Below are positions 1-64,000 of a stretch of DNA of 64,000 nucleotides, piece after piece. Position numbers and translations under genes: made by a program. The notes under the pieces are model-generated. The model saw only the letters and a program-made list of their open reading frames with translations. It searched no databases and was not told the DNA's origin. This DNA is from Nocardioidaceae bacterium (GTDB lineage: Bacteria; Actinomycetota; Actinomycetes; Propionibacteriales; Nocardioidaceae): positions 1 to 64,000 of the forward strand of contig JAQSWV010000010.1 of the NCBI GenBank assembly GCA_029266455.1, read 5' to 3'. The stretch's first letter is position 1, and every line of letters starts with the position of its first letter.

Positions 1-435
1 CTCCGCCACCCCGGTGATCGACTCGACGACGTCATGAAGTGACTCCAGGTGCCCGATGTTGACTGTGCTGACGACATCGATCCCCGCGTCGAGGAGCTCC
101 TGACAATCCTGCCAGCGGCATGGGTGACGGGCGTCGGATGTGTTGCTGCGCGCGATGTCGTCGACAAGGACGACATCTGGTCTGCGCTGGATGACCGCGT
201 CGACGTCCAGTTGTGGGAAGTCCGAGCCCGCTGCGAGGCGAGGCGGGACACTTCGGAGTTCACGGAGGAGAAGCTCCACCGGAGCCCGGTCGTGGGTTTC
301 GACCAGGCCGACGAGTACGTCAGTTCCCCGGGAGGACCGCCGGAGACCCTCGGTGAGCATTGCATAGGTCTTGCCGACACCGGGAGCGGCTCCCAGGTAG
401 AGCCTGAGGCGACCCTTCGACCTCTCGTTCGACAT
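1..435 (-). CDS. kdpD: KdpD potassium sensor kinase, N-terminal part (runs off the window)
   Basis: Only the first 145 codons are inside the window. They read as the cytoplasmic KdpD domain: a P-loop GAAPGVGKTYAML near residue 16, then LVGLVETHDR, and NIGHLESLHDVVESITG near the edge, all typical of KdpD. The ATG at 435 starts the conserved N-terminus (MSNERSKGRLRLYLG). KdpD is the membrane histidine kinase that, with KdpE, senses potassium limitation and induces the Kdp ATPase. It diverges from the KimA-like importer at 592, so both potassium genes share the 436-591 spacer. The histidine kinase core lies outside the window. Confidence 0.93.
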   Translation of the reverse strand, partial: MSNERSKGRLRLYLGAAPGVGKTYAMLTEGLRRSSRGTDVLVGLVETHDRAPVELLLRELRSVPPRLAAGSDFPQLDVDAVIQRRPDVVLVDDIARSNTSDARHPCRWQDCQELLDAGIDVVSTVNIGHLESLHDVVESITGVAE

Positions 436-591
436 AGGCCCATTGTGCTCTTGCCGAGGCCCAACCGTCGCTGCTTCTTAACGCAGCCTTGACGCCGTTC
501 CTCCTTCCGCCGCCAGTACCCTCCGGGGACGATGAGGGCCGAATGACGAGCAGCGGCGTGGCCCTCGGGCCGGTCACGAGTTGGTGGTGCC
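436..591. promoter_or_regulatory. Divergent control region between kdpD and kimA
   Basis: This 156-bp spacer separates two divergent potassium genes, so both promoters must lie here. An imperfect hairpin at 466-494 has the stems GCTGC/GCAGC and CGTC/GACG. No c-di-AMP (ydaO-type) riboswitch signature was recognised and no confident -35/-10 pair was assigned. Confidence 0.4.
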
Positions 592-2652
592 ATGAGCGTG
601 ACCGATGCCGGTAAGCGGATCATGCTCGGCCGGAAGCTGCGCAGTGCGCAGCTGGGGGAGACGCTACTGTCCAAGCGGATCGCGCTGCCCGTGTTCGCGA
701 GCGATCCGCTGTCGAGTGTGGCGTACTCACCTGACGAGATCTTCATCATGTTGTCGATTGCTGGGCTGACTGCGTACTCGTACTCGTGGAAGATCGGTCT
801 GGTCATCGCGGTGGTCATGCTGGCCGTGATCGCCTCGTACCGACAGAATGTCCAGGCATATCAAAGCGGCGGGGGCGACTACGAGGTCGCCAGCACGAAC
901 CTCGGCCCCCGGTTCGGGCTGGGCGTCGCCAGCGCACTGATGGTCGACTACATCCTGACGGTGGCCGTCAGCATTTCGTCTGCCGCTCAGTATGCAGCCA
1001 CCGTCGTGCCGGCGGTGCAGGGCCACCAGGCGAGCCTGGCCGCTGGTGCCACCGTCTTCTTGATGGCGATGAACCTGCGTGGAGTGCGCGAGTCGGGGAC
1101 GGCTTTCGCGGTGCCGGCCTACGCCTTCATGGTGGCAATCGTCGGCATGGCCCTGGTCGGGTTCGTCCGGTACTGGCTGGGCGACCTGCCACTGGCAGAC
1201 ACTGCCCAGCTGCAGATCCTTCCGGAGGAGGGCTTCGTGGATGAGTTCGGCGGTGCGGCCGCCGCCTTCCTGCTGCTGCGGGCCTTTGCGTCCGGTTGCG
1301 CCACCTTGACGGGTGTTGAGGCGATCAGCAACGGAGTCCCGGCTTTCCGGGCACCGAAGGGACGCAACGCGGCCACCACACTCGCCGTGCTCGGCGCGCT
1401 CGCGGTCACCATGGCGCTCAGCATCATCACGCTCGCCAATGTCATCGACGTCCGCGTCGCCGAGGACCCCGCCATCCAGCTGGTGCGTCCCAACGGCGAC
1501 CCGGTGGGTAGCGGCTTCCACCAGGATCCGGTCGTCACCCAGATCGCGGCCTCCGTCTTCAACGGGTTCGACCTCGGCTTCTACCTTGTGGCGGCAGCTA
1601 CCGGAGTGATCCTCGTGCTCGCGGCCAACACGGCGTTCAACGGGTTCCCGGTCCTCGGCTCGATCCTCGCCCATGACGACTACATGCCACGGCTGCTGCG
1701 TACTCGCGGCGACCGCCTCGCTTACAGCAACGGCATCCTCGCACTGGCAGCGTTGGCGATTGCGCTCATCTGGGCCTTCGACGCAGAAGTCACCCGGCTG
1801 ATCCAGCTGTACATCGTCGGGGTGTTCGTCTCGTTCACCATCAGCCAGACCGGCATGGTGCGGCACTGGACGCGCCATCTGCGCACCGAGATCGACCCCG
1901 CGCAGCGCAGGCGCATGATACGGAGCCGGCTGATCAACGCCTTCGGCCTCAGTGTCACCGGAAGCGTTCTTGTCGTCGTGCTGTTGACCAAGTTCACCGA
2001 AGGGGCGTGGATCTCCATCCTCGCGATGGGACTGCTCTACCTACTGATGCGCGGCATCAACACCCACTACCAGCGGGTCGAGGCAGAACTCGAAGCGGAC
2101 CCCGGTGACCATGGACTGCCAAGCCGGGTCCACGCGATCGTGCTGGTCTCAAGGCTGCACAAGCCCGCCATCCGCGCCCTGTCGTACGCACGCGCGTCTC
2201 GGGCCAACGTCACAGAGGCGCTCACCGTCGACGTTGACCCCGAGGCGACGCAGCGGCTGCTCACCGACTGGAACGCCAGCGACATTCCCGTTCCGTTGAG
2301 GATCTTGTCGTCGCCATACCGCGAGACCATCCGCCCGATAGTGGCTTACATACGCAGCATCCGCCGCGAGAGCCCTCGCGACGTGATCACCGTGTACATC
2401 CCCGAGTACGTCGTCGGGCACTGGTGGGAGCGGCTGCTGCACAACCAGACGGCGCTGCGGCTCAAGGCGCGGCTGCTGTTCACCCCAGGCCTCATGGTCA
2501 CCAGCGTCCCGTACCAACTGCAGTCCTCGAAGATCGCCGCACGGCGTGCCGAGCAGATGCAGTCTGCCCCTGGTGATCTGCGGCGGGGGCATCTACCCGG
2601 TGGTCGCTCAGGAGCACCGAACATGTCAGACGCTGACAGTGGACGTCCTTGA
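592..2652 (+). CDS. kimA: KimA-type potassium importer (APC superfamily)
   Basis: A 686-residue membrane protein. Several stretches match Bacillus KimA (YdaO) closely: SDPLSSVAYSPDEI near residue 37, VDYILTVAVSIS near 118, ASGCATLTGVEAISN near 235, VLAANTAFNGFP near 343 and YIVGVFVSFTISQTGM near 405. About twelve membrane helices occupy residues 35-485, followed by a soluble C-terminal part of about 200 residues as in KimA. KimA is a proton-coupled high-affinity potassium importer. Divergence from kdpD supports potassium rather than amino acids as substrate. A generic APC amino-acid permease is the alternative annotation. Its stop overlaps the ATG of the next small gene (TGATG). Confidence 0.85.
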   Translation: MSVTDAGKRIMLGRKLRSAQLGETLLSKRIALPVFASDPLSSVAYSPDEIFIMLSIAGLTAYSYSWKIGLVIAVVMLAVIASYRQNVQAYQSGGGDYEVASTNLGPRFGLGVASALMVDYILTVAVSISSAAQYAATVVPAVQGHQASLAAGATVFLMAMNLRGVRESGTAFAVPAYAFMVAIVGMALVGFVRYWLGDLPLADTAQLQILPEEGFVDEFGGAAAAFLLLRAFASGCATLTGVEAISNGVPAFRAPKGRNAATTLAVLGALAVTMALSIITLANVIDVRVAEDPAIQLVRPNGDPVGSGFHQDPVVTQIAASVFNGFDLGFYLVAAATGVILVLAANTAFNGFPVLGSILAHDDYMPRLLRTRGDRLAYSNGILALAALAIALIWAFDAEVTRLIQLYIVGVFVSFTISQTGMVRHWTRHLRTEIDPAQRRRMIRSRLINAFGLSVTGSVLVVVLLTKFTEGAWISILAMGLLYLLMRGINTHYQRVEAELEADPGDHGLPSRVHAIVLVSRLHKPAIRALSYARASRANVTEALTVDVDPEATQRLLTDWNASDIPVPLRILSSPYRETIRPIVAYIRSIRRESPRDVITVYIPEYVVGHWWERLLHNQTALRLKARLLFTPGLMVTSVPYQLQSSKIAARRAEQMQSAPGDLRRGHLPGGRSGAPNMSDADSGRP

Positions 2653-2855
2653 TGGGCATGGGGATGCTGACGGCGCTAGCGCCCGTGCTCGGCTGGGCAT
2701 TGATGATGACGGGGCTTGCCGCTCTCGCCGTCGCGGTGTTCCGCGCCACATCGCCGTACGGGATGCCGCGGCCGGTGAGCGTGTGGCCGTATCTGCTGAC
2801 GGCCGTCGTACTTCTGCTTGCAGGGGGACTGCTCGTCATCGACTCTGCGGGGTAG
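2652..2855 (+). CDS. Small two-helix membrane protein coupled to kimA
   Basis: A 67-residue frame whose ATG (2652-2654) overlaps the kimA stop in TGATG, suggesting translational coupling. It encodes two hydrophobic segments (residues 5-27 and 43-62) joined by a short polar loop. No family was recognised. A small accessory subunit of the potassium importer is inference from position only. Confidence 0.55.
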   Translation: MGMGMLTALAPVLGWALMMTGLAALAVAVFRATSPYGMPRPVSVWPYLLTAVVLLLAGGLLVIDSAG

Positions 2856-3049
2856 TCAGATGCCCAGGGATCACACGACAGCATGCGGCCAGGGCTCGCA
2901 CTCCCTGTTTGCAGCACCCTCCAGTTGGCCCCATAGCATCGCGGTCCCGGGGTGTCGCGTGCGTTCCGGAAAGCCGGGGCGCCCAGACTGCGACGATGCA
3001 ACCTGTTGCCACGTGCCGCAGCCCCCGTTCCGTGACAGGGGGTCAGATC

Positions 3050-4039
3050 GTGTTCTCGTCCGCCGGGTCCTTCCGTGCCCGCACCCTGGTCTCTTGGGTG
3101 GTGGCGATCGCCGTCTGCGGCGCCTGCGCCACACCTGCACAACTCGCGGATCGCGGTCAGGGGGGAGGGTCGGCCGCCCACCACCCCGGCGACGATCCGC
3201 GAGTTGTGCAGGCGGCGGGGGCGAGGTCACGGACGGCGCCGTACCGCGGTCTGGGAACGTGGGTGGACGTCTACGACTCCCGCCAGCTGGCCCGCCCGGT
3301 GGCCGCCGTGCGCACGATGGACCGCAAGGGCGTGCGGACCCTCTTCGTCGAGACGGCGAACTACGCCTCGCCGCGGGCCGTGATGCACAAGCGGGCGATG
3401 GGCAGGTTCATCCATGCCGCCCACAAGCGCGGCCTGCGGGTGGTCGCCTGGTATCTGCCGTCGTTCTCGGATCTGCGCCTCGACCGGCGGCGGTCCCTGG
3501 CGGCCATCGACTTCCGGACCAGGCGAGGGCAGCGCTTCGACGGCTTCGGGCTCGACATCGAGGCCACGACGGTCAGGTCCGTGCAGGTGCGGCTCCGGCG
3601 CCTGCTCAAACTGTCCCACCAGATCAGGCGCGCAGCGGGCGATCGCTACTCGCTGGGTGCGATCACGCCCTCGCCGTACGGGATGCGGGCCATGCCCCGG
3701 TACTGGGGCAACGTGCGCAGGTTCCCCTTCCACAAGCTGGACCGCATCTACGACGTGCTGGCCCCGATGAGCTACTTCACCTACCGGGTGAACGGCGTGC
3801 GCGACGTTCGCGAGTACGTCCACTACAACATCGGTGCGGTACGCCGCCTCAGCCGGAACCCGCGGGTGCTCGTACACCCCATCGGCGGGATCGCGGACGA
3901 GACAAGCCGTCGCGAGGTGCGTGCCTACGTCAAGGTCGTGCGGCGGCGCGATGCCGTAGGAGGCAGCCTGTACGACTTCCCGCTGACCACCCGCAAGCAC
4001 TGGCCCGCACTCCGGAGGATCCCGGCCGGACCGCGGTGA
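3050..4039 (+). CDS. Secreted glycoside-hydrolase-like protein (TIM-barrel type)
   Basis: The GTG at 3050 follows the run AGGGGG with an 8-nt gap, giving 329 residues; an upstream ATG at 2996 is possible. Residues 8-35 form a signal peptide (ARTLVSWVVAIAVCGACA). The body shows YRGLGTWVDVYDSR, GFGLDIEATT and YDVLAPMSYFTYR, typical of secreted TIM-barrel glycoside-hydrolase-like proteins in which a Glu/Asp ends a core strand. The linker between signal peptide and domain is encoded by the inverted-repeat element at 3134-3212. Substrate unknown; cell-surface polysaccharide is likely. Confidence 0.7.
   Translation: MFSSAGSFRARTLVSWVVAIAVCGACATPAQLADRGQGGGSAAHHPGDDPRVVQAAGARSRTAPYRGLGTWVDVYDSRQLARPVAAVRTMDRKGVRTLFVETANYASPRAVMHKRAMGRFIHAAHKRGLRVVAWYLPSFSDLRLDRRRSLAAIDFRTRRGQRFDGFGLDIEATTVRSVQVRLRRLLKLSHQIRRAAGDRYSLGAITPSPYGMRAMPRYWGNVRRFPFHKLDRIYDVLAPMSYFTYRVNGVRDVREYVHYNIGAVRRLSRNPRVLVHPIGGIADETSRREVRAYVKVVRRRDAVGGSLYDFPLTTRKHWPALRRIPAGPR
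3134..3212. repeat. Perfect 20-bp inverted repeat inside the 3050 gene (REPIN-like)
   Basis: The left arm 3134-3153 (CCTGCACAACTCGCGGATCG) and the right arm 3193-3212 are perfect reverse complements, separated by a 39-nt G/C-rich spacer. The core ATCCGCGAGTTGTGCA recurs at 34118-34133 and resembles the 22-bp unit of the 32.1 kb array. The element is read through in frame. Confidence 0.85.
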
Positions 4040-4183
4040 CCGCCCGACAATGTGCTTCGTCACCCTTTCGGTCGGACATTCTGTCCCTTTCGGGATGCAG
4101 CAGGACATGCTGAGAGGGCCGGCGCCAGAGGTCCACTACGGTGCAGAGGAGGTCGGCGACAGTCCGCCCGCATCGGGGGCGGC

Positions 4184-6610
4184 ATGGCTGGGAGGTCCGA
4201 GTTCTCGTCACGCTTGCACTGGCGCCCACGCCGACCGGCTGGGCGCCGCCGGTCGATGCGCTTCTACCTGGTGGCGGTCTGGCTGGCAGCCACGCTGGCG
4301 GTCACGGGAGCCATCGGGTACGGGTTCTTCTGGAGTGCAGAGCAGGCCCGCGACGAGGTCATCGACCGGATGATGTTCCGGTCCGACAAGGCGGCCGAGT
4401 CCGTCGCGACCTCGGTCGCCGATGCTCGCACCGCGCTCGAGGCCATCGCGGCACAGCCGGATCTGGAGCGGGTCCTGGCGGCGCCGGAGGAGTGCACGTT
4501 GACGGTGCCCGGCGAGGGTGCCTTCCAGGAGCCACGTCTGGATATCGTCGGACGCGACGGTGGCGTGGCCTGCTCGTCCGATGCCTCTGCGCGGGTGGCT
4601 GCCCCGGGTGTCCACGACGACGCGGCCTGGTTCGACCGCGCACTGGAGTCGCCGGATGTCCTCGTCGACTGGAACGGGGTGGACCCCGCGACGGGAGCAG
4701 CCGCGGTGGTCATCGCCGCGCCCTTCGGCGGCACCGCGAGACGACCGGCCGGGGCCGCGGCCATGTTCCTCCCCTCGGACGACGCCGCCGCGGCGCTTGC
4801 CAGCGACATCGCGAGCACTGAGTCGGCGACCGCGACCGTGGTGGACGAGGCGTCCGGCGTGATCGTGTCCGCCTCGGCAGGTGAGCGCTCCCCCTCCGTG
4901 GACACGGGCACTGGCGGGGACTTCGGCTCCGTCCAGGGACAGTGGGCCGGCCTCGACGGGACGCAGCGCCTGTTCGGCTCAGCCGCGGTCGCCGACAGCT
5001 CCTGGCGCGTGTTCATGGGCGCCGAACGGTCCGAGGCCGTGTCGAGCGCCCGGGGCGCCCTCGTACGGCAGGGATGGATCGGCCTGGTGGCGCTTACGTT
5101 GATCGGGGCCGCCATGGTCCTCCTCGACCGCCGGGTCGCCGGACCGTTGCGGACGCTCACCGCCGCCATCACCACCGCTGGTCGCGACCCGGGCAGCCCA
5201 CGCGTCGAGACGACGGGGACCTCGGAGGTGGCAGCGCTCGTCGAACAGTTCAACGCGATGCTGGATCTGCGCGCCGGACACGACGCCCAGCTCCTGCACC
5301 AGATCAACCACGACTTCCTCACCGGTCTGCCCAACGCTCATGAGCTCCGTGAGCGGCTGCGGCAGTCCCTTCGCGCCCGAGGTGACGGCGTCGACCTCGC
5401 GGTGGTGTGGTTGGGACTCGATCGGTTCAAGAACGTCAACGACGGGTACGGTCACCAGGTCGGTGACCGCGTGCTCGAAGAGGTGGCCGATCGCATCGTC
5501 AAGCAGCTGCGTCCCCAGGACACGCTGGCCCGCTTCGCCGGTGATGAGTTCGTCGTTGTCTGCGAGAGCACCGGCGCCGACGGCGCCATCAGCGTGGTGG
5601 AGAGGTTGCAGCTGCTCTTCCACGAGCCGTTCCGCGTGGGCGGCAATGAGATCGCCCTGCAAGCGTCGCTGGGTATCGCCATCACCGAGCCGGCGCCTGG
5701 TAACGCGGAGCAGCTGCTCCGGGAAGCCAGCAGCGCGATGCGTCAGGCCAAGGTCCACGGTGGCGGTGGATGGCGCGTATTCACCGAACAGTCGCAGGAG
5801 CGGGCCACCGAGCAGCTCGCCCTGGAACGCGCCCTTCGCGACGCCCGGGACCAGGACCAGTTCGTCGTGCACTACCAGCCCGTCCTGGACGTCGCCACCG
5901 GCACGACCGTCGGCGCCGAGGCCCTGGTGCGTTGGCAACATCCCACCCGCGGACTCGTCCGCCCGCTCGACTTTCTTTCCGTGGCCGAGCAGACCGGCCA
6001 GATCGGAGCCATCGGAGGGTTCGTGCTGTTCGATGCCTGCCGACACGCCGCCCGGTGGTCGGCCGCCGGTTACCCCCTGCGCATCTCGGTGAACGTCGCG
6101 GCGAGTCAGCTCTCTGACCAGCACTTCCCGGCGCTGGTGCAGCAGGCCCTCAACCAGACCGGGCTTCCGCCCGAGCAGCTCTGCCTGGAGATCGGGGAGT
6201 CGGCGCTGATCGGCCACGCCGAGGAGGCTGTGGGGACCATGAACCGGCTCAGACGCCTCGGCGTGACACTCTCCGTGGACGACTTCGGCACGGGCTACTC
6301 GTCGCTCACCTATCTCCATGAGCTTCCGGTCGACGAGCTGAAGATCGACCGCTCCTTCATCGCTGAGCTCGGCGACGACTCCCGGCACACCCACCTGGTC
6401 GAGGCGATCATCCGGATGGCACACGCGTTGCAGCTCTCCGTGGTCGCCGAGGGCGTGGAGACCGCCGACCAGCTGGACGTGCTCACCGACCTGGGCTGCG
6501 AGCGTGCCCAGGGCTACCTGTTCGCCCCGGCGCAGACGGCGCAGGAGTTCCGCACCCGGCTGCTCGCCACCGCCACGCGGGCCGAGTCCGGTGCTCAAGC
6601 CCCGGTCTGA
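4184..6610 (+). CDS. Membrane GGDEF/EAL c-di-GMP enzyme with extracellular sensor
   Basis: An 808-residue protein. Residues 26-46 are a membrane helix, followed by an extracytoplasmic sensor of about 250 residues, a second helix near 300-318 and a HAMP-like linker. The GGDEF domain starts near HDFLTGLPN (about 375) but its signature is AGDEF. The EAL domain keeps EALVRW, NVAASQL, EIGES, DDFGTGYSSL, LKIDRSF and VAEGVET, so phosphodiesterase activity against c-di-GMP is expected. The cyclase half may be weak or regulatory. The start ATG at 4184 follows GGGGG; an internal ATG at 4256 is an alternative. Confidence 0.88.
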   Translation: MAGRSEFSSRLHWRPRRPAGRRRSMRFYLVAVWLAATLAVTGAIGYGFFWSAEQARDEVIDRMMFRSDKAAESVATSVADARTALEAIAAQPDLERVLAAPEECTLTVPGEGAFQEPRLDIVGRDGGVACSSDASARVAAPGVHDDAAWFDRALESPDVLVDWNGVDPATGAAAVVIAAPFGGTARRPAGAAAMFLPSDDAAAALASDIASTESATATVVDEASGVIVSASAGERSPSVDTGTGGDFGSVQGQWAGLDGTQRLFGSAAVADSSWRVFMGAERSEAVSSARGALVRQGWIGLVALTLIGAAMVLLDRRVAGPLRTLTAAITTAGRDPGSPRVETTGTSEVAALVEQFNAMLDLRAGHDAQLLHQINHDFLTGLPNAHELRERLRQSLRARGDGVDLAVVWLGLDRFKNVNDGYGHQVGDRVLEEVADRIVKQLRPQDTLARFAGDEFVVVCESTGADGAISVVERLQLLFHEPFRVGGNEIALQASLGIAITEPAPGNAEQLLREASSAMRQAKVHGGGGWRVFTEQSQERATEQLALERALRDARDQDQFVVHYQPVLDVATGTTVGAEALVRWQHPTRGLVRPLDFLSVAEQTGQIGAIGGFVLFDACRHAARWSAAGYPLRISVNVAASQLSDQHFPALVQQALNQTGLPPEQLCLEIGESALIGHAEEAVGTMNRLRRLGVTLSVDDFGTGYSSLTYLHELPVDELKIDRSFIAELGDDSRHTHLVEAIIRMAHALQLSVVAEGVETADQLDVLTDLGCERAQGYLFAPAQTAQEFRTRLLATATRAESGAQAPV

Positions 6611-6715
6611 TCACCCGGCCGGAAACGCCTCTGCGGGTGACCGCGGCTCCGGCCATGCCGGTTCGGGCAGAGGTGGCGGCGCAGGAACGGCCAGGCGGTA
6701 CCCCACAATGGGGCA

Positions 6716-8029
6716 ATGCCGGGCCCTTCTCCAGTGAGAAAGCTGGCGGTCTCCGCCAGTCTGGACGGCTTCTTGTTCGGCTTCGCCGGTATCGGCGCCG
6801 CCTGGGTGGCATGGCTGCTGCTGCGGGAAGGACTTCGCGAGGGCTGGCAGATGTCCTTGCTGCTCGTCTTCTACGTGGTGGCCGCCTACCTCGTCCTGCC
6901 GCGGCTGCACCGGATGCTCACCTCCCTCTACCTGCCCGGCTACTTCATCGGTCGCACCCGAACCAGCGACGGTCTGCTGGGTGACCCCGTGAACCTCGCC
7001 GCTCTCGGCCAGGAGTCGCAGATCCACACGGCGATGCGTGCCGCCGGATGGGTCCGCGCGGATCCGGTCACGTTGCGCAGCAGCATCAGGATCGTCACGG
7101 CGACCCTGTCGCGACGGGGTTACCGCGAGGCGCCCGTCAGCCCTCTGCACCTGTTCGACCGCCAGCAGGACTTCGCCTATCAGCAGGAGGTCCCGGGCCG
7201 GGCCTCGGCGCGCCACCACGTGCGCTTCTGGCGCTGCCCGGACGACTGGATGCTGCCCGGTGGGTACGCCGTGGACTGGGTCGCCGCCGGCACGTACGAC
7301 CGCGCCGTGGGTCTGTCGCTGCTGACCTTCCAGGTGACGCACCGGATCGCCGAGGACATCGACGCCGAGCGCGACCACATCACCAGGACGGTTCTCGCGG
7401 CGCGCCCCGAGGTCGAGGTCCGGGTCATCCGCAACTTCTCGACCGGCTACCACTCCCGCAACGGCGGTGGCGACAGGATCGAGACCGATGGCGACCTGCC
7501 GGTCATCGACGTCCGAGCGGTACCCGCCGACCCAGCAGAGGCGGTGCCCGAGCCGGGCACGGACAGCCGGGTACGGCGGCCGGTGACCACGGTGTTCGGC
7601 GCCGGCACCGCGGCGTTGCGTGGCGCCTACCTGCTGACCCTGGCTGTCTTCGTGCTGGTCGCCGACCGCACCCACGAGTTCGTCGCCTGGGAGCTGGCGA
7701 GCGCCGCCGAGGCGGCGTACGTGGCCGTGTGCGTGGGGGTGGCCGACCTCGTCCTGGCGGTGCTGACGTTTCTGGGCAGCACCTGGGCGCGTCTGCTGGT
7801 GATGTTCGGCTGCGCGGTACCCATCGCGGTGGCGTTCGTCGAGGACCTACGCGTCACCGGCCCACCCACGCTGTCGACGAACCTTCCCCCCATCGCCCTG
7901 AGCATCCTTGTGCTCCTGGCCCTGACCAGCCGCAAGGCCCGGGACTTCGCGTCGCAGCGGCGCACCAGCGTGCCGGAACGTACGAACGCACCCGGCCGGC
8001 CGGGGGAGTCCGCCGGCGCAGCCGCCTGA
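6716..8029 (+). CDS. LssY C-terminal domain membrane protein
   Basis: A 437-residue protein. Two helices at the N-terminus precede a soluble domain with PVSPLHLFDRQQDFAYQQE, HHVRFWR and TFQVTHRIAEDIDAERD, the pattern of the LssY_C family. Four hydrophobic segments follow at the C-terminus. LssY_C proteins are envelope-associated and of uncertain biochemical function. The gene lies 18 bp upstream of the DMT transporter gene at 8048 and may be cotranscribed with it. Confidence 0.72.
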   Translation: MPGPSPVRKLAVSASLDGFLFGFAGIGAAWVAWLLLREGLREGWQMSLLLVFYVVAAYLVLPRLHRMLTSLYLPGYFIGRTRTSDGLLGDPVNLAALGQESQIHTAMRAAGWVRADPVTLRSSIRIVTATLSRRGYREAPVSPLHLFDRQQDFAYQQEVPGRASARHHVRFWRCPDDWMLPGGYAVDWVAAGTYDRAVGLSLLTFQVTHRIAEDIDAERDHITRTVLAARPEVEVRVIRNFSTGYHSRNGGGDRIETDGDLPVIDVRAVPADPAEAVPEPGTDSRVRRPVTTVFGAGTAALRGAYLLTLAVFVLVADRTHEFVAWELASAAEAAYVAVCVGVADLVLAVLTFLGSTWARLLVMFGCAVPIAVAFVEDLRVTGPPTLSTNLPPIALSILVLLALTSRKARDFASQRRTSVPERTNAPGRPGESAGAAA

Positions 8030-8047
8030 GGCACCGGGAGCCGACTG

Positions 8048-8908
8048 GTGGAAGCGATGACGTTCGCGGCGGGGTTCGCCCTGCTGGCGGCCCTGGCGTC
8101 CGCGATCGGCTCTGTCGCCCAGCACGGCGCGGCCTCCCAGGTGCCGCGTGCCGAAACGAGCGGCCCGGCGTTGATGGTGACGCTGGCACGGCAGCGCGTG
8201 TGGTGGGCGGGAGTTCTCGGTGACGCGGGGTCGTTCGCCTTCCAGGCCGTGGCGCTCGCGCTCGGGCCTCTTCTGCTGGTGCAGCCGTTGCTGGTCGTAG
8301 CGCTCGTCTTCGCACTTCCCGTCGGTGCGCGCTGGAGTGGTCGCCGGGTGGTGCCGGCCGACGTCGGCTGGGCCGTCGCGCTCTGCGCCGGGCTGACCGT
8401 CTTTCTCGTCCTCGGCAACCCCACGGCAGGGGTCGACCACGCCTCCGCCCGCGAGTGGTCGGTCGTCGGCAGCGTGCTCGGGCTGGTGATCGGAGTCTGC
8501 GCGTTCGCCGCGGGCATGACGGGGGGAGCCATCCGTGCCGGACTCCTGGCCGTCGCCACCGGCACGTGCTTCGGGCTGTCCGCCGCCCTGACGAAGTCGG
8601 TGGCCGATCTCTTCTCCGACAGTCCGGTCGCGGTGATGACCTTCGCGGGCACCTATGCGCTGCTCGGTACTGGCGCTCTCGGGTTCTACTTCCAGACCGC
8701 GGCGTTCCAGGCGGGCGCGTTGAGCGCATCCCTGCCGACGATGACACTTCTCGAGCCGGTCGTGGCCGTCGGCGTCGGCATCGCGATCCTGCAGGAGCAC
8801 GTCCGTGCCGACGGGCTGGAATGGTTCCTGCTGGGCGTGTCGGGCGTCGTGATGGTCGTCGCGACGGTTGCGCTGTCGTTGTCCTCGGCGCGTGCGAACG
8901 TGCCGTGA
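8048..8908 (+). CDS. DMT-family (EamA-like) transporter
   Basis: A 286-residue, roughly ten-helix protein with the duplicated small-helix organisation of drug/metabolite transporters: FQAVALALGPLLLVQPLLV in the first half and FYFQTAAFQAGALSASLPT followed by LEPVVAVGVGIAILQE in the second. The GTG at 8048 is preceded by CGGGAG. Substrate cannot be inferred. It converges with the GadC-like gene, whose stop lies 2 bp away. Confidence 0.75.
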   Translation: MEAMTFAAGFALLAALASAIGSVAQHGAASQVPRAETSGPALMVTLARQRVWWAGVLGDAGSFAFQAVALALGPLLLVQPLLVVALVFALPVGARWSGRRVVPADVGWAVALCAGLTVFLVLGNPTAGVDHASAREWSVVGSVLGLVIGVCAFAAGMTGGAIRAGLLAVATGTCFGLSAALTKSVADLFSDSPVAVMTFAGTYALLGTGALGFYFQTAAFQAGALSASLPTMTLLEPVVAVGVGIAILQEHVRADGLEWFLLGVSGVVMVVATVALSLSSARANVP

Positions 8909-8909
8909 C

Positions 8910-10331
8910 CTACTGGGCCAGCGTGCCGGGTCGAGCCCGCGCTCCTCGGCGGCGGGCGAGCGCCGAGTAGAGCAGCGGCGGGGCGGAGAGCGCGGCCACG
9001 GCCGCCGCCAGCAGCAGCACGTACTGGACGGTGCTGCCGGTGTCGAGCTGGCTGGGGGGAACGAAGCCGAGATAGAAGGAGAAGCCGCAGGCGGCCAGGC
9101 CGGTGCCGCCTGCGAGCCAGAGGCCGGGCTTTCCGCCGGGGATCCGGTAGGGGCGCGGGCGGTCGGGCTGTGTGTAGCGGAGACGAATCACCGCGGCGAA
9201 CATCAGCCCGTACATCACCACGATGATCTGGGCCGTGACGGCGGACAGCATCCAGTAGGAGGTGCTGACGTTCGGCACGAAGAGGAACAGCAGCGCGAAC
9301 AGGGAGCCGCCGACCCCCTGTGCCACCAGGAGCAGGACGGGCACGTCCCGGTCGTTGACGCGGGCCATCCGCGCGGGTGCGTAGCCGTCGCGGGCGACCG
9401 CGCCCAGCCCTCTGGCCGGACCGAGGATCCACGGCGACAGATGCGCGATCCCGCCGAGCGCGATGAGCAGCGCGAGCGGGCGGAGCAGCCAACCGATGCC
9501 GAGCGTGTCGAGTACGTCCTGGAAGAGCTCCATGGTGCCGGAAACCAGGCTGATCTCCTTCGCGGGGAGCACCAGTGCCACGAAGAGGGACCCGAGGACC
9601 GAGAAGAGCACGATGATGACGACGGCCAGTGCGATGGCGCGGGGGATGTCGCGGCCGGGGTTGTGAGTCTCCTTGGCGTGGAAGCCGGCCATCTCCATCC
9701 CCGTGAACAGCAGGATGATGCCACCCAGGAAGGCGAGGTTGTGCACGTTGATGTCAGGCAGCAGCGCCTCGGTGCTGAAGGGGATCTGCGACGGGTTCCC
9801 CTGCATCAGGAAGATCGCGCCGAGCATGACCACGAGCACTGCGGGGAGGATGGAGCCGAGGATCGTGCCGATCGAGCCGATGGCGCTCGACGCCTGGACC
9901 CCGCGCAGGTTCGCCAGCGTCGTGCCCCAGAAGAACACCATCATCACCACGACGAGGAAGACCTTGTTCGACGCGAGCGCCGGGTCGAAGACGTAGGCCA
10001 GGCTCGCTGCCATGAACGACAGCACAGTGGGGAACCACGCGACGTTCTCGGCGTAGTCGCACCAGACGGCCAGGAAGCCGGTCCGGCCACCGAACGCCTC
10101 GCGCACCCAGGCGTAGATGCCGCCCTCCTCGGGCCACGCCGTTCCGAGCTCGGCGGCCGCCATCGAGATCGGGACGAGGAACACCAGGATCGACAGGGCG
10201 AACAGGATGAGCATGGACCAGCCGTAGACCGCCATGACCGGCAGGTTGCGCGCGCTCACGATCGCCGCGACGTTGATCATGGCGATCGCGAAGACACCGA
10301 GGCGCACTGCGCGCGTTGGAGGCGCGCTCAC
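8910..10331 (-). CDS. GadC-like amino-acid antiporter (APC superfamily)
   Basis: A 473-residue, twelve-helix permease. WPEEGGIYAWV, GMEMAGFHAKETHNPGRD, HLSPWILGPARG and RPYRIPGGKPG correspond closely to the glutamate/GABA antiporter family of E. coli GadC. The GTG at 10331 overlaps the stop of the lipoprotein gene by 4 nt (GTGA) and is preferred over upstream codons inside that gene. It is the last gene of the lysX operon. GadC acts in acid resistance, and LysX remodels lipid charge, so a shared envelope or acid-stress role is a reasonable inference. The exact substrate is unknown. Confidence 0.82.
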   Translation of the reverse strand: MSAPPTRAVRLGVFAIAMINVAAIVSARNLPVMAVYGWSMLILFALSILVFLVPISMAAAELGTAWPEEGGIYAWVREAFGGRTGFLAVWCDYAENVAWFPTVLSFMAASLAYVFDPALASNKVFLVVVMMVFFWGTTLANLRGVQASSAIGSIGTILGSILPAVLVVMLGAIFLMQGNPSQIPFSTEALLPDINVHNLAFLGGIILLFTGMEMAGFHAKETHNPGRDIPRAIALAVVIIVLFSVLGSLFVALVLPAKEISLVSGTMELFQDVLDTLGIGWLLRPLALLIALGGIAHLSPWILGPARGLGAVARDGYAPARMARVNDRDVPVLLLVAQGVGGSLFALLFLFVPNVSTSYWMLSAVTAQIIVVMYGLMFAAVIRLRYTQPDRPRPYRIPGGKPGLWLAGGTGLAACGFSFYLGFVPPSQLDTGSTVQYVLLLAAAVAALSAPPLLYSALARRRGARARPGTLAQ

Positions 10332-10756
10332 CGCTGTGCCCCTGCCTCGTCCAGGCCCCGGGTCACCTGCTCGAAGACCGGGTCGTCGGAGGTGCCGAAG
10401 ACGAAGACCGAGGTACGCCCGTACGTCCACACCGCCCCGGAGCCCCGTGGGCGCACCGACACCTCGAAGGTCCGTACGGCGGCGTCCCGGTGGTCGACGT
10501 CGTCGAACTCGTCCGCCACGACCTGGGCGCGGTCGTCACCCGTGCAGTCCGCCGCGACCTCGTAGCTGCGGCTGCGCACCGCCAGGCTGGCGAGGCCGTC
10601 GTCGGCCGTCTCCGACTCGCAGATCTCCAGACCGACCTGCCGGAACGCGTCCTCGATCTCGCCGAACGAGGCGTCGCCGAACGCGGAGCGGGCGCCACAG
10701 CCTCCGCACAGCAGGGCACCCACGGCCAGGGCGACGGGCCAGCGCGGCCGCGTCAT
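10328..10756 (-). CDS. Small secreted lipoprotein-like protein
   Basis: A 142-residue protein with an N-terminal hydrophobic stretch and cysteines in ALLCGGCG, an imperfect lipobox at residues 15-20. The rest is acidic and soluble, with DDPVFEQVTRGLDE near the end. No family was recognised. The ATG at 10756 overlaps the lysX stop by 4 nt and its stop overlaps the GadC-like start by 4 nt, so it is translationally coupled on both sides. Confidence 0.72.
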   Translation of the reverse strand: MTRPRWPVALAVGALLCGGCGARSAFGDASFGEIEDAFRQVGLEICESETADDGLASLAVRSRSYEVAADCTGDDRAQVVADEFDDVDHRDAAVRTFEVSVRPRGSGAVWTYGRTSVFVFGTSDDPVFEQVTRGLDEAGAQR

Positions 10757-13700
10757 GCGGCCCGGATGTCCTGGCCGTCGACGGCAGCGCCCGGCTTGCG
10801 CGCCCCCACCGGTGTGGGCACGAACAGCTCGCCGAGGACCGGCACGGCGAGGAATCCCTCAGCCCCCGCATAGCGCAGCGCCACGCGCGGCAGGTCCCGC
10901 GGCCGCCGGTAGACCAGCACGCGTGGCAGCCACTCCGGCGAGAACTTCTCGTTGAAGGTGTGCAGCGACTCGATCTGGAAGTAGGGATTGACGAACGACA
11001 CCAGGCGTTTCGCAATCCGCTGACCCCAGGTGAACGGTACGTCCTCCGCGAACAGTCGGCCCCACACGGCGAAGTTCATGGACAGCCGGCGGACGCCCTC
11101 CTGCTTGAGCGCACCTGCCGTGCTGGCGATCAGGAACTCCGTCATCCCGTTGGGGGCATCGGGGTCGTGGCGCATCAGGTCCAGCGTGTAGCCGAAGTCG
11201 GCGCCGTAGGCGGGAACGATCCGCAGGAAGCCCCCCGGTCGGTTGCGGTCGTCCAGCGCGACGCAGAGGAGGAACTCGGGGTCGGTGCCGGTGACGTCCT
11301 GGCTGAGCGTCATCGTGAAACCGCGCTCGGGCCGCTTGCCCCGCCAGCGGGCGCTGATGTCGTTGAGCTGGCGGACGAGGGTCGGCGATGCCTTCGACTC
11401 CTGGATCAGCTCGAAGCGGTAGCGCTTGCCCACCCTGCGCACCGACTCCCGGACCCCCTTCATCGCTCGCCCCTCGAGCCCGAACGTGTCGCAGCGGATG
11501 ATCGCCTCGTCACCCAGGTAGAAGTGGTGGAACCCCCGGGCCGCATACCCGGGGACCTCCGTCTCGCGCACCGCCAGGAATGCCGGGTTCCATCCTCGCC
11601 CGTCACACATGGCGATGAACTCGTCCACCACGGCGGGGAGCGAGCCGGGCTCGCCGACCGGGTCGCCGGCTGCAAGCGCATAGCCGCCCATGTACGTGTA
11701 CGCGATCATGGCGTGGCCGTCGGAGGAGAAGAAGAACCTCTTGTCGTCACGGAGAGCGAACGACGCCAGGGTGTCCCACCCGTGCCGGTGCACGAGGGCC
11801 TCGGCCCGCTCCCACTCGCCGGGGTCACGCTCCTGCCTGGCCACCAGCGGCCGGAACAGCAGCCACAAGAAGCCGACCACGCCCGTGATCCCGAGGCACA
11901 CCATCGTGGCCGGGTACAGATGGCCGAAGAACCGTCCCTGGTAGGTGTAGCTCCCCTCGACGCCGACCAGTCCGAGCAGGGTGGTCCACAGCACCCCTCC
12001 GACGGACAACCCGGGTTCGAGGCGGTCACGCTCGAGAACCAGGCTGATCGCGCTGAAGGCCAACGTGGCCACCACGAACAGTGGGCCGACCGTCAGCAGT
12101 CGCAGGGCCGAAGGAGGGTCGGACGGGACGCGGAACCGGTGTCTCTGCGCCAACAGGGCCACCACCATCGCGGCGTTCAGAGCCGCCGGTATGAGGTGCG
12201 GTCCCTTGAGCACGTGCCCGAGCGTGCCGACGGCGAACACCACGAGCGCCACCTGCCAGGCCCGCCGCTTGTACTTCGCGAGCTGGCTCGCCAGCACGAG
12301 CAGGAACATGCCGAGCAGCACCGTGGCCACATGACCACTCACCCGGAACCACAGCGGCGTCACGTCGGTGGCGAGCAGGTCCGTCCGCTCTCGGAGGAAC
12401 GGCAGCAGTCCCACCAGCGCCACGATGCCGGTGAGCGCGGTCAGGGCCGCGAGCACGCGTCCCGGCCCTCGATCCCGCCCATGCGGTGCAGCATCGGCGA
12501 CGGGCACTCCGACCGGCCTCGGCAGCTCGGCCACGCGACCCGTCGACGCGCCGCCGGTCGGCGCCGGGGCCGGGGAGGCCGGGGTGGCCGGGCTCGATGC
12601 CGTCGCGGCGTCACCCGCGGCCGCTGTCATCGCGGCGCGGACAGCCGGGATGCCGCTCCCGCCGCCCCCACTGGGTCCGGCGGTGCTCGGGTACTCCGGT
12701 CGCAGCGTCGGGAACAGGATCACCTCGCGGATCGAGTCGACGCTGGCGATGAGCATGACCAGCCGGTCGATGCCCATGCCCATCCCGCCCGTGCAGGGCA
12801 TCCCGTACTCGAGGGCTCGCACGTAGTCGAGGTCGACGTCGCCGGCCTCGGGGTCACCGCCCGCCTTGGCCCTCGCCTCCTCCTCGAAGGCCTTCAGCTG
12901 CTCGACGGGGTTGTTCTGCTCGCTGTAGGCGTTGGCGAGCTCATGACCCCCGACGATGAGCTCGAAGCGTTCGACGTAGCCCTCGTCGGAACGGTGCGCG
13001 CGCGCGAGCGGTGAGACCTCCTGGGGGTAGTCGACACAGAACAACGGCCCCCGTACCTCGTGCTGAACCCGCTCGTCATAGAGCTGGTTCATCAGCTTGC
13101 CGCTGCCCCAGTCGCGCTCCCACGGGATCTCGAATCGGTCCAGGATCGCGCGGGCCTCGTCGACCGGCATCAGCGGGCTCATGTCGACCTGGGCCTTCTC
13201 CTTGATCAGGTCGGCCATCCGGACCCGCGGCCATGGTGGGCTGAGGTCGAGTGGCTGGTTGCCCAGGGTGACGGTCAGCTCGCCGTCGAGTGCCCGGCGG
13301 GCGGCGTGGACGATGAGCCCCTCGGTGAGGTCCATCATGTCGTGGTAGTCGCCGTACGCCTGGTAGAGCTCGAGCATCGTGAACTCGGGGTTGTGACTGG
13401 TGTCCACGCCTTCGTTGCGGAAGACGCGCCCGATCTCGAAGACCCTCTCCATCCCCCCGACGATCAACCGCTTGAGGTGCAGCTCCAGCGCGATGCGCAT
13501 GTACAGGTCGAGGTCGAGGGCGTTGTGATGGGTGATGAACGGCCGGGCGGACGCGCCCCCCTGGATGGTCGAGAGCATCGGCCCCTCGACCTCCCAGAAC
13601 CCCTTGCTCTCGAGGTGTTCGCGGATCGCCAGCAGGATCTCTCGGCGGATGCCGAACACCCGTCGCGTGTGCTCGTTGGAGATCAGGTCCACGTACCGTT

Positions 13701-14187
13701 GCCGGAAGCGGATGTCGGTGGCGGTGAGGCCCTTCCACTTGTCCGGCAGCGGCAGGAGCGCCTTGCCGAGCAGCTGGAACGAGGAGACGTCGATCGAGAG
13801 CTCGCCCCGCCGCGTCGCGATCACGTCGCCCTCGACGCCCACCCAGTCGCCCCGGTCGAGGTGGTCGAACTGCTCGTGCGCGGCGCCTCCCAGCCGCGTG
13901 GAGTCGACGAAGAGCTGGATGTGACCGGACCGGTCCTGCAGCGTCGCGAACGTGAGCCCGCCCTGGCGGCGGATCAGCATCAACCGCCCGGCGACGGTGA
14001 CGCGGTCATCCGTGCGAGTGTCCGGTGCCAGGCCGGCGTGCGCTGCTCTGATGTCGGCGATGGAGCGGTCGGGCGCGAACGAGAACGGGTAGGGGTCGAT
14101 CCCGGCGGAGCGCATGTCGTCGAGCTTGCGCCGCCGGACATCGCCCTGGCTCTCGTGGTGCGGGTCGGGCTCCGCCGGATCATCCAT
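10753..14187 (-). CDS. lysX: Lysyl-tRNA synthetase / lysyl-phosphatidylglycerol synthase fusion, swapped domain order
   Basis: An 1144-residue bifunctional protein. Residues 1-500 are a class II LysRS: OB fold (VTVAGRLMLIRRQGG), motif 2 region FEIGRVFRNEGVDTSHNPEF and motif 3 GGMGMGIDRLVMLI. A Pro/Ala/Gly linker follows (about 505-560), then several membrane helices (about 565-770) and a C-terminal DUF2156/MprF lysyltransferase domain (YTYMGGYALAAGDPVGE, VRRVGKRYRFELIQES). LysX charges tRNA-Lys and transfers lysine to phosphatidylglycerol, lowering surface negative charge. Mycobacterial LysX has the opposite order, membrane/transferase part first. The ATG at 14187 overlaps the upstream gene by 8 nt. 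Confidence 0.92.
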   Translation of the reverse strand: MDDPAEPDPHHESQGDVRRRKLDDMRSAGIDPYPFSFAPDRSIADIRAAHAGLAPDTRTDDRVTVAGRLMLIRRQGGLTFATLQDRSGHIQLFVDSTRLGGAAHEQFDHLDRGDWVGVEGDVIATRRGELSIDVSSFQLLGKALLPLPDKWKGLTATDIRFRQRYVDLISNEHTRRVFGIRREILLAIREHLESKGFWEVEGPMLSTIQGGASARPFITHHNALDLDLYMRIALELHLKRLIVGGMERVFEIGRVFRNEGVDTSHNPEFTMLELYQAYGDYHDMMDLTEGLIVHAARRALDGELTVTLGNQPLDLSPPWPRVRMADLIKEKAQVDMSPLMPVDEARAILDRFEIPWERDWGSGKLMNQLYDERVQHEVRGPLFCVDYPQEVSPLARAHRSDEGYVERFELIVGGHELANAYSEQNNPVEQLKAFEEEARAKAGGDPEAGDVDLDYVRALEYGMPCTGGMGMGIDRLVMLIASVDSIREVILFPTLRPEYPSTAGPSGGGGSGIPAVRAAMTAAAGDAATASSPATPASPAPAPTGGASTGRVAELPRPVGVPVADAAPHGRDRGPGRVLAALTALTGIVALVGLLPFLRERTDLLATDVTPLWFRVSGHVATVLLGMFLLVLASQLAKYKRRAWQVALVVFAVGTLGHVLKGPHLIPAALNAAMVVALLAQRHRFRVPSDPPSALRLLTVGPLFVVATLAFSAISLVLERDRLEPGLSVGGVLWTTLLGLVGVEGSYTYQGRFFGHLYPATMVCLGITGVVGFLWLLFRPLVARQERDPGEWERAEALVHRHGWDTLASFALRDDKRFFFSSDGHAMIAYTYMGGYALAAGDPVGEPGSLPAVVDEFIAMCDGRGWNPAFLAVRETEVPGYAARGFHHFYLGDEAIIRCDTFGLEGRAMKGVRESVRRVGKRYRFELIQESKASPTLVRQLNDISARWRGKRPERGFTMTLSQDVTGTDPEFLLCVALDDRNRPGGFLRIVPAYGADFGYTLDLMRHDPDAPNGMTEFLIASTAGALKQEGVRRLSMNFAVWGRLFAEDVPFTWGQRIAKRLVSFVNPYFQIESLHTFNEKFSPEWLPRVLVYRRPRDLPRVALRYAGAEGFLAVPVLGELFVPTPVGARKPGAAVDGQDIRAA

Positions 14188-14377
14188 GCGCGCCGCCCGT
14201 ACGGTCGTGCGTGTCCGCGCCGCGCGCCGGCGCATCGGCTGCCGCGGTCATCACCTGAGCGCGCCGCCACACCAGCTCGAACGTGCGGCCGTCGCCTGTG
14301 ACCTCATGTCGCTGGGACTGCTTGAACCCCGCATACCCGCACAGGACCACGATGAGGACCAGCTCGACAGGTGTCAT
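14180..14377 (-). CDS. Small membrane-anchored protein upstream of lysX
   Basis: A 65-residue frame: one helix (PVELVLIVVLCGYAGF, residues 3-18) followed by a short soluble tail with RTFELVWRRAQV. Its stop lies 8 nt inside lysX, an arrangement typical of translational coupling. No family recognised. It may be the first gene of the lysX operon. Confidence 0.55.
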   Translation of the reverse strand: MTPVELVLIVVLCGYAGFKQSQRHEVTGDGRTFELVWRRAQVMTAAADAPARGADTHDRTGGAHG

Positions 14378-14557
14378 CCCGAGTACCGTCCCCTCGCTCG
14401 ATCTCGGGTGAGCCTAGGGGCCTGCGTCTGGCGCCGTCCATGCTCCAGGCACGGATCCGCCCGAGGTGCGCCGCGGACGACGCCCCGGTCGCGTGGCCGT
14501 GCGAGGCCCTACGGTGAGCGTCCGCCGCATCGGCCGGCAACCCTGGAGAATCACCGC

Positions 14558-15763
14558 ATGCGTCGTGCCACAACTGCTCTCGCGCTCACGGTGGTGTCCC
14601 TGGCAGCCCTGCTGGGAAGCCCCGCCAACGGGGCCGAGGAGACCGCCGCCGGGTCGGCCGGTACCCGCAGCTTCCCGCCTCGCGCCGAACGCGCGCTGGA
14701 CGAGATCGTCAAGACCGGGATGGCCGCATCCGATACGCCCGGGATGGCGGCCGGGGTGTGGATCCCGGGCAGGGGCAGGTACGTCAAGGCCTTCGGCGTC
14801 GCCGACACCACGACGGGCCGACCGTTCCGGCTGAACGACCACGTCCGGATCGCCAGCATCACGAAGTCCCTGACGGCGACCGCGGTCCTCCAGCTGGTGG
14901 ACCGGGGCCGGCTCCGGCTGGGCGACACGCTGTCGTCGTACGTTCGAGGCATCCCGAACGGCAGGACCATCACCGTGCGGCAGCTGCTGAACATGACCGC
15001 CGGGGTCTACGACTACACCATGGACGACGCGTTCGGCCGTGCCTTCGACCGCGACCCGTTGATGGCGTTCGGGCCGCGTGACGCCATCCGCATCGTCAAG
15101 CGCCACGAGCCGTCCTTCGCGCCGGGCGAAGGGGTGAGCTACTCGGACAGCAACTACGTGCTGCTCGGGCTGGTCGTCCAACGGGTGACCGACCGCTCCC
15201 TCGGCCGGGTGATCCGCCACCGCATCCTGAAGCCGCTGGGGATGTCGCACACCAGCTACCCCACCGGCTCGGCCATGCCGGATCCGCACGCCCGGGGGTA
15301 CGTCGAGGCGCCCGACGGTTCGCTACGGGATGTCACGAGGGTCAACCCAGGGGTGGCCAGCGGCGCCGGAGCCATGATCTCCACCCTCGGCGACCTTCGG
15401 ATCTGGGCGCGGGCGCTGGCCAAGGGGACCCTGCTGTCCCGGGAGACCCACCGCAAGCAGCTGAGGACGGTGCCCTTCCCGGGGCAGGTGCTGGACGTCG
15501 GCTACGGGTTGGGCGTTCTCGACATCAACGACTTCATCGGGCACAACGGCGCCATCTACGGCTACGGCTCGGCGATGTTCTATCTGCCGAGGGCCAACGC
15601 CACCATCGTCGTGGAGGGGAACCTGAGCTCGAACTTCTCCGGGATCCCGACGTCGGTGTTCTACGGAATAGCCAACTACCTGTTCCCCCGGCAGTTCGAG
15701 ACGGCCGAGGCCGACCATCGCCGGGGTGCGGCTGCACCCGACCAGCTGCTCACTCCCCGGTGA
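14558..15763 (+). CDS. Secreted serine hydrolase, beta-lactamase/DD-peptidase fold
   Basis: A 401-residue exported protein with a signal peptide at residues 1-27 (ALALTVVSLAALLGSPANGA). The nucleophile motif SITK lies in RIASITKSL, the second motif is YSDSNYVLLG (YSN-like), and the third is GHNGAIYG (HxG). This is the class C beta-lactamase / D-alanyl-D-alanine carboxypeptidase / esterase superfamily. ATG 14558 follows GGAGA. A role in peptidoglycan or as an esterase cannot be separated from sequence. Its 3' end overlaps the convergent ABC permease by 14 nt. Confidence 0.85.
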   Translation: MRRATTALALTVVSLAALLGSPANGAEETAAGSAGTRSFPPRAERALDEIVKTGMAASDTPGMAAGVWIPGRGRYVKAFGVADTTTGRPFRLNDHVRIASITKSLTATAVLQLVDRGRLRLGDTLSSYVRGIPNGRTITVRQLLNMTAGVYDYTMDDAFGRAFDRDPLMAFGPRDAIRIVKRHEPSFAPGEGVSYSDSNYVLLGLVVQRVTDRSLGRVIRHRILKPLGMSHTSYPTGSAMPDPHARGYVEAPDGSLRDVTRVNPGVASGAGAMISTLGDLRIWARALAKGTLLSRETHRKQLRTVPFPGQVLDVGYGLGVLDINDFIGHNGAIYGYGSAMFYLPRANATIVVEGNLSSNFSGIPTSVFYGIANYLFPRQFETAEADHRRGAAAPDQLLTPR

Positions 15764-16601
15764 CCGCCCCCAGCGTCAGGCCAGTGACCAGCCAACGACG
15801 GACGGCGAGACCCGCAAGGATCATCGGGAGCACGACGATCGTTCCGATCGCGCTCAGCTGACCCCAGTCGATGCCCGTCTGCGTCACCAGCTGGCTGGCG
15901 GCGATGGGCAGGGTCTGCGAGTTCGGTCCGGCGAAGACGGTCGCGAACGCGTAGTCGTTCCACGCGAACACCAGGCACAGCACGCCGGTGGTCACCAGAC
16001 CCGCCTTGCTCAGCGGCAGCACGACGTGCCAGAACGCCTGCCAGCGGCTGCAGCCGGCGACCATCGCGGACTCCTCCAGAGAGGGTGGGATGTCGGCGAA
16101 GAAGGCGCTCATCAACCAGATCGCGAACGGCAGGTTGAACGACATGTACGCGAGGATCAGTCCGGGCAGCGTGTCGATCAGGCCCACGAGCCTGAACATC
16201 AGGAACAGGGGCAGCACCACTGCGGCGATGGGGGCCATCCGGGTCGAGATGATCCAGAACGACAGGTGGTGCTTGCCGCGCATCGCCGAACGCGCCAGGC
16301 CGTAGCCGGCCAGCGTCCCCAGCACGAGCGACAGCACGGCCGACACTCCCGCTGCCACCACGCTGTGCCACAGGTAGGGCACGAGGTCGTTGGCGCCCCC
16401 GAACAGACCGCGATAGTTCGCGAGGGTGGGTTCGAAGAAGAACGCCGGATTCTTGGCGGTCACGTCGGCGCTGTTCTTGAACGACCCCATGAGCATCCAC
16501 ACCAGCGGCACCAGGGTCCACAGCAGGGCCACGGCCACGACGGCGTAGACGACGAGCTGGCTGGCCGGGCCGGAGCGCTGGTGGGCGGATCCCGTGCTCA
16601 C
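15750..16601 (-). CDS. Sugar ABC transporter permease (MalG type)
   Basis: A 283-residue, six-helix permease of the carbohydrate-uptake-1 family. The EAA-like loop reads EESAMVAGCSRWQAFWHVVLP, and FAWNDYAFATVF matches the conserved MalG segment. The GTG at 16601 overlaps the stop of the partner permease (GTGA). It is the last of a three-gene importer operon that has no ATPase gene; in actinobacteria such importers often share an MsiK-type ATPase encoded elsewhere. Confidence 0.9.
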   Translation of the reverse strand: MSTGSAHQRSGPASQLVVYAVVAVALLWTLVPLVWMLMGSFKNSADVTAKNPAFFFEPTLANYRGLFGGANDLVPYLWHSVVAAGVSAVLSLVLGTLAGYGLARSAMRGKHHLSFWIISTRMAPIAAVVLPLFLMFRLVGLIDTLPGLILAYMSFNLPFAIWLMSAFFADIPPSLEESAMVAGCSRWQAFWHVVLPLSKAGLVTTGVLCLVFAWNDYAFATVFAGPNSQTLPIAASQLVTQTGIDWGQLSAIGTIVVLPMILAGLAVRRWLVTGLTLGAVTGE

Positions 16602-17536
16602 GAGGTCTGTCCCTTCGTGCCCAGCAGGCGGACGAACGCCTGCGCGATGAGGATGGTGACGACCAGCATCATGAGACCGATGGCGGCGGCGTACCCGAGG
16701 TCGAAGAAGCGGAACGCGGTCTCGAACAACCGGATGGGGATCGTCTTGGTGGCGTCCGCCGGACCGCCGTTCGTCGTGACGTAGATGATGTCGAAGTAGC
16801 GCACCGCGTCCATGGCACGGATCAGCAGTGCCACCAGCAGGATCCCGCGGATCGACGGCATGACGATGTGCAGCAGGGTCCGCCAGTAGCCCGCCCCGTC
16901 CATGGCCGCGGCCTCCAGCACCGACGGGTTCACCCCGCTGAGGCCGGCCAGGACGATCAGCGCGATGAGCGGAGTCCACTCCCACACGTCCATCAGCACG
17001 ACGGCGATGAAGGCGCTCGTGGTCCCGCCCAGGATGTCGCCGTCATAGCCGACGCTGCGCAGCAGGCTGGTGTAGAGCCCGAAGGTCGAGTCGGTGAGGT
17101 AGCGGCCGAGCAGCCCCACGATGACCGGTGCCACGAACATCGGCAGCAGGATGAGCGACAGGAGAAGCCCGCGTCCGCGCACGACGCTGTGCAGGGCGAT
17201 CGCGATGCCGATGCCCAGCAGCATCTCCAGGCCCAGCGTGGCGGCCAGGTAGACGGCGGTGCGTCCCCAGCTCGCCCACATGTCCGGGTCGGACAGGACG
17301 CGGCTCCAGTTGTCCAGCCCCGCCCACTCCAGCGACACGCCGCCGAGCAGCCCGACCCGGCTGAAGCTCATCGTGACCAGGGCGAGGAACGGGATGATCG
17401 ACAGCACGGCCAGGACAGCGACGCCGGGCGTCATCAGCCAGCCGTAGAGACTCAGGGTCGGCCCGCGCCGCCCCGGCGCGCCGCTCTCCGCCGGGCTCTC
17501 GGACTTCTCCGCCCGCTCGTCCACCACCGTGGTCAC
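16598..17536 (-). CDS. Sugar ABC transporter permease (MalF type)
   Basis: A 312-residue permease with six helices. The coupling loop EAAAMDGAGYWRTLLHIVMP is the EAA motif contacting the ATPase. TTNGGPADATKTIPI is typical of MalF-type subunits. The GTG at 17536 overlaps the stop of the binding-protein gene (GTGA), showing translational coupling. Substrate unknown. Confidence 0.9.
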   Translation of the reverse strand: MTTVVDERAEKSESPAESGAPGRRGPTLSLYGWLMTPGVAVLAVLSIIPFLALVTMSFSRVGLLGGVSLEWAGLDNWSRVLSDPDMWASWGRTAVYLAATLGLEMLLGIGIAIALHSVVRGRGLLLSLILLPMFVAPVIVGLLGRYLTDSTFGLYTSLLRSVGYDGDILGGTTSAFIAVVLMDVWEWTPLIALIVLAGLSGVNPSVLEAAAMDGAGYWRTLLHIVMPSIRGILLVALLIRAMDAVRYFDIIYVTTNGGPADATKTIPIRLFETAFRFFDLGYAAAIGLMMLVVTILIAQAFVRLLGTKGQTS

Positions 17537-19032
17537 GCGACCCACCCCCGCTGCACGATGCTGTCGATCGAGCTCTTGGCGGAGGTCATGGCCTCGGACG
17601 GGCTGCTCTCGCCGGCGATCATCTTCGAGAGCTCGGTGAAGATGGTCGTGTCGCACTCGTTCCACATCGGGATCTTGGGCCGCAGGCCGATGTTCTGCGG
17701 CTCCCAGGCGGTGAAGACCGCGTCGGCGGTGAGCATGTTGGGCAGATCGCTCGGACGGGTCTCGGCCTGCTGCACCTGCTCGAGCGCGTAGACCGAGCGA
17801 CGGGTGGGGGTGCCACCGCCGGCAGAGCTCTTCAGGTTGCTGAGCTGCACCTCGGGCGAGGTAGCCCAGTTGACGAACAGCCACGCGGCGCCTCGCTCCG
17901 CGCCCTCCGCGTTCGTGGAGATGCCGATGCCGCAGCCGCCGTACATGTTGGCCGCCCGGGCAGGCCCCCTCGGCAGGGGGGCGTAGCTGATCTTGCCCGG
18001 CAGCGCCTCCTCGTTGCTGGCCGCGAACTCGTGCCAGTTGGGGCACATGGCGATCTCGCCGGCGCGCAGCGCCGCTCCCACGCCGTCCCAGTCCCAGGTC
18101 GACGAGGCGGGATGGGCGATCTCGAGCAGCGATGCGTAGAAGTCCGCGGCGGCCATCGACTCCTCGCTGTCGAGCACGCACTCCCCGGGGTCCTCCATCC
18201 CGAGCAGACCTACTTCCTGCCCGGCCTCGAAGTAGTCCCCTCCGGCGGCCCACAGCACGTTGCTGAAGTCGTTCATGAGCGAGTCGTGCTGCTTGGCCTG
18301 GTGACCGCTTCCGTACGCGACCTCGTCGGCGTTCTGGTTGAGCCAGTCGGCGATCGCGTAGTACTCCTCCCAGGTTCGGTCGGGGCCGGGGGTCACGTCG
18401 TGGCCGAGGGCGTCTGCCATCTGGTTGCCGTAGCGGTCGAACAGGTCCTGGCGGTACTGCCAGATCATCGTCGGGCAGTCGTACGGCAGGGCATAGACCG
18501 GAGCATCCTCGGAGAACCGGCCGGCGGCGTCGAGCTGGACCGCGATGAAGTCGTCGAGCCCGCCCTCCACGGGTGGGTAGGAGTCGTCCTCCAGGAACTC
18601 GCGGAGGTCGACCAGCCCGGCGCTGTACGGTGCCAGCACCTGGTACGGGTCTGCGTAGATCACCTGGTAGGCAGCGTCCCCGGAGGCCAGGTCGAGAGCC
18701 ACGCGCTGCACGAGAGCGGACAGCTCGAGGTTGACGATCTGGACGTTGATCCCGGTCAGCTGGGTGAACGGCTGCAGGTTGGCCGCGATCGCCGCGGTGG
18801 GCGCGGTGTTCTCGGAGATGAAGTTGATCGTCGTCCCCGCGAAGCGACGCCACTTGTCGTCGCCGGGCTCGAGGGGCGGCACCGCGGCCGTGCCGTCGTC
18901 GCCACAGCCGGCCAGCAACGAGGGTGCGGCGAGAGCGCCGGCGCCGAGGGCCCCCGCTCGCAGGAAGCCGCGCCGGCTGTAGCTGCGACGGGTGCCGCGC
19001 GGTGCGGGACGAAACGGGCCGGACCTGGGCAA
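17533..19032 (-). CDS. Tat-exported lipoprotein sugar-binding protein
   Basis: A 499-residue extracellular solute-binding protein. The proposed start is TTG at 19032, because AAGGAGG (19038-19044) lies 5 nt upstream; the in-frame ATG at 19071 has no good ribosome site. From that start a twin-arginine motif SRRGFLR is at residues 19-25 and a lipobox LLAGC ends at Cys43, so it should be Tat-exported and lipid-anchored. The body has the family-1 sugar-binding pattern (PVYALPYDCPTMIWQYR). It delivers an oligosaccharide to the two downstream permeases. Confidence 0.88.
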   Translation of the reverse strand: MPRSGPFRPAPRGTRRSYSRRGFLRAGALGAGALAAPSLLAGCGDDGTAAVPPLEPGDDKWRRFAGTTINFISENTAPTAAIAANLQPFTQLTGINVQIVNLELSALVQRVALDLASGDAAYQVIYADPYQVLAPYSAGLVDLREFLEDDSYPPVEGGLDDFIAVQLDAAGRFSEDAPVYALPYDCPTMIWQYRQDLFDRYGNQMADALGHDVTPGPDRTWEEYYAIADWLNQNADEVAYGSGHQAKQHDSLMNDFSNVLWAAGGDYFEAGQEVGLLGMEDPGECVLDSEESMAAADFYASLLEIAHPASSTWDWDGVGAALRAGEIAMCPNWHEFAASNEEALPGKISYAPLPRGPARAANMYGGCGIGISTNAEGAERGAAWLFVNWATSPEVQLSNLKSSAGGGTPTRRSVYALEQVQQAETRPSDLPNMLTADAVFTAWEPQNIGLRPKIPMWNECDTTIFTELSKMIAGESSPSEAMTSAKSSIDSIVQRGWVA

Positions 19033-19191
19033 CGGAGCCTCCTTGGCGGAAAAGTCGGCCAAGGCTGCCATGACGAGCCCCGGAAGGTAAAGGGGCGTCC
19101 ACGGGATGAACGATGCGGCCGTACGAATGCTCCGACCACCACCGGGCCCGGCGTACTTGGGAGCGGCGGTGGGTCAGCGGGGGATCGGCGG

Positions 19192-19605
19192 TCAGGTCTG
19201 TGGCTGGCTGATGTTGACCAACCAGCCGACGCCGAACCGGTCGGCGCACATGCCGAACTCGTCGCCCCACATCTGCTTCTCGAGCGGGACCGACACGGTG
19301 CCCCCCTCAGACAGGCGCGCCCAGTAGCCGTGCAGCTCGTCGACGTCGTCGCCGCTCAGGCTCACTCCCATGTTGTTGCCCGGGTGGTGCTCGGACCCGG
19401 GTGGCACATCGGCGCCCATGATCGTGAACCCGCTGGGCGTCTCGAGCTGGCCGTGCATGATCTGGTCTGCTCCTGGGGCGTCGGCCGCACCGAACTCGCC
19501 GAACGTGGACAGCGTCAGGGTGCCGCCGAAGACGCGCTCGTAGAACTCCATCGCCTCGCGGGCGTTGCCGGCGAAGCTGATGTAGGGGTTGAGACGGGAC
19601 GCCAT
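19192..19605 (-). CDS. VOC-family (PhnB-like) glyoxalase-fold protein
   Basis: A 137-residue protein beginning MASRLNPYISFAGNAREAMEFYERVFGG, the classic PhnB/3-demethylubiquinone methyltransferase-like VOC start, and ending WGDEFGMCADRFGVGWLVN. ATG 19605 follows GAAGGAG at good spacing. VOC proteins of this type bind a metal and small molecules; the function is usually unknown. It diverges from the MmcQ-like gene. Confidence 0.82.
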   Translation of the reverse strand: MASRLNPYISFAGNAREAMEFYERVFGGTLTLSTFGEFGAADAPGADQIMHGQLETPSGFTIMGADVPPGSEHHPGNNMGVSLSGDDVDELHGYWARLSEGGTVSVPLEKQMWGDEFGMCADRFGVGWLVNISQPQT

Positions 19606-19681
19606 CTCGGGCTCCTTCTCCGTAGTGGGATCGACGACGGGCAGGGTAGCTGCGACCACCCCCACCCGGCCGACTGGCAGA

Positions 19682-19993
19682 GTGGCGGAGGTGGCCACCG
19701 AGGATGACGTGCGCCGGCTGTGCCTGGCGCTGCCCGCGGTGACGGAGCGGTTGAGCTGGGGACAGCCGGCGTGGTTCGCCCGCACGATGGTGGCGCGCAG
19801 GTGGGAGAACGGCGTGGTCACCGTCAAGACCGACGAGCGCGAGGCGCTGGTCGCCTCGGACCCGGACACGTACTTCTGGACCCCGCACCACGACCGCTCG
19901 CCGAACCTCGTCCTGGTGCGCCTCGAGCGCGTGTCCGCCGACGAGCTCGCCGAGTTGCTCAGCGAGTCGCACCGGCTGGCGTGCGGCCGCTGA
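19682..19993 (+). CDS. MmcQ/YjbR-like (CyaY-fold) DNA-binding family protein
   Basis: About 103 residues with LCLALPAVTERLSWGQPAWFA and TPHHDRSPNLVLVRL, typical of the YjbR/MmcQ family. The start is uncertain: GTG at 19682 or GTG at 19691, neither with a clear Shine-Dalgarno, so a leaderless transcript is possible. The function of the family is not established. Confidence 0.72.
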   Translation: MAEVATEDDVRRLCLALPAVTERLSWGQPAWFARTMVARRWENGVVTVKTDEREALVASDPDTYFWTPHHDRSPNLVLVRLERVSADELAELLSESHRLACGR

Positions 19994-20044
19994 CCCCCGG
20001 GTCAGGGCCAGCTGGACGGCGAAGTACTGAATGTGAGAAGATAA

Positions 20045-20057
20045 CTACTCTGAGTAG
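20045..20057. promoter_or_regulatory. Palindrome CTACTC-T-GAGTAG, possible operator
   Basis: A perfect 6-1-6 inverted repeat in a locally A/T-rich stretch (20026-20075), about 75 bp before the small gene at 20131. Base composition and symmetry suggest a promoter/operator. No regulator can be named. Confidence 0.35.
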
Positions 20058-20130
20058 CGGAGCTAGAGACACCTAGTGCCCGTACCTCCGGTGGCCCTCA
20101 TGGCCGCCCCGCCGCAGAGGACCGTCGTCG

Positions 20131-20358
20131 GTGGACATCTGCAACCTGCAGCATCCCCAGGCCTGCGTGCGGTGTGCGCGCCCGTCCGGGCACGCCGACG
20201 CGCACTGGGCGCCCCTGCGCGGTGAGCGCCACCTGCACTGGTCCGCCCGGCTCTCCGCAGAAGCCCCGGCACCGTCCCCCCAGCCGCGGCGGCGGCTCAC
20301 CGCGCGGCGGTTCGGCTTCTGGCCGGCCCGCTTCCGCGTGTCCCACTCCGCACGGTGA
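20131..20358 (+). CDS. Small Cys/His-rich hypothetical protein
   Basis: A 75-residue frame from GTG 20131 with strongly G/C-biased third positions, supporting coding. The N-terminal half carries CNLQHPQACVRC, then HADAH and HLHW, a Cys/His spacing that could bind zinc. The C-terminal half is basic. No family recognised. An A/T-rich palindromic region lies upstream. Confidence 0.42.
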   Translation: MDICNLQHPQACVRCARPSGHADAHWAPLRGERHLHWSARLSAEAPAPSPQPRRRLTARRFGFWPARFRVSHSAR

Positions 20359-20371
20359 CCGAGATGTGGCG

Positions 20372-20785
20372 TCAGGTCCGGTAGAACCGACGTCCCGTGA
20401 CCCGAGCCGGCGAGATGCGGGCCACGAGCTGACGGGTGCCCGGCGCCCACGGGTCGCCCAGCCGGTCGAAGGCCGCGACCATCTCGTCGCGGTCCTCGAC
20501 ATGCTCGGCCGTACCGACCACCAGGACACTCCAGCCGGACTGCAGACGATCATCGATCTCGTCGGCCTGGAATGCGACGGTGCCCCCGTCCCGGGTCCCC
20601 TCGGCCAGGACTCCGTAGACGTCGGTACGGAACAGCACCGTGCCGTCCATGACCGCGTGGTTGACCGGCAGGATCTGTGGGCCGTCGGGTGCGCAGACAC
20701 CCACCCTGCCCAGGCGGGCCGATGACAGCAGGCGCAGACACTCGTCGGGTTCGAGCGGCGTCATCCGCGACCAGGTCGACGTCAT
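20372..20785 (-). CDS. Pyridoxamine 5'-phosphate oxidase-fold (flavin-binding) protein
   Basis: A 137-residue protein with LLSSARLGRVGVCAPDGPQILPVNHAV and VAFQADEIDDRLQSGWSVLVVG, the pattern of actinobacterial split-barrel proteins that bind FMN or F420. ATG 20785 is used; a second ATG eight codons in is possible. Substrate unknown. Often part of redox or dormancy-type stress regulons, though nothing here proves that. Confidence 0.8.
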   Translation of the reverse strand: MTSTWSRMTPLEPDECLRLLSSARLGRVGVCAPDGPQILPVNHAVMDGTVLFRTDVYGVLAEGTRDGGTVAFQADEIDDRLQSGWSVLVVGTAEHVEDRDEMVAAFDRLGDPWAPGTRQLVARISPARVTGRRFYRT

Positions 20786-20820
20786 GGGGGTCAACCTACC
20801 GTCGTGCGCGCGGTGACACG

Positions 20821-21804
20821 TCAGGTCGTCTGCTGGCCCTTCGGCTGGGTACGAGGAGGGGCCTGGATCTCTCGCTCCGCGTCCGGTGCTCCTTCGCGAA
20901 GCTCCGCCGACCGCTCCCGTTCCGCGTTCAGCTCGGCGCCGAGGAGTATCGCCACGTTCGTGATCCAGAGCCACACCAGGAAGACGATGACACCGGCCAG
21001 CGTGCCGTACGTCTTGTTGTACGAGCCGAAGTTCGCGACGTAGAACGCGAAGGCCACGGACGCGAGGATCCAGATGACGAGCGCGAACAGCGCACCCGCG
21101 CTCACCCACTTGAACCCGCGCATGCGGACGTTCGGCGCCGTGTAGTAGAGGATCGCGATCATCAGCAGGACGATGAGCGCCAGCACCGGCCACTTGGCGT
21201 AGTCCCAGGCGGTCACGGCCGTGCTGCCCAAACCGAGCGGCTTGGCGACGGCCTCGACGATGGGACCGGTGAGCACCACGGACAGGGCCACGACAGCGGC
21301 GAGGATGATCATCACCAGCGTCACCAGGATCTGCAGGGGCCGGAGCTTCCAGATGGGCCGTCCCTCGGGGGTCTCGAAGATGATCGCGCAGGCGCGCATG
21401 AACGCCCCGACGTAGCCCGACGCCGACCACAGCGCCGCGGCCAGCCCGACGATGAGGCCCAGGCCCGCCGTGCTCGAGCTCGACGAGATCGACCGGATCG
21501 GGCCGGCCAGGGTGTCGGCAGCAGAGGCCGGGCCGATGCTGGCGACGATGTCGGTGAGGGCCTTGGTCGTCGCGGCCGGGTCGCCCACCAGGCCGACTAT
21601 CGAGACCATCGCGATGAGCGCCGGGAACATCGCGAGCACGCCGTAGTACGTGAGTGCCGCCGCCCAGTCGGTGAGGTTGTCCTCGCTGAACTCGGTGAAC
21701 GTGCGCTTCAGCGTCGCGAAAGCCGAGGGCTTGCTGTCGGTCCCCTGCGGGCGATAGTCGGCCCTCGGGGTGTCCCGGGTCGTCTGCCGGTTGCTGCCTG
21801 CCAC
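20821..21804 (-). CDS. YihY/BrkB-family inner membrane protein
   Basis: A 327-residue protein with about six helices. DNLTDWAAALTYYGVLAMFPALIA near residue 42 is the YihY/BrkB signature, and TYGTLAGVIVFLVWLWITNVAILLGAELNAE closes the core. Often misnamed ribonuclease BN; the present view is an uncharacterised membrane protein. The tail is polar and Gln/Pro-rich. Confidence 0.87.
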   Translation of the reverse strand: MAGSNRQTTRDTPRADYRPQGTDSKPSAFATLKRTFTEFSEDNLTDWAAALTYYGVLAMFPALIAMVSIVGLVGDPAATTKALTDIVASIGPASAADTLAGPIRSISSSSSTAGLGLIVGLAAALWSASGYVGAFMRACAIIFETPEGRPIWKLRPLQILVTLVMIILAAVVALSVVLTGPIVEAVAKPLGLGSTAVTAWDYAKWPVLALIVLLMIAILYYTAPNVRMRGFKWVSAGALFALVIWILASVAFAFYVANFGSYNKTYGTLAGVIVFLVWLWITNVAILLGAELNAERERSAELREGAPDAEREIQAPPRTQPKGQQTT

Positions 21805-21921
21805 TGTCGATGTGCTCCTTCGTCGGCGTCGCTATCGAGTACCCCGACGGCCGGAGCCGTAAGCGTGCGAATGACAGGCGTGCCGCGCGTCACGTCCGGT
21901 GCGGCGCCGTGGCGGCGGCGG

Positions 21922-22236
21922 TCACCAGGTCCAGCCGGCCTGCAACAGCCGGGCCTCGGCCAGCAGTCGGCCGTCGGGTCCGCTGTCCGGGGGGACGGGC
22001 AGGCCGGCCACCTCGCAGGCCTCGGCGAGCGTCTGGTCGTAGGCACGACACGCGGCCCGGGCGTGGTGCGCCCTCGCGAACCGGGGGGACGGGTCGCGGT
22101 CCAGCGCCGCCATCTCCCCGACCAGGCGGGTGAGCCGGGCCTGCAGGGCGAGGGTCTTGAACGGATCAGGATCCGCAGCGACCGGGCGTCCGCGGCCGGT
22201 CATGCGACGCCGCACGGTGTCGAGGAGGTCTTTCAC
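21922..22236 (-). CDS. Small soluble hypothetical protein
   Basis: A 104-residue protein from GTG 22236 (KDLLDTVRRR), preceded by GGCGGGA. It is helical, with FKTLALQARLTRLVGEMAAL and HARAACRAYDQTLAEAC. No domain recognised; its codon bias supports coding. It diverges from the secreted nuclease gene. Confidence 0.6.
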   Translation of the reverse strand: MKDLLDTVRRRMTGRGRPVAADPDPFKTLALQARLTRLVGEMAALDRDPSPRFARAHHARAACRAYDQTLAEACEVAGLPVPPDSGPDGRLLAEARLLQAGWTW

Positions 22237-22432
22237 GGTGGTCCCGCCTCTCGAGCTCGGCCCGATTCTACTGTCGGACGCTGAAGGCCGCGTCCCGGGA
22301 GACGTCCCCTCCCGTCGGTCGTTCGGTCGGATCCCGTTCGCCTGCAGGCCGGGTCGTGGCCGGATCGGTGTCCGGTGAAGCCCGCGGCGGGTTACGGTCG
22401 ATCGACACGTTGTCGACGGAGGCGGGGGACCC

Positions 22433-23584
22433 ATGGGCAGCAGCGCCGGTGCCCACCTCGCGGCTCGTCCGACCGTACGGCTGGTGGCGGTGCTCACCGC
22501 GTCGGTGCTGCTCGGTCTGGCGCCCGCCGCCGCTCCGGCCGCCACCGATACCGGCACCGACACCGCCACCGACACCGGCACCGATACCGGCACCGACACC
22601 GGCACCGACACCGGCATGCAGGCCGAGGCCGACGGTCGGGCGATCGATGTCCGGCTCCGCGCCGCCGTCCGGCAGCTGCCCGCGGCGACAGAGACCCGCG
22701 CCGGCTATGACCGGGACAAGTTCAGGCACTGGGTCGACGCGAACGGCGACTGCCAGGACACCCGCGACGAGGTGCTGGCCACGGAGTCGAGGGTCGCCGT
22801 GTCGGGCTGTGACATCACCACCGGCAGGTGGCGGTCCTACTACGACGGCCTCACCTGGTCGAGCTCCGGGGACGTGGACATCGACCACCTGGTGCCGCTC
22901 GCCGAGGCCTGGGACTCAGGTGCACGGCGGTGGAACGGGGACACCCGCGAGCGCTTCGCCAACGACCTCGGGGACCGCCGTGCGCTGGTCGCGGTGACCG
23001 ACAACGTGAACCAGTCGAAGGGCGACCAGGACATCGCGGACTGGCGTCCGCAACGGGCGCGATGCCGGTACGTGGGGGAGTGGGCGGCGGTGAAGACCCG
23101 GTGGTCCCTGCGCGTCGACCGTGCCGAGAAGCGCGCGCTTCGCCGGCTCGCCGACGGCTGCCGCAACGTGGTGCTGCACGTGCGCAAGGCGCGCATCCAG
23201 CTCGGTGGGGGTGGTGGAGGGGATGGCGACCCTCAGCCGCAGGGACGGATGCGCATCGCAGGCGTGGTGTACGACCCACCGGGAACCGACACGGAGAACG
23301 GCGAGACCGTGACCCTGGTGAACCGGGGCAAGCGGGCGCAGCTGCACGGATTCACGCTGCGCGACGAGGCCGGCGCCTCCTACCGGCTGCCGGCGTACCG
23401 CATCGGCTCAGACGCGCGCGTGACGGTGCACTCCGGCAGCGGCTCCGACCGGCGCGGGCACCTGTACGCGGGCTGGGGGTTCACCTGGAACAACGACGGC
23501 GACACGGCACGTCTGCGCTCGCCCGGTGGCGACGTCGTCGACACCTGCAGCTGGGGTGACGGGCCGGGGACCGCCGTCTGCTGA
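22433..23584 (+). CDS. Secreted HNH-type nuclease with lamin-tail domain and TDTG repeats
   Basis: A 383-residue exported protein. A signal peptide ends near AAAPAA (about residue 36). Six TDTG-like repeats follow (residues 38-61). A GmrSD/DUF1524-like nuclease domain has DIDHLVPLAEAWDSG near residue 148 and NVNQSKGDQD. The C-terminal 110 residues look like a lamin-tail domain (RIAGVVYDPPGTDTENGETV, CSWGDGPG). Extracellular DNA degradation, for nutrients or defence, is the likely role. ATG 22433 follows GGCGGGGG. A hairpin follows the stop. Confidence 0.82.
   Translation: MGSSAGAHLAARPTVRLVAVLTASVLLGLAPAAAPAATDTGTDTATDTGTDTGTDTGTDTGMQAEADGRAIDVRLRAAVRQLPAATETRAGYDRDKFRHWVDANGDCQDTRDEVLATESRVAVSGCDITTGRWRSYYDGLTWSSSGDVDIDHLVPLAEAWDSGARRWNGDTRERFANDLGDRRALVAVTDNVNQSKGDQDIADWRPQRARCRYVGEWAAVKTRWSLRVDRAEKRALRRLADGCRNVVLHVRKARIQLGGGGGGDGDPQPQGRMRIAGVVYDPPGTDTENGETVTLVNRGKRAQLHGFTLRDEAGASYRLPAYRIGSDARVTVHSGSGSDRRGHLYAGWGFTWNNDGDTARLRSPGGDVVDTCSWGDGPGTAVC
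22543..22614 (+). repeat. Six in-frame copies of a 12-bp repeat (ACCGAYACCGGC)
   Basis: Six contiguous 12-bp units, differing mainly at one C/T position, encode Thr-Asp-Thr-Gly blocks between signal peptide and nuclease domain. The period is a multiple of three, so copy number can change without breaking the gene. Confidence 0.9.
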
Positions 23585-23589
23585 TGCCT

Positions 23590-23612
23590 CGAAGGCCCGC
23601 TCGGGGGCCTCG
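23590..23612 (+). terminator. Hairpin after the nuclease gene
   Basis: The stem CGA-GGCCC / GGGCC-TCG with one bulged A starts 6 nt after the stop at 23584. No T-run follows, as is usual in high-GC actinobacteria. Confidence 0.5.
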
Positions 23613-23642
23613 TGCGACAGCGTCCCATGGCCTAGCGTGGCG

Positions 23643-24293
23643 ATGCCGGATGCGTACGCCGATCTCGCGGTGGGGGTGATGGTCATGGACGACGACGAGC
23701 TGGCGCAGCGCCGCCGCCTCCGGGATGGCCGGGCACCGCGACCGGACTCGGGCAGCGTCGAGGACGATCTGCTCGACCGGGAGCAAAGAGCTGGTGCCGA
23801 CGACGAGCACGCTGACGAACGTGACGACGAGGCGCGGGGCGGTGACACCGACGCCGCAGCCCGTGACCGGGACGCGGAGCGCCGCGACGTCGAGGCGGAC
23901 GAGCAGATGACAGATGCCCCGCCGGCAGCGGTCCGGCAGCGCGCGCGCTACGACCGCGCGGAGGCTGCCCGCGACCGGGGCAGCGCCGTCGGCGACCGCG
24001 GTCGCGCTCGCCACGACCGGATCACGGCCAAGTCGGGCAGAGCCCGGGCAGCCGACGACCGAAGCGCGGCATTCGCCGCGGTCGGCAAGATGCGAGAGCT
24101 GCTCGACCGGGCCGAGGACAACGCCGAGGACATGCTGCTCATCGGCCAGGCACAGGGCAAGCTCATGGCGGCGGAGGGTCTCGACCCCGGCCAGGCGCTG
24201 CTCGAGGTGTTCTCCAGGGCGGCCCGTGACGGGACCGAGCTGGCGCCCGCGGCCCTCCGCATCGTCGAGGAGCGCTCCGACAACGGTCGCTGA
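23643..24293 (+). CDS. Charged-repeat protein with ANTAR-like C-terminus
   Basis: About 216 residues from ATG 23643; a start at ATG 23679 is also possible. The first two thirds are very rich in Arg/Asp/Ala with heptad-like blocks (DRDAERRD, ARYDRAEAARDRG). The C-terminus reads MLLIGQAQGKLMAAEGL, then QALLEVFSRAARDGTEL, closely resembling the three-helix ANTAR RNA-binding domain (IGQAKGxLM). ANTAR proteins antiterminate transcription by binding hairpins. Whether this one binds RNA is inferred. Confidence 0.65.
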   Translation: MPDAYADLAVGVMVMDDDELAQRRRLRDGRAPRPDSGSVEDDLLDREQRAGADDEHADERDDEARGGDTDAAARDRDAERRDVEADEQMTDAPPAAVRQRARYDRAEAARDRGSAVGDRGRARHDRITAKSGRARAADDRSAAFAAVGKMRELLDRAEDNAEDMLLIGQAQGKLMAAEGLDPGQALLEVFSRAARDGTELAPAALRIVEERSDNGR

Positions 24294-24309
24294 CCAGCGC
24301 AGGTCGGGA

Positions 24310-24592
24310 CCCCCCGCAGTCCGACCGCGCGGCTCAGGAGGGGGCCGCGAGCTGTCCTGAGCACGCCGGCCAGGTCGTCGAGCGCATCGGGTACCAGGCT
24401 GAAGTACGCCCAGACCCCGCGCTTGTCACGCGTCAGTATCCCCGCGTCGACGAGGATCTTGAGGTGGTGCGACACAGTCGGCTGGCTGAGACCCACCGGC
24501 TCGATCAGGTCGCACACGCAGGCCTCGCCACCCTCGTGCGAGGCGACCAGCGGCACCAGCCGCAGCCGGGTCGGATCGGCCAGGGCGCATGC
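24310..24592 (-). pseudogene. ArsR-family regulator remnant
   Basis: The frame reads ALADPTRLRLVPLVASHEGG, then ACVCDLIEPVGLSQPTVSHH and LKILVDAGILTRDKRGVWAYF, a clear ArsR winged helix with the metal-site CVC. The usual 25-30 N-terminal residues before ALADP are replaced by unrelated sequence with no plausible start, and the frame runs far past the normal end. It is therefore read as a truncated gene. The break point adjoins a hairpin, a palindrome and short tandem repeats. Confidence 0.65.
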
Positions 24593-24610
24593 CGGGGTGA
24601 CGGGGGGCGG

Positions 24611-24663
24611 GGAGTTTCGCAGGGTGGGCTGCGAAAGCGGCACTCCTATGGCGCTGCAGCGCC
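24611..24663. repeat. Hairpin (TTTCGCAG/CTGCGAAA) plus 14-bp palindrome
   Basis: A perfect 8-bp stem at 24615-24622 and 24629-24636 has outer GGAG/CTCC pairing. It is followed by the perfect palindrome GGCGCTGCAGCGCC at 24650-24663. Together they occupy the place where the ArsR N-terminus should be. Confidence 0.7.
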
Positions 24664-24686
24664 CTGGAGGTGACGTTTTCGCCTGG

Positions 24687-24750
24687 CCAGTGACCTTGTT
24701 CGCCAGTGGCCTTGCCCGCCAGTGACCTTGTTCGCGAGTGACCTCGATCT
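24687..24750. repeat. Short tandem array, 16-bp period, about four units
   Basis: Units begin at 24687, 24703, 24719 and 24735. Units 1 and 3 are identical (CCAGTGACCTTGTTCG), unit 2 differs at a few positions and unit 4 is diverged. The array lies about 100 bp downstream of the stop of the minus-strand GlsB-like gene. The whole gap 24294-24852 holds only this array, the hairpin pair and the ArsR remnant. Confidence 0.8.
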
Positions 24751-24852
24751 GGTGTGGGGACACCCGCCGAAAAGAACTTCGCCGCCCCGGCGCCGGCCAG
24801 AGAAGTGGCGGGGCACCGGGACGGCGAAGAACGACTCAGCAGCGAGCCAAGG

Positions 24853-25134
24853 TCACCGCCGGGTGCGGGTCTTGGTCGTGTTGCGGCCCGTCAGGGTCGA
24901 GGCTGCGACGACCAGGACGGCCGCGACCACGATGGAGATGATCCAGCGCAGCCAGTCGATGCCCCTCGTGTCCTTGACGCCGAGAGCCTCGGCGATGAAG
25001 TAGCCCAGCAGGACACCGCCGACACCGCACAGGACGGTGAGCCAGATCGGGGTGTTGTCCTTGTCGCCGGGGGCGAGGAACTTGCCGAGCAACCCGATGA
25101 TCAGGCCGGCGATGAGAATGCCGATGAGCTCCAC
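24853..25134 (-). CDS. GlsB/YeaQ/YmgE-family membrane stress protein
   Basis: A 93-residue, three-helix protein: ELIGILIAGLIIGLLGKFLAPG, then IWLTVLCGVGGVLLGYFIAEALG and WLRWIISIVVAAVLVV, the standard transglycosylase-associated/GlsB pattern. GTG 25134 has AAGGAG nine bases upstream. Usually a general-stress protein of unknown mechanism. Confidence 0.85.
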   Translation of the reverse strand: MELIGILIAGLIIGLLGKFLAPGDKDNTPIWLTVLCGVGGVLLGYFIAEALGVKDTRGIDWLRWIISIVVAAVLVVAASTLTGRNTTKTRTRR

Positions 25135-25396
25135 GAGTTTGTGCTCCTTGAGGGGTCGATAGTCCGGCTGGACAGCCGCTGTCCCCTTCAAGGTACCCAG
25201 CGCGGGCCGTTCCAACCCGGAAGCTGAGTGATCGAGAAGGTCGTCGACCGCAGAAGATCTTGGACTTCAGCGAGTTTCCAAGGAAATGTGCCGACGGTGC
25301 CCGGTTTGACCTATATTGACCGTGCCTCGACGAGAACGTCCGAACCGCGGACTCCGTGCGGTGTTCCGGTTCGTCGAGATCTCGGTGGAGGCTCCT

Positions 25397-26095
25397 ATGC
25401 GCACATCGTCCCTGGCTGTCGCTGCGGGCGCAGCGATTGCTGTGCTCGTCCCCTCGGCAGCGCAGGCCGCCCAGGTGGCGGACTGGCAGATGGACGAAGG
25501 CTCGGGTGACACCGTGATGGTGGACTCCTCGGCAGGAGGCGACAACGACGGCCTCATCAGCGAGGTCGTGACCGGCGTCCCTGGCCTCGCGGGGGGAGAC
25601 GCGTACCAGTTCGATGGCGCCGTCTCATGGGTCCAGGTTCCCGACCAGCCCAGTCTCGATCCCGGTACGGCCGACATCACCGTCAGCGCGACCGTCCGGG
25701 TAGAGGGCGACGTGATGCTCGACGACAGCTACGAGGTCATCCGGAAGGGCACCACCAAGACCAAAGGTGGTGAGTGGAAGATGGAGATCAAGCGCAACGC
25801 CACGAACCCGGCCGTGGGCAAGCTCCGCTGCGCGTTCAAGGGAGTCCTCCCCGGCGGGGGCACGTCGCTTGCCGCCAAGCAGGCGACATCCGATGTTGTC
25901 GACGGCCGAGTTCACACGCTGCAGTGCAAGCGCGTGGGCAGCACCGTGACAGCCGTGGTGGACGGTAAGGCGTCCAGCGCGACCAAGGCGTCCGGGTCGA
26001 TCGCGAACGCCGAGCCCGTCATCCTGGGCTCCAAGGTGGCCGGGGACGACGTCCTGCAAGGGGTCCTGGACGCGGTCAGCATCAGCATCGGCTGA
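25397..26095 (+). CDS. Secreted LamG/concanavalin-like domain protein
   Basis: A 232-residue protein. The signal peptide MRTSSLAVAAGAAIAVLVPS ends at AAQA. The remainder is a single jelly-roll: WQMDEGSGDTVMVDSSAGG, YQFDGAVSWVQVPDQPSLD and VLQGVLDAVSIS, typical of LamG_3 modules that bind carbohydrates. ATG 25397 follows GGTGGAGG. The 25135-25396 gap before it holds its promoter; no other feature was recognised there. Confidence 0.8.
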   Translation: MRTSSLAVAAGAAIAVLVPSAAQAAQVADWQMDEGSGDTVMVDSSAGGDNDGLISEVVTGVPGLAGGDAYQFDGAVSWVQVPDQPSLDPGTADITVSATVRVEGDVMLDDSYEVIRKGTTKTKGGEWKMEIKRNATNPAVGKLRCAFKGVLPGGGTSLAAKQATSDVVDGRVHTLQCKRVGSTVTAVVDGKASSATKASGSIANAEPVILGSKVAGDDVLQGVLDAVSISIG

Positions 26096-26128
26096 CCCAC
26101 CGTCATCAGCTGACCCTCGGGGTCTCGC

Positions 26129-27967
26129 TCACCGACCCGCTTGGAGTGCCCGCCACGTTGCCGATCCGGCCACCCCGGTGACGCGGAGGTCGCGGGCCGC
26201 CTGATAGCTGCGGAGCGCGCGCTGGGTCCCGGCTCCGAGCCGTCCGGTCGTCTTCACCGGTCGTTGCAGGGCTGCGGTGAGGGAGCGCTGCAGCCGGTGG
26301 ACGGCCCGCCCCTGCGCACCGGCCTCGAGCTGCGGCGTCCGGCCGGCGGACAGCAGCGCCGTCCAGGCGCGCGGGCCCAGCACACCATCGGGCGCGAGCC
26401 CCAGGGAGGACTTGAACCGGTTGAGTGCCACGATCGACGACGGACCGAGCGGTCCGCCTGGCTGGACGCGCTCGAATCCCAGTCGCACGAGACGGCACTC
26501 CGCGGCACGTACGTACCGCCCCTCCGAGCCGGACCGCAGCAGTGGATAGCTCGGGTAGCTCATCCGGGTCGGGCACGGGTCCGCCGCGCCACCGAAGGGT
26601 CCGGTGTCGACGTCGAGGAAGTTACGGTCGATGTTGATCGAGCGTCCGCCCCACGACTGGGTGACGGGGCCGGTGTACTGGTGGACGCGCTGGTGGTCAG
26701 CCCACAGGGCGTCGGCGACGTAGTCCCCGCCGTCGGTGTCCGCCCGCTCGTTCCACCAGGCGATCCAGAGGTGGTCCGGCCGCTGGTAGGTGCGGGACCC
26801 GTGCACAGCGGCGAGGTCGCGGATGCCGGACGAGCCGCTGGAGTACACCCCTGACAGGTACTTGTGCCTGTGCAGCTTCGCGGTCCAGCCGGACAGGTAG
26901 CTCAGCACGGCCGTACGGCAGGTGGTGTTGGTGCTGTCGTAGCCCTCCATGTCGGAGTAGATCGCACTGGGTGCGCGCATCCCCAGAGCTGCGGCCTTGT
27001 CGATCGCGTCGGAGGCCTCCTGCCGCCCCTGGTCCCGAGCGGTGGCCGCGTTGGATGACATGCGGTTGTAGTAGCCGGTGCACGGAGCCTGCCTGCCCAC
27101 GTAGGTCGGCAGCAGGTGCCAGCCCTTGCGCGCCTGCGTGGCCACCCAGCTGCGGGTGAGGTTGGGCTGCCCGCACGCGCGGCTGATCCCGCCGATGTAC
27201 ACGCCGACCGAGCGGTACGGGGACGAGCTGCGCCAGGCGTCCATGGTCGACTGAGACGGCGCGGTGCAGGCGTCGAAGCCCTTCCCCTTCATGGTCCCGG
27301 GCATCACCACCCGGTCTGCCCTGGCGGCGCTGTCGGCGCCCGGTGAGGACAGTCGGCTGACGGGGACGCGATCTGCGGCCGGGGTCAGTCGGGCGCCGTC
27401 CAGCAAGCGCTGCACGACGCCGACGGTGTCGACCCCGTACACGGCGGTCACGAGCACTCCCGCCGCCTCGACCGGCAGGACCGCCGAGCCGTCGGGCAGG
27501 GGCAGGGGCGCGACGGGGCGTCCGCTGTCAGGGGCGGTACGGGAGCCGGCTCGTGCCTGTGCGGCGACGCTGTCGTCCAGCGGCTCGACGAGCAGGCCGG
27601 GGGCACCTCCGACCAGATGCGCAGGACAGTCCTGCTGGTCGCCGGGGTGGCCCAGGTAGACCGCCGGCCGGTCGAAGCGCACGCACGCCTGCGGTTGCGA
27701 GGCGAGGCGCACGACCGGCCACTCGGCAGGGACGTCCACCCGGTACCCGGCATAGGTCACGCTGCGGGTGGGGCCAGCGCGAGCACCGGTCGTCCGATCG
27801 CTGGTCGTCCGGTCGCTGGTCCGATCGTTGGTCCGATCGTTGGTCCGATCGTTGGTTGCGCTGTCACCGGTGGCGTTCGCGGCGACTCCGCCCATGGCAG
27901 GAGTCATCACCGCAACCAGGGCGGCTGACCCACACACGGCGATGACAGGACGGCATGAGCGACTCAC
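26129..27967 (-). CDS. Secreted DUF1906 glycoside-hydrolase-like protein with peptidoglycan-binding repeats
   Basis: A 612-residue exported protein from GTG 27967, preceded by GGGGGA. After the signal peptide comes a low-complexity NDRT/SDRT repeat (about residues 38-60) and a novel segment. A DUF1906 (Rv2525c-like) TIM-barrel starts near GKGFDACTAPSQSTMDAW and includes YIGGISRACGQPNLT and AIYSDMEGYD. Two peptidoglycan-binding modules follow (LLRSGSEGRYVRAAECRLVRL and LEAGAQGRAVHRLQRSL). It probably acts on the cell wall. Confidence 0.85.
   Translation of the reverse strand: MSRSCRPVIAVCGSAALVAVMTPAMGGVAANATGDSATNDRTNDRTNDRTSDRTTSDRTTGARAGPTRSVTYAGYRVDVPAEWPVVRLASQPQACVRFDRPAVYLGHPGDQQDCPAHLVGGAPGLLVEPLDDSVAAQARAGSRTAPDSGRPVAPLPLPDGSAVLPVEAAGVLVTAVYGVDTVGVVQRLLDGARLTPAADRVPVSRLSSPGADSAARADRVVMPGTMKGKGFDACTAPSQSTMDAWRSSSPYRSVGVYIGGISRACGQPNLTRSWVATQARKGWHLLPTYVGRQAPCTGYYNRMSSNAATARDQGRQEASDAIDKAAALGMRAPSAIYSDMEGYDSTNTTCRTAVLSYLSGWTAKLHRHKYLSGVYSSGSSGIRDLAAVHGSRTYQRPDHLWIAWWNERADTDGGDYVADALWADHQRVHQYTGPVTQSWGGRSINIDRNFLDVDTGPFGGAADPCPTRMSYPSYPLLRSGSEGRYVRAAECRLVRLGFERVQPGGPLGPSSIVALNRFKSSLGLAPDGVLGPRAWTALLSAGRTPQLEAGAQGRAVHRLQRSLTAALQRPVKTTGRLGAGTQRALRSYQAARDLRVTGVAGSATWRALQAGR
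27785..27857 (-). repeat. 12-bp in-frame repeats encoding NDRT/SDRT
   Basis: Near-identical 12-bp units (CGATCGTTGGTC on the plus strand, with CGGTCGCTGGTC-like variants) encode (N/S)DRT blocks after the signal peptide of the DUF1906 protein. The period of 12 keeps the frame. Confidence 0.75.
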
Positions 27968-28120
27968 GAAAATTCCCCCGAAGACACGTCATGGGCCGGT
28001 CCGATCCAACGCAGCCCTCGTCGCGATCCTTGCCGCGGCCTGGGGGCGGAACCTACGGATCCGAGCGAGAAGTGCCCGTTTGGCCATGTCTGGGCGACGG
28101 AACGCTCAGTCGCGGTCCCC

Positions 28121-28205
28121 CGATCATCCGCGCAGTACGACGGCCCGCGGACGCGTCCTGCACCCCCATCCGGACCCTCATCCGGTCATCCGCGCACTAC
28201 GACGG
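28121..28205. repeat. Two 23-bp direct repeats between the DUF1906 and DUF1905 genes
   Basis: Copies at 28121-28143 and 28183-28205 differ at two positions; the shared core is TCATCCGCGCA(G/C)TACGACGG. They lie just downstream of the stop (28208) of the minus-strand DUF1905 gene. The 5' end shares ATCCGCG with the 22-bp repeat family, but a common origin is uncertain. Confidence 0.65.
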
Positions 28206-28207
28206 AG

Positions 28208-28489
28208 CTACCGACCCACTCGCTCCTCGAGGCGGACGGTCACGGCGTCGCCTGCCTCTTTGCCGATGGCCTTGCGCACCGCGGCCTTGACCGGGAGCTT
28301 GTGGGTGCCGTCACCCATGGCCATGAACGAGCTCTGGAACGGGTGCCCGTCGACGGTGCCCCGCACCTTGACCAGGCCCCTGGTGCCGAAGTAGCTGGCC
28401 GACTGCGGCCAGACCACGTAGGTCCAGCCGCCTTGGGCCGGGCTTTTCTGCAGCGTGGCGGTGAACTGCTCGTCCATCCGGGTCTCCAT
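28208..28489 (-). CDS. DUF1905 domain protein
   Basis: A 93-residue protein. [40 protein letters not shown] and [20 protein letters not shown] define the DUF1905 fold. It may start at ATG 28489 or four codons later. The family is widespread and of unknown function, sometimes fused to bacteriocin-protection (YdeI/OmpD-associated) domains. Confidence 0.82.
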
Positions 28490-28574
28490 CCCGCGCGTAC
28501 GTACACCCTGACCCTGGTCAGACCGCGTCGCCAGCAGGAAGTCATCGGTCCGTCACGTGGCTGAACGCAGCGAA

Positions 28575-28602
28575 CCGGACCCGGGGCGTGGCCCGGGTCC
28601 GG
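28575..28602 (-). terminator. Strong 11-bp-stem hairpin after the 28619 gene
   Basis: CCGGACCCGGG at 28575-28585 and its exact complement at 28592-28602 enclose a 6-nt loop, starting 17 nt past the stop of the minus-strand secreted-protein gene. No T-run follows; it fits the intrinsic terminators of high-GC bacteria. Confidence 0.72.
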
Positions 28603-28618
28603 CTCGTACGGTCCCAGA

Positions 28619-29179
28619 TCAGCGGAGACGGACCTTGGCGAAGCCGAAGTTGTCGCCCGCGGAGAAGGCCGGGGCGCCGAACGTCGCGTTGATCGCCTTG
28701 GCGGCGGTACGGGTCAGCGTGAGCCGCACGTCGCCGAGAGCAGGACGGTTCGACTTGCGGATGTTGAGCACCTCGACGCGGCCGACCTTGTCACCGTTGA
28801 CCGACACCGCGGCGCCGACCTTGCTCTTGCCCAGCTTGACGGTGAACCGCTTGAGTGCGATGGCCTCGTGGCCCGACGAGATGCGCACGCCACCCTTGTG
28901 CTTGAGCTTGTTGCCGTCGTTCTTCACGGCGGTCACCGGGAAGCGGAGCGCCACGGTGCCCTCGAACGGGACTGCGGTGGCGCCCTTGGTGGGGGCTGCC
29001 TCCAGGCCGAGCCGGTCGAGCTTGCTGACCACGGCGGGCGCCACCGCGACCCTGGTGGTGCCCTTGCGGTCGTCGCCGTCGCCGGCCTGGGCGGCGGGCA
29101 TCGTGGCGGCCATCATCCCGGCGGCCACCAGTGCGGTCGTGACGGCTCGGGTGACGGGACGGATCGGCTGGTGGTTCAT
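28619..29179 (-). CDS. Secreted protein of unknown family, divergent from the sigma factor
   Basis: A 186-residue protein. ATG 29179 has GAGGAG six bases upstream. The signal peptide (VTTALVAAGMMAATMPAAQA) is followed by one beta-rich domain with HKGGVRISSGHEAIALKRF, LTRTAAKAINATFGAPAF and a GDNFGFAKVRL end. No family recognised. It diverges from the ECF sigma/anti-sigma pair and is a plausible member of that regulon. Confidence 0.72.
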   Translation of the reverse strand: MNHQPIRPVTRAVTTALVAAGMMAATMPAAQAGDGDDRKGTTRVAVAPAVVSKLDRLGLEAAPTKGATAVPFEGTVALRFPVTAVKNDGNKLKHKGGVRISSGHEAIALKRFTVKLGKSKVGAAVSVNGDKVGRVEVLNIRKSNRPALGDVRLTLTRTAAKAINATFGAPAFSAGDNFGFAKVRLR

Positions 29180-29314
29180 GGACGTCTCCTCAACAGCGGT
29201 GGGTGCGACCGCCTCTTTGCTCGGCGACCGCGATGTCAGTTGTTCTTCGGACCGAGGAGCGACTTTGGATGCAGGCATTCGCGGCTACGCTTCGGTCAGC
29301 CGAGGGGAGGAACC
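29180..29314. promoter_or_regulatory. Divergent promoter region of the secreted-protein and sigma-factor genes
   Basis: 135 bp between two divergent starts. If the ECF factor autoregulates, its promoter should be here. No -35/-10 pair was assigned with confidence. Confidence 0.4.
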
Positions 29315-29938
29315 CTGAGCTCCGACACAGCACCGGCGATCACCGGGCTCGACGACCTGGTCGGCGACGACGCGCTGGCCGAGGCGTTCAGCAGTGGCGA
29401 CACCTGGGCGCTGGGCGAGGCGTACCGTCGCTGGGCGCCGCTCGTGCACACCGTCGCCCTGCGGGCGCTCGGTGAGCCGGCCGACGCCGAGGACGTCACC
29501 CAGCAGGTCTTCGTGAAGGGCTGGCACGGCCGACACGGCTTCGACCCGGCGCGTGGGCGGCTGGCCTCCTGGCTGGTGGGCGTGACCCGTCACGTCGTGG
29601 CGGACCGCTTCGCCTCGCGGGACCGGGAGCGGCGCCTCGGCGAGAGGCTGTCGTCCCAGTCCGGAGCGCGGGTCGGAAAGGAGCAGACCGTCGACCAGCT
29701 GGCCGAGCAGGCGGTCGATGCCGTGGTTATCGCCGAGGTCATGGTGCAGCTGTCGCCTCCGCAACGTCAGGTGATCGAGCTGGCCTTCTTCCAGAGCCTC
29801 ACCCATCCGCAGATCGCCGCCGCCCTGGACATGCCGCTGGGTACGGTCAAGAGTCATGTGCGGCGCGCACTGGCCACCCTTCGCGACCATCTCGACGACC
29901 GCGAGGCCCGTCGCGGTCCTATCAAGGACATGTCATGA
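29315..29938 (+). CDS. ECF-type RNA polymerase sigma factor
   Basis: A 207-residue sigma-70 family protein. Region 2 is RRWAPLVHTVALRALGEPAD followed by AEDVTQQVFVKGW; region 4 is LSPPQRQVIELAFFQSLTHP, then IAAALDMPLGTVKSHVRRAL. No ATG, GTG or TTG lies between a reasonable 5' limit and region 2. CTG at 29315 has GGGGAGG four bases upstream and is the best start. The next gene, the anti-sigma factor, overlaps by 4 nt (ATGA), so the SigK/RskA-like pair is cotranscribed. Confidence 0.87.
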   Translation: MSSDTAPAITGLDDLVGDDALAEAFSSGDTWALGEAYRRWAPLVHTVALRALGEPADAEDVTQQVFVKGWHGRHGFDPARGRLASWLVGVTRHVVADRFASRDRERRLGERLSSQSGARVGKEQTVDQLAEQAVDAVVIAEVMVQLSPPQRQVIELAFFQSLTHPQIAAALDMPLGTVKSHVRRALATLRDHLDDREARRGPIKDMS

Positions 29939-30783
29939 GCGGCCACCTGCCGGCTGACGACCTCGCGGTCCTCGCGCTGGACGACCCGGATCTCGACGGG
30001 CCGGAGTCCGCGCCCGTACGCGCGCACCTGGCCGAGTGCGCCGACTGCCGGGCCGAGTTCGACGGCGTCGCGCGGCTGGGCCGGCGCGGTCGTGCGGCCG
30101 GCGAGCTGGTGGGGACCGGGCTGACGGCCCCACCTCCCGAGCTGTGGGCCAGGGTGGCAGCGGGGGCCGGCGTCGAGGCCGCGTCCCTGGTGCAGCCGGC
30201 GCCGGCCCGACCACAGCCGGTGGCCCCTGCGGCCGCAGCCCCTGTCCCCCCGGCGGCTCCGGCCCAGCCTCGGGCCCGGCCCCAGGCTCCGACCCCACCG
30301 CCGGCGCGGCCGTCGGTACGGCTGCTCCCGCGGCTGGCTCTGGCCGCCGCCGCCGGCGTCGTGGTGGGGATCGGCGCGACGCTGGTGGGCGCCGGCCTGC
30401 TCGACGACGACGGACCGGCCGACCCGGTGGCCACCGCCCCGCCCGCCGACAGTGTGCTGGCTCGTACCGAGCTGGCTCCGTTGCCCCGGCAGAACACCAG
30501 CGGGGCGGCCGAGCTGCGCACCTCGGGCAAGGTGCGGCACCTGGACGTGGACCTGTCGGCCGTCGACACCGGCGACGGGTTCGTCCAGGTCTGGCTGTTC
30601 GACCCGGAGACGTTGGGCATGGTGTCGGTCGGGGTCCTCGAGGGGGACTCCGGTTCCTTCGTGATCCCGCGGGGGCTGGACCTGGAGACCTACCGCGGCG
30701 TCGACATCTCGCTGGAGCCCTATGACGGGAACCCCGAGCACGCTGCCGGCAGCCTGGCCCGGGGCGTGCTGCGCTCGGCGTGA
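29935..30783 (+). CDS. RskA-type membrane anti-sigma factor
   Basis: A 282-residue protein. The N-terminal zinc-binding anti-sigma domain has HLAECADCRAEF (HxxxCxxC, residues 25-36). A Pro/Ala-rich linker leads to one membrane helix (LALAAAAGVVVGIGATLVGA, about 137-156), then an extracytoplasmic RskA C-terminal domain (VWLFDPETLGMVSVGVLEG). It would hold the ECF factor at the membrane until a signal triggers proteolysis. Confidence 0.9.
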   Translation: MSGHLPADDLAVLALDDPDLDGPESAPVRAHLAECADCRAEFDGVARLGRRGRAAGELVGTGLTAPPPELWARVAAGAGVEAASLVQPAPARPQPVAPAAAAPVPPAAPAQPRARPQAPTPPPARPSVRLLPRLALAAAAGVVVGIGATLVGAGLLDDDGPADPVATAPPADSVLARTELAPLPRQNTSGAAELRTSGKVRHLDVDLSAVDTGDGFVQVWLFDPETLGMVSVGVLEGDSGSFVIPRGLDLETYRGVDISLEPYDGNPEHAAGSLARGVLRSA

Positions 30784-30843
30784 CCGCGGCCGTCCCGCGT
30801 CGGGTTACTGACCTGCGAGTCAACAAGGGCTACCCTGGTCGCC

Positions 30844-32088
30844 GTGACCCCGTCGGTGCGTACCGTGGTCAGGCCCGGCTGGTTGCTGGAGGTCGTGACG
30901 GGCGAACTGCTGCCTGATCGCGCAGTGGTCGTCGAGGGCGATCGCATCGTCGAGGTCACCGCTGCGGCCGACGCCCCGGTCGACGGGCCGTTGGTGGTGG
31001 ACCTACCGGCGCACACGTTGCTGCCGGGCCTGGTGGACTGCCATACGCACCTCGTCGGCGAGCCGGACAGTGGACACGGCTATGCCGAGCTGCTCGGCCG
31101 CACGGAGGCGCAGGAGACTCTGTCCGGGGTGCACAACGCGTCCGCCACTGTGCTGGCCGGCTTCACCACGGTGCGCGACGTGGGCACGCTCCGCGCCTTC
31201 GTGGACGTCGCGCTGCGCGACGCGATCAGCGCGGGCTGGGTCAGCGGCCCACGCATGCAGGTCGCCGGCGCGTACGTCACGTGCTCGGGCGGTGGCGGCG
31301 ACGTCACCGGCCTGGCACCCGACGTCGACGCCGTGGTGCCGTACGGGTTGCGGGTCGGTGTGGTCGACACGGTGGACGACGTCCGGCGGGCGGTTCGGCG
31401 GGTGCTGCACGGCGGCGCCGACCTGGTGAAGCTCATCGCCACGGGCGCGGTGATGACTCCCGGGGGGATCCCCGGCGCCCCGGAGCTCACCGAGGACCAG
31501 ATCCGGGCCGCGGTCGACGAGGCCGCCCTGTACGGCGCGCACGTGGCGGCGCACGCCCACGGCGCCGAGGGGATCAAGCGGGCCGTGCGCGGCGGGGTGC
31601 GCTCGGTCGAGCACGGCTCGCTGATGGACGACGAGGCGATCGCGATGATGGCCGCGGCCGGGACGTTCCTCGTTGCCGACATCTACGACGGCGACTACAT
31701 CGCCGAGACCGGGCGCGCGCAGGGCTGGAGAGCCGATGTCCTGCGCAAGAACGACGAGACCACCCTCGCCCAGCGCGAGGGCTTCACCAAGTGCGTCGAG
31801 GCCGGGGTGCGGGTCGCGTACGGCACCGACAGCGGCATCTACCCGCACGGGCTCAACGCCCGCCAGTTCGCGTACCACGTGCGGTGGGGGCAGACGCCGC
31901 TCGAGGCCATCCGGTCGGCGACGCTGCATGCCGCCGAGCTGCTGGGCTGGTCGGACCGTATCGGTCGGATCGAGGCCGGGTGGCTGGCCGACCTGGTCGC
32001 TGTGCAGGGCAACCCGCTCGAGGACGTGCGTCTGCTCGAGCACGTCGACTTCGTGATGAGCGGCGGAGCGGTCTTGCGCAACGGGTGA
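30844..32088 (+). CDS. Metal-dependent amidohydrolase
   Basis: A 414-residue enzyme with the complete amidohydrolase set: HTH in PGLVDCHTHLVG, the Lys ligand in DLVKLIATGAV, later His in AAHAHG and RSVEHGSL, and the Asp in VAYGTDSG. The overall pattern is closest to imidazolonepropionase-like and Xaa-Pro dipeptidase-like members (prolidase/ochratoxinase group). Start GTG 30844. It is cytoplasmic; the substrate may be a cyclic amide or proline dipeptide. Confidence 0.85.
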   Translation: MTPSVRTVVRPGWLLEVVTGELLPDRAVVVEGDRIVEVTAAADAPVDGPLVVDLPAHTLLPGLVDCHTHLVGEPDSGHGYAELLGRTEAQETLSGVHNASATVLAGFTTVRDVGTLRAFVDVALRDAISAGWVSGPRMQVAGAYVTCSGGGGDVTGLAPDVDAVVPYGLRVGVVDTVDDVRRAVRRVLHGGADLVKLIATGAVMTPGGIPGAPELTEDQIRAAVDEAALYGAHVAAHAHGAEGIKRAVRGGVRSVEHGSLMDDEAIAMMAAAGTFLVADIYDGDYIAETGRAQGWRADVLRKNDETTLAQREGFTKCVEAGVRVAYGTDSGIYPHGLNARQFAYHVRWGQTPLEAIRSATLHAAELLGWSDRIGRIEAGWLADLVAVQGNPLEDVRLLEHVDFVMSGGAVLRNG

Positions 32089-32098
32089 CGCCATGTGC

Positions 32099-32264
32099 GC
32101 GGTCCGCGGCTTGTGGTTGCGCGATCCGCGGGTTGTGGATGCGCGGTCAGCGGGTTGTGGTTGCGCGGTCCGCGGGTTGTGGTTGCGCGGTCCGCGGGTT
32201 GTGGTTGCGCGGTCAGCGGCTTGTGGTTGCGCGGTCCGCGGGTTGCGGTTGCGCGGTCCGCGTA
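32099..32264. repeat. Tandem array of seven 22-bp units plus a partial
   Basis: Seven complete units run from 32099 to 32252 with a partial to about 32264. Each reads GCGGTC(C/A)GCGG(G/C)TTGT, then GGTTGC, with few variants; one unit has GCGATC. There are no spacers. It follows an amidohydrolase stop and precedes a convergent stop at 32358. The rest of the 269-bp gap holds nothing recognisable. Confidence 0.93.
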
Positions 32265-32357
32265 CCCACGAGGACGATGCCCTCGACATGCATGGCTCGC
32301 ATGGGCTCATTGCCGTGGCACCGGCCAACCGCCGACCGCCAACCGCCGGGGTCGCCC

Positions 32358-33038
32358 CTATGGCACGCTGCGCGTGGCACCTGTACGCAGTCCCAGTCGG
32401 CGGAGCTCGAGGTCGGCAAGCGCCGAGATGGCGGCGGGGTCGTTGGCGCGCCAACCGTCAACGATTGCAGGTCCGGCCCCCACCAGGACGCCCAGGGGCT
32501 GGCGCGCGAGGGCACGAAGCGCCAGCACGTCGAGTCCGCCGTCCGCCTCGCGCAGCCGGACGGCCTGCCCTGACTGGCGTCTGAAGCGGATGCGCCACGG
32601 AAGCCACCCCGCCGTGACCAACAGGGCCGGCAACCCGCCCACGACCCACCCCAGTGTGTTCGCCAGGTTCGCCACCGCGGCCTGCTGCTGCACGCCCGCG
32701 CCCTCGATGGCGCGGCTGGCCTCTCCGGCTCCGTCGAACGGCGCGGCGAGCGCGTCGCCGGCGACCGGCACGCTGTCGGCTGCGGCGCCGGCGTCGTCCA
32801 TCCGGGCCGCCAGGTCGGCTCCGGCCGACTCCAGGCTTCTTCCCGGCTCGGCCAGCCCGGTGGTGAGATCATGCACCGTGGTCCCGGCCCAGAGGCATAG
32901 CAGCAGGCCGAGCAGCGCCGCGCCGTCGCTGATGAGCTGACGGCTGCGACGGGCCGGCGTCTCCGCGTACCAGCCCGAGTACCAGCGGGCGTACCAGGCG
33001 GCGGGCGAGGCGGCGGGCGAGCGAGTGTGCCGGGGCAT
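32358..33038 (-). CDS. Two-helix membrane protein of unknown family
   Basis: A 226-residue protein. It has an aromatic-rich N-terminus (AAWYARWYSGWYAE), a first helix (DGAALLGLLLCLWAGTTVHD), an extracytoplasmic Ala-rich helical segment and a second helix (WVVGGLPALLVTAGWLPW), then a cytoplasmic tail with LREADGGLDVLALRALARQP. ATG 33038. No family recognised. Confidence 0.7.
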   Translation of the reverse strand: MPRHTRSPAASPAAWYARWYSGWYAETPARRSRQLISDGAALLGLLLCLWAGTTVHDLTTGLAEPGRSLESAGADLAARMDDAGAAADSVPVAGDALAAPFDGAGEASRAIEGAGVQQQAAVANLANTLGWVVGGLPALLVTAGWLPWRIRFRRQSGQAVRLREADGGLDVLALRALARQPLGVLVGAGPAIVDGWRANDPAAISALADLELRRLGLRTGATRSVP

Positions 33039-33103
33039 GGACGTATCCGAATCTGTGCCGAGCGGCTCCGGCCGCCCGGCTTCACGTGGCGTCGGCGCAG
33101 CTT

Positions 33104-33988
33104 CTACCGGTGTGGTGGGGTCTCGGTGTCGTCGTCGAGCTGCACGCGCTCCTTACGTACGTCCTCGGTGACCGTCTCCTCGACGATGTCCTCCGTGGTG
33201 CCGAGCCGGACCCGCTGCACGGGCACAGTCTCGGTGGTCACCACGGGGCGCTCCTCGTGAAGGATCATCTCGGAGTCATCGGTCTGCTCGTCGCGGCTGA
33301 GCGAGCCCTCGGCTGAAGTCGGGCCGGACGGATCTTGGTCGCTGGTCGACCGAGTGCTCGTGGCGCTCGCCGGCTGCGCCGCAGCAGAAGTAGGCGCCGT
33401 GGAGTGCTCCGACTCGCCGGGGTGGATCGGCTCGCCCGACTCGGTCTCCAGCACCACCTTCTCGCGACGCACCGGCACCGTCACCTGGACCTCTTCGGTC
33501 ACCACGTACTTGCGCATGCGCGCGCGCCCGGAGACGCGAGCCGTCGTGTCGACGTTCAGCCGCTCCTCCGAACGGGTCATGGCATCGTCGTCGGCACCCG
33601 TGGAGACCGACCGCGGGGTCGCAGAGGCGCTCTCGTCGGTCCCGGTGCCGGTGGCCGTGGCGTCCACCGGGCGGCCCGGGTCGGCGACTTCGTAGAAGGC
33701 GTAGAGCCGGTCCTCCTCCTCAGGGCTGAGGTGTCCCTCGCTGCCCACGTTGGGGGCGTCCTTGATCCGCGCCTTGGGGTACGCGACGTTCAGCCGGTCA
33801 CCGTCGAAGTCGGAACCGTCCAGGGGCACGAAGCTCTCCCGGGTGCCGAACAACCCAGTGCTGACCGTCGCCCAGGTCGGCTCGTTGGTCCGGTCGTCCA
33901 AGAACACGTGACCGATGCGGCCGACCTTCTGGCCGTCGGAGTCGTAGGCGTCCTTGCCGATGAGCTCGTACATGTCCTGCGGCTGCAT
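33104..33988 (-). CDS. PRC-barrel plus DUF2382 stress protein
   Basis: A 294-residue soluble protein. The PRC-barrel is LIGKDAYDSDGQKVGRIGHV, then FLDDRTNEPTWATVSTGLFG. The DUF2382 (YsnF/AvaK) half has SEERLNVDTTARVSGRARM, RKYVVTEEVQVTVPVRREKV and HEERPVVTTETVPVQRVRL. Such proteins are common in actinobacterial stress islands; the mechanism is unknown. An acidic Ser/Thr/Ala-rich linker joins the repeats. Confidence 0.87.
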   Translation of the reverse strand: MQPQDMYELIGKDAYDSDGQKVGRIGHVFLDDRTNEPTWATVSTGLFGTRESFVPLDGSDFDGDRLNVAYPKARIKDAPNVGSEGHLSPEEEDRLYAFYEVADPGRPVDATATGTGTDESASATPRSVSTGADDDAMTRSEERLNVDTTARVSGRARMRKYVVTEEVQVTVPVRREKVVLETESGEPIHPGESEHSTAPTSAAAQPASATSTRSTSDQDPSGPTSAEGSLSRDEQTDDSEMILHEERPVVTTETVPVQRVRLGTTEDIVEETVTEDVRKERVQLDDDTETPPHR

Positions 33989-34116
33989 TGCCGTCCTCTC
34001 GAGGGTCCCGGTGATGTGGGTGAGGTACCCGTTCGACCGCCCCGCTACCCCTCAGTGACTGCGCGTGCGATGCCAGTTGCCACTGCGTCCGCGTCCGCGT
34101 CGCCCCACACGTCCAC

Positions 34117-34290
34117 CATCCGCGAGTTGTGCAGCCGCAACCGTGAGCCGCTGATGGTGCAACCGTGAGTCGCTGATGGTGCAACCGTGAGCCGCTGATG
34201 GTGCAACCGTGAGCCGCTGATGGCGCAACCGTGAGCCGCTGATGGTGCAACCGTGAGCCGCTGATCGCGCAACCGTGAGCCGCTGATCGC
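34117..34290. repeat. Tandem array of seven 22-bp units, opposite orientation, with flanking REP half
   Basis: Seven units run from 34137 to 34290, each beginning GCAACCGTGAGCCGCTGAT and ending GGT, GGC or CGC. Read on the minus strand (GATCAGCGGCTCACGGTTGC) the last units match the 32.1 kb unit at 18 of 22 positions by hand alignment. Immediately 5' is ATCCGCGAGTTGTGCA (34118-34133), identical to the core of the 3.1 kb inverted repeat. It fills the 324-bp gap between the PRC-barrel gene and the antiporter stop. Confidence 0.92.
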
Positions 34291-34312
34291 GCAGACCGGT
34301 CAGACCGGTTGG

Positions 34313-35620
34313 TCACGCCGCGCGGTCGGCGTCGAGGCGCCGCATCACGGGCTTGGCGGCGACGCCGTGCACGATCACCGACAGGGCAACCGTGAACGCG
34401 ACGGTGGCCCACAGCAGCTCGGTGTTGCCGAAGTCGGCCTGGTTGGTCCCGTACGCGATGTAGTAGAGGGAGCCCACGCCGCGCACCCCGAGCAGGGCCG
34501 TGGCGCGCCGCTCCCGCCGGCCGAGGGCGTGCGAGCCCGGCCGAGGCCGCGGTGGGTTCATGCCGAGGCTGAGCCAGCCGGCCACCGGTCGGAACACGAA
34601 GATCAGGCAGACCGACAGCGCGACGGCCTCCCAGGTCAGTGACTGCAGCAGTCCGTTGGTCATGGCCACGCCCAGCAGCAGGAGGACAGCGAGAGTCAGC
34701 AGCCGCTCCAGGCGCTCGACCACGCCGTGCATGTGCGCGTGGTACTCGTGACCGCGCTCAGCCGAGCGCAGGGCCATGCCACAGGCGAACACGGACAGGA
34801 AGCCGTACCCGCCGCTCACCTCGGCGAGACCGTACGACAGCAGCACCGCGGCCAGCGCGAGCAGCGGCTCTCCGGTCTCGGCCAGGCGGAGGGCGGGGCG
34901 GCTGGACCGGAACGCCACCTTCGCGAGCCCCCACCCGACCACGGCGCCGACCGCGACGCCCACGACGATCTTGCCGACCAGCTCCCACGCGAACCAGCTG
35001 AGGCCCCACTCGCTGAGCGGACCCATCGTGGCGACCATGATCGCGAAGTACACGAAGGGGAACGCCAGGCCGTCGTTCAGACCGGCCTCGGACGTGAGGG
35101 CGAACCGCACCTCGTCGCGCTCGTCGATCTCGCTGACCTCCTCGGGAGCGAGCTGTGCGCCGCTGGTCGGCCCGGCGACCTGCACGTCGGAGGCGAGCAC
35201 CGGGTCGGTCGGTGCGAGCACCGCTCCGAGCAGGATCGCCGCAGCCGGGGCGAGGCCAAGGCCCCAGCCCACCAGGGCGACTGACGCGATGGTCAGCGGC
35301 ATCGCGATGCCGAGCAGCCGCCACGTCGTCCCCCAGCCGTGCCAGGTACGGGGCTTGCGGAGGTCGAGGGGGCGGTCCAGAGCAAGGCCCACGCCCATCA
35401 GCGCGACGATCACCGTGACCTCGGTCAGGTGCTCGGTGAACGCCGGGTGGTCCCGGGGATCCACGTCCATGCCGCCGAACTGGGGCAGGAGCCCGATGAG
35501 CGCGCCCACGAGCAGCAGCACCATGGGCGCGGAGATCGCGATCCGGTCGAGCAGGACCGGCAGCAGCACGGCGAGGAACAGAGACATCCCGGCGAGGACG
35601 TACACCAGGTCGGCGGTCAT
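34313..35620 (-). CDS. CPA1-family sodium/proton antiporter
   Basis: A 435-residue, twelve-helix protein. The transport core motifs are LAPTDPVLASDVQV (TDP) and LTSEAGLNDGLAFPFVY (the Glu-Asp pair for cation binding), as in NhaP-type CPA1 exchangers. It exports sodium or potassium for pH and salt homeostasis. A tandem repeat array lies directly after its stop. Confidence 0.88.
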   Translation of the reverse strand: MTADLVYVLAGMSLFLAVLLPVLLDRIAISAPMVLLLVGALIGLLPQFGGMDVDPRDHPAFTEHLTEVTVIVALMGVGLALDRPLDLRKPRTWHGWGTTWRLLGIAMPLTIASVALVGWGLGLAPAAAILLGAVLAPTDPVLASDVQVAGPTSGAQLAPEEVSEIDERDEVRFALTSEAGLNDGLAFPFVYFAIMVATMGPLSEWGLSWFAWELVGKIVVGVAVGAVVGWGLAKVAFRSSRPALRLAETGEPLLALAAVLLSYGLAEVSGGYGFLSVFACGMALRSAERGHEYHAHMHGVVERLERLLTLAVLLLLGVAMTNGLLQSLTWEAVALSVCLIFVFRPVAGWLSLGMNPPRPRPGSHALGRRERRATALLGVRGVGSLYYIAYGTNQADFGNTELLWATVAFTVALSVIVHGVAAKPVMRRLDADRAA

Positions 35621-35718
35621 GGGTCCCCGTGTTCTGCTGAGATGGGTCCGCGATTCACGCGCCGGACATTACGCGCGGGAGACGCACGGGGCTCAGGACG
35701 ACCTCAGGACCGATCCAG

Positions 35719-35731
35719 CGGTACGGTACCG
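35719..35731. promoter_or_regulatory. Palindrome CGGTAC-G-GTACCG upstream of the LacI-type gene
   Basis: A perfect 6-1-6 inverted repeat 47 bp upstream of the LacI-family start, in the 157-bp gap with the divergent antiporter gene. It could be an autoregulatory operator; this is inferred from position. Confidence 0.35.
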
Positions 35732-35777
35732 AGGCCTCGGAGCGGACGCCTGTCCCGGCTCGTGCGGAGAGTGAGAC

Positions 35778-36263
35778 GTGCCGCAGGTGACCTTGCAGAC
35801 GCTGGCCGACGACCTCGGGGTCTCCCGGTCGACGGTGTCCAACGCGTTCGGACGCCCGGACCAGCTGTCCGCAGGACTGCGCGAGCGCATCCTCACCCGG
35901 GCCGAGGAGCTGCGGTTCAGCGGTCCCGACCCGGTGGCGCGCGGCCTGCGTCGCGGGCGGGTCGGTGCCGTCGGTGTGCTGGTCGACCAGGGGCTGTCCT
36001 ACGCCGCCGCCGAGTTGGGGGTGCCGGTGCCGCACCGGCTCTCGGTAACCGGGTTCGACGACATCGCCTCCGCGGCGACCACCGAGCCCGCGCTCACCAC
36101 CGTGGCGCAGCAGTTGCGGCAGCGGGGAGAGCTGGCGGGCGCGCTCATACGGCTGCTGCTGGACGGCCGTCCGGCACCCGAGCCGCCGCGCCTGCCCGTC
36201 GAGCTGGTGGTCCGGGCCAGTACGGGTCCCGTGCCGCCCTCAACCGGTCTCGGGTGCCGATAG
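35778..36263 (+). CDS. LacI-family regulator with a large internal deletion
   Basis: 161 residues against the usual 330-350. The HTH (VTLQTLADDLGVSRSTVSNA) and hinge are intact through GRVGAVGVLVDQGLSYA. The sequence then jumps to AAELGVPVPHRLSVTGFDDI, which normally lies about 180 residues later, and ends as expected (LPVELVVRASTGPVPP). The frame is open across the junction. Most of the ligand-binding domain is absent, so it is either inactive or a ligand-blind DNA-binding protein. GTG start. The 3' end overlaps the convergent GGDEF gene by 24 nt. Confidence 0.8.
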   Translation: MPQVTLQTLADDLGVSRSTVSNAFGRPDQLSAGLRERILTRAEELRFSGPDPVARGLRRGRVGAVGVLVDQGLSYAAAELGVPVPHRLSVTGFDDIASAATTEPALTTVAQQLRQRGELAGALIRLLLDGRPAPEPPRLPVELVVRASTGPVPPSTGLGCR

Positions 36264-38120
36264 CAGCACAGCCGGGCCGGGAAGTCCGGCCGCGAGCTGC
36301 TCGGCGGCCACCGGGTGCCCGACATGGAACCCCTGGGCGTGGTCGGCGCCGAGCGCGCTGACCTCCTCGAGATGGAGCGGGGTCTCGACGCCCTCGACGG
36401 TGACGGTCAGGCCCAGGACGTGCCCCAGGTCGATCATCGCCCTGACCACGGACCGGGTCACCTGGTCGGTCGAGAGCGCCGAGGTGAAGCTGTGGTCGAT
36501 CTTCACGGCATGGAAGGGGAACTGGCGCAGATAGTTGAGGGACGAGTAGCCGGTGCCGAAGTCGTCCAGCGAGAGCCGGACCCCGAAGCTCTGCACCTCC
36601 TCCAGCACGGCGTGCACCCGTGGGGTGTCGACGAGGAAAGCGCGTTCGGTGACCTCGATGCAGACGCTGCCCGGATCGGCACCGGTGTCGGCGAGGACAC
36701 GCTCGACGGTGCGAGCGAAGGTCGGGTCGGCGACCTGCAGGGCGGAGACGTTGACCGCCACCTGGGGGACGGTCAACCCGAGCGCAGACCAGCGCCGGAG
36801 GTCCAGACAGGCCTGGCGCAGGGACCACTCACCCACGGAGCGGATCAGACCGGTGCGCTCGGCGCTCGGGATGACGACGTCGGGCATCACCCGACCGCGG
36901 TCGGGGTGGTCCCATCGCAGCAGTGCCTCGACCGCAGCGAGCTCACCGCTGCGCAGGTCGACGATCGGCTGGTAGGCGAGCGCCAGCTCGTCGCGGTCCT
37001 GCGCGTGCCGCAGGTCGCGCTCGAGGCGCTCACGACGGTCCGCGGCAGACCTCGCGGCGACGTTCAGGACCTGGTGGTGACCCCCGCCCCGGTGTTTGGC
37101 CTGGTACATGGCGAAGTCGGCGTCACGCAGCAGCGCGCGCGTGGTGTCCCGCTCGGGACCCGAGAAGGCCAGCCCCAGGCTCGCGGTCAGCGCCACGCGC
37201 TGACCTCCGGAGAGCTCGAAGGGTGTCGCCAGGGCGGTGGTCAGCCGTTCGGCGACGCGCTCGGCCTCGGCCTCCTCGTGCAGGTCCTCGCAGATGACCA
37301 CGAACTCGTCGCCACCGAGCCGGGCGACGGTGTCCCCGGGGCGCAGGGCGGAGGCCAGCCGGGTGGCTGCCGCGCACAGCAGCTCGTCACCGACCTCGTG
37401 CCCGTAGTGGTCGTTCACCTCCTTGAAGCCGTCGAGATCGGCGAAGAGCACGGCGGCGACGAGGTGGGACCGGCGCGCTCTGGCGATCGCCTGTTCGAGC
37501 CGCTCCTCGAACAGCGTGCGGTTGGGGAGTCCGGTCAGTGGGTCGTGCAGGTGCAGGTGGCTCAGTCTGGCCACGGTCTCCGAGGCGTCGATGCGCGCCT
37601 GGGCGTTGACCAGGTAGGCGGCGGCAACGTCCGCCAGCACCTGCGCCGTCTGCAGGTCCTCGTCGTTGAGCGGACCCGGTGTGTCGCGGTAGACGTCGAG
37701 GGCGCCGAGGCGGTCGCCGTCCAGGGCGAGCGGGAACACGAAGATCGCTCCCAGCCCCTCCGCCGAGGCGCGAGGGGAGAACAACGGGAAGCGCTGATCG
37801 TGCTCGACGTCGTTGATGGCCACTGCCTCACCGGTGGCGTGCGCTTCGAGGCAGGGTCCCTCGTCGAGCGTGTTCTGCAGCTCCTCGATCGCCATCATCG
37901 TGTCGTCGCTCGCGGCCACGAAGTGCAGGCGCTGCCGCTCGTCCACGAGCATGACGCCGGCTCCGGTCACCGGCAGCACGTCGACGAGCCGCTCCACGAG
38001 CCGGTCCAGGACCTTCTGGATCGACGGGTCTGTACCGGCGGCCTCCTCCAGCTCCTCCATCAGCTCCGCCGGGGCCTGCGGGCTCCGGTCGGGGCTTTCG
38101 CCGGGGGTCTCGTCGGTCAC
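36240..38120 (-). CDS. GAF-GGDEF-EAL c-di-GMP protein
   Basis: A 626-residue soluble protein. The GAF domain spans about 35-170 (VTGAGVMLVDERQRLHFVAA). GGDEF is intact (HDPLTGLPNR, then VARLGGDEFVVIC). EAL is intact: VEALLRWDHP, NVSALQV, EVTERAF, DDFGTGYSSL, VKIDHSF and TVEGVET. Both cyclase and phosphodiesterase activities are possible; in such tandems one usually dominates. The 5' flank contains TATAAC, a possible -10. Confidence 0.92.
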   Translation of the reverse strand: MTDETPGESPDRSPQAPAELMEELEEAAGTDPSIQKVLDRLVERLVDVLPVTGAGVMLVDERQRLHFVAASDDTMMAIEELQNTLDEGPCLEAHATGEAVAINDVEHDQRFPLFSPRASAEGLGAIFVFPLALDGDRLGALDVYRDTPGPLNDEDLQTAQVLADVAAAYLVNAQARIDASETVARLSHLHLHDPLTGLPNRTLFEERLEQAIARARRSHLVAAVLFADLDGFKEVNDHYGHEVGDELLCAAATRLASALRPGDTVARLGGDEFVVICEDLHEEAEAERVAERLTTALATPFELSGGQRVALTASLGLAFSGPERDTTRALLRDADFAMYQAKHRGGGHHQVLNVAARSAADRRERLERDLRHAQDRDELALAYQPIVDLRSGELAAVEALLRWDHPDRGRVMPDVVIPSAERTGLIRSVGEWSLRQACLDLRRWSALGLTVPQVAVNVSALQVADPTFARTVERVLADTGADPGSVCIEVTERAFLVDTPRVHAVLEEVQSFGVRLSLDDFGTGYSSLNYLRQFPFHAVKIDHSFTSALSTDQVTRSVVRAMIDLGHVLGLTVTVEGVETPLHLEEVSALGADHAQGFHVGHPVAAEQLAAGLPGPAVLLSAPETG

Positions 38121-38348
38121 GCTGCTCCCTTACTGGCAGTGATCGGCCGCGTACGGTTATATCACGGTATGTGAACGCCTGCTTCCGGGCGCCGGTGTGG
38201 TCGTGGGCTCGAGACGAGGGGGGCCGGCCGCTGGACGGTCACGCGACACCGCTCGGGACCGCGGCGACATCGCCGGACGCAGCGAGGCACACGATCACCC
38301 GAGGGCACCCGAAGGAGCGGGCGATCGTGTGCCCCTGCCTGCCGATCG

Positions 38349-38533
38349 TGCGGTCGGCTCCGACCGCTGCCGTGTGCGGTCAGCCTGACCCGCTGCCGCG
38401 TGCGGTCAGCTCTGCACGCGCTGCCGCGTGCGGTCAGCTCTGCACGCGCTGCCGCGTGCGGTCAGCTCTGCACGCGCTGCCGCGTGCGGTCAGCTCTGCA
38501 CGCTGCCGTGTGCGGTCAGCTCCGACCGCGGCC
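38349..38533. repeat. Tandem array of 26/28-bp units, about seven copies
   Basis: Units start at 38349, 38375, 38401, 38429, 38457, 38485 and 38511 (the last partial), each beginning TGCGGTC(A/G)GC. The three 28-bp units are identical and can fold GCGTGC against GCACGC. The array ends inside the C-terminal codons of the DUF4383 gene. The rest of the 38121-38515 gap shows only the candidate promoter of the upstream GGDEF gene. Confidence 0.9.
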
Positions 38534-39121
38534 CTGCCGACGCTGGCGGTCCGACAGGTCCTCCCGGCCGGGCCTGCCGGAGTCACCGTGCGCGCGACCG
38601 ACCTGCTTGGGGTCGCGGTCGGCGTCAGCAGGCCGGTCCCGGCCACCAGGCGCGGTCGTGGTCCGGTTGGTGTCCGAGCGGGACCTCGAGCGGCCGGGGA
38701 CGAACCCGAGCGCCAGCATGCCGATGCCCAGCGCGAGGTGCAGCCAGTTGTCGGCGTCGTTGACCGGCACGAAGTTGGCCGCGGAGTCCATGTCGACGAT
38801 GAGGCCGTACACGAAGAGCAGGAGGTAGATCAGGCCACCTCCCAGCAGGTACGCAACGGCCGTGGACTCGCTGCGGGCCAGCGCCAGCCCTGCCACGCCG
38901 AACAGCAGGTGCACCACGTTGTGCAGCACCGAGACCTCGAAGATGCCGAGGAGCTCCGCGCCGGACTCGTGCCCCGCCAACTCGAGCATGTCGTAGTTCG
39001 TGGTGATGCCCGGGATGAAGCCGGCGATGCCCACGAGAAGGAAGACAACGCCGACGACGGTGGCGATCGGCTGGTGCACGCCTGTCGCTCGTTTGCCTGA
39101 TGCCTTGTTCCGGGCTGCCAT
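38516..39121 (-). CDS. DUF4383 membrane protein
   Basis: A 201-residue, four-helix protein: ATVVGVVFLLVGIAGFIPGI, HNVVHLLFGVAGLALAR, LLGGGLIYLLLFVYGLIVDM and DNWLHLALGIGMLALGF, the DUF4383 pattern. ATG 39121 is preceded by GGAGGTAGGG. The long Arg/Asp/Gly-rich tail is unusual, and its last codons fall into the repeat array, so the C-terminus may have been extended by repeat DNA. Confidence 0.8.
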   Translation of the reverse strand: MAARNKASGKRATGVHQPIATVVGVVFLLVGIAGFIPGITTNYDMLELAGHESGAELLGIFEVSVLHNVVHLLFGVAGLALARSESTAVAYLLGGGLIYLLLFVYGLIVDMDSAANFVPVNDADNWLHLALGIGMLALGFVPGRSRSRSDTNRTTTAPGGRDRPADADRDPKQVGRAHGDSGRPGREDLSDRQRRQGRGRS

Positions 39122-39263
39122 GGCCCTACCTCCAGGTCCGGTGAGATCCTCTACCGCGGTGAGGTACCCCCAGGGGTCGGCCTCACTCATCAGTGCTGCC
39201 CGGCGCGACCAATCCGTAATGTGGGCGATACATCAGCGTTTCCCCCCGAAGGGATCAGCAGAC

Positions 39264-40451
39264 ATGGCCATGTCACACGCCGCGACCCGCAGCCGGGGGT
39301 GGTGGTCTCAGGACGACTGCCGGCTGGACGACTTCGTCGCCGTGGTCGAGCAGCAGACGGACCTGGACGACTACCCGTTCGCCGACGCGGTGACCGAGAA
39401 CGTCCTCGTCTACGACTGTGGCAGCCTGCGCGCGCACCTCGACGACGCCGACGAGCGCCGCGACGTCCAGGCGGAGCTGGCCAGGGCTCTCACCGACGGC
39501 CCGGGCCTCGTCGTGCTCCAGGGTGCCTACCCGGATGTCACCGTGGTCGACCTCGCCACCGAGGCCTTCGCCCGGATGATCGCCGAGCAGCGTGCCAGCG
39601 GCGCCACCGCCGGCGACCACTTCGCCAAGCCGGGCGCCAACGACAGGGTCTGGAACGCCCTCGAGAAGCTGGCGGTGCGCGAGCCTGCCGTGTTCGCCGA
39701 CTACTACGCCAACGACGTCCTGGCGCTGGTGGCGACGGCGTGGCTCGGGCCCGCGTACCAGGTCACGTCCCAGGTCAACGTGGTGAATCCCGGCGGAGCC
39801 GCACAGAGCCCCCACCGGGACTACCACCTCGGGTTCATGACCGACGAGCAGGCGGCGCGGTACCCGGCGCACGTGCACCGGCTCTCGCCCGTGCTGACGC
39901 TGCAGGGCGCCGTCGCGCACTCCGACATGCCGGTCGAGAGCGGCCCGACCATGTATCTCCCGCACTCGCACAAGTACGCCCCCGGCTACCTTGCCTGGCG
40001 GCGGCCGGAGTTCATCGCGTACTTCGACCAGCACCTGGTGCAGCTGCCGCTGCGCAAGGGCGATGCCGCGTTCTTCAACCCCGCGCTCTTTCACGGGGCG
40101 GGCCACAACCGCTCGACCGACATCCGGCGCATGGCCAATCTGCTGCAGATCTCGTCCGCGTTCGGTCGTGCCATGGAAGCCGTCGACCGCCGGAGCGTCT
40201 GCGCGGCGCTGTTCCCTGTCCTGGTCGACCGCCTGGCCGAGGGCGTGCCCGACCGGGCCCTGCTGAACGTGATCGCGGCCGCGGCGGAGGGCTACGGGTT
40301 CCCCACCGATCTCGACCTCGACCAGCCGGTCGACGGCCTGGCGCCGGAGACGCAGGCCGAGCTGGTCTGGCGCGCCGTGCGGGAGGGCATGGACACCGAG
40401 ACCTTCGGCTCCGAGCTGGCCGCCCAGGCGGCCCGCCGCGGCGTCGGCTGA
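39264..40451 (+). CDS. Phytanoyl-CoA dioxygenase (PhyH) family protein
   Basis: A 395-residue Fe(II)/2-oxoglutarate-dependent oxygenase. The iron ligands are visible as HRD in SPHRDYHLGF and as the distal His in FFNPALFHGAGHNRS. It would hydroxylate a small substrate such as a lipid or metabolite. ATG 39264; a second ATG follows two codons later. No linked pathway genes were seen. Confidence 0.82.
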   Translation: MAMSHAATRSRGWWSQDDCRLDDFVAVVEQQTDLDDYPFADAVTENVLVYDCGSLRAHLDDADERRDVQAELARALTDGPGLVVLQGAYPDVTVVDLATEAFARMIAEQRASGATAGDHFAKPGANDRVWNALEKLAVREPAVFADYYANDVLALVATAWLGPAYQVTSQVNVVNPGGAAQSPHRDYHLGFMTDEQAARYPAHVHRLSPVLTLQGAVAHSDMPVESGPTMYLPHSHKYAPGYLAWRRPEFIAYFDQHLVQLPLRKGDAAFFNPALFHGAGHNRSTDIRRMANLLQISSAFGRAMEAVDRRSVCAALFPVLVDRLAEGVPDRALLNVIAAAAEGYGFPTDLDLDQPVDGLAPETQAELVWRAVREGMDTETFGSELAAQAARRGVG

Positions 40452-40535
40452 CGGCTCGCGCTGATCGGGGAGGCCGCGTCAGGCGTGGCGGCGGTCCGTG
40501 CAGCGGCCTGGGCTGACGGCTTCGAGGAGGGTGCC

Positions 40536-40979
40536 TCAGGCGGGGCGGCAGTCGGCGCAGCGGCCGGTCAGGGCGGCGTGGTGCGGTGCCAGCTCGAAGC
40601 CCTGCTCGCTCCGCACCCGCCGGACGAGGTCGTCGAGCCACTCCTCGGGGACGTCCACGACCTTGCCGCAGGAGGTGCACGCGGCGTGCGCGTGCGCACG
40701 CGGCCCGGCTGACGTCGACAGGTGGTAGGTGGTGGAGCCGCCGGGCAGGTGGGTGTGCCGTACGAGGCCGAGACTGCTGAGCGTCTTCAGGGCGCGGTAC
40801 GCGGTGGCCAGATGCAGGTCGTGCCCGCGGCCCCGCGCCGACGCGGCGACCTCCTCTGCCGACAGGTGCTCCGCCGTGCCGGCCAGCACCTCGATCACGG
40901 CCGCCCGGGGTGCCGTCACCCGCTCGCCCATCCCGCGGAGTGCGGCGAGCGCCTCGTCGCGCGCTGTCGGTGGGTGCAC
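40536..40979 (-). CDS. Fur-family metalloregulator at the end of the metal operon
   Basis: A 147-residue Fur-type repressor. The winged helix has RVTAPRAAVIEVLAGTAEHL and ATAYRALKTLSSLGLVRHTH. The structural zinc site is CTSCGK with CADC near the end, and HAHAAC contains regulatory His. It is the last gene of the znuA-zur-cbi operon, 9 bp after cbiO. Its metal (Ni, Fe, Zn or Mn) is not determinable. Confidence 0.85.
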   Translation of the reverse strand: MHPPTARDEALAALRGMGERVTAPRAAVIEVLAGTAEHLSAEEVAASARGRGHDLHLATAYRALKTLSSLGLVRHTHLPGGSTTYHLSTSAGPRAHAHAACTSCGKVVDVPEEWLDDLVRRVRSEQGFELAPHHAALTGRCADCRPA

Positions 40980-40988
40980 GTCGGCTCC

Positions 40989-41801
40989 TCAGGCTCGGGT
41001 GCGGCTGACGTCGGGTACGGGCGGCGCCTCGTCCCCGGGCGGCACGGGCCGGAAGCCGGCCGGGAGCTCGAGGCGGTGGGCAGCGAGCAGGGCGTCGTCG
41101 GTGAGCAGCGCGGACGTCGCCCCGTCGGCCGCGAGCACGCCTCGGTCCAGGACGACGGCCCGCGGGCACAGCTCCAGGGCATAGGGCAGGTCGTGCGTGA
41201 CCACGACCGTGGTCAGGCCCAGGCCGAGGACGATCGCCGCCAGCTCGCGGCGGCTGGTGGGGTCGAGGTTGCTGGACGGCTCGTCGAGCACGAGGACCTG
41301 CGGCGACATGGCCAGGACGGTGGCGACAGCCACCCGGCGGCGCTGCCCCAGCGACAGGTGGTGAGGCACGCGGTCGATGGCGTCGAGCATGTCCACCTGC
41401 TCGAGCGCCCGACGCACGTGCCGGTCCAGCTCGTCCCCGCGCAGACCGAGGTTGTACGGGCCGAACGCGACGTCCTCGCGCACGGAGGGCATGAACAGCT
41501 GGTCGTCCGGGTCCTGGAAGACGATCCCCACCCGCCGGCGGATCTCGAGCAGGTGCGGCGACTCGACGCGCAGCCCGCCCACGCGCACCGACCCCCGCCC
41601 GGGGGTGAGGATGCCGTTGAGATGCAGGACGAGCGTGGTCTTGCCGGCGCCGTTCGGTCCCAGGACGGCGACGCGCTCGCCCTCCGCCACCGACAGGTCG
41701 ATCCCGAACAGCGCCTGGTGCCCGTCGGGGTAGGCGAAGGCAAGATCGCGGATGTCGAGCATCGGGTGTGCCCCGGCCGCCTCGACCCGACCGGCCGTCA
41801 C
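40989..41801 (-). CDS. cbiO: ECF transporter ATP-binding protein (CbiO type)
   Basis: A 270-residue ABC ATPase. Walker A is GPNGAGKTT, the Q-loop VFQDPDDQLF, the signature LSLGQRRR (ABC-type LSxGQ), and Walker B VLVLDEPSSNLD. GTG 41801 overlaps the cbiQ stop (GTGA); ATG 41762 at MLDIRDLAFAYPDG is the alternative. It energises the CbiM/CbiQ importer encoded upstream. Confidence 0.9.
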   Translation of the reverse strand: MTAGRVEAAGAHPMLDIRDLAFAYPDGHQALFGIDLSVAEGERVAVLGPNGAGKTTLVLHLNGILTPGRGSVRVGGLRVESPHLLEIRRRVGIVFQDPDDQLFMPSVREDVAFGPYNLGLRGDELDRHVRRALEQVDMLDAIDRVPHHLSLGQRRRVAVATVLAMSPQVLVLDEPSSNLDPTSRRELAAIVLGLGLTTVVVTHDLPYALELCPRAVVLDRGVLAADGATSALLTDDALLAAHRLELPAGFRPVPPGDEAPPVPDVSRTRA

Positions 41802-42565
41802 GACACCGCCCAGGCGAGCACGGCCACCGCGCCCGCCGCTGCCGGAACCGTCATCGAGATGAGCCACTGGGGGGCCTCCGGACGAGGGGAGTGCGGAGCC
41901 GGCATCGCGCCGGCGTAGCCGCGACTGAGCATGGCCAGGTGCACCCGCTCGCCACGCTCGTACGAGCGCACGAACAGCGCGGCAGCGGACCTGGTCAGCA
42001 CGCCGAGCTGGCGAACGTCGCGGGCCACGAACCCCCGCGACTCGCGCGCGATGCGCATTCGCGCCTGCTCGGCGACGACCACGTCGAGGTAGCGGACCAT
42101 CAGCGACAGGATCTGGACCACGAGCGACGGCAGGCGCAGTCGGGCGAGCCCCGCCACAAGCGCCTCCGGCCGGGTGGTCGCGGCGAGCAGCACCGCTGCG
42201 ACGACGCCGAGCGTGGCCTTGGCCAGGATGTTCCATGCCCCGAGCAGCCCGGGCTGGCTCAGACCGACCCCGAGCAGCCGCACCTGCTCGCCGGGAACCA
42301 TGAACGGCAGGAGCGCCGCGAACGCGATGAAGGGGGTCTCGACCAGGGCGCGGCGCGCGATCGTCGGCGCCGGCACCGTCGCGGCCAGTGCCACGGCGGC
42401 CAGCAGGCCCGCGTACACGCCGAAGGCCCAGAACTGCTCGCGCGGTGTGGACACCACGGCGAGGACGAAGCCGAAGACAGCCAGCAGCTTGCACTGCGCA
42501 GGTAGCCGGTGCACGAGCGAGTCGCGCTCGACGTAGAGCCGGGAGCTGACCGCCGCAGGTCTCAT
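41798..42565 (-). CDS. cbiQ: ECF transporter transmembrane protein (CbiQ type)
   Basis: A 255-residue membrane protein. RLPAQCKLLAVFGFVLAVVS begins the T-component, and RESRGF plus AMLSRGYAG are the two Ala/Arg-Gly coupling motifs that bind the ATPases. ATG 42565 overlaps the stop of the preceding PDGLE gene by 4 nt. Confidence 0.9.
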   Translation of the reverse strand: MRPAAVSSRLYVERDSLVHRLPAQCKLLAVFGFVLAVVSTPREQFWAFGVYAGLLAAVALAATVPAPTIARRALVETPFIAFAALLPFMVPGEQVRLLGVGLSQPGLLGAWNILAKATLGVVAAVLLAATTRPEALVAGLARLRLPSLVVQILSLMVRYLDVVVAEQARMRIARESRGFVARDVRQLGVLTRSAAALFVRSYERGERVHLAMLSRGYAGAMPAPHSPRPEAPQWLISMTVPAAAGAVAVLAWAVS

Positions 42566-42915
42566 CGGGGCGGGCCGGTGTCCACCTGGTGGGCGGGGCG
42601 GCCCCGGCGGTCAGGCTCGCCACCGCGACGACGCAGGGCCAGGGCCAGGCCGGTCCCGACGGCGAAGGTGCCGATCACCCCGACCACGCCGGCGACGCCG
42701 CCGGCGAGACGGTCGTCGCCGATGCCGTCGGTGCGGTAGCCGGACAGTGGTGACTCCTCGACGCCGGAGGGCTGCTCGGCCGCGTCCAGGCCGCGGTCCG
42801 ATGCCACGCGCTCCAGGCCGTCGGGGCTGTCGCTGGCGTAGAAGCTGACGACGCCGGCCAGCAGCAGGGCCACCAGCAGCCCCACGACCACGAACGCGGT
42901 CGTGCGCCGGGTCAC
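42562..42915 (-). CDS. PDGLE-domain accessory subunit (CbiN/NikN-like)
   Basis: A 117-residue protein with two helices (TAFVVVGLLVALLLAGVVSF and VAGVVGVIGTFAVGTGLALA) and the diagnostic SPDGLERVA plus SPLSGYRTDG between them. PDGLE proteins are the small accessory subunits of nickel/cobalt ECF importers. GTG 42915 overlaps the cbiM stop (GTGA). Confidence 0.87.
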   Translation of the reverse strand: MTRRTTAFVVVGLLVALLLAGVVSFYASDSPDGLERVASDRGLDAAEQPSGVEESPLSGYRTDGIGDDRLAGGVAGVVGVIGTFAVGTGLALALRRRGGEPDRRGRPAHQVDTGPPR

Positions 42916-43595
42916 GTGACCGCCGCCGGCTCGAGCCGGACCGCGGGCAGCAGGCTGTGGGCGCCGTGGACCAGGTCGGGCCGGACCGTCAGCACGCTGC
43001 CCACCACCAGGGCCGTGATGAGTCCCTCCCCGATGCCGATCAGCACGTGCACCCCGAGCACGGCGGGCACGACCGTTCCGAGCGGCACGTCGGTGGTGCC
43101 ACCGACCGCGTAGAACCCGACGAACGCCAGGGACGCCACCGGCACCGAGACGGCCGCCGCGACGAACGACGCCCCGACCACCGATGCCGGGCTGCGGGGC
43201 AGCAGGAGCGCCAGGCCGCGGAACAGCAGATAGCCGACGAGCACCGTCACCAGCGACATGTCCACGATGTTCACGCCGAGCGCGGTGAGCCCGCCGTCGG
43301 CGAAGAGCAGGCTCTGCACGAGCAGCACGACGGCCACGCAGACGGCTCCGGTCCACGGTCCTACCACGATGGCGGCGAGCGCCCCGCCCAGCAGGTGACC
43401 GCTGGTCCCCGCAACCACCGGGAAGTTGAGCATCTGGGCGGCGAAGACGAACGCGGCCACCAGCCCCGCCAGCGGGGCGGCGCGCTCGTCGAGCTCAGCT
43501 CGCGCCCGGCGCAGACAGAGGGCGAGACCCGCGACGGCGATCGCGCCAGCCGCGACCGACGTGGGCGCGTCCAGGAACCCGTCCGGCACGTGCAT
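42912..43595 (-). CDS. cbiM: ECF transporter substrate-binding membrane protein (CbiM type)
   Basis: A 227-residue S-component starting MHVPDGFLDAPTS. The mature N-terminal Met-His is the metal-binding site of CbiM/NikM, and NFPVVAGTSGHLLGGALAAI is the conserved second block. ATG 43595 follows GGGAGGAG. Family members import Co2+ or Ni2+. The Zur-like box upstream and the neighbouring znuA suggest zinc as an alternative. Confidence 0.9.
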   Translation of the reverse strand: MHVPDGFLDAPTSVAAGAIAVAGLALCLRRARAELDERAAPLAGLVAAFVFAAQMLNFPVVAGTSGHLLGGALAAIVVGPWTGAVCVAVVLLVQSLLFADGGLTALGVNIVDMSLVTVLVGYLLFRGLALLLPRSPASVVGASFVAAAVSVPVASLAFVGFYAVGGTTDVPLGTVVPAVLGVHVLIGIGEGLITALVVGSVLTVRPDLVHGAHSLLPAVRLEPAAVT

Positions 43596-43635
43596 CGCAG
43601 CTCCTCCCGGGAGACCCTGGGCGCAGCCACTATGA

Positions 43636-43650
43636 CGCGAACCATTCGCA
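43636..43650 (-). promoter_or_regulatory. Candidate weak Zur-type operator before cbiM
   Basis: CGCGAACCATTCGCA contains the perfect inverted repeat GCGAA-CCA-TTCGC. It matches the znuA operator core at 10 of 15 positions by hand alignment and lies 41 nt upstream of the cbiM ATG. Confidence 0.45.
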
Positions 43651-43680
43651 TCTGCAAACGAGTCGGGGCACCACACCGGG

Positions 43681-44094
43681 TCAGCGGCAGGTGCTGCACA
43701 CCCCGAAGACCTCGACGGTGTGCGAGACGTCGCGGAAGCCGTGCTGCGCCGCGGTGGCGTCGGCCCAGCGCTCGACGGCGGCACCCTCGACCTCCACCGT
43801 GCGGCCGCAGCGGCGGCAGACCAGGTGGTGGTGGTGGCCGCGGCTGCAGAGGCGGTACTGGGTCTCCCCCTCGGACATGCGCAGCACATCGACCGCGCCG
43901 GCGTCGGCCAGGCCCTGCAGGGTGCGGTACACGGTGGAGAGCCCGACGCTCTCGCCGCGGGAGCGGAGGAGGTCGTGGATCGCCTGGGCGCTGCGGAACT
44001 CGTCCAGCTCCTCCAGCGCCAGGCTGACGGCGCGCCGTTGGCGGGTCTCCCGCTGCGCTGTCGTCACCGCTCGCACTCTAGTCGGGGCACTCAC
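43681..44094 (-). CDS. zur: Zinc uptake regulator Zur (Fur family)
   Basis: A 137-residue repressor. FRSAQAIHDLLRSRGESVGL and STVYRTLQGLADAGAVDVLR form the DNA-binding domain; HHHHLVCRRCG and VCSTC are the zinc sites. The GTG at 44094 overlaps the znuA stop (GTGA), so it is cotranscribed with znuA behind a Zur box and should autoregulate. The pairing with znuA is the basis for calling it Zur rather than Fur. Confidence 0.88.
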   Translation of the reverse strand: MSAPTRVRAVTTAQRETRQRRAVSLALEELDEFRSAQAIHDLLRSRGESVGLSTVYRTLQGLADAGAVDVLRMSEGETQYRLCSRGHHHHLVCRRCGRTVEVEGAAVERWADATAAQHGFRDVSHTVEVFGVCSTCR

Positions 44095-45122
44095 TCGCAG
44101 CCGTTGGCCTCTTGCAGGGCGGTGAGGTTCTGCTGCATGAGCGACAGGTAGTCCTCGTCGGCCGTCTCGTCGCTCAGGCCCTCGATCGGGCTGAGCACCG
44201 CGAGCTCGGCACCCGTCTCCGCGGCGATGCTGTCGGCGACGGCCGGGCTGACCAGCTCCTCGGTGAAGATCGTGGTGACCCCCTCGGCGGCGACGATGTC
44301 GGCGATCTCGGCCTGCCGCGCCGGCGAGGGCTCCTGTGACGGCTCGATGCCCGCGATCGCCACCATGTCCAGCCCGTACTCGGCCGCGAGGTAGCGGAAG
44401 GCGTCGTGGCTGGTCACCACGGTCATGCGCTCGCAGTCGCGAAGACCCTCGCGGAACCGCTCGTCCAGGGCCCGCAGGTCGTCGACGAGGGCGTCGCCGT
44501 TACTTCGGTACGCCGCCGCGTCGTCCGGGTTGACCTCGCCCATCCGGTCGGCCACCGCCTCGGTGATCTCCGCGAGGTTGTCCGGCGCGAGCCAGATGTG
44601 CGGGTCCAGGGCGGTCTCCTCGCCGGACTCGTGATCGTCGGACTCGTGCTCGTCGGACTCGTGCTCCGCGGTCCCGCCCTCGTGGGCGTGCTCTGCCAGG
44701 GCGCCCGTCTCCTCCAGTGGCACCACCGACGTGACGTCGAGCACCCGGTCGCCGTCGAGCCCCAGCTGGTCGACCGCGTCGTCGACCTGCGTCTGCAGGG
44801 TCCGCTCGTACACCAGCAGATCGGCGTCCTCGAGGCCGGCCACCTGCTGCGGCGTCAGCTCGACGTCGTGCGGTTCCACTCCGGGCGCCGTCAGGTTGTC
44901 GACCGAGGCCTGTGCGCCGCCGACGCGCTCGGCGACGAACTGGTACGGGTAGGCGGCGGTGATGACGGAGAGCCCCGCGTCCGCCCCGTCGGATGTCCCG
45001 TCGGACGTCCCGCCGGTCGACCCGCCGGATGTCCCGCACCCGGCGAGAGCCCCGGTCAGTGCCGCGGTCAGTGCCGCCGTCAGCGCCGCAGCCCGGAGCA
45101 CGGCCGTTCCACCGCGTCTCAT
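44091..45122 (-). CDS. znuA: Zinc ABC transporter substrate-binding lipoprotein ZnuA
   Basis: A 343-residue lipoprotein with lipobox LAGC at residues 26-29. The metal ligands sit in GVEPHDVELTPQQ, DPHIWLAP and VVTSHDAFRYLA. A His/Asp/Glu loop (residues 144-168) is the zinc-sensing insert typical of ZnuA. The Zur operator overlaps the start codon. No znuB or znuC lies nearby; an ECF module follows instead. Confidence 0.92.
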   Translation of the reverse strand: MRRGGTAVLRAAALTAALTAALTGALAGCGTSGGSTGGTSDGTSDGADAGLSVITAAYPYQFVAERVGGAQASVDNLTAPGVEPHDVELTPQQVAGLEDADLLVYERTLQTQVDDAVDQLGLDGDRVLDVTSVVPLEETGALAEHAHEGGTAEHESDEHESDDHESGEETALDPHIWLAPDNLAEITEAVADRMGEVNPDDAAAYRSNGDALVDDLRALDERFREGLRDCERMTVVTSHDAFRYLAAEYGLDMVAIAGIEPSQEPSPARQAEIADIVAAEGVTTIFTEELVSPAVADSIAAETGAELAVLSPIEGLSDETADEDYLSLMQQNLTALQEANGCE

Positions 45123-45137
45123 GAGAATGATTCTCAT
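45121..45137 (-). promoter_or_regulatory. Zur box overlapping the znuA start
   Basis: ATGAGAATGATTCTCAT is a perfect 8-1-8 palindrome and differs little from the actinobacterial Zur consensus TGAAAATGATTTTCA. It overlaps two bases of the znuA ATG (45120-45122), so the bound repressor would cover the start codon. Confidence 0.88.
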
Positions 45138-45256
45138 TACTATCAAGCGCGCTGTCAACACGGAGCCGACGCGGCGGCACGAACCGGGGTCGGCTGGGTC
45201 GGCTCGACCCGGAGGTCAGATCTGCCGGAGTCGGCGTCGTGCTGTCTAGTGGGCGG

Positions 45257-46180
45257 GTGAAGTTCAACCCCCGGGCGAGACTGAACACCTCCCAGGTCCG
45301 CAGGCGCGGACCCAGCAGCAGCGGCGGGCGAGTCGGTCTGGGCGCCCGGCCGGGCGGCATGATCCTGCCCGGGGGCGTCGGCGGCCTGCTGCTGCTGGTG
45401 GTCGTCGTGGTGTTCATGCAGCTCAGCGGGGGATCCGGCGGCACCGACGGGAGCCCGGGGTACGACGACACCCAGATCGCGGGTGCGGACCTGTCCCAGT
45501 GCGAGACCGGCGCCGACGCGACCGCGAGCCAGGACTGTCGGATCGTCGCCACCGTGAACAGCGTCCAGGCGTACTGGGACGACGCACTCCCCGAGCAGGC
45601 CGGAGTCGCCTACGAGGGGAGCGTCACGAACCTGTTCTCCGGCTCGGTCGACACCGGGTGCGGCGCCGCCACCTCCGATGTCGGCCCGTTCTACTGCCCG
45701 AGCGACGACTCGGTGTACCTCGACACGTCGTTCTTCGACGCGATGCTCGAGGGTCAGCTGGGCGCACGCGGCGGGGACTTCGCCGAGTCGTACGTGGTCG
45801 CGCACGAGTACGGGCATCACGTCCAGGACCTGCTGGGGACGATGGAGCGGGTGCGCAGCGAGCAGGGCGCGACGAGCGACGCGGTGCGCCTGGAGCTGCA
45901 GGCCGACTGCTACGCCGGCATGTGGGCGCGGCACGCCACCACCGTCGAGGACGAGTTCGGTGAGGTGTTCATCCTCGAGCTCAGCGAGGGCGACGTCGCC
46001 GAGGCCATCGACGCGGCGGAGTCGGTCGGCGACGACCGCATCCAGGAGCAGACGCAGGGGCAGTCGAACCCGGAGACGTGGACACACGGGTCGGCCGCTG
46101 ACCGCAAGCAGTGGTTCCTGACCGGGATGCGCACGGGGGACCTCGCCGCGTGTGACACCTTCAGCGCGAGCCAGCTCTAG
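45257..46180 (+). CDS. YpfJ-type neutral zinc metallopeptidase
   Basis: A 307-residue protein. GTG 45257 gives the family N-terminus VKFNPRARLNTSQVRRRG. One helix (GGVGGLLLLVVVVVFMQL) anchors it, followed by the catalytic VVAHEYGHHVQDLLG (HExxH) and RLELQADCYAGMWARH, which supplies the third ligand. It is membrane-anchored and faces outward. It converges on oleD; the two genes share the bases CTAG at their stops. Confidence 0.88.
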   Translation: MKFNPRARLNTSQVRRRGPSSSGGRVGLGARPGGMILPGGVGGLLLLVVVVVFMQLSGGSGGTDGSPGYDDTQIAGADLSQCETGADATASQDCRIVATVNSVQAYWDDALPEQAGVAYEGSVTNLFSGSVDTGCGAATSDVGPFYCPSDDSVYLDTSFFDAMLEGQLGARGGDFAESYVVAHEYGHHVQDLLGTMERVRSEQGATSDAVRLELQADCYAGMWARHATTVEDEFGEVFILELSEGDVAEAIDAAESVGDDRIQEQTQGQSNPETWTHGSAADRKQWFLTGMRTGDLAACDTFSASQL

Positions 46181-47208
46181 CCGGCCCGCTCCAGCCGGCC
46201 GGCTCGGACCGCCGGCGGCGGGCAGCCCTGGGCGGGCGGGTCCGGCGCAGCCTCGGCGTACCAGCGCGCCAGCGCCGCGAACCCTTCGTCGAGCGTGACC
46301 GCGGGCGTCCACCCGAGGACGCGACGCGTGTGGCGCTGATCGAACCAGTGGGCGGTCGTGAGCTGGTCGACCAGGAAGCGCGACAGCGGGGGCACGTCGC
46401 GCCGGCCGAGCAGCCACCACATCGCCTCCACGCCGCCGGCGACGGCGCGCGCGGCAGGCACCGGGACCCACCCGCGCGGCCCGGGCAGGCCCGCCGCCCG
46501 GCACAGGCCGGACAGAATGTCGGCCACCGGCCGTGGCTCGCCGTTGGACACCACCAGCGCCTCGCCGTGCCGGTCGGAGTCGACCGCTGCCAGCAGCGCG
46601 TCCACGGCGTTCGACACGTACGTGGTGTCGATCAGCGCGGCCCCGGTGCCGATCCGGAACAGGCGCCCCGCCCGGGCGCGGTCGACGATGCGCGCCACCA
46701 GCTGGGTGTCTCCCGGGCCCCACACCAGGTGCGGGCGGATGCACAGCACGGCGTGGTCGGTCGAGTCGGCGGCCAGCGCCTCCTGCTCCGCGACGGCCTT
46801 CGAGCGCGAGTAGTGGCTGCGGGCGCGGGCCGGGTCCGCGGGGTCGGCTCCGGCCCCCACCAGCGCGCGGCCGCCGTGCGCCACCGACGGCGAGGACACG
46901 TGCACGAGCCGTCGCACCCCCGCGGAGCGGCAGCCGGCCAGCACGGACCTCGTCCCCTCGATGTTGGCGTGCGCGTACTCCGCCCACGGACCGACGACGT
47001 CGACCTTGGCGGCAAGGTGCACGACCGCGTCCTGACCCGCCGCGGCCCGCCGTACGACCGCTGGGTCGGCCACGTCGCCGAGGACCTCACGGCAGTCCAG
47101 GCCTGACGGCCGGCGCTGGAGCACGGTGACCTCGTCCCCGCGTGCTGTCAGCGCCGCGGCCGTCCGCCTGCCGAGCATGCCGGAGGCCCCGGTCACGAGG
47201 ACCCTCAC
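46177..47208 (-). CDS. oleD: OleD NAD(P)H-dependent beta-keto acid reductase
   Basis: A 343-residue extended SDR of the 3-beta-HSD type. TGASGMLGRRTA binds the cofactor, and YSRSKAVAEQ holds the catalytic Tyr/Lys. OleD reduces the 2-alkyl-3-ketoacid made by OleA to the beta-hydroxy acid. It lies 7 bp after oleBC in the same operon, which gives the assignment; the sequence alone would only say epimerase/dehydratase family. Confidence 0.85.
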   Translation of the reverse strand: MRVLVTGASGMLGRRTAAALTARGDEVTVLQRRPSGLDCREVLGDVADPAVVRRAAAGQDAVVHLAAKVDVVGPWAEYAHANIEGTRSVLAGCRSAGVRRLVHVSSPSVAHGGRALVGAGADPADPARARSHYSRSKAVAEQEALAADSTDHAVLCIRPHLVWGPGDTQLVARIVDRARAGRLFRIGTGAALIDTTYVSNAVDALLAAVDSDRHGEALVVSNGEPRPVADILSGLCRAAGLPGPRGWVPVPAARAVAGGVEAMWWLLGRRDVPPLSRFLVDQLTTAHWFDQRHTRRVLGWTPAVTLDEGFAALARWYAEAAPDPPAQGCPPPAVRAGRLERAG

Positions 47209-47215
47209 CGGGGCG

Positions 47216-49807
47216 TCAACCCCGGCTGCCCGCGAGGATCCGCTCGGCCCAGGAGGCGACGGCGGCGCGGTCGACCTTGGAGGCGTGCCGCAGGTCCACC
47301 GGCAGGTCGCGGCGCACCAGCACCGCGGCCACCGGCACCCCAGCGGCGCTGCGTACCTCGTCGGCGAGTGCGGCCGGCGCGAGCGCCCCGTCCCGCCGGG
47401 TCGGCGGAACCCGGGGAACCACCACCACCGCCACCTGCTGGCTCCCCCGCGGGCCCACCCCTACCGCGGCCGCGGCAGCCACGGCCTCCAGCGCCTCGAC
47501 ACGCTGTTCGACGCCGACCGGCGTCACCACACCTGTCGCGGTGCGCACGAGGTGCTGCAGGCGCCCTTCGATCCACACCCTGCCCTCGGCGTCCAGATGG
47601 CCCACGTCGCCCGTGCGGTGCCAGCCGGCGTCGCGGGCGCTGGCCCGCTCAGTCGCCCACAGCGCGTCGTAGCGGTCCTTGATGTGAGGCCCGCGGACGC
47701 ATACCTCTCCGGTCGCGGCAGGCTGTGCCGTCAGCGGCAGGTCCGGCTCGCCGGCAGGCGTCAGCGGGCTGACCGCGACGTCGACCCCTGGCAGCGGTCG
47801 ACCGACGCACACGCCGTCCCCGTCCCCGGCCGCCTCGATGCCAGGAAGGCTGATGTCGGTGACCGGCAGCGCCTCGGTCATGCCGTACGGCGTGTGCAGC
47901 TCGGCGGCGGGGAGAACCTCGCGCAGCGACCGCAGCAGTCGGCTCGGCACCGGGGCGCCGGCGCTGATGAGCAGCCTGACCCCGCCGAGCGCCGCCCGGT
48001 GCCGTGCAGTGAGCCCGCCCGCCGTGGCGAGCACCCCTCTCAGCGCCGCCGGAGAGGCGAACACGACGTTGCCACCGATTGCGGCGACCGCGTCGGCGAG
48101 GGCGGCTGCCGTCAGCGTGCCGGGTGCGGTCACGTCCATGTCAGGCACCACCGAGCCGATGCCCAGTGCGGGACCGTAGAGCGAGAACGGCGCGAACGCC
48201 GCCACGATGCGGTCCTCGCGGCCGAGCCGGTACGCCGCCCGGAGCAGGTCCACCTGCGCCTGCAGCTGGTGATGGCGGTAGACGACCCCCTTGGCCGGGC
48301 CGGTGGCCCCGGAGGTGAACAGGACCGCGCACTCGTCGTCGACCGACGGGCCGGCGGGCAGCGGTCCGGCGCGACCGCGGCGGGCCAGGTCGGCGAGTGC
48401 GACGTCGGCGCCCAGCATCGCGCGGGCAGCGGGGGCGACGGGGCCGACGACGACCCGCTGCCCGGGCAGACGCATCGCCCGCGCCGCCGCCAGGCCGGCG
48501 GCGGTCCCCAGGACCAGCTCGACGCCCGCACTGCGCAGGGCGCGACCCATGCCGCGCAGCCCGAGGCCACGGTCGACGACGACCACGGTGCCGCCGGCAC
48601 GCCACACCGCGTACGCCGCCGCGGTCAGCTCGGCGGACGGCGGCACCAGCAAGGCCACCCTCGCGCCGGGGCGGACGCCGAGCAGGGCCAGCCCGGCGGC
48701 GAGCTCGTCGACCCTGCGTCCCAGCAGGTCCCAGCTCACCGTGGTGCGGCCGACGTCGGCGATGGCGGGGCCTGGGTCGCCGGCCCGGTCGTACAGCCGG
48801 TCCAGGACCGCCGACCGCGGCGCCTGCGCCGGGTCAGAGGAGCCGGTCGCGTCTCGCCGCGCTCCGTCGTCGAGGTCGGCCAGCCACGCGCCCACCGCGT
48901 CGACGTACTCGGGAGCGTCCTCGGGGACCAGGTGCGACGCGCGCTCGTAGCGGTGCAGCTGCGCCTGCGGGATCCGGGCGCGCAGGTCGTCGAGATGGTC
49001 CTGGCCGAAGACGGGGTCGCGGGGGCCCCACAGCAGCAGTGTCGGCACGTCCAGCTTGGGCAGGTCGTGGGCGATGCCGTCGAGCGTGGAGCGGCTCGGG
49101 TGGTCGGTCTCGAAGGGGATGTCGGCGACGAAGTCGCCCACCGCCGCTCGCCGGGCCGCGGTGGAGTAGGGGGCGGCGAAGGCGTCCCGGACCGCCCTGG
49201 CGAGCGGCGGGCGGGACAGCGCCGTCGCCGACCGGACGAAGGTCGGGCTGCGGACGCAGGCGAGGTCACGCACCCCCCGCATCCGGGCCAGCCGGATCAG
49301 CGCAGGACCCGCTGAGCCCGGCGGCTGGCTCACCGCGGTGTTGAACAGCACCAGCCCGCGCAGCAGGTCGGGGTTGCGCAGGGCCCATCCCAGCGAGATG
49401 GGGCCGCCCCAGTCATGGGCCACGACGACGACCGGCCCCTCGAGGCGCAGCTCGGTGGTCAGCCGGTCGAGGTCGCTGACCCGCTGGGCAAGCGTCCGGG
49501 GGGAGTCGAGCCGTTCGGACCAGCCCATGCCCAACTGGTCCGGAGCCAGCACCCGCCAGCCCGGAGGGGCGCCCGCCACGAGGCGCCGCCACAGGTACGA
49601 CCAGGTCGGGTTGCCGTGCACGCACAGCAGCGTGCCGCGGGTCGCCGGCTGCCCGTTGTCCAGGACGTGCCAGGTGTGCTGCACCCCCGCCGCGTCGACG
49701 ACGGGTACGCGGCGCGACCAGTGCGCCGGCAGGCCGGGCATCCCGGCCGGGGGGGACGGGGCAGCGGAGTCGTGGCGGTGCGGTGCGGGGGTGGGCCGCA
49801 CCGTCAC
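47216..49807 (-). CDS. oleBC: OleBC fusion: beta-lactone decarboxylase plus beta-lactone synthetase
   Basis: An 863-residue fusion. Residues 1-305 are an alpha/beta hydrolase of haloalkane-dehalogenase type: HGNPTWSY at 64-71 and the nucleophile Asp in AHDWGGP (Asp132). Residues 330-863 are an adenylate-forming enzyme: LFTSGATGPAKG, HTPYGMTEALPVTD and GWHRTGDVGHLD. OleC makes the beta-lactone from the hydroxy acid and OleB releases CO2 to give a long-chain cis-olefin. Fused OleBC is known in actinobacteria. GTG 49807 overlaps the oleA stop. Confidence 0.9.
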   Translation of the reverse strand: MTVRPTPAPHRHDSAAPSPPAGMPGLPAHWSRRVPVVDAAGVQHTWHVLDNGQPATRGTLLCVHGNPTWSYLWRRLVAGAPPGWRVLAPDQLGMGWSERLDSPRTLAQRVSDLDRLTTELRLEGPVVVVAHDWGGPISLGWALRNPDLLRGLVLFNTAVSQPPGSAGPALIRLARMRGVRDLACVRSPTFVRSATALSRPPLARAVRDAFAAPYSTAARRAAVGDFVADIPFETDHPSRSTLDGIAHDLPKLDVPTLLLWGPRDPVFGQDHLDDLRARIPQAQLHRYERASHLVPEDAPEYVDAVGAWLADLDDGARRDATGSSDPAQAPRSAVLDRLYDRAGDPGPAIADVGRTTVSWDLLGRRVDELAAGLALLGVRPGARVALLVPPSAELTAAAYAVWRAGGTVVVVDRGLGLRGMGRALRSAGVELVLGTAAGLAAARAMRLPGQRVVVGPVAPAARAMLGADVALADLARRGRAGPLPAGPSVDDECAVLFTSGATGPAKGVVYRHHQLQAQVDLLRAAYRLGREDRIVAAFAPFSLYGPALGIGSVVPDMDVTAPGTLTAAALADAVAAIGGNVVFASPAALRGVLATAGGLTARHRAALGGVRLLISAGAPVPSRLLRSLREVLPAAELHTPYGMTEALPVTDISLPGIEAAGDGDGVCVGRPLPGVDVAVSPLTPAGEPDLPLTAQPAATGEVCVRGPHIKDRYDALWATERASARDAGWHRTGDVGHLDAEGRVWIEGRLQHLVRTATGVVTPVGVEQRVEALEAVAAAAAVGVGPRGSQQVAVVVVPRVPPTRRDGALAPAALADEVRSAAGVPVAAVLVRRDLPVDLRHASKVDRAAVASWAERILAGSRG

Positions 49808-50829
49808 CAGCGCACCTCGGTGCAGCAGGCGTTCAGGCCGGAGCCGATACCCATCAGCAGGACCCGGTCACCCGGCTCCAGGTCGGTCTGGGCGGCGGCG
49901 AGGGTGTACGGCACGGACGCCGGCCCGATGTTGCCACGGGTGGGGAACGTCGTGGGGACGCGCTCGGGGTCGATGCCGAGTCGCAGGCACATGGCGTTGG
50001 TGTGGATCTTCGACACCTGGTGGGACACGTAGCAGTCCATGCCGTCGGCCCAGTCGAAGTCCTCGGCGGCATCGGCCCACAGGTCGGACGACAGGTCCAT
50101 GCCGGCCTCCAGCAGCTTCCGGGCGTCGGTGCTCATCTGCTCGACACCACCGACACAGAGCTGGTGGTGCTCGGTCCTGGCCCGGGTGACGCCGCCCACG
50201 ACGGGGTGGCCCTCCGGGTGACGGGAGGTGCGTCCGAGGACCATCGCCGCCGCCCCCGACCCGAGGGTCAGCGTGGCGAAGTTGCCCATCACCTCCGAGG
50301 CGGTCGTGCCGGGCTCGCTCAGCCGGGCGAGTGTCGCCTCCTGGACGGCCTGGGCGTCCTCGCCGTTCACGATCAACGCGTAGTCGACCTGGCCCGAGTC
50401 GATCATGGTGCCGGCGATCTGCATGGCGTTGACGAACCCCAGGCAGGCGTTGGCGACGTCGAAGTTCAGGCAGTGGGGGGCGAGGCCGAGGGCGTCGTGC
50501 ACGGCAACGGCGGTCGATGGCTCGAGGTGTGCCCGGCTGACCGAGGTGTTGATCATGACCCCGACGTCGGCCGGGTCGGTTCCGGACTGCGCCAGCGCCT
50601 TGGCGCCCGCCATCGCGGCACCGTCGGCGTACGTCACCCCTTCGGACCACCAGCGTCGCTCGCGGATGCCGGCGAGGTTCTCCAGCATCCCCGGGCGCAG
50701 CTCGACGCGCTCATAGGTGTCGTTGAGCTGCTCGTCGAACTCGGAGGAGGTGACGACCCTGGTGGCGTCCACGGACGCCACCGACAGCACCGAGGTGTCG
50801 GAGAAGCGAAAGACAGCGTTGCCGGACAT
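49804..50829 (-). CDS. oleA: OleA thiolase-fold acyl-CoA condensing enzyme
   Basis: A 341-residue KAS III-like protein. The active-site Cys is in VANACLGFVNAM (Cys129), the His in CYVSHQVSKIH and the Asn in PTRGNIGPASVP. OleA joins two fatty acyl-CoAs head-to-head. ATG 50829 follows AGGAGG. First gene of the oleA-oleBC-oleD operon. Confidence 0.9.
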   Translation of the reverse strand: MSGNAVFRFSDTSVLSVASVDATRVVTSSEFDEQLNDTYERVELRPGMLENLAGIRERRWWSEGVTYADGAAMAGAKALAQSGTDPADVGVMINTSVSRAHLEPSTAVAVHDALGLAPHCLNFDVANACLGFVNAMQIAGTMIDSGQVDYALIVNGEDAQAVQEATLARLSEPGTTASEVMGNFATLTLGSGAAAMVLGRTSRHPEGHPVVGGVTRARTEHHQLCVGGVEQMSTDARKLLEAGMDLSSDLWADAAEDFDWADGMDCYVSHQVSKIHTNAMCLRLGIDPERVPTTFPTRGNIGPASVPYTLAAAQTDLEPGDRVLLMGIGSGLNACCTEVRW

Positions 50830-51193
50830 GCAGTTTCCTCCTAGAAGAGCCCGCGGCCGCCAGGTCGGCGGTCCAGGGGCTGAAGACGTCCTGGTCGGCG
50901 GACGGCCATCGCCGGCTCCGCGGATCGGGGGCGCGTCGTTGCGCTGTCGAGTGGTGCCCGCACTGTGCGACCGCTAATCCTGGGCAAGTGTCGCAGCAGG
51001 CCATAACGAGAGCGCGACGCAGCGGTCTCGGGCATCGCGGGCTCTCCTGGTTGCAGTGACGTCAGCTGGCCGAAGTCTGGGGCCCGCGCATGTCCGGCGA
51101 CGCCTGGTGCCATCCACGCTGCTGTACCGGAGGTATGTTGCCAGACGAGCAGTCGGCATGCTCGCCGGCGACCTCGCCCCGTCACCGCATGCC
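50830..51193. other. 364-bp gap before oleA
   Basis: Nothing firm was found apart from the expected oleA promoter. A 64-codon frame on the minus strand (51035 to 50841) starts at ATG after AGGAGA, but its third-position bias is poor and it is Arg-rich, so it is not called. The palindrome TGACGTCA lies at 51057-51064. Confidence 0.4.
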
Positions 51194-52033
51194 TCAGACC
51201 TCGGTCAGCCGGGACCGGGCCGCTTCCAGGTCGGCGGGGAGCAGGCGGCGCCCGGACAGGGCCTGCGCCAGCCGCAGCAGCGCCGCTGCGGCGGCCCGCC
51301 GCCCGTCCGGTCCTTCCCGCACGGTGGCCACCAACGTCCTCGCCACGACCGGCCAGGGCCGCCGCAGCACAGCGGTGAGAAGGCTGTTGCGCCAGGCCAG
51401 CTGCCTGCGGGCCGAGCTGACCCGGGAGCCGCTCGGATGGTGGTGGGCGACCACCTCGTCGGAGTAGGCCAGTCCCCAGCCGGCGGTGGCCAGGTCGAGG
51501 GCCAGCAGCTCCTCCTCGCCGAAGAAGAACAGCAGCGGGCTGAAGCCGCCTGCCTGCAGGTACGCCTCCCGGCGCACGACCGTGCCGCAGGCGAGGAACC
51601 CGAGGACCGATGGCCCGGGCAGGTCGTCGTCGTGCCCGAGCGGGCTGTCGCGCATCGCCGCCGAGACGGGGTCGAGCCGCTCGTCCGGACCGACGAGGAC
51701 GCGACCGCCGAGCAGACCCATGCGCGTGTGCTTGTCGAAGAGGTCGGCCGCGCGGGCCAGCGCGCCCGGCTCCCACCACGAGTCGTCGTCGGCGAAGGCG
51801 ACGTAGGGCGTGCTCGCTCGCTGCACCCCCAGCGTGCGGGCAGCGGCCCCGTGGTTGGTCTCCAGCTCGATGACGTCCACGTGCGGGTGGTGGCGGCGCA
51901 CCGCCTGCGGGCTGCCGTCGGTCGACCCGTTGTCGACCAGGATGACCGGGCCTTCGTGCCGGGGGATGCTGGCCAGCAGCTCGTCGCGGCGGTTCTGTGA
52001 GGCCACTACGACCGTCACCTGGTGGACCGGCAC
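51194..52033 (-). CDS. Glycosyltransferase family 2
   Basis: A 279-residue GT-A enzyme: VTVVVASQNRRDELLASIP, VDNGSTDGSPQAV, and YVAFADDDSWWEPGAL with the metal-binding DDD. GTG 52033 starts four bases after the stop of the epimerase gene. Last gene of the minus-strand glycan operon. Donor and acceptor unknown. Confidence 0.85.
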   Translation of the reverse strand: MPVHQVTVVVASQNRRDELLASIPRHEGPVILVDNGSTDGSPQAVRRHHPHVDVIELETNHGAAARTLGVQRASTPYVAFADDDSWWEPGALARAADLFDKHTRMGLLGGRVLVGPDERLDPVSAAMRDSPLGHDDDLPGPSVLGFLACGTVVRREAYLQAGGFSPLLFFFGEEELLALDLATAGWGLAYSDEVVAHHHPSGSRVSSARRQLAWRNSLLTAVLRRPWPVVARTLVATVREGPDGRRAAAAALLRLAQALSGRRLLPADLEAARSRLTEV

Positions 52034-52037
52034 TGCC

Positions 52038-53012
52038 TCACGCCGCCCGACGGTGGTGGAACCACTGCACCGTCTCGGCGAGGCCCTCGTCCAGACCCAC
52101 CTCGGGAGCCCAGCCGAGAACCTCCCGCGCCAGCGCGGTGTCGGGGCAGCGCTGTCGAGGATCACCGACGGGCAGGTCGATGTGCACGACCGCCGACCGG
52201 CCGCCCGTCGCCCGGCGCACGACCTCGGCGATCTCCAGCACGGTGAGCTCGCCGGTGCCGCCGATGTTCACCGGACCGGGGTGTCCGGAGGCGGCCAGGG
52301 CGAGCAGCCCTCGCACCGTGTCGCTGACGTGGCACAGCGAGCGTGTCTGGCTCCCGTCGCCGGCGACCGTCAGCGGCCGCCCCTCCAGGCCCTGCAGGAT
52401 GAAGGTGGGCACGACCCGCCCGTCGTCGGCGCGCATCCGCGGGCCGTAGGTGTTGAAGATCCGGGCGATGGTGGTGTCGACGCGCCGGGACGAGCGGTAC
52501 GCCGCGGTCATCGCCTCGGCGAACCGTTTGGCCTCGTCGTAGACCGCTCGTGGTCCGACCGGGTCGACGTTGCCGTGGTAGGACTCGCGCTGCGGATGCT
52601 CGAGCGGGTCGCCGTACACCTCCGACGTCGAGGCCATCAGGAACCGGGCACCGTGTCGCGCGGCGAGCTCGAGCGCGTGCCGGGTGCCCTCGCTGCCCAC
52701 GCGCAGCGTCTCGAGCGGCAGGCGCAGGTAGTCGGGCGGCGAGGCGGGGGAGGCCAGGTGCAGCACCAGGTCGATGTCAGCCGCGACGTCGGCGCCTACC
52801 TCGATGCCGTCGGAGATGTCCTGCCTCAGCAGGGTGAACCCGGACCGCGCCTGCAGGTGGGCCACGTTCTCGGCCGCGCCGGTGACCAGGTTGTCGATGC
52901 ACACGACCGGCCGGCCGGCGTCCAGCAGCGCCTCGCACAGGTGCGAGCCGAGGAACCCGGTCCCGCCGGTGACCACTGCCGCCGCGGCCCGGGAGCGGGT
53001 CCGGGCGCTCAT
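52038..53012 (-). CDS. Nucleotide-sugar SDR, UDP-glucuronate decarboxylase-like
   Basis: A 324-residue extended SDR. GGTGFLGSHLCEALL binds NAD. STSEVYGDPLEHPQRESYHG and RAVYDEAKRFAEAM (YxxxK) match UXS, as does RIFNTYGPRMR. UXS would turn UDP-glucuronate into UDP-xylose, and a UDP-sugar dehydrogenase is encoded at 61316, which supports this. A 4-epimerase role is possible. ATG 53012 overlaps the upstream stop (ATGA). Confidence 0.8.
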   Translation of the reverse strand: MSARTRSRAAAAVVTGGTGFLGSHLCEALLDAGRPVVCIDNLVTGAAENVAHLQARSGFTLLRQDISDGIEVGADVAADIDLVLHLASPASPPDYLRLPLETLRVGSEGTRHALELAARHGARFLMASTSEVYGDPLEHPQRESYHGNVDPVGPRAVYDEAKRFAEAMTAAYRSSRRVDTTIARIFNTYGPRMRADDGRVVPTFILQGLEGRPLTVAGDGSQTRSLCHVSDTVRGLLALAASGHPGPVNIGGTGELTVLEIAEVVRRATGGRSAVVHIDLPVGDPRQRCPDTALAREVLGWAPEVGLDEGLAETVQWFHHRRAA

Positions 53013-53971
53013 CGGGCCCTCACCGCCGGAGCGCCGGCTGGCGAGCACGTGCTGGCGAGCAGACCGGTCGCTGCGTCCAGGACCTCGTCTGCGTCGATGC
53101 GCAGCAGGGCGGGATCGGGCGCGCCCGCCCACGGGTCGCCAGGTCGGTCGCCGTGCCAGATCGTCATGTGCGGCCCTCCCTCGGGTGGTCCCCACCAGGC
53201 CGGCGGGGTCGGGCCGAACAGTACGACCGACGGGGTCGCGAACGCACTCGCGAGGTGCGCCATCCCGGTGTCGCCGCACACCACGAGCCGGGCTGTCGCT
53301 GCGATCTCGGCCAGCTGGGTGACGTCGGTGCGACCGGCCAGCACCGCGTCGCCGCCGAGGCCGGCGGCCAGCGCCACCCGCTGGGCCAGTGGCCGCTCGG
53401 CCCCGGACCCGGTGACGACGACGTGGTGCCCGGCGCTCGCGAGCCCGGCCGCCACGGCGGCGAACCGCTGGTGTGGCCAGCGGCGCGCGGCGTAGGCGGC
53501 GCCGGGGTGGACGACGACGGTCTCCGTGCGTGGCGCCGCGGGCGGTGAGAGCCGGAGGTCGTCCGGATCGGTCGGCTCACCCAGCGACTCCGTGACCAGC
53601 CGGCACCAGCGGGCCCGCTCGTGCTCGTCGCGACGCCACTGCGGCCCGTCCACGCCGATCTCGGGGCAGGCGAAGGACACCAGCCGGTCCGGCTGCGTGG
53701 CGGCGAGGACGGGCTGGCTGAGCGGCCCCTTGCCGTGCAGGTCGACCGCGACGTCGACCGGTCCGACGAAGGGCAGCGGCTCGAGGCCGTGCGTGCCGAG
53801 GACCGAGTCGACCGCCCCGATGCCCCCCGTCAGCGGTGCCAGGGCCGGCTCGGTGGCCAGGATGAGCTGGTGCTCCGGCAGTGCCCGGCGCACGCCGCGT
53901 AGGGCGGGTACGCCGGCCAGCAGGTCGCCGAGGCCGAGGGCGCGCAGGACCAGTGCGACCGGCCGGCTCAC
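53009..53971 (-). CDS. GT9 heptosyltransferase-like glycosyltransferase
   Basis: A 320-residue GT-B enzyme of the WaaC/WaaF (GT9) family: VLRALGLGDLLAGVPALRG at the start, VVVHPGAAYAARRWPHQRFA in the middle and VVCGDTGMAHLASAFATPSV, then VLFGPTPP near the end. GT9 enzymes use ADP-heptose, and the adjacent gene makes activated heptose. GTG 53971 overlaps the hldE stop (GTGA). Confidence 0.87.
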   Translation of the reverse strand: MSRPVALVLRALGLGDLLAGVPALRGVRRALPEHQLILATEPALAPLTGGIGAVDSVLGTHGLEPLPFVGPVDVAVDLHGKGPLSQPVLAATQPDRLVSFACPEIGVDGPQWRRDEHERARWCRLVTESLGEPTDPDDLRLSPPAAPRTETVVVHPGAAYAARRWPHQRFAAVAAGLASAGHHVVVTGSGAERPLAQRVALAAGLGGDAVLAGRTDVTQLAEIAATARLVVCGDTGMAHLASAFATPSVVLFGPTPPAWWGPPEGGPHMTIWHGDRPGDPWAGAPDPALLRIDADEVLDAATGLLASTCSPAGAPAVRAR

Positions 53972-55437
53972 GAGGCACCCTGCATCGAGGGTGCCGAGGG
54001 TGCCGAGGGTGCCGCAGGTGCCGCAGGTGCCGCAGGTGCCGCAGGTGCCGGCCGTGCGGCGCTCACCGCGCGCACCAGGTCGGTCGTCGAGCGGCCCTGG
54101 AGGTAGGGCAGCACCACCACGTCCCCGCCCCAGGACGCCACCACCGCCGCCTCGGGCAGGTCGGTGCCGGCGTAGTCGCCACCCTTGGCCCACACGTCCG
54201 GGCGCAGCTCGCGCAGCACCCGCTCCGGGGTGTCCTCGTCGAACACCAGGACCGCGTCCACGTCCGTCAGGGCCTCGAGCAGCCGGCGCCTGTCGTCCTG
54301 GTGGACCACCGGTCGGCCGGCGCCCTTCAGGCGGCGGACCGACTCGTCGGAGTTCATGCACACCACCAGGCAGTCGCCGAGACGCCGGGCCGCCCGCAGC
54401 GTCTCGACGTGTCCTGCGTGCAGCAGGTCGAAGCACCCTCCGGTCGCGACGACCGTTCCGCCATTGCGACGGACGTCGCGGACGACCGCGTCGGGTCGCT
54501 GCTGGTGGTCCGACGTCCGCGGGCCGCCGGGGCCGGCGAGACCGGCCGCACCGCCGGCCGCCACGTAGGTCCCGGCTGCTCGTACCGCCTCCTGCACCGC
54601 CTCACTGGTGACGGCACCACTGGCCAGGGCCGCCGCGGCCGCGGCCGCGAACCTGTCGCCGGCCCCGCACGTGTCGCCGTGACGGACCTCGGTCGCCGGC
54701 ATCACCGCCGGCGCACCGCTGGCGTACGCCACGACCGCGCCCAGGTCGCCGACCGTCACCGCGACCGCTCCTGCCTGCCAGGCGGTGGCCAGCCCGGGCG
54801 CGATCCGGCAGGCGCTGGACAGGCGGCCGCCCCGGCCGGCCGAGGGAGTGTCCATGCCGAGACGTGCGGCCCAGCCCAGCGCCTCGTCGATGTTCGGGGT
54901 CACGAGACGCACTCCGGCGACCGGCTCCGCGCCGCGCGGATGCGGGTCCCACACCACCGGGACCGAGCGGTGCAGGCCGGCGAGAGCCGTCCGTACGTCG
55001 GGCCGGTCGGCAAGACCGCGGCCGTAGTCGGCCACGAGCACCGCGTCGGCGGCCCCGAGTGCGTCGGCTGTGTGCCGGGGCAGCGCGCCGATGTCGCCGG
55101 TCGTGCCGGTGTCGACCCGCAGCAGCACCCGGTCGCCGGCGCACATCCGCTTCTTGACGGGCGTCTCACCCTCGTGCGGGACAGCCAGCACGTGCACGGA
55201 GCGGTGCAGCGCCGCCCGCAGCCGCGCGGCGGCGGCGTCGCCGGCCAGCGGAGCGACCAGGACGACGTCGTACCCGTCGAGCGCCAGCAGATGGGCGGCG
55301 AGCGCGGCTCCACCCGGGCGCACCCGCTCGACCACGTCGTCGAGGACCGGTGCGGGCGCGTCCGGGCAGAGCCGGCCTACGGCTCCCACGACGTCGATGT
55401 CGAGCAGCGCGTCGCCCAGCACCACGATCCTCGTCAT
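53968..55437 (-). CDS. hldE: Bifunctional heptose 7-phosphate kinase / heptose 1-phosphate nucleotidyltransferase
   Basis: A 489-residue HldE/RfaE fusion. The N-terminal PfkB-type kinase has the catalytic signature GDTCGAGDRFAAA. The C-terminal nucleotidyltransferase has GGCFDLLHAGHVETL with its HxGH motif and RELRPDVWAKGGDY. It phosphorylates D-heptose 7-phosphate at C1 and later transfers AMP (or another NMP) to make NDP-heptose. The last 20 residues are an Ala/Pro/Ser repeat. ATG 55437 overlaps the gmhA stop. Confidence 0.9.
   Translation of the reverse strand: MTRIVVLGDALLDIDVVGAVGRLCPDAPAPVLDDVVERVRPGGAALAAHLLALDGYDVVLVAPLAGDAAAARLRAALHRSVHVLAVPHEGETPVKKRMCAGDRVLLRVDTGTTGDIGALPRHTADALGAADAVLVADYGRGLADRPDVRTALAGLHRSVPVVWDPHPRGAEPVAGVRLVTPNIDEALGWAARLGMDTPSAGRGGRLSSACRIAPGLATAWQAGAVAVTVGDLGAVVAYASGAPAVMPATEVRHGDTCGAGDRFAAAAAAALASGAVTSEAVQEAVRAAGTYVAAGGAAGLAGPGGPRTSDHQQRPDAVVRDVRRNGGTVVATGGCFDLLHAGHVETLRAARRLGDCLVVCMNSDESVRRLKGAGRPVVHQDDRRRLLEALTDVDAVLVFDEDTPERVLRELRPDVWAKGGDYAGTDLPEAAVVASWGGDVVVLPYLQGRSTTDLVRAVSAARPAPAAPAAPAAPAAPSAPSAPSMQGAS
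53986..54048 (-). repeat. Seven 9-bp repeats at the hldE 3' end
   Basis: Three copies of CGAGGGTGC followed by four of CGCAGGTGC encode the Ser/Ala-Ala-Pro tail of HldE. The period is a multiple of three, so length can vary without frameshift. Confidence 0.88.
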
Positions 55438-56099
55438 GCCCGGTCCCCCAGCATCGTGCGCGAGGGCCCTGCCGCCACGTCGACGCCGCGCGTCGCGGGT
55501 GATTCGGCCGCGATCACCCCGAGCTCGACGTCCACCGCGGCGCAGACGGCGTGCAGCGCCACCAGGTGCAGCTCCTGCACCGTCGAGGTGAACGGCGCAT
55601 CGACGCACAGGGCCTCGGTGCTCTCCTCGGTGAGCGGGTTGGGGCCGGGACCGGTCAGCGCCCAGACCTGGAGGCCACCGGTCACCCCGCGGCGGGCCGC
55701 CTCGACGACGTTGGGGCTGTGGCCACTGGTCGACAGCACCATCAGGACGTCGCCTGGGCGCCCGTGTGCCTCGACCTGGCGGGCGAACAGCTCGGTGACC
55801 GGGTAGTCGTTGGCGATCGCGGTGAGGCTCGAGGTCTCCGCGCTCAGACACAGCGCCGAGAACGGTCGCCGGTCGTCGCGGTAGCGACCGACCAGCTCGG
55901 CGGTGAGGTGCTGGGCCTGCGCGGCACTGCCGCCGTTGCCGGCGGCGAGCAGCCGTCCGCCGGCGGTGAGCACGGCGGCCAGCCGCTGCCCCCACGAGGT
56001 CGCCCGGTCGACGGACGGCCCGAAGGAGTCGACGGCGCGGGCGAGCGCCGCCAGGTGGTCGCGGCCGTACGGCGTGGGCCGGCCGGTCAGCGGGCTCAT
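55434..56099 (-). CDS. gmhA: Sedoheptulose 7-phosphate isomerase (GmhA, SIS domain)
   Basis: A 221-residue SIS-domain protein. GGRLLAAGNGGSAAQAQHLT is the GmhA substrate loop, then LTAIANDYPVTELFARQVEA and LMVLSTSGHSPNVVEAARR, all typical. It converts sedoheptulose 7-phosphate to D-glycero-D-manno-heptose 7-phosphate, the HldE substrate. The C-terminal 20 residues are longer than usual. ATG 56099 overlaps the GT4 stop. Confidence 0.9.
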   Translation of the reverse strand: MSPLTGRPTPYGRDHLAALARAVDSFGPSVDRATSWGQRLAAVLTAGGRLLAAGNGGSAAQAQHLTAELVGRYRDDRRPFSALCLSAETSSLTAIANDYPVTELFARQVEAHGRPGDVLMVLSTSGHSPNVVEAARRGVTGGLQVWALTGPGPNPLTEESTEALCVDAPFTSTVQELHLVALHAVCAAVDVELGVIAAESPATRGVDVAAGPSRTMLGDRA

Positions 56100-57304
56100 C
56101 GGCTGGCTCCCGCAGCCCCCGCCGTGACGCGACGCAGCACGGAGGCGTACACCTGCTCGGTCTCGGCGCACACCCGGTCCCACCGGTAGTGGCCGTGCAC
56201 CCGCTGCAGGCCCGCTTCGCCATACGCCGCCCGGCGCCCGTCGTCGGCCAGCAGGCCGCGCACTGCGTCGGCCAGCAGGTCGGGTCGTCGCGGTGGCACG
56301 AGCTCGCCGCAGCTGCCGGGCACCACGGTGTCCTGCAGGCCACCCACCGCGGAGGCGACGACCGGACGGCCGCACGCCATCGCCTCCAGGGGCACGATGC
56401 CGAACGGCTCGTACCAGGGAACGGTCACGACGACGTCGACGGAGCTGATCAGCGCGGGCACCTCGGCGTGGTCGACGCTGCCGAGCAGGCGTACCCGGTC
56501 GGCGACGCCGAGCGTCTCCGCCAGCTCCAGCAGCCGGCGGGCCTCCGGGTCGAGCCGGAGGCCACCGGACGACGGCCCTCCGGCGACCAGCAGCTCCACG
56601 TCCGGCAGAGCGGCCAGGGCGGCCACCACGTCGCCGATGCCCTTGCGCTCGACCAGGCGACCCACGACCAGCAGGCGCGGGGGGACGTTCCCCGGCTGCG
56701 GGGTGGGGGTGAAATGAGCGGTGTCGACACCGCAGGGGACGACGCTCACCCGCTGCGGTGACAACCCCATCGCCGTGAGCTCGGCCACCTCGTCGCGGCA
56801 GGTGGCGATGACGTGGTCGACGACACCGCACAGCTGTGTCTCGAGGGTGATCCTGTCGGTGGGGCTCGTGTCGCGTGCCGCCTGGTGGCGACGCTTGACC
56901 GTGCCGAGCGCGTGGAAGGTATGCACCAGCGGGATGCCCAGCATCCCGGCGGCAGCCGACGCGGCCAGGCCGCTCATCCAGAAGTGGGAGTGGGCGAGGT
57001 CCGGCGGCTGAGTGCTCCAGCGCTCGTACAGCCGGTCGGCGATCTCGGGCACATGCGGCAGCAGGTCGTCCTTGGGCACGTCCGTGGGGGGGCCGGCGGT
57101 CAGGTGAGCGACGACGTATCCGTCCGGTACGAGCACCTCGTCGGCGACGTCCGGGTCGTCGCGCCGGGTGCACACCGTCACCTCGTGGCCCCGCTGTACG
57201 AGCCCGGCCGCGAGGGCGGCGACGTGGACGTTCTGGCCGCCCGCGTCGACGCCTCCCAGCGCGGCCAGGGGGTTGGCGTGCTCTGACACCAGATCGATCT
57301 TCAT
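56096..57304 (-). CDS. Glycosyltransferase family 4
   Basis: A 402-residue GT-B enzyme. GGVDAGGQNVHVAALAAGLV near the start, RLLVVGRLVERKGIGDVVAA, and EPFGIVPLEAMACGRPVVAS (the E-x7-E motif) define GT4 of the MshA/sucrose-synthase-like branch. ATG 57304 overlaps the upstream GT9 stop. Substrate unknown. Confidence 0.88.
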   Translation of the reverse strand: MKIDLVSEHANPLAALGGVDAGGQNVHVAALAAGLVQRGHEVTVCTRRDDPDVADEVLVPDGYVVAHLTAGPPTDVPKDDLLPHVPEIADRLYERWSTQPPDLAHSHFWMSGLAASAAAGMLGIPLVHTFHALGTVKRRHQAARDTSPTDRITLETQLCGVVDHVIATCRDEVAELTAMGLSPQRVSVVPCGVDTAHFTPTPQPGNVPPRLLVVGRLVERKGIGDVVAALAALPDVELLVAGGPSSGGLRLDPEARRLLELAETLGVADRVRLLGSVDHAEVPALISSVDVVVTVPWYEPFGIVPLEAMACGRPVVASAVGGLQDTVVPGSCGELVPPRRPDLLADAVRGLLADDGRRAAYGEAGLQRVHGHYRWDRVCAETEQVYASVLRRVTAGAAGASR

Positions 57305-58371
57305 CGCACAACCTCCAGCTCGTCGGTGGCTGCTTCGTCGAGACCGCCGGTGAGGTCGGCCACGGCCGCCAGCACGTCCACGGCCGGCACGTTCGTCAGG
57401 CACGGGTGGCCCGGCACCGGGCACACCGTGGCCCGGGTGGCCGCACACGGTGCCTCCTGGTCGCCCAGCAGCGCGACCCGCACGCCGTACGGGGCCCAGC
57501 GCTGCGCGGGCACGGTGGGTGCGAAGAGGGAGACGACCGGCGTGCCCACCGCAGCCGCCAGGTGGGCCGGGCCGGTGTTGCCCGCGACCACGACACTGGC
57601 CGCTGCCAGCACCGCGGCCAGCTCGCCCAGCGACGTGCGACCGCCCAGGTCGAGGGCGCCGTCGGCCGCGACCGACGCGGTGAGCCCGGCCTCGGCGGCC
57701 GCGCCGGTGACCACGACCGGCCATCCCGCCGCCCGCAGCGCCTGCACCGCCTCGCGGTGCCGGTGCGCCGGCCAGGCGCGCGCCGGGACCGACGTCCCCG
57801 GGTGCACCACGACGTACGGATGGCGTTCGACACCGCCGAGCAGCGACGCCACCGGTGGCAGTGGACGACGCAGGCGCAGCCGACCGTCGTCACCGTCCGG
57901 CAGGTCGAACCCGGCGGCGCGGGCGAGCGACAGGCCGCGCTCGGCCTCCGGGAGGTCGTCGAGCAGGCAACCGGGCAGACGGTGCCGCAGGTCGAGCAGG
58001 GCGCCCGGGTAGTCCTCGCTGATCGCTCCCACCCACGGCACCCCGGCCTGGCGCAGCAGCAGGGCGGTCGGCAACGGCGACTGGTGGAACGAGGTCAGGA
58101 CCAGCGCCACGTCGACGCGGAGCTCCCGTACCCGGTCGACGAGGTGGGCGAGGTCGTCCGCGCGGACCGCCTCGGGTGTCGGGTCGATCCACGGGCAGCG
58201 CCACTCGAGGACCTCGTCGACGCCCGGCAGGAGCCGTCCGGCGGCGGCGCCGTTGGGCCCCGCCAGCAGCACGACCCGGTCGGACCCGGCCGCGACCGCG
58301 CGCAGGGCCGGCCCCGCGAGCAGGACGTCGCCGGCGCTGTCCAGCCGCACGCACAGCACCGACGGGCTCAC
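57301..58371 (-). CDS. Second GT9 heptosyltransferase-like glycosyltransferase
   Basis: A 356-residue GT9 enzyme: LCVRLDSAGDVLLAGPALRA at the start, YVVVHPGTSVPARAWPAHRH and VAGNTGPAHLAAAVGTPVVS. CAATRATVCPVPGHPCL near the end is a Cys-rich loop also seen in some GT9 proteins. GTG 58371 overlaps the stop of the HAD remnant frame (GTGA). Two GT9 genes suggest at least two heptose transfers. Confidence 0.86.
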   Translation of the reverse strand: MSPSVLCVRLDSAGDVLLAGPALRAVAAGSDRVVLLAGPNGAAAGRLLPGVDEVLEWRCPWIDPTPEAVRADDLAHLVDRVRELRVDVALVLTSFHQSPLPTALLLRQAGVPWVGAISEDYPGALLDLRHRLPGCLLDDLPEAERGLSLARAAGFDLPDGDDGRLRLRRPLPPVASLLGGVERHPYVVVHPGTSVPARAWPAHRHREAVQALRAAGWPVVVTGAAAEAGLTASVAADGALDLGGRTSLGELAAVLAAASVVVAGNTGPAHLAAAVGTPVVSLFAPTVPAQRWAPYGVRVALLGDQEAPCAATRATVCPVPGHPCLTNVPAVDVLAAVADLTGGLDEAATDELEVVR

Positions 58372-58650
58372 CGGGAACCCTCCAGGACGGTGTCCGCCAG
58401 GTCTGCGAGCGGGGTCGTGGCGGGGAGCTCCAGACAACGCTCCGCGAGCGAACCGGACTGCATGCCGTGGTGCCGGTCCAGCCGTCCCAGGACGTCCTCG
58501 AGGGCCTGGTCGTCGTCGGCCGCCAGGTCACCCCTGGTGCCGTTGCCGGCGGCGTGCGGGTGGACCAGCCGGATCCGCACCCCCTCGGCGCGCAGCCGGT
58601 CGAGCTGTTCGCGGGCGCCGGGCCGGGACCGCGGTCCGTGGCCCAGGGGC
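58368..58650 (-). pseudogene. HAD-phosphatase (GmhB-like) remnant
   Basis: The frame reads PGAREQLDRLRAEGVRIRLV, then LAADDDQALEDVLGRLDRHH and LADLADTVLEG. The first part matches the HAD-IIIA cap segment (PGAREALDRLRAxG) that normally follows DRDGTL. The catalytic DxD block is missing, as is the later Lys/Asp block. The segment lies one frame away from the end of the GT2 gene, where the join should be. Most likely a GT2-HAD fusion that suffered out-of-frame deletion. Translation from an internal start cannot be excluded. Confidence 0.55.
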
Positions 58651-59544
58651 GATCCGCTGCCAGGCGAAGACTCCGCTCCCGCCCAGCCACGCACCAGCTG
58701 CGAGGCCGGCAGCGAGCCGACGGCCGGACACGGTCGCGAGCGCGGCCGCCACCGCCGCCGCCGTCACGGCCAGGTGCATCGGGCGGCGCCCACGGGCGGC
58801 CGCTGCCCGGGCGTGCCACCCCCTGCCGTGCAGTCGTCTCATCAGCACGTCGTCGGCGTTGCCCGCCTGGGCCCGCACGCTCACCCAGTCGTCCACCGGG
58901 CGTACCGGGTGACGCACCCCGCGCCGGCCGTGGACCAGCCGGCCGCAGGTGTCCTGCACCCGCAGGGCGATGTCGGCGTCCTCGCGGAAGGCGCGCGGGA
59001 ACCGTTCGTCGAACCCGCCGGTGGCGACGAGCGCGTCGCGGCGGTAGGTCATGTCGGCGGTGATCCAGCTGGCGCCGGTCAGGCCGGCCGTCACCCGCTC
59101 CCAGTCGGTGGGCGGGCGGTCGTCCGGCAGTGGTACGCGCACGGTTCCCTGGGTGCCGGCGGTGTCCGGGTCGCACGCGGCCAGGTCGTCGGCCAGCCGG
59201 TCCAGCCAGTCGGCGTCGGGCAGGACGTCGTCGTCGAGGAAGCTCACCCACGGGGTCCGTGCCTGCCGCCAGCCGACGTTGCGGGCGTGCGCCGGCCCGC
59301 GGCCGCCGCCGCGGACCACCTGCACGGGCAGGTAGCCGGCCGCGGAGGTCTCCAGCGGTTGCGCCTCCGCCCGGTCCGTGGCCGGCCGGTCGTCGACCAC
59401 GATCACCTCGAACGGCGGGGGCCCGGTCGCGGCTGCCAGCGCGGCCAGCAGCTGCGAGAGGCTCGGGCGACCGACGGTCGGCACGATCACGGTCGTGGGC
59501 AGCGTGGACAGCGTGGCGTCCGCTGCCGCGTCGGCGACACTCAC
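58528..59544 (-). CDS. Glycosyltransferase family 2 with abnormal C-terminus
   Basis: A 338-residue protein. VIVPTVGRPSLSQLLAAL, VIVVDDRPATDRAEA and WVSFLDDDVLPDADWLDRLA are GT-A motifs, and FREDADIALRVQD is the acceptor-side ED pair. After FAWQRIAPGPR (near 58640) the last 35 residues become Arg/Ala/Pro junk, consistent with a frameshift into the HAD remnant. GTG 59544 overlaps the carbamoyltransferase stop (GTGA). The catalytic part looks intact. Confidence 0.82.
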   Translation of the reverse strand: MSVADAAADATLSTLPTTVIVPTVGRPSLSQLLAALAAATGPPPFEVIVVDDRPATDRAEAQPLETSAAGYLPVQVVRGGGRGPAHARNVGWRQARTPWVSFLDDDVLPDADWLDRLADDLAACDPDTAGTQGTVRVPLPDDRPPTDWERVTAGLTGASWITADMTYRRDALVATGGFDERFPRAFREDADIALRVQDTCGRLVHGRRGVRHPVRPVDDWVSVRAQAGNADDVLMRRLHGRGWHARAAAARGRRPMHLAVTAAAVAAALATVSGRRLAAGLAAGAWLGGSGVFAWQRIAPGPRTAVPARRPRTARPAARRGGADPAGPPARRRQRHQG

Positions 59545-61175
59545 GTGCGCACCGGCCGCCTGACGACGAACGGTCCGATGGCCAGCAGGTCGACCGGCGC
59601 CGAGCCGAAGCACTCGAAGGCGTCCCGCGGGTCGTCGACCATGGGGCGTCCGGCGGTGTTGAGGCTCGTGTTCACGACGACCGGCAGCCCGGTGCGCCGC
59701 TCGAAGCCGGCCAGCATCCGGGCCACCAACGGCTCGTCGTCCGGGTCGACGGTCTGCACCCGGGCGGTGCCGTCGACGTGGACCACGGCGGGGATGCGGT
59801 CGCGCCAGTGCTTCTGGACGTCGTGGACGAACAGCATGTACGGCGAGCGCTCCGGCCCGCGGCTGAACAGGTCGGCGACCCGCTCGATGCGCACCATCGG
59901 AGCCACGGGACGGAACTGCTCGCGACCCTTGACGTCGTTGAGCCGCTCGAGGTTGGCGGCCCGCCCGGGGTGGGCGAGCAGGGAGCGGTGCCCCAGCGCA
60001 CGCGGTCCGAACTCGCTGCGGCCCTGGAACCAAGCGACGATGCCGTCCTGGGCGAGGCACTCGGCGACCGCCTCGGCGACGTCATCGGGCCGTTCGTACG
60101 GGAGCTTCGCGGTGCGCAGCCGGGCTTCGATCTCGTCGTCGGTCCAGCCGCGGCCGAGGTCGGCGCCCGGCATGGGCCGCACCGTGTCGCCGCCGGTGCT
60201 GGCCAGGTGCAGCGCCCCGCCCAGCGCCGTGCCCGCGTCGCCGGCGGCAGGCTGCACCCAGACCTCGCGATAGGGGCTCTCGTCGAGCAGCCGGGTGTTC
60301 GCCACGCAGTTCAGCGCCACCCCACCGGCGAGCGTCAGCACGTCGCTGCCGGTGCGTCCGTGCAGCCACGTCGCGAGCTCCAGCAGCACCTCCTCCAGCC
60401 GCAGCTGGACGCTCGCGGCCAGGTCGGCGTGGTCCTGGGTCAATGGCTCGTGCGCGGCGCGCGCCTTCACCATCGACGACCACGCGATCTCCGGGGTGCG
60501 GAAGCCGCCATCGCCGGTCGTCCGCACCAGATCGCGCAGCTCGGCGAACCGTGGCGTGCCGTGCGAGGCGAGGGCCATCACCTTGTACTCGTCGCTGCTG
60601 CGCAGGAAGCCGAGGTGCTGCGTCACGTCCTCGTACAGCAGGCCCATCGAGTGCGGCAGCCGCTGGCTGGCATGGGTCTCGAGGACACCACCCGCGTAGT
60701 GGCCGGCCAGGTGGCTGGCCGACTCGCCGCGGCCGTCGAGCACCAGGACGTCGGCGTCCTCCTGCGGGGCGGCCAGCCCGGCCGAGGCGGCATGTGCGAC
60801 GTGGTGCGGGACGAAGTGCACGAGTGCGGGGTCGAGCCCGGGCAGGGCGGTGCCCAGGAAGCCGGGCGCCGTGCGGGCGAAGGTCTGGCGGAGGTCGTCC
60901 CAGGGGTCGTGCAGACCCAGGTCCGCGGCGGGTCGGGCGAGGGCGGGGTCGAAGGAGTAGGCGACCGCGTCCAGGTCGGCGGCCTCGATGCCCGCGTGCT
61001 CGAGACACCACCGCGCGGCCAGCTCCGGGAGCTCCCAGGCGGAGAACGGCACGGGCCGCTTGCCGTGCTTGCGACGGCTGAAGCGCTCCTCCTCGGCCGC
61101 GGCGACGGTCACCCCGTCGACCACCAGGGCCGCCGCGGGGTCGTGGAAGATGGCGTTGATGCCGAGAACCCTCAT
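59541..61175 (-). CDS. NodU/CmcH-type carbamoyltransferase
   Basis: A 544-residue enzyme. MRVLGINAIFHDPAAALVVD and VAAAEEERFSRRKHGKRPVP begin the Kae1-like domain; HHVAHAASAG carries the metal-binding His. The C-terminal domain has GRSEFGPRALGHRSLLAHPG, FRPVAPMV and VVNTSLNTAGRPMV. It makes carbamoyl-AMP and transfers carbamoyl to a sugar hydroxyl. ATG 61175 follows AAGGGG. First gene of the minus-strand glycan operon. Confidence 0.9.
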   Translation of the reverse strand: MRVLGINAIFHDPAAALVVDGVTVAAAEEERFSRRKHGKRPVPFSAWELPELAARWCLEHAGIEAADLDAVAYSFDPALARPAADLGLHDPWDDLRQTFARTAPGFLGTALPGLDPALVHFVPHHVAHAASAGLAAPQEDADVLVLDGRGESASHLAGHYAGGVLETHASQRLPHSMGLLYEDVTQHLGFLRSSDEYKVMALASHGTPRFAELRDLVRTTGDGGFRTPEIAWSSMVKARAAHEPLTQDHADLAASVQLRLEEVLLELATWLHGRTGSDVLTLAGGVALNCVANTRLLDESPYREVWVQPAAGDAGTALGGALHLASTGGDTVRPMPGADLGRGWTDDEIEARLRTAKLPYERPDDVAEAVAECLAQDGIVAWFQGRSEFGPRALGHRSLLAHPGRAANLERLNDVKGREQFRPVAPMVRIERVADLFSRGPERSPYMLFVHDVQKHWRDRIPAVVHVDGTARVQTVDPDDEPLVARMLAGFERRTGLPVVVNTSLNTAGRPMVDDPRDAFECFGSAPVDLLAIGPFVVRRPVRT

Positions 61176-61315
61176 CCGTACCCCTTCGTCCGCTCCGTCC
61201 GAATTTGTGCCGTGCCCACTTCTCCGAGCGGACAAACACTTCTCCCCGGAGAAGTGATGGCCCCAGAAGGGCCGCTCGGACGCATGAAGAGGCAGCGTCG
61301 GGGCACAGGTGCGCC
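61176..61315. promoter_or_regulatory. Divergent control region of the glycan cluster with an 18-bp palindrome
   Basis: The 140-bp spacer separates the leftward operon from the rightward dehydrogenase gene. ACTTCTCCCCGGAGAAGT at 61238-61255 is a perfect 8-2-8 palindrome, and a half site ACTTCTCCGAG lies at 61218-61228. Both suggest an operator for a common regulator. Confidence 0.6.
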
Positions 61316-62644
61316 GTGCACGTATCCGGACAAATCTCCGTGTTGGGCGCGGGCTATCTCGGCGCCACCCACGCCGCATGCCTGGCCAGTCTCGGCCTGC
61401 GGGTGCACGCCGTGGACGTGGACGCCGGCCGGGTGGCGATGCTGGCATCCGGCCGGGCGCCGTTCCACGAGCCGGGGCTCGACGCGCTGCTCGCCGAGGG
61501 TGTCTCGAGCGGGCGGCTGACCTTCGGCACCGACCTCCACGTGGCGGCGGAGACGGCCGACGTGCACTTCGTGTGTGTCGGGACGCCGCCGTCGGCGGAC
61601 GGACACCTCGACCTGTCCGCCCTGTGGCAGCTCGTCGACGACCTGGGCCCCCTCTTGCGCGAGCCCTGCCTGGTGGTGGGCAAGTCCACCGTGCCGGTCG
61701 GCACGGCGGCCCGGGTCCGCGACCGGCTGCGCGGGCTGGCACCGGCCGGGGGTGACGTCGCGGTGGCGTGGAACCCCGAGTTCCTCCGCGAGGGCCACGG
61801 GGTGGCGGACTCGCTGCGGCCCGAGCGGCTCGTGCTGGGGGTGGAGGGCCGCCACGCCGACCAGCAGCTCCGCGCCCTCTACCACCCGCTGGTCGCCGCG
61901 GGGGTGCCGGTCGTCAGCACCGACCTGCAGACGGCCGAGCTCTCGAAGGTGTCGGCCAACGCCATGCTGGCCGGGCGGATCTCCATGGTGAACGCGTTCG
62001 CCGAGGTCTGCGAGACCACCGGCGCCGACATCGGCGACCTGGTCACGGTGCTGGGGCTCGACTCCAGGATCGGCCCCGACTTCCTGTCCCCCGGCCTCGG
62101 CTTCGGGGGCAGCTGCCTGCCCAAGGACACCCGTGGCCTGGTGGCCCAGGGCGAGGACCTCGGGCTGCCTTGTGTGGCCCGGCTGTGGCGTCAGGTCGAC
62201 GCCGTCAACCAGCACCAGCGCGAGCGCACGGTCGCGCTTGCGGAGGAGCTGCTCGGTGGTCGGTGCGCCGATCGGCGGGTCACCGTGCTCGGGGCTGCGT
62301 TCAAGGCGGGCTCCGACGACGTCCGCGACTCGCCCGCTCTGGACGTCGCCGGCCGGCTGCACGACCTCGGCGCCGCCGTCTGCGTGTACGACCCGGCCGC
62401 GACCGCGGCCGCACGGCGGGCCCGCCCCGACCTCCACTACGCGCTCGACGTCCTGACGGCCTGCCGCGGCAGCGAGCTCGTCCTGGTGCTCACCGACTGG
62501 GACGAGTTCCGTCTCCTCGACCCCGTCGCGGTGGGCGAGGTGGTCGCGGTTCCCCGTGTCCTCGACGGCCGGCTCCTGCTCGACCCCGACAAGTGGCAGC
62601 GGGCCGGGTGGCAGCTGCGTGCCCTCGGGCGCGCGATCGGCTAG
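61316..62644 (+). CDS. UDP-glucose/GDP-mannose dehydrogenase family enzyme
   Basis: A 442-residue enzyme. VLGAGYLGATHAACLASLG binds NAD, WNPEFLREGHGVAD and ELSKVSANAMLAGRISMVNA follow, and the active-site Cys is in GFGGSCLPKDTRG. It oxidises a UDP-sugar (probably UDP-glucose) to the uronate, which could feed the UXS-like enzyme at 52038. GTG 61316 starts just before the Rossmann strand. Confidence 0.9.
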   Translation: MHVSGQISVLGAGYLGATHAACLASLGLRVHAVDVDAGRVAMLASGRAPFHEPGLDALLAEGVSSGRLTFGTDLHVAAETADVHFVCVGTPPSADGHLDLSALWQLVDDLGPLLREPCLVVGKSTVPVGTAARVRDRLRGLAPAGGDVAVAWNPEFLREGHGVADSLRPERLVLGVEGRHADQQLRALYHPLVAAGVPVVSTDLQTAELSKVSANAMLAGRISMVNAFAEVCETTGADIGDLVTVLGLDSRIGPDFLSPGLGFGGSCLPKDTRGLVAQGEDLGLPCVARLWRQVDAVNQHQRERTVALAEELLGGRCADRRVTVLGAAFKAGSDDVRDSPALDVAGRLHDLGAAVCVYDPAATAAARRARPDLHYALDVLTACRGSELVLVLTDWDEFRLLDPVAVGEVVAVPRVLDGRLLLDPDKWQRAGWQLRALGRAIG

Positions 62645-62653
62645 GGGGCGGCG

Positions 62654-63628
62654 GTGCGCGTACTGCTCTGGCACGTGCACGGGTCCTGGGCCACGTCGTT
62701 CGTCCAGGGACCGCACGACTACGTGGTGCCGGTGCTGCCCGACCGTGGCCCCGACGGGCTCGGCCGGGCGCAGTCCTGGGACTGGCCGGCGAGTGTGCGG
62801 GAGCTGCCACCTGAGGGGCTGGCCGACAGTGCGCCCGACGTCGTGCTGCTGCAGCGTCCGCACGAGGCCGAGCTGCTGCGAAGCTGGACCGGCCTGCGGG
62901 TGGGCGTCGACGTGCCGGCGGTGTACGTCGAGCACAACACCCCGGAGGGCGACGGCAGCGGGATGCGCCACCCGATGGCCGACCAGGCGACGGTGCCGGT
63001 GGTGCACGTGACCCACTTCAACGCGCTGACCTGGGACTGCGGCACGGCTCGCAGCAGCGTGATCGAGCACGGCATCGTCGACCCGGGTCACCGCTACACC
63101 GGCGAGCTCTCCCGGGCCGCCGTCGTGGTCAACGACCCGATCCGGCGCTGGCGCACCGTGGGCACCGACCTGCTGCCGGGCTTCGCGCGACGGGTCCCGC
63201 TCGATGTCTTCGGCATGCGGGTCGACGGGCTGCCCGAGCGCCTGGGCGCCGAGCCGGGGTTCGACCCCGGATCGCTGTGCGCGTACGAGGACCTGCCGCA
63301 GGGACGCATGCACGGGGCGCTCGCCCGTCGACGGGTCTACCTGCACACGACACGATGGACGTCGCTCGGGCTGGCGCTGCTCGAGGCGATGCACCTCGGC
63401 ATGCCCGTGGTCGTGCTGGGCACCACCGAGGCCTTCCGCGCCGTGCCCCCGGGTGCGGGTACCGTCTCGGCCGACCTCGATGAGCTGGGGGCGTCGCTGC
63501 GCGCGCTGCTGCACGACCCGGCACTCGCGCGGGCGACGGGCGCCGCCGCACGGCAGGCAGTGCTGGCGCGCTACAGCCTCGGCCGGTTCCTCGACGACTG
63601 GGACGAGCTGCTCGTCAAGGTGACCTGA
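62654..63628 (+). CDS. Glycosyltransferase (GT-B type)
   Basis: A 324-residue protein. VRVLLWHVHGSWATSFVQG at the start, VYVEHNTPEGDG and HFNALTWDCGTARSSVIEHG in the middle, and HTTRWTSLGLALLEAMHLGM, then PVVVLGTTEAF near the end, are GT-B features of GT1/GT4 type. GTG 62654 lies 9 bp after the dehydrogenase stop, so they form one transcript. Confidence 0.82.
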   Translation: MRVLLWHVHGSWATSFVQGPHDYVVPVLPDRGPDGLGRAQSWDWPASVRELPPEGLADSAPDVVLLQRPHEAELLRSWTGLRVGVDVPAVYVEHNTPEGDGSGMRHPMADQATVPVVHVTHFNALTWDCGTARSSVIEHGIVDPGHRYTGELSRAAVVVNDPIRRWRTVGTDLLPGFARRVPLDVFGMRVDGLPERLGAEPGFDPGSLCAYEDLPQGRMHGALARRRVYLHTTRWTSLGLALLEAMHLGMPVVVLGTTEAFRAVPPGAGTVSADLDELGASLRALLHDPALARATGAAARQAVLARYSLGRFLDDWDELLVKVT

Positions 63629-63694
63629 TCCGCAGCGACCGGGCGGCACGCGGCCCCGGTGACACATTCCCGAACGAGCGAACGAGGAGACGAC

Positions 63695-64000
63695 GTGGCA
63701 GCAGACCTGGAGCACCCGATGACGATGGCCGGAAGGGTGGCGCTGGTCACCGGGGGCGGGAGCGGGCTCGGTCGCGCCACCTGCCTGCTGCTCGCCGGCT
63801 CCGGCGCGACGGTCCTGGTCGCCGATGTCAACGCGGCCGGCGCAGCGGAGACCGTGGAGCTGGCCGCCGCACAGGGCCGCGACGCGCGTGTGCTCGAGCT
63901 CGACGTGACCGACTCCGGCCAGGTGGACCAGGCGCTGGCCGCCGCCTTCCACGAGCACGGGCAGGCGCTGGACTGCCTGGTGAACAACGCCGGGACCGAC
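63695..64000 (+). CDS. SDR-family oxidoreductase, N-terminal part (runs off the window)
   Basis: 102 codons are visible. VALVTGGGSGLGRATCLLLA is the classical TGxxxGxG cofactor motif, VADVNAAGAAE the strand-2 acidic residue and CLVNNAGTD the NNAG motif. GTG 63695 follows GAGGAGA. Catalytic Tyr/Lys lie beyond the window. It continues the rightward glycan transcript; the substrate is unknown. Confidence 0.88.
   Translation, partial: MAADLEHPMTMAGRVALVTGGGSGLGRATCLLLAGSGATVLVADVNAAGAAETVELAAAQGRDARVLELDVTDSGQVDQALAAAFHEHGQALDCLVNNAGTD

Follow-up and report, generated by a model that had tools for sequence, protein, structure and literature searches.

Within the 64,000-nt stretch of Nocardioidaceae DNA analysed here (the window), one open reading frame contains a perfect inverted pair of a short sequence, which raises the question of where this sequence came from and whether it is read as part of the protein. 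The pair had been described in a first-pass annotation as 20-bp arms flanking 39 nt within the coding sequence, and both arms and spacer were recovered exactly as described (Table 1). Among the inverted repeats of the window with arms up to 200 nt apart this is the longest, and chance would produce only ~0.0004 perfect 20-bp pairs spaced by up to 200 nt in 64 kb, as computed from the window composition (72% GC). The arms can be extended to 36 nt each (83% complementary, gap of 7 nt), and the folded RNA of the pair region reaches -63 kcal/mol, compared with a mean of -33 for shuffled sequences (z = -9.0). Each arm is one copy of a repeat, named here repeat A, which consists of CCTGCACAASTCGCGGATCGTCG followed by a G-rich tail. 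Since both arms carry the typical tail, the pair is made of two complete units arranged tail-to-tail.

Table 1. Coordinates of the features of the window considered in this work.
Feature	Position	Strand	Basis or remark
CDS of putative secreted protein, 329 aa	3050..4039	+	Open frame; choice of the GTG start guided by its ribosome-binding site
Signal-peptide-like N-terminus, MFSSAGSFRARTLVSWVVAIAVCGACAT	3050..3133	+	Read by eye; positive coding score
Left copy of repeat A, core CCTGCACAACTCGCGGATCG	3134..3153	+	Sequence match to family
G-rich tail of left copy, CGGTCAGGGGGGAGGG	3154..3169	+	Matches tail downstream of 118 aligned copies
G-rich tail of right copy, TCGCCGGGGTGGTGGG on - strand	3177..3192	-	Same tail match; extended arm of inverted repeat I1
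Right copy of repeat A	3193..3212	-	Exact reverse complement of left core
Conserved domain, invariant D103, D108, E110, R132	3233..4036	+	Homologue alignment A2 (its numbering)
Sister family B copies, CGTACTGCGCGGATGATC	28122..28139 and 28184-28201	-	Repeat search
Divergent copy of repeat A, 2 mismatches	32122..32139	-	Inside 22-nt tandem array 32096-32262
Intergenic copy of repeat A, 1 mismatch	34116..34133	-	Head of 22-nt tandem array 34137-34287

The repeat A unit comprises a core of ~23 nt and a tail of ~12 nt, and the consensus derived from 118 aligned copies reads CCTGCACAA[C/G]TCGCGGATCG[T][C][G], followed by ~12 strongly G-rich positions. A search of the own genome (3.43 Mb in 128 contigs) identified 131 copies with up to two mismatches, with zero matches to the reversed control sequence, and both arms in the window match this family exactly. 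Among 58 relatives searched with one mismatch, four showed a single chance-like match each, the genome of the same genus showed none, and at three mismatches the relatives were near the control level. When other genomes totalling 257 Gb, a set from which records of this same genome may be missing, were scanned for exact matches, six unrelated single ones were returned, where a back-of-envelope estimate gives ~4 by chance. As relatives and scan are both at chance level, repeat A is, within the reach of these searches, private to this lineage. Samples of 141-200 kb from the relatives G001, G018, and G013 contained no similar arrays or one unrelated array, Rfam gave zero matches in four array-rich loci, and a literature search for the repeat word or its actinobacterial equivalents found nothing usable. 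A phage origin was also considered, and the two matches on viral contigs turned out to be one copy each, on opposite strands of contigs that resemble a single phage; as neither a further copy nor a member of the family B described below was present, they were judged a coincidence.

Many copies lie at the ends of contigs (C8, C9, C15, C18, C31, C35, C56, C61, and C92), so there are probably more copies than were counted, and the repeat itself probably caused some of the assembly breaks. A sister family, B (CGTASTGCGCGGATGATC), with ~90 copies at up to two mismatches genome-wide and likewise private, shares with repeat A the CGCGGAT core, the G-rich tail, and the inverted array layout. An array at L136:1-170 (AGCACAACxCGCGGATGACGGGG) is intermediate in sequence between both, and this, together with the common core, suggests a single superfamily in which the core stays constant and the heads change.

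Whether the pair in the window is translated depends on the start of the host gene. The most probable start codon is GTG 3050, with an AGGGGG ribosome-binding site at 3037-3042, 7-8 nt upstream. From there, the N-terminus inspected by eye shows a basic n-region, a hydrophobic stretch, and an AxA-like end. The pair would then be translated as PAQLADRGQGGGSAAHHPGDDPRVVQ, beginning right behind the signal-peptide-like segment (...CGACA/T) and with the conserved domain starting ~25 nt further on; the peptide GQGGGSAAHHPGDDPR is part of this product as predicted from the sequence. The coding score is +6.0 for the segment encoding the N-terminus (GC3 0.89), -8.2 for the region upstream (2996-3049), -12.5 for the element, and positive again in the conserved domain, and GC contents by codon position are 0.96/0.58/0.65 in the element versus 0.67/0.51/0.92 in the domain. 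The 50 nt just past the element are also slightly non-coding (-5.6), so the boundaries of the element are not sharp.

These data bear on the alternative that the pair belongs to the 5' untranslated region, with translation starting at GTG 3206, a codon within the right arm, or beyond, and practically nothing read as a linker. Our hexamer-based caller did place the pair just upstream of its gene, with the start at 3263, and the other well-placed copies of the family are all intergenic. However, a start at 3263 would delete G8 and W10, the first residues that are invariant in the family alignment, and GTG 3206 has no ribosome-binding site in front, whereas the segment 3050-3133 is coding-like, resembles a signal peptide, and is preceded by AGGGGG. 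Moreover, the homologues with short N-termini also begin with a signal-peptide-like segment and appear to be secreted. We consider it unlikely that the pair is part of an untranslated leader; the protein is presumably made and exported with the linker.

Homologues of the protein were detected in 22 other genomes among 395 of the class, with a patchy distribution, and three additional ones came from a first set of relatives. The gene was missing in all 24 genomes of the same family among the first 40 searched, including the one of the same genus. The 19 aligned homologues belong to other genera and share 26-44% identity with the protein, and the invariant D/E residues (Table 1) form part of a "GxDIE"-type motif of the protein family. 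Zero family matches were found in Pfam and NCBIfam, and a profile search against solved structures detected no relative. It had been claimed that the pair lies exactly between a signal peptide and an enzyme domain: the position is backed by the coding scores and by the homologues, while the identity of the domain as an enzyme, judged from its motifs, is plausible but unproven, and its reading as a glycosidase-like TIM barrel is only an impression from the motif pattern.

The homologues also agree with the claim that this position tolerates insertions. In the closest ones, the signal peptide runs almost straight into the domain. Some homologues have zero linker (L082 and L084), others (L089 and L104) carry an unrelated Pro/Lys-rich linker of 30-40 aa, and there are also homologues with additional N-terminal sequence. 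A stretch so free in length and sequence could accommodate a repeat. The AlphaFold model of the protein alone is too poor (mean pLDDT of 33) to confirm disorder of the linker.

The first-pass annotation had also reasoned that finding the same sequence in homologues from unrelated genera would mark it as ancestral coding sequence. Repeat A, looked for with up to three mismatches, was absent from every homologue locus examined, a comparison made with genes of other genera, as none of the genomes searched offered an allele of the gene itself without the element. The idea that the element is coding sequence inherited from the ancestor of the protein family, its likeness to the repeat being fortuitous, is in keeping with the frame that stays open across it, but it is contradicted by the homologues without the element, by arms identical to a 131-copy family, and by the non-coding codon-position composition, and we give it practically no credence. 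We infer instead that the element is an insertion and not a product of growth in place, and that it entered after the gene had reached this lineage. Inspection by eye of 3134-3212 revealed no target-site duplication, and as 79 nt is not a multiple of three, a simple clean insertion would require a compensating change.

The distribution of the family around genes was analysed on stretches fetched around listed copies, so the densities are not genome-wide, and with genes called by our own hexamer-based caller instead of a published one, so the counts are approximate. A separate 400 kb of the genome contained no copies at up to two mismatches. In the fetched stretches, repeat A forms arrays of one to five copies with spacings most commonly of 41-44 or 52-53 nt. 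With intragenic three-mismatch matches put aside as chance, the examined copies at up to two mismatches are intergenic save for those of the window pair, the only repeat A pair found within a gene, and of locus L060, where the called gene start is doubtful and a later ATG begins past the array. Arrays of A or B were found in 16 of the 69 convergent, 19 of the 266 co-directional, and 5 of the 104 divergent gaps (p = 0.0005 for convergent versus divergent). Within 100 nt of a gene 3' end, copies are mostly antiparallel to the gene (57/75), so A copies read CGATCCGCGASTTGTGCAGG in the gene sense, and the sense strand of copy-bearing 3' ends is C-richer than that of ends without copies (mean skew 0.17 versus 0.02, p = 5e-5). 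Neighbouring copies in opposite orientation (n = 19) are head-to-head in 17 cases, and the window pair, being tail-to-tail, is one of the two with the other polarity; a perfect 20-bp hairpin is also found at L038.

Regarding the spread of the repeat, identical repeat-plus-spacer units at L047 make local tandem duplication visible. Movement from one locus to another calls for a further mechanism, and no RAYT was detected. In the orthologous divergent region of contig C1, the genome of the same genus lacks the array present here, which fits either a gain in this lineage or a loss in the other. We also considered whether the arrays could be the ends of a gene-carrying mobile unit, and discarded it because the enclosed genes look by inspection like ordinary host genes.

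The bias to 3' ends is also relevant to the alternative that the pair is a selected cis-acting element, in which the hairpin or a repeat-bound protein would control transcription or translation and coding would be secondary. The stability of the hairpin (-63 kcal/mol), its location 84 nt past the probable start codon, and the perfect identity of both arms speak for such a role. However, perfect arms are just what a recent origin would produce, the copies of the family are chiefly downstream of genes and not in leaders, and the lack of a U-tract after the hairpin means that it does not resemble an intrinsic terminator. A regulatory function at this locus appears improbable to us. As to the role of the family in general, it most likely builds up passively at the 3' ends of genes, this being the weaker part of our interpretation, and C-rich, hairpin-forming transcript ends could possibly aid termination, Rho-type included, as a side activity.

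The pair had been likened to REPINs, doublets of REP sequences mobilised by a RAYT transposase, and this likeness was not supported by the analysis. REPs are intergenic and biased to 3' ends and convergent genes, and their unit is an imperfect palindrome with a stem of 5-13 bp (PMC3116915, PMC3733652). Repeat A shares with REPs, BIMEs, and REPINs its dispersion in around a hundred or more mainly extragenic copies, the preference for 3' ends and convergent genes, the hairpin-capable inverted pairs, and the occasional intragenic copy (PMC3116915, PMC3733652). In contrast, its unit folds no better than shuffled sequences (z = +0.72) and has no palindromic stem, so that it lacks a defining trait of REPs and REPINs (PMC3116915, PMC3733652). 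As to the tag at one end of a REP unit (GTAG or CGTC), repeat A has no GTAG, and its consensus contains CGTC after GGAT with no stem attached. Y1_Tnp (PF01797) and RAYT (NF047646) profiles gave no match in the own genome, 97% complete, in a search where control profiles did give matches. In addition, direct arrays with ~42-nt spacing, with variant words homogenised within arrays, prevail over inverted doublets, the arrangement that predominates in REPINs, and the polarity of the window pair is the minority one (17 versus 2). A genuine REPIN is, in our opinion, very unlikely.

A closer parallel is provided by the Rickettsia palindromic elements (RPE) and MITE-like families, in which short dispersed hairpin-forming repeats, most of them intergenic, are found in frame at tolerant positions (PMC2229807). 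By analogy, the window element may work like an RPE-type in-frame insertion (PMC2229807): the repeat is common to many loci, occupies an ORF without breaking its frame, and is not seen in the homologues, these being from other genera, as the same-genus genome lacks the gene. RPE-type elements are, however, single units of ~100-200 bp (PMC2229807). The unit described here has ~23-36 nt, is non-palindromic, forms one intragenic pair, and resides in a high-GC actinobacterial host. Species-specific intergenic repeat arrays are also known in mycobacteria as VNTRs and MIRU. Repeat A resembles them in its tandem-like intergenic arrays, its high-GC actinobacterial host, and the local duplication of repeat plus spacer, but differs in that its copies around intergenic regions point in either direction and combine a constant core with spacers that vary.

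Taken as a whole, the reading of the pair as an inserted repeat translated as a linker is well supported. A short private repeat would have multiplied in the intergenic space of one lineage, and a pair of copies, or a single copy later duplicated in inverted orientation, would have come to lie between the signal peptide and what looks like a catalytic domain, where it would be read in frame as a tolerated linker of ~26 residues. We regard this as the best explanation for the locus, and as a probable one. More tentatively, and with considerably less confidence, the family could represent an undescribed class of actinobacterial intergenic repeats, in which a non-palindromic word of ~23 nt, with a fixed CGCGGAT core, a head that differs from array to array, and a G-rich tail, is repeated in arrays, with several variant families (A, ~130 copies; B, ~90) private to one species and oriented to gene 3' ends, that would generate C-rich or hairpin transcript ends, spread without a recognisable transposase, and occasionally provide new protein linkers.

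The capture of a dispersed repeat in frame is one way in which non-coding DNA turns into protein sequence, and at this locus the source family, the host gene, and the tolerant position are all visible together, in a high-GC actinobacterium that apparently lacks the transposase held responsible for REPs. Of broader importance is the family itself, whose short word is abundant in one lineage only and concentrated at gene 3' ends.

Other repeats were observed in the window. A third private family, C, present at 24615-24682, is formed by TTTCGCWGGGTGGGCTGCGAAA and a GCGCTGCAGCGC palindrome and is truly palindromic, unlike A, with 41 copies here and none in 39 relatives. The two 22-nt tandem arrays listed in Table 1 (~7-8 copies), one of them beginning beside an A copy, are both A-like and may be decayed relatives of repeat A, judging from their sequence. 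Finally, a 28-nt tandem array of 6.5 copies at 38347-38522 is flanked by two minus-strand genes.
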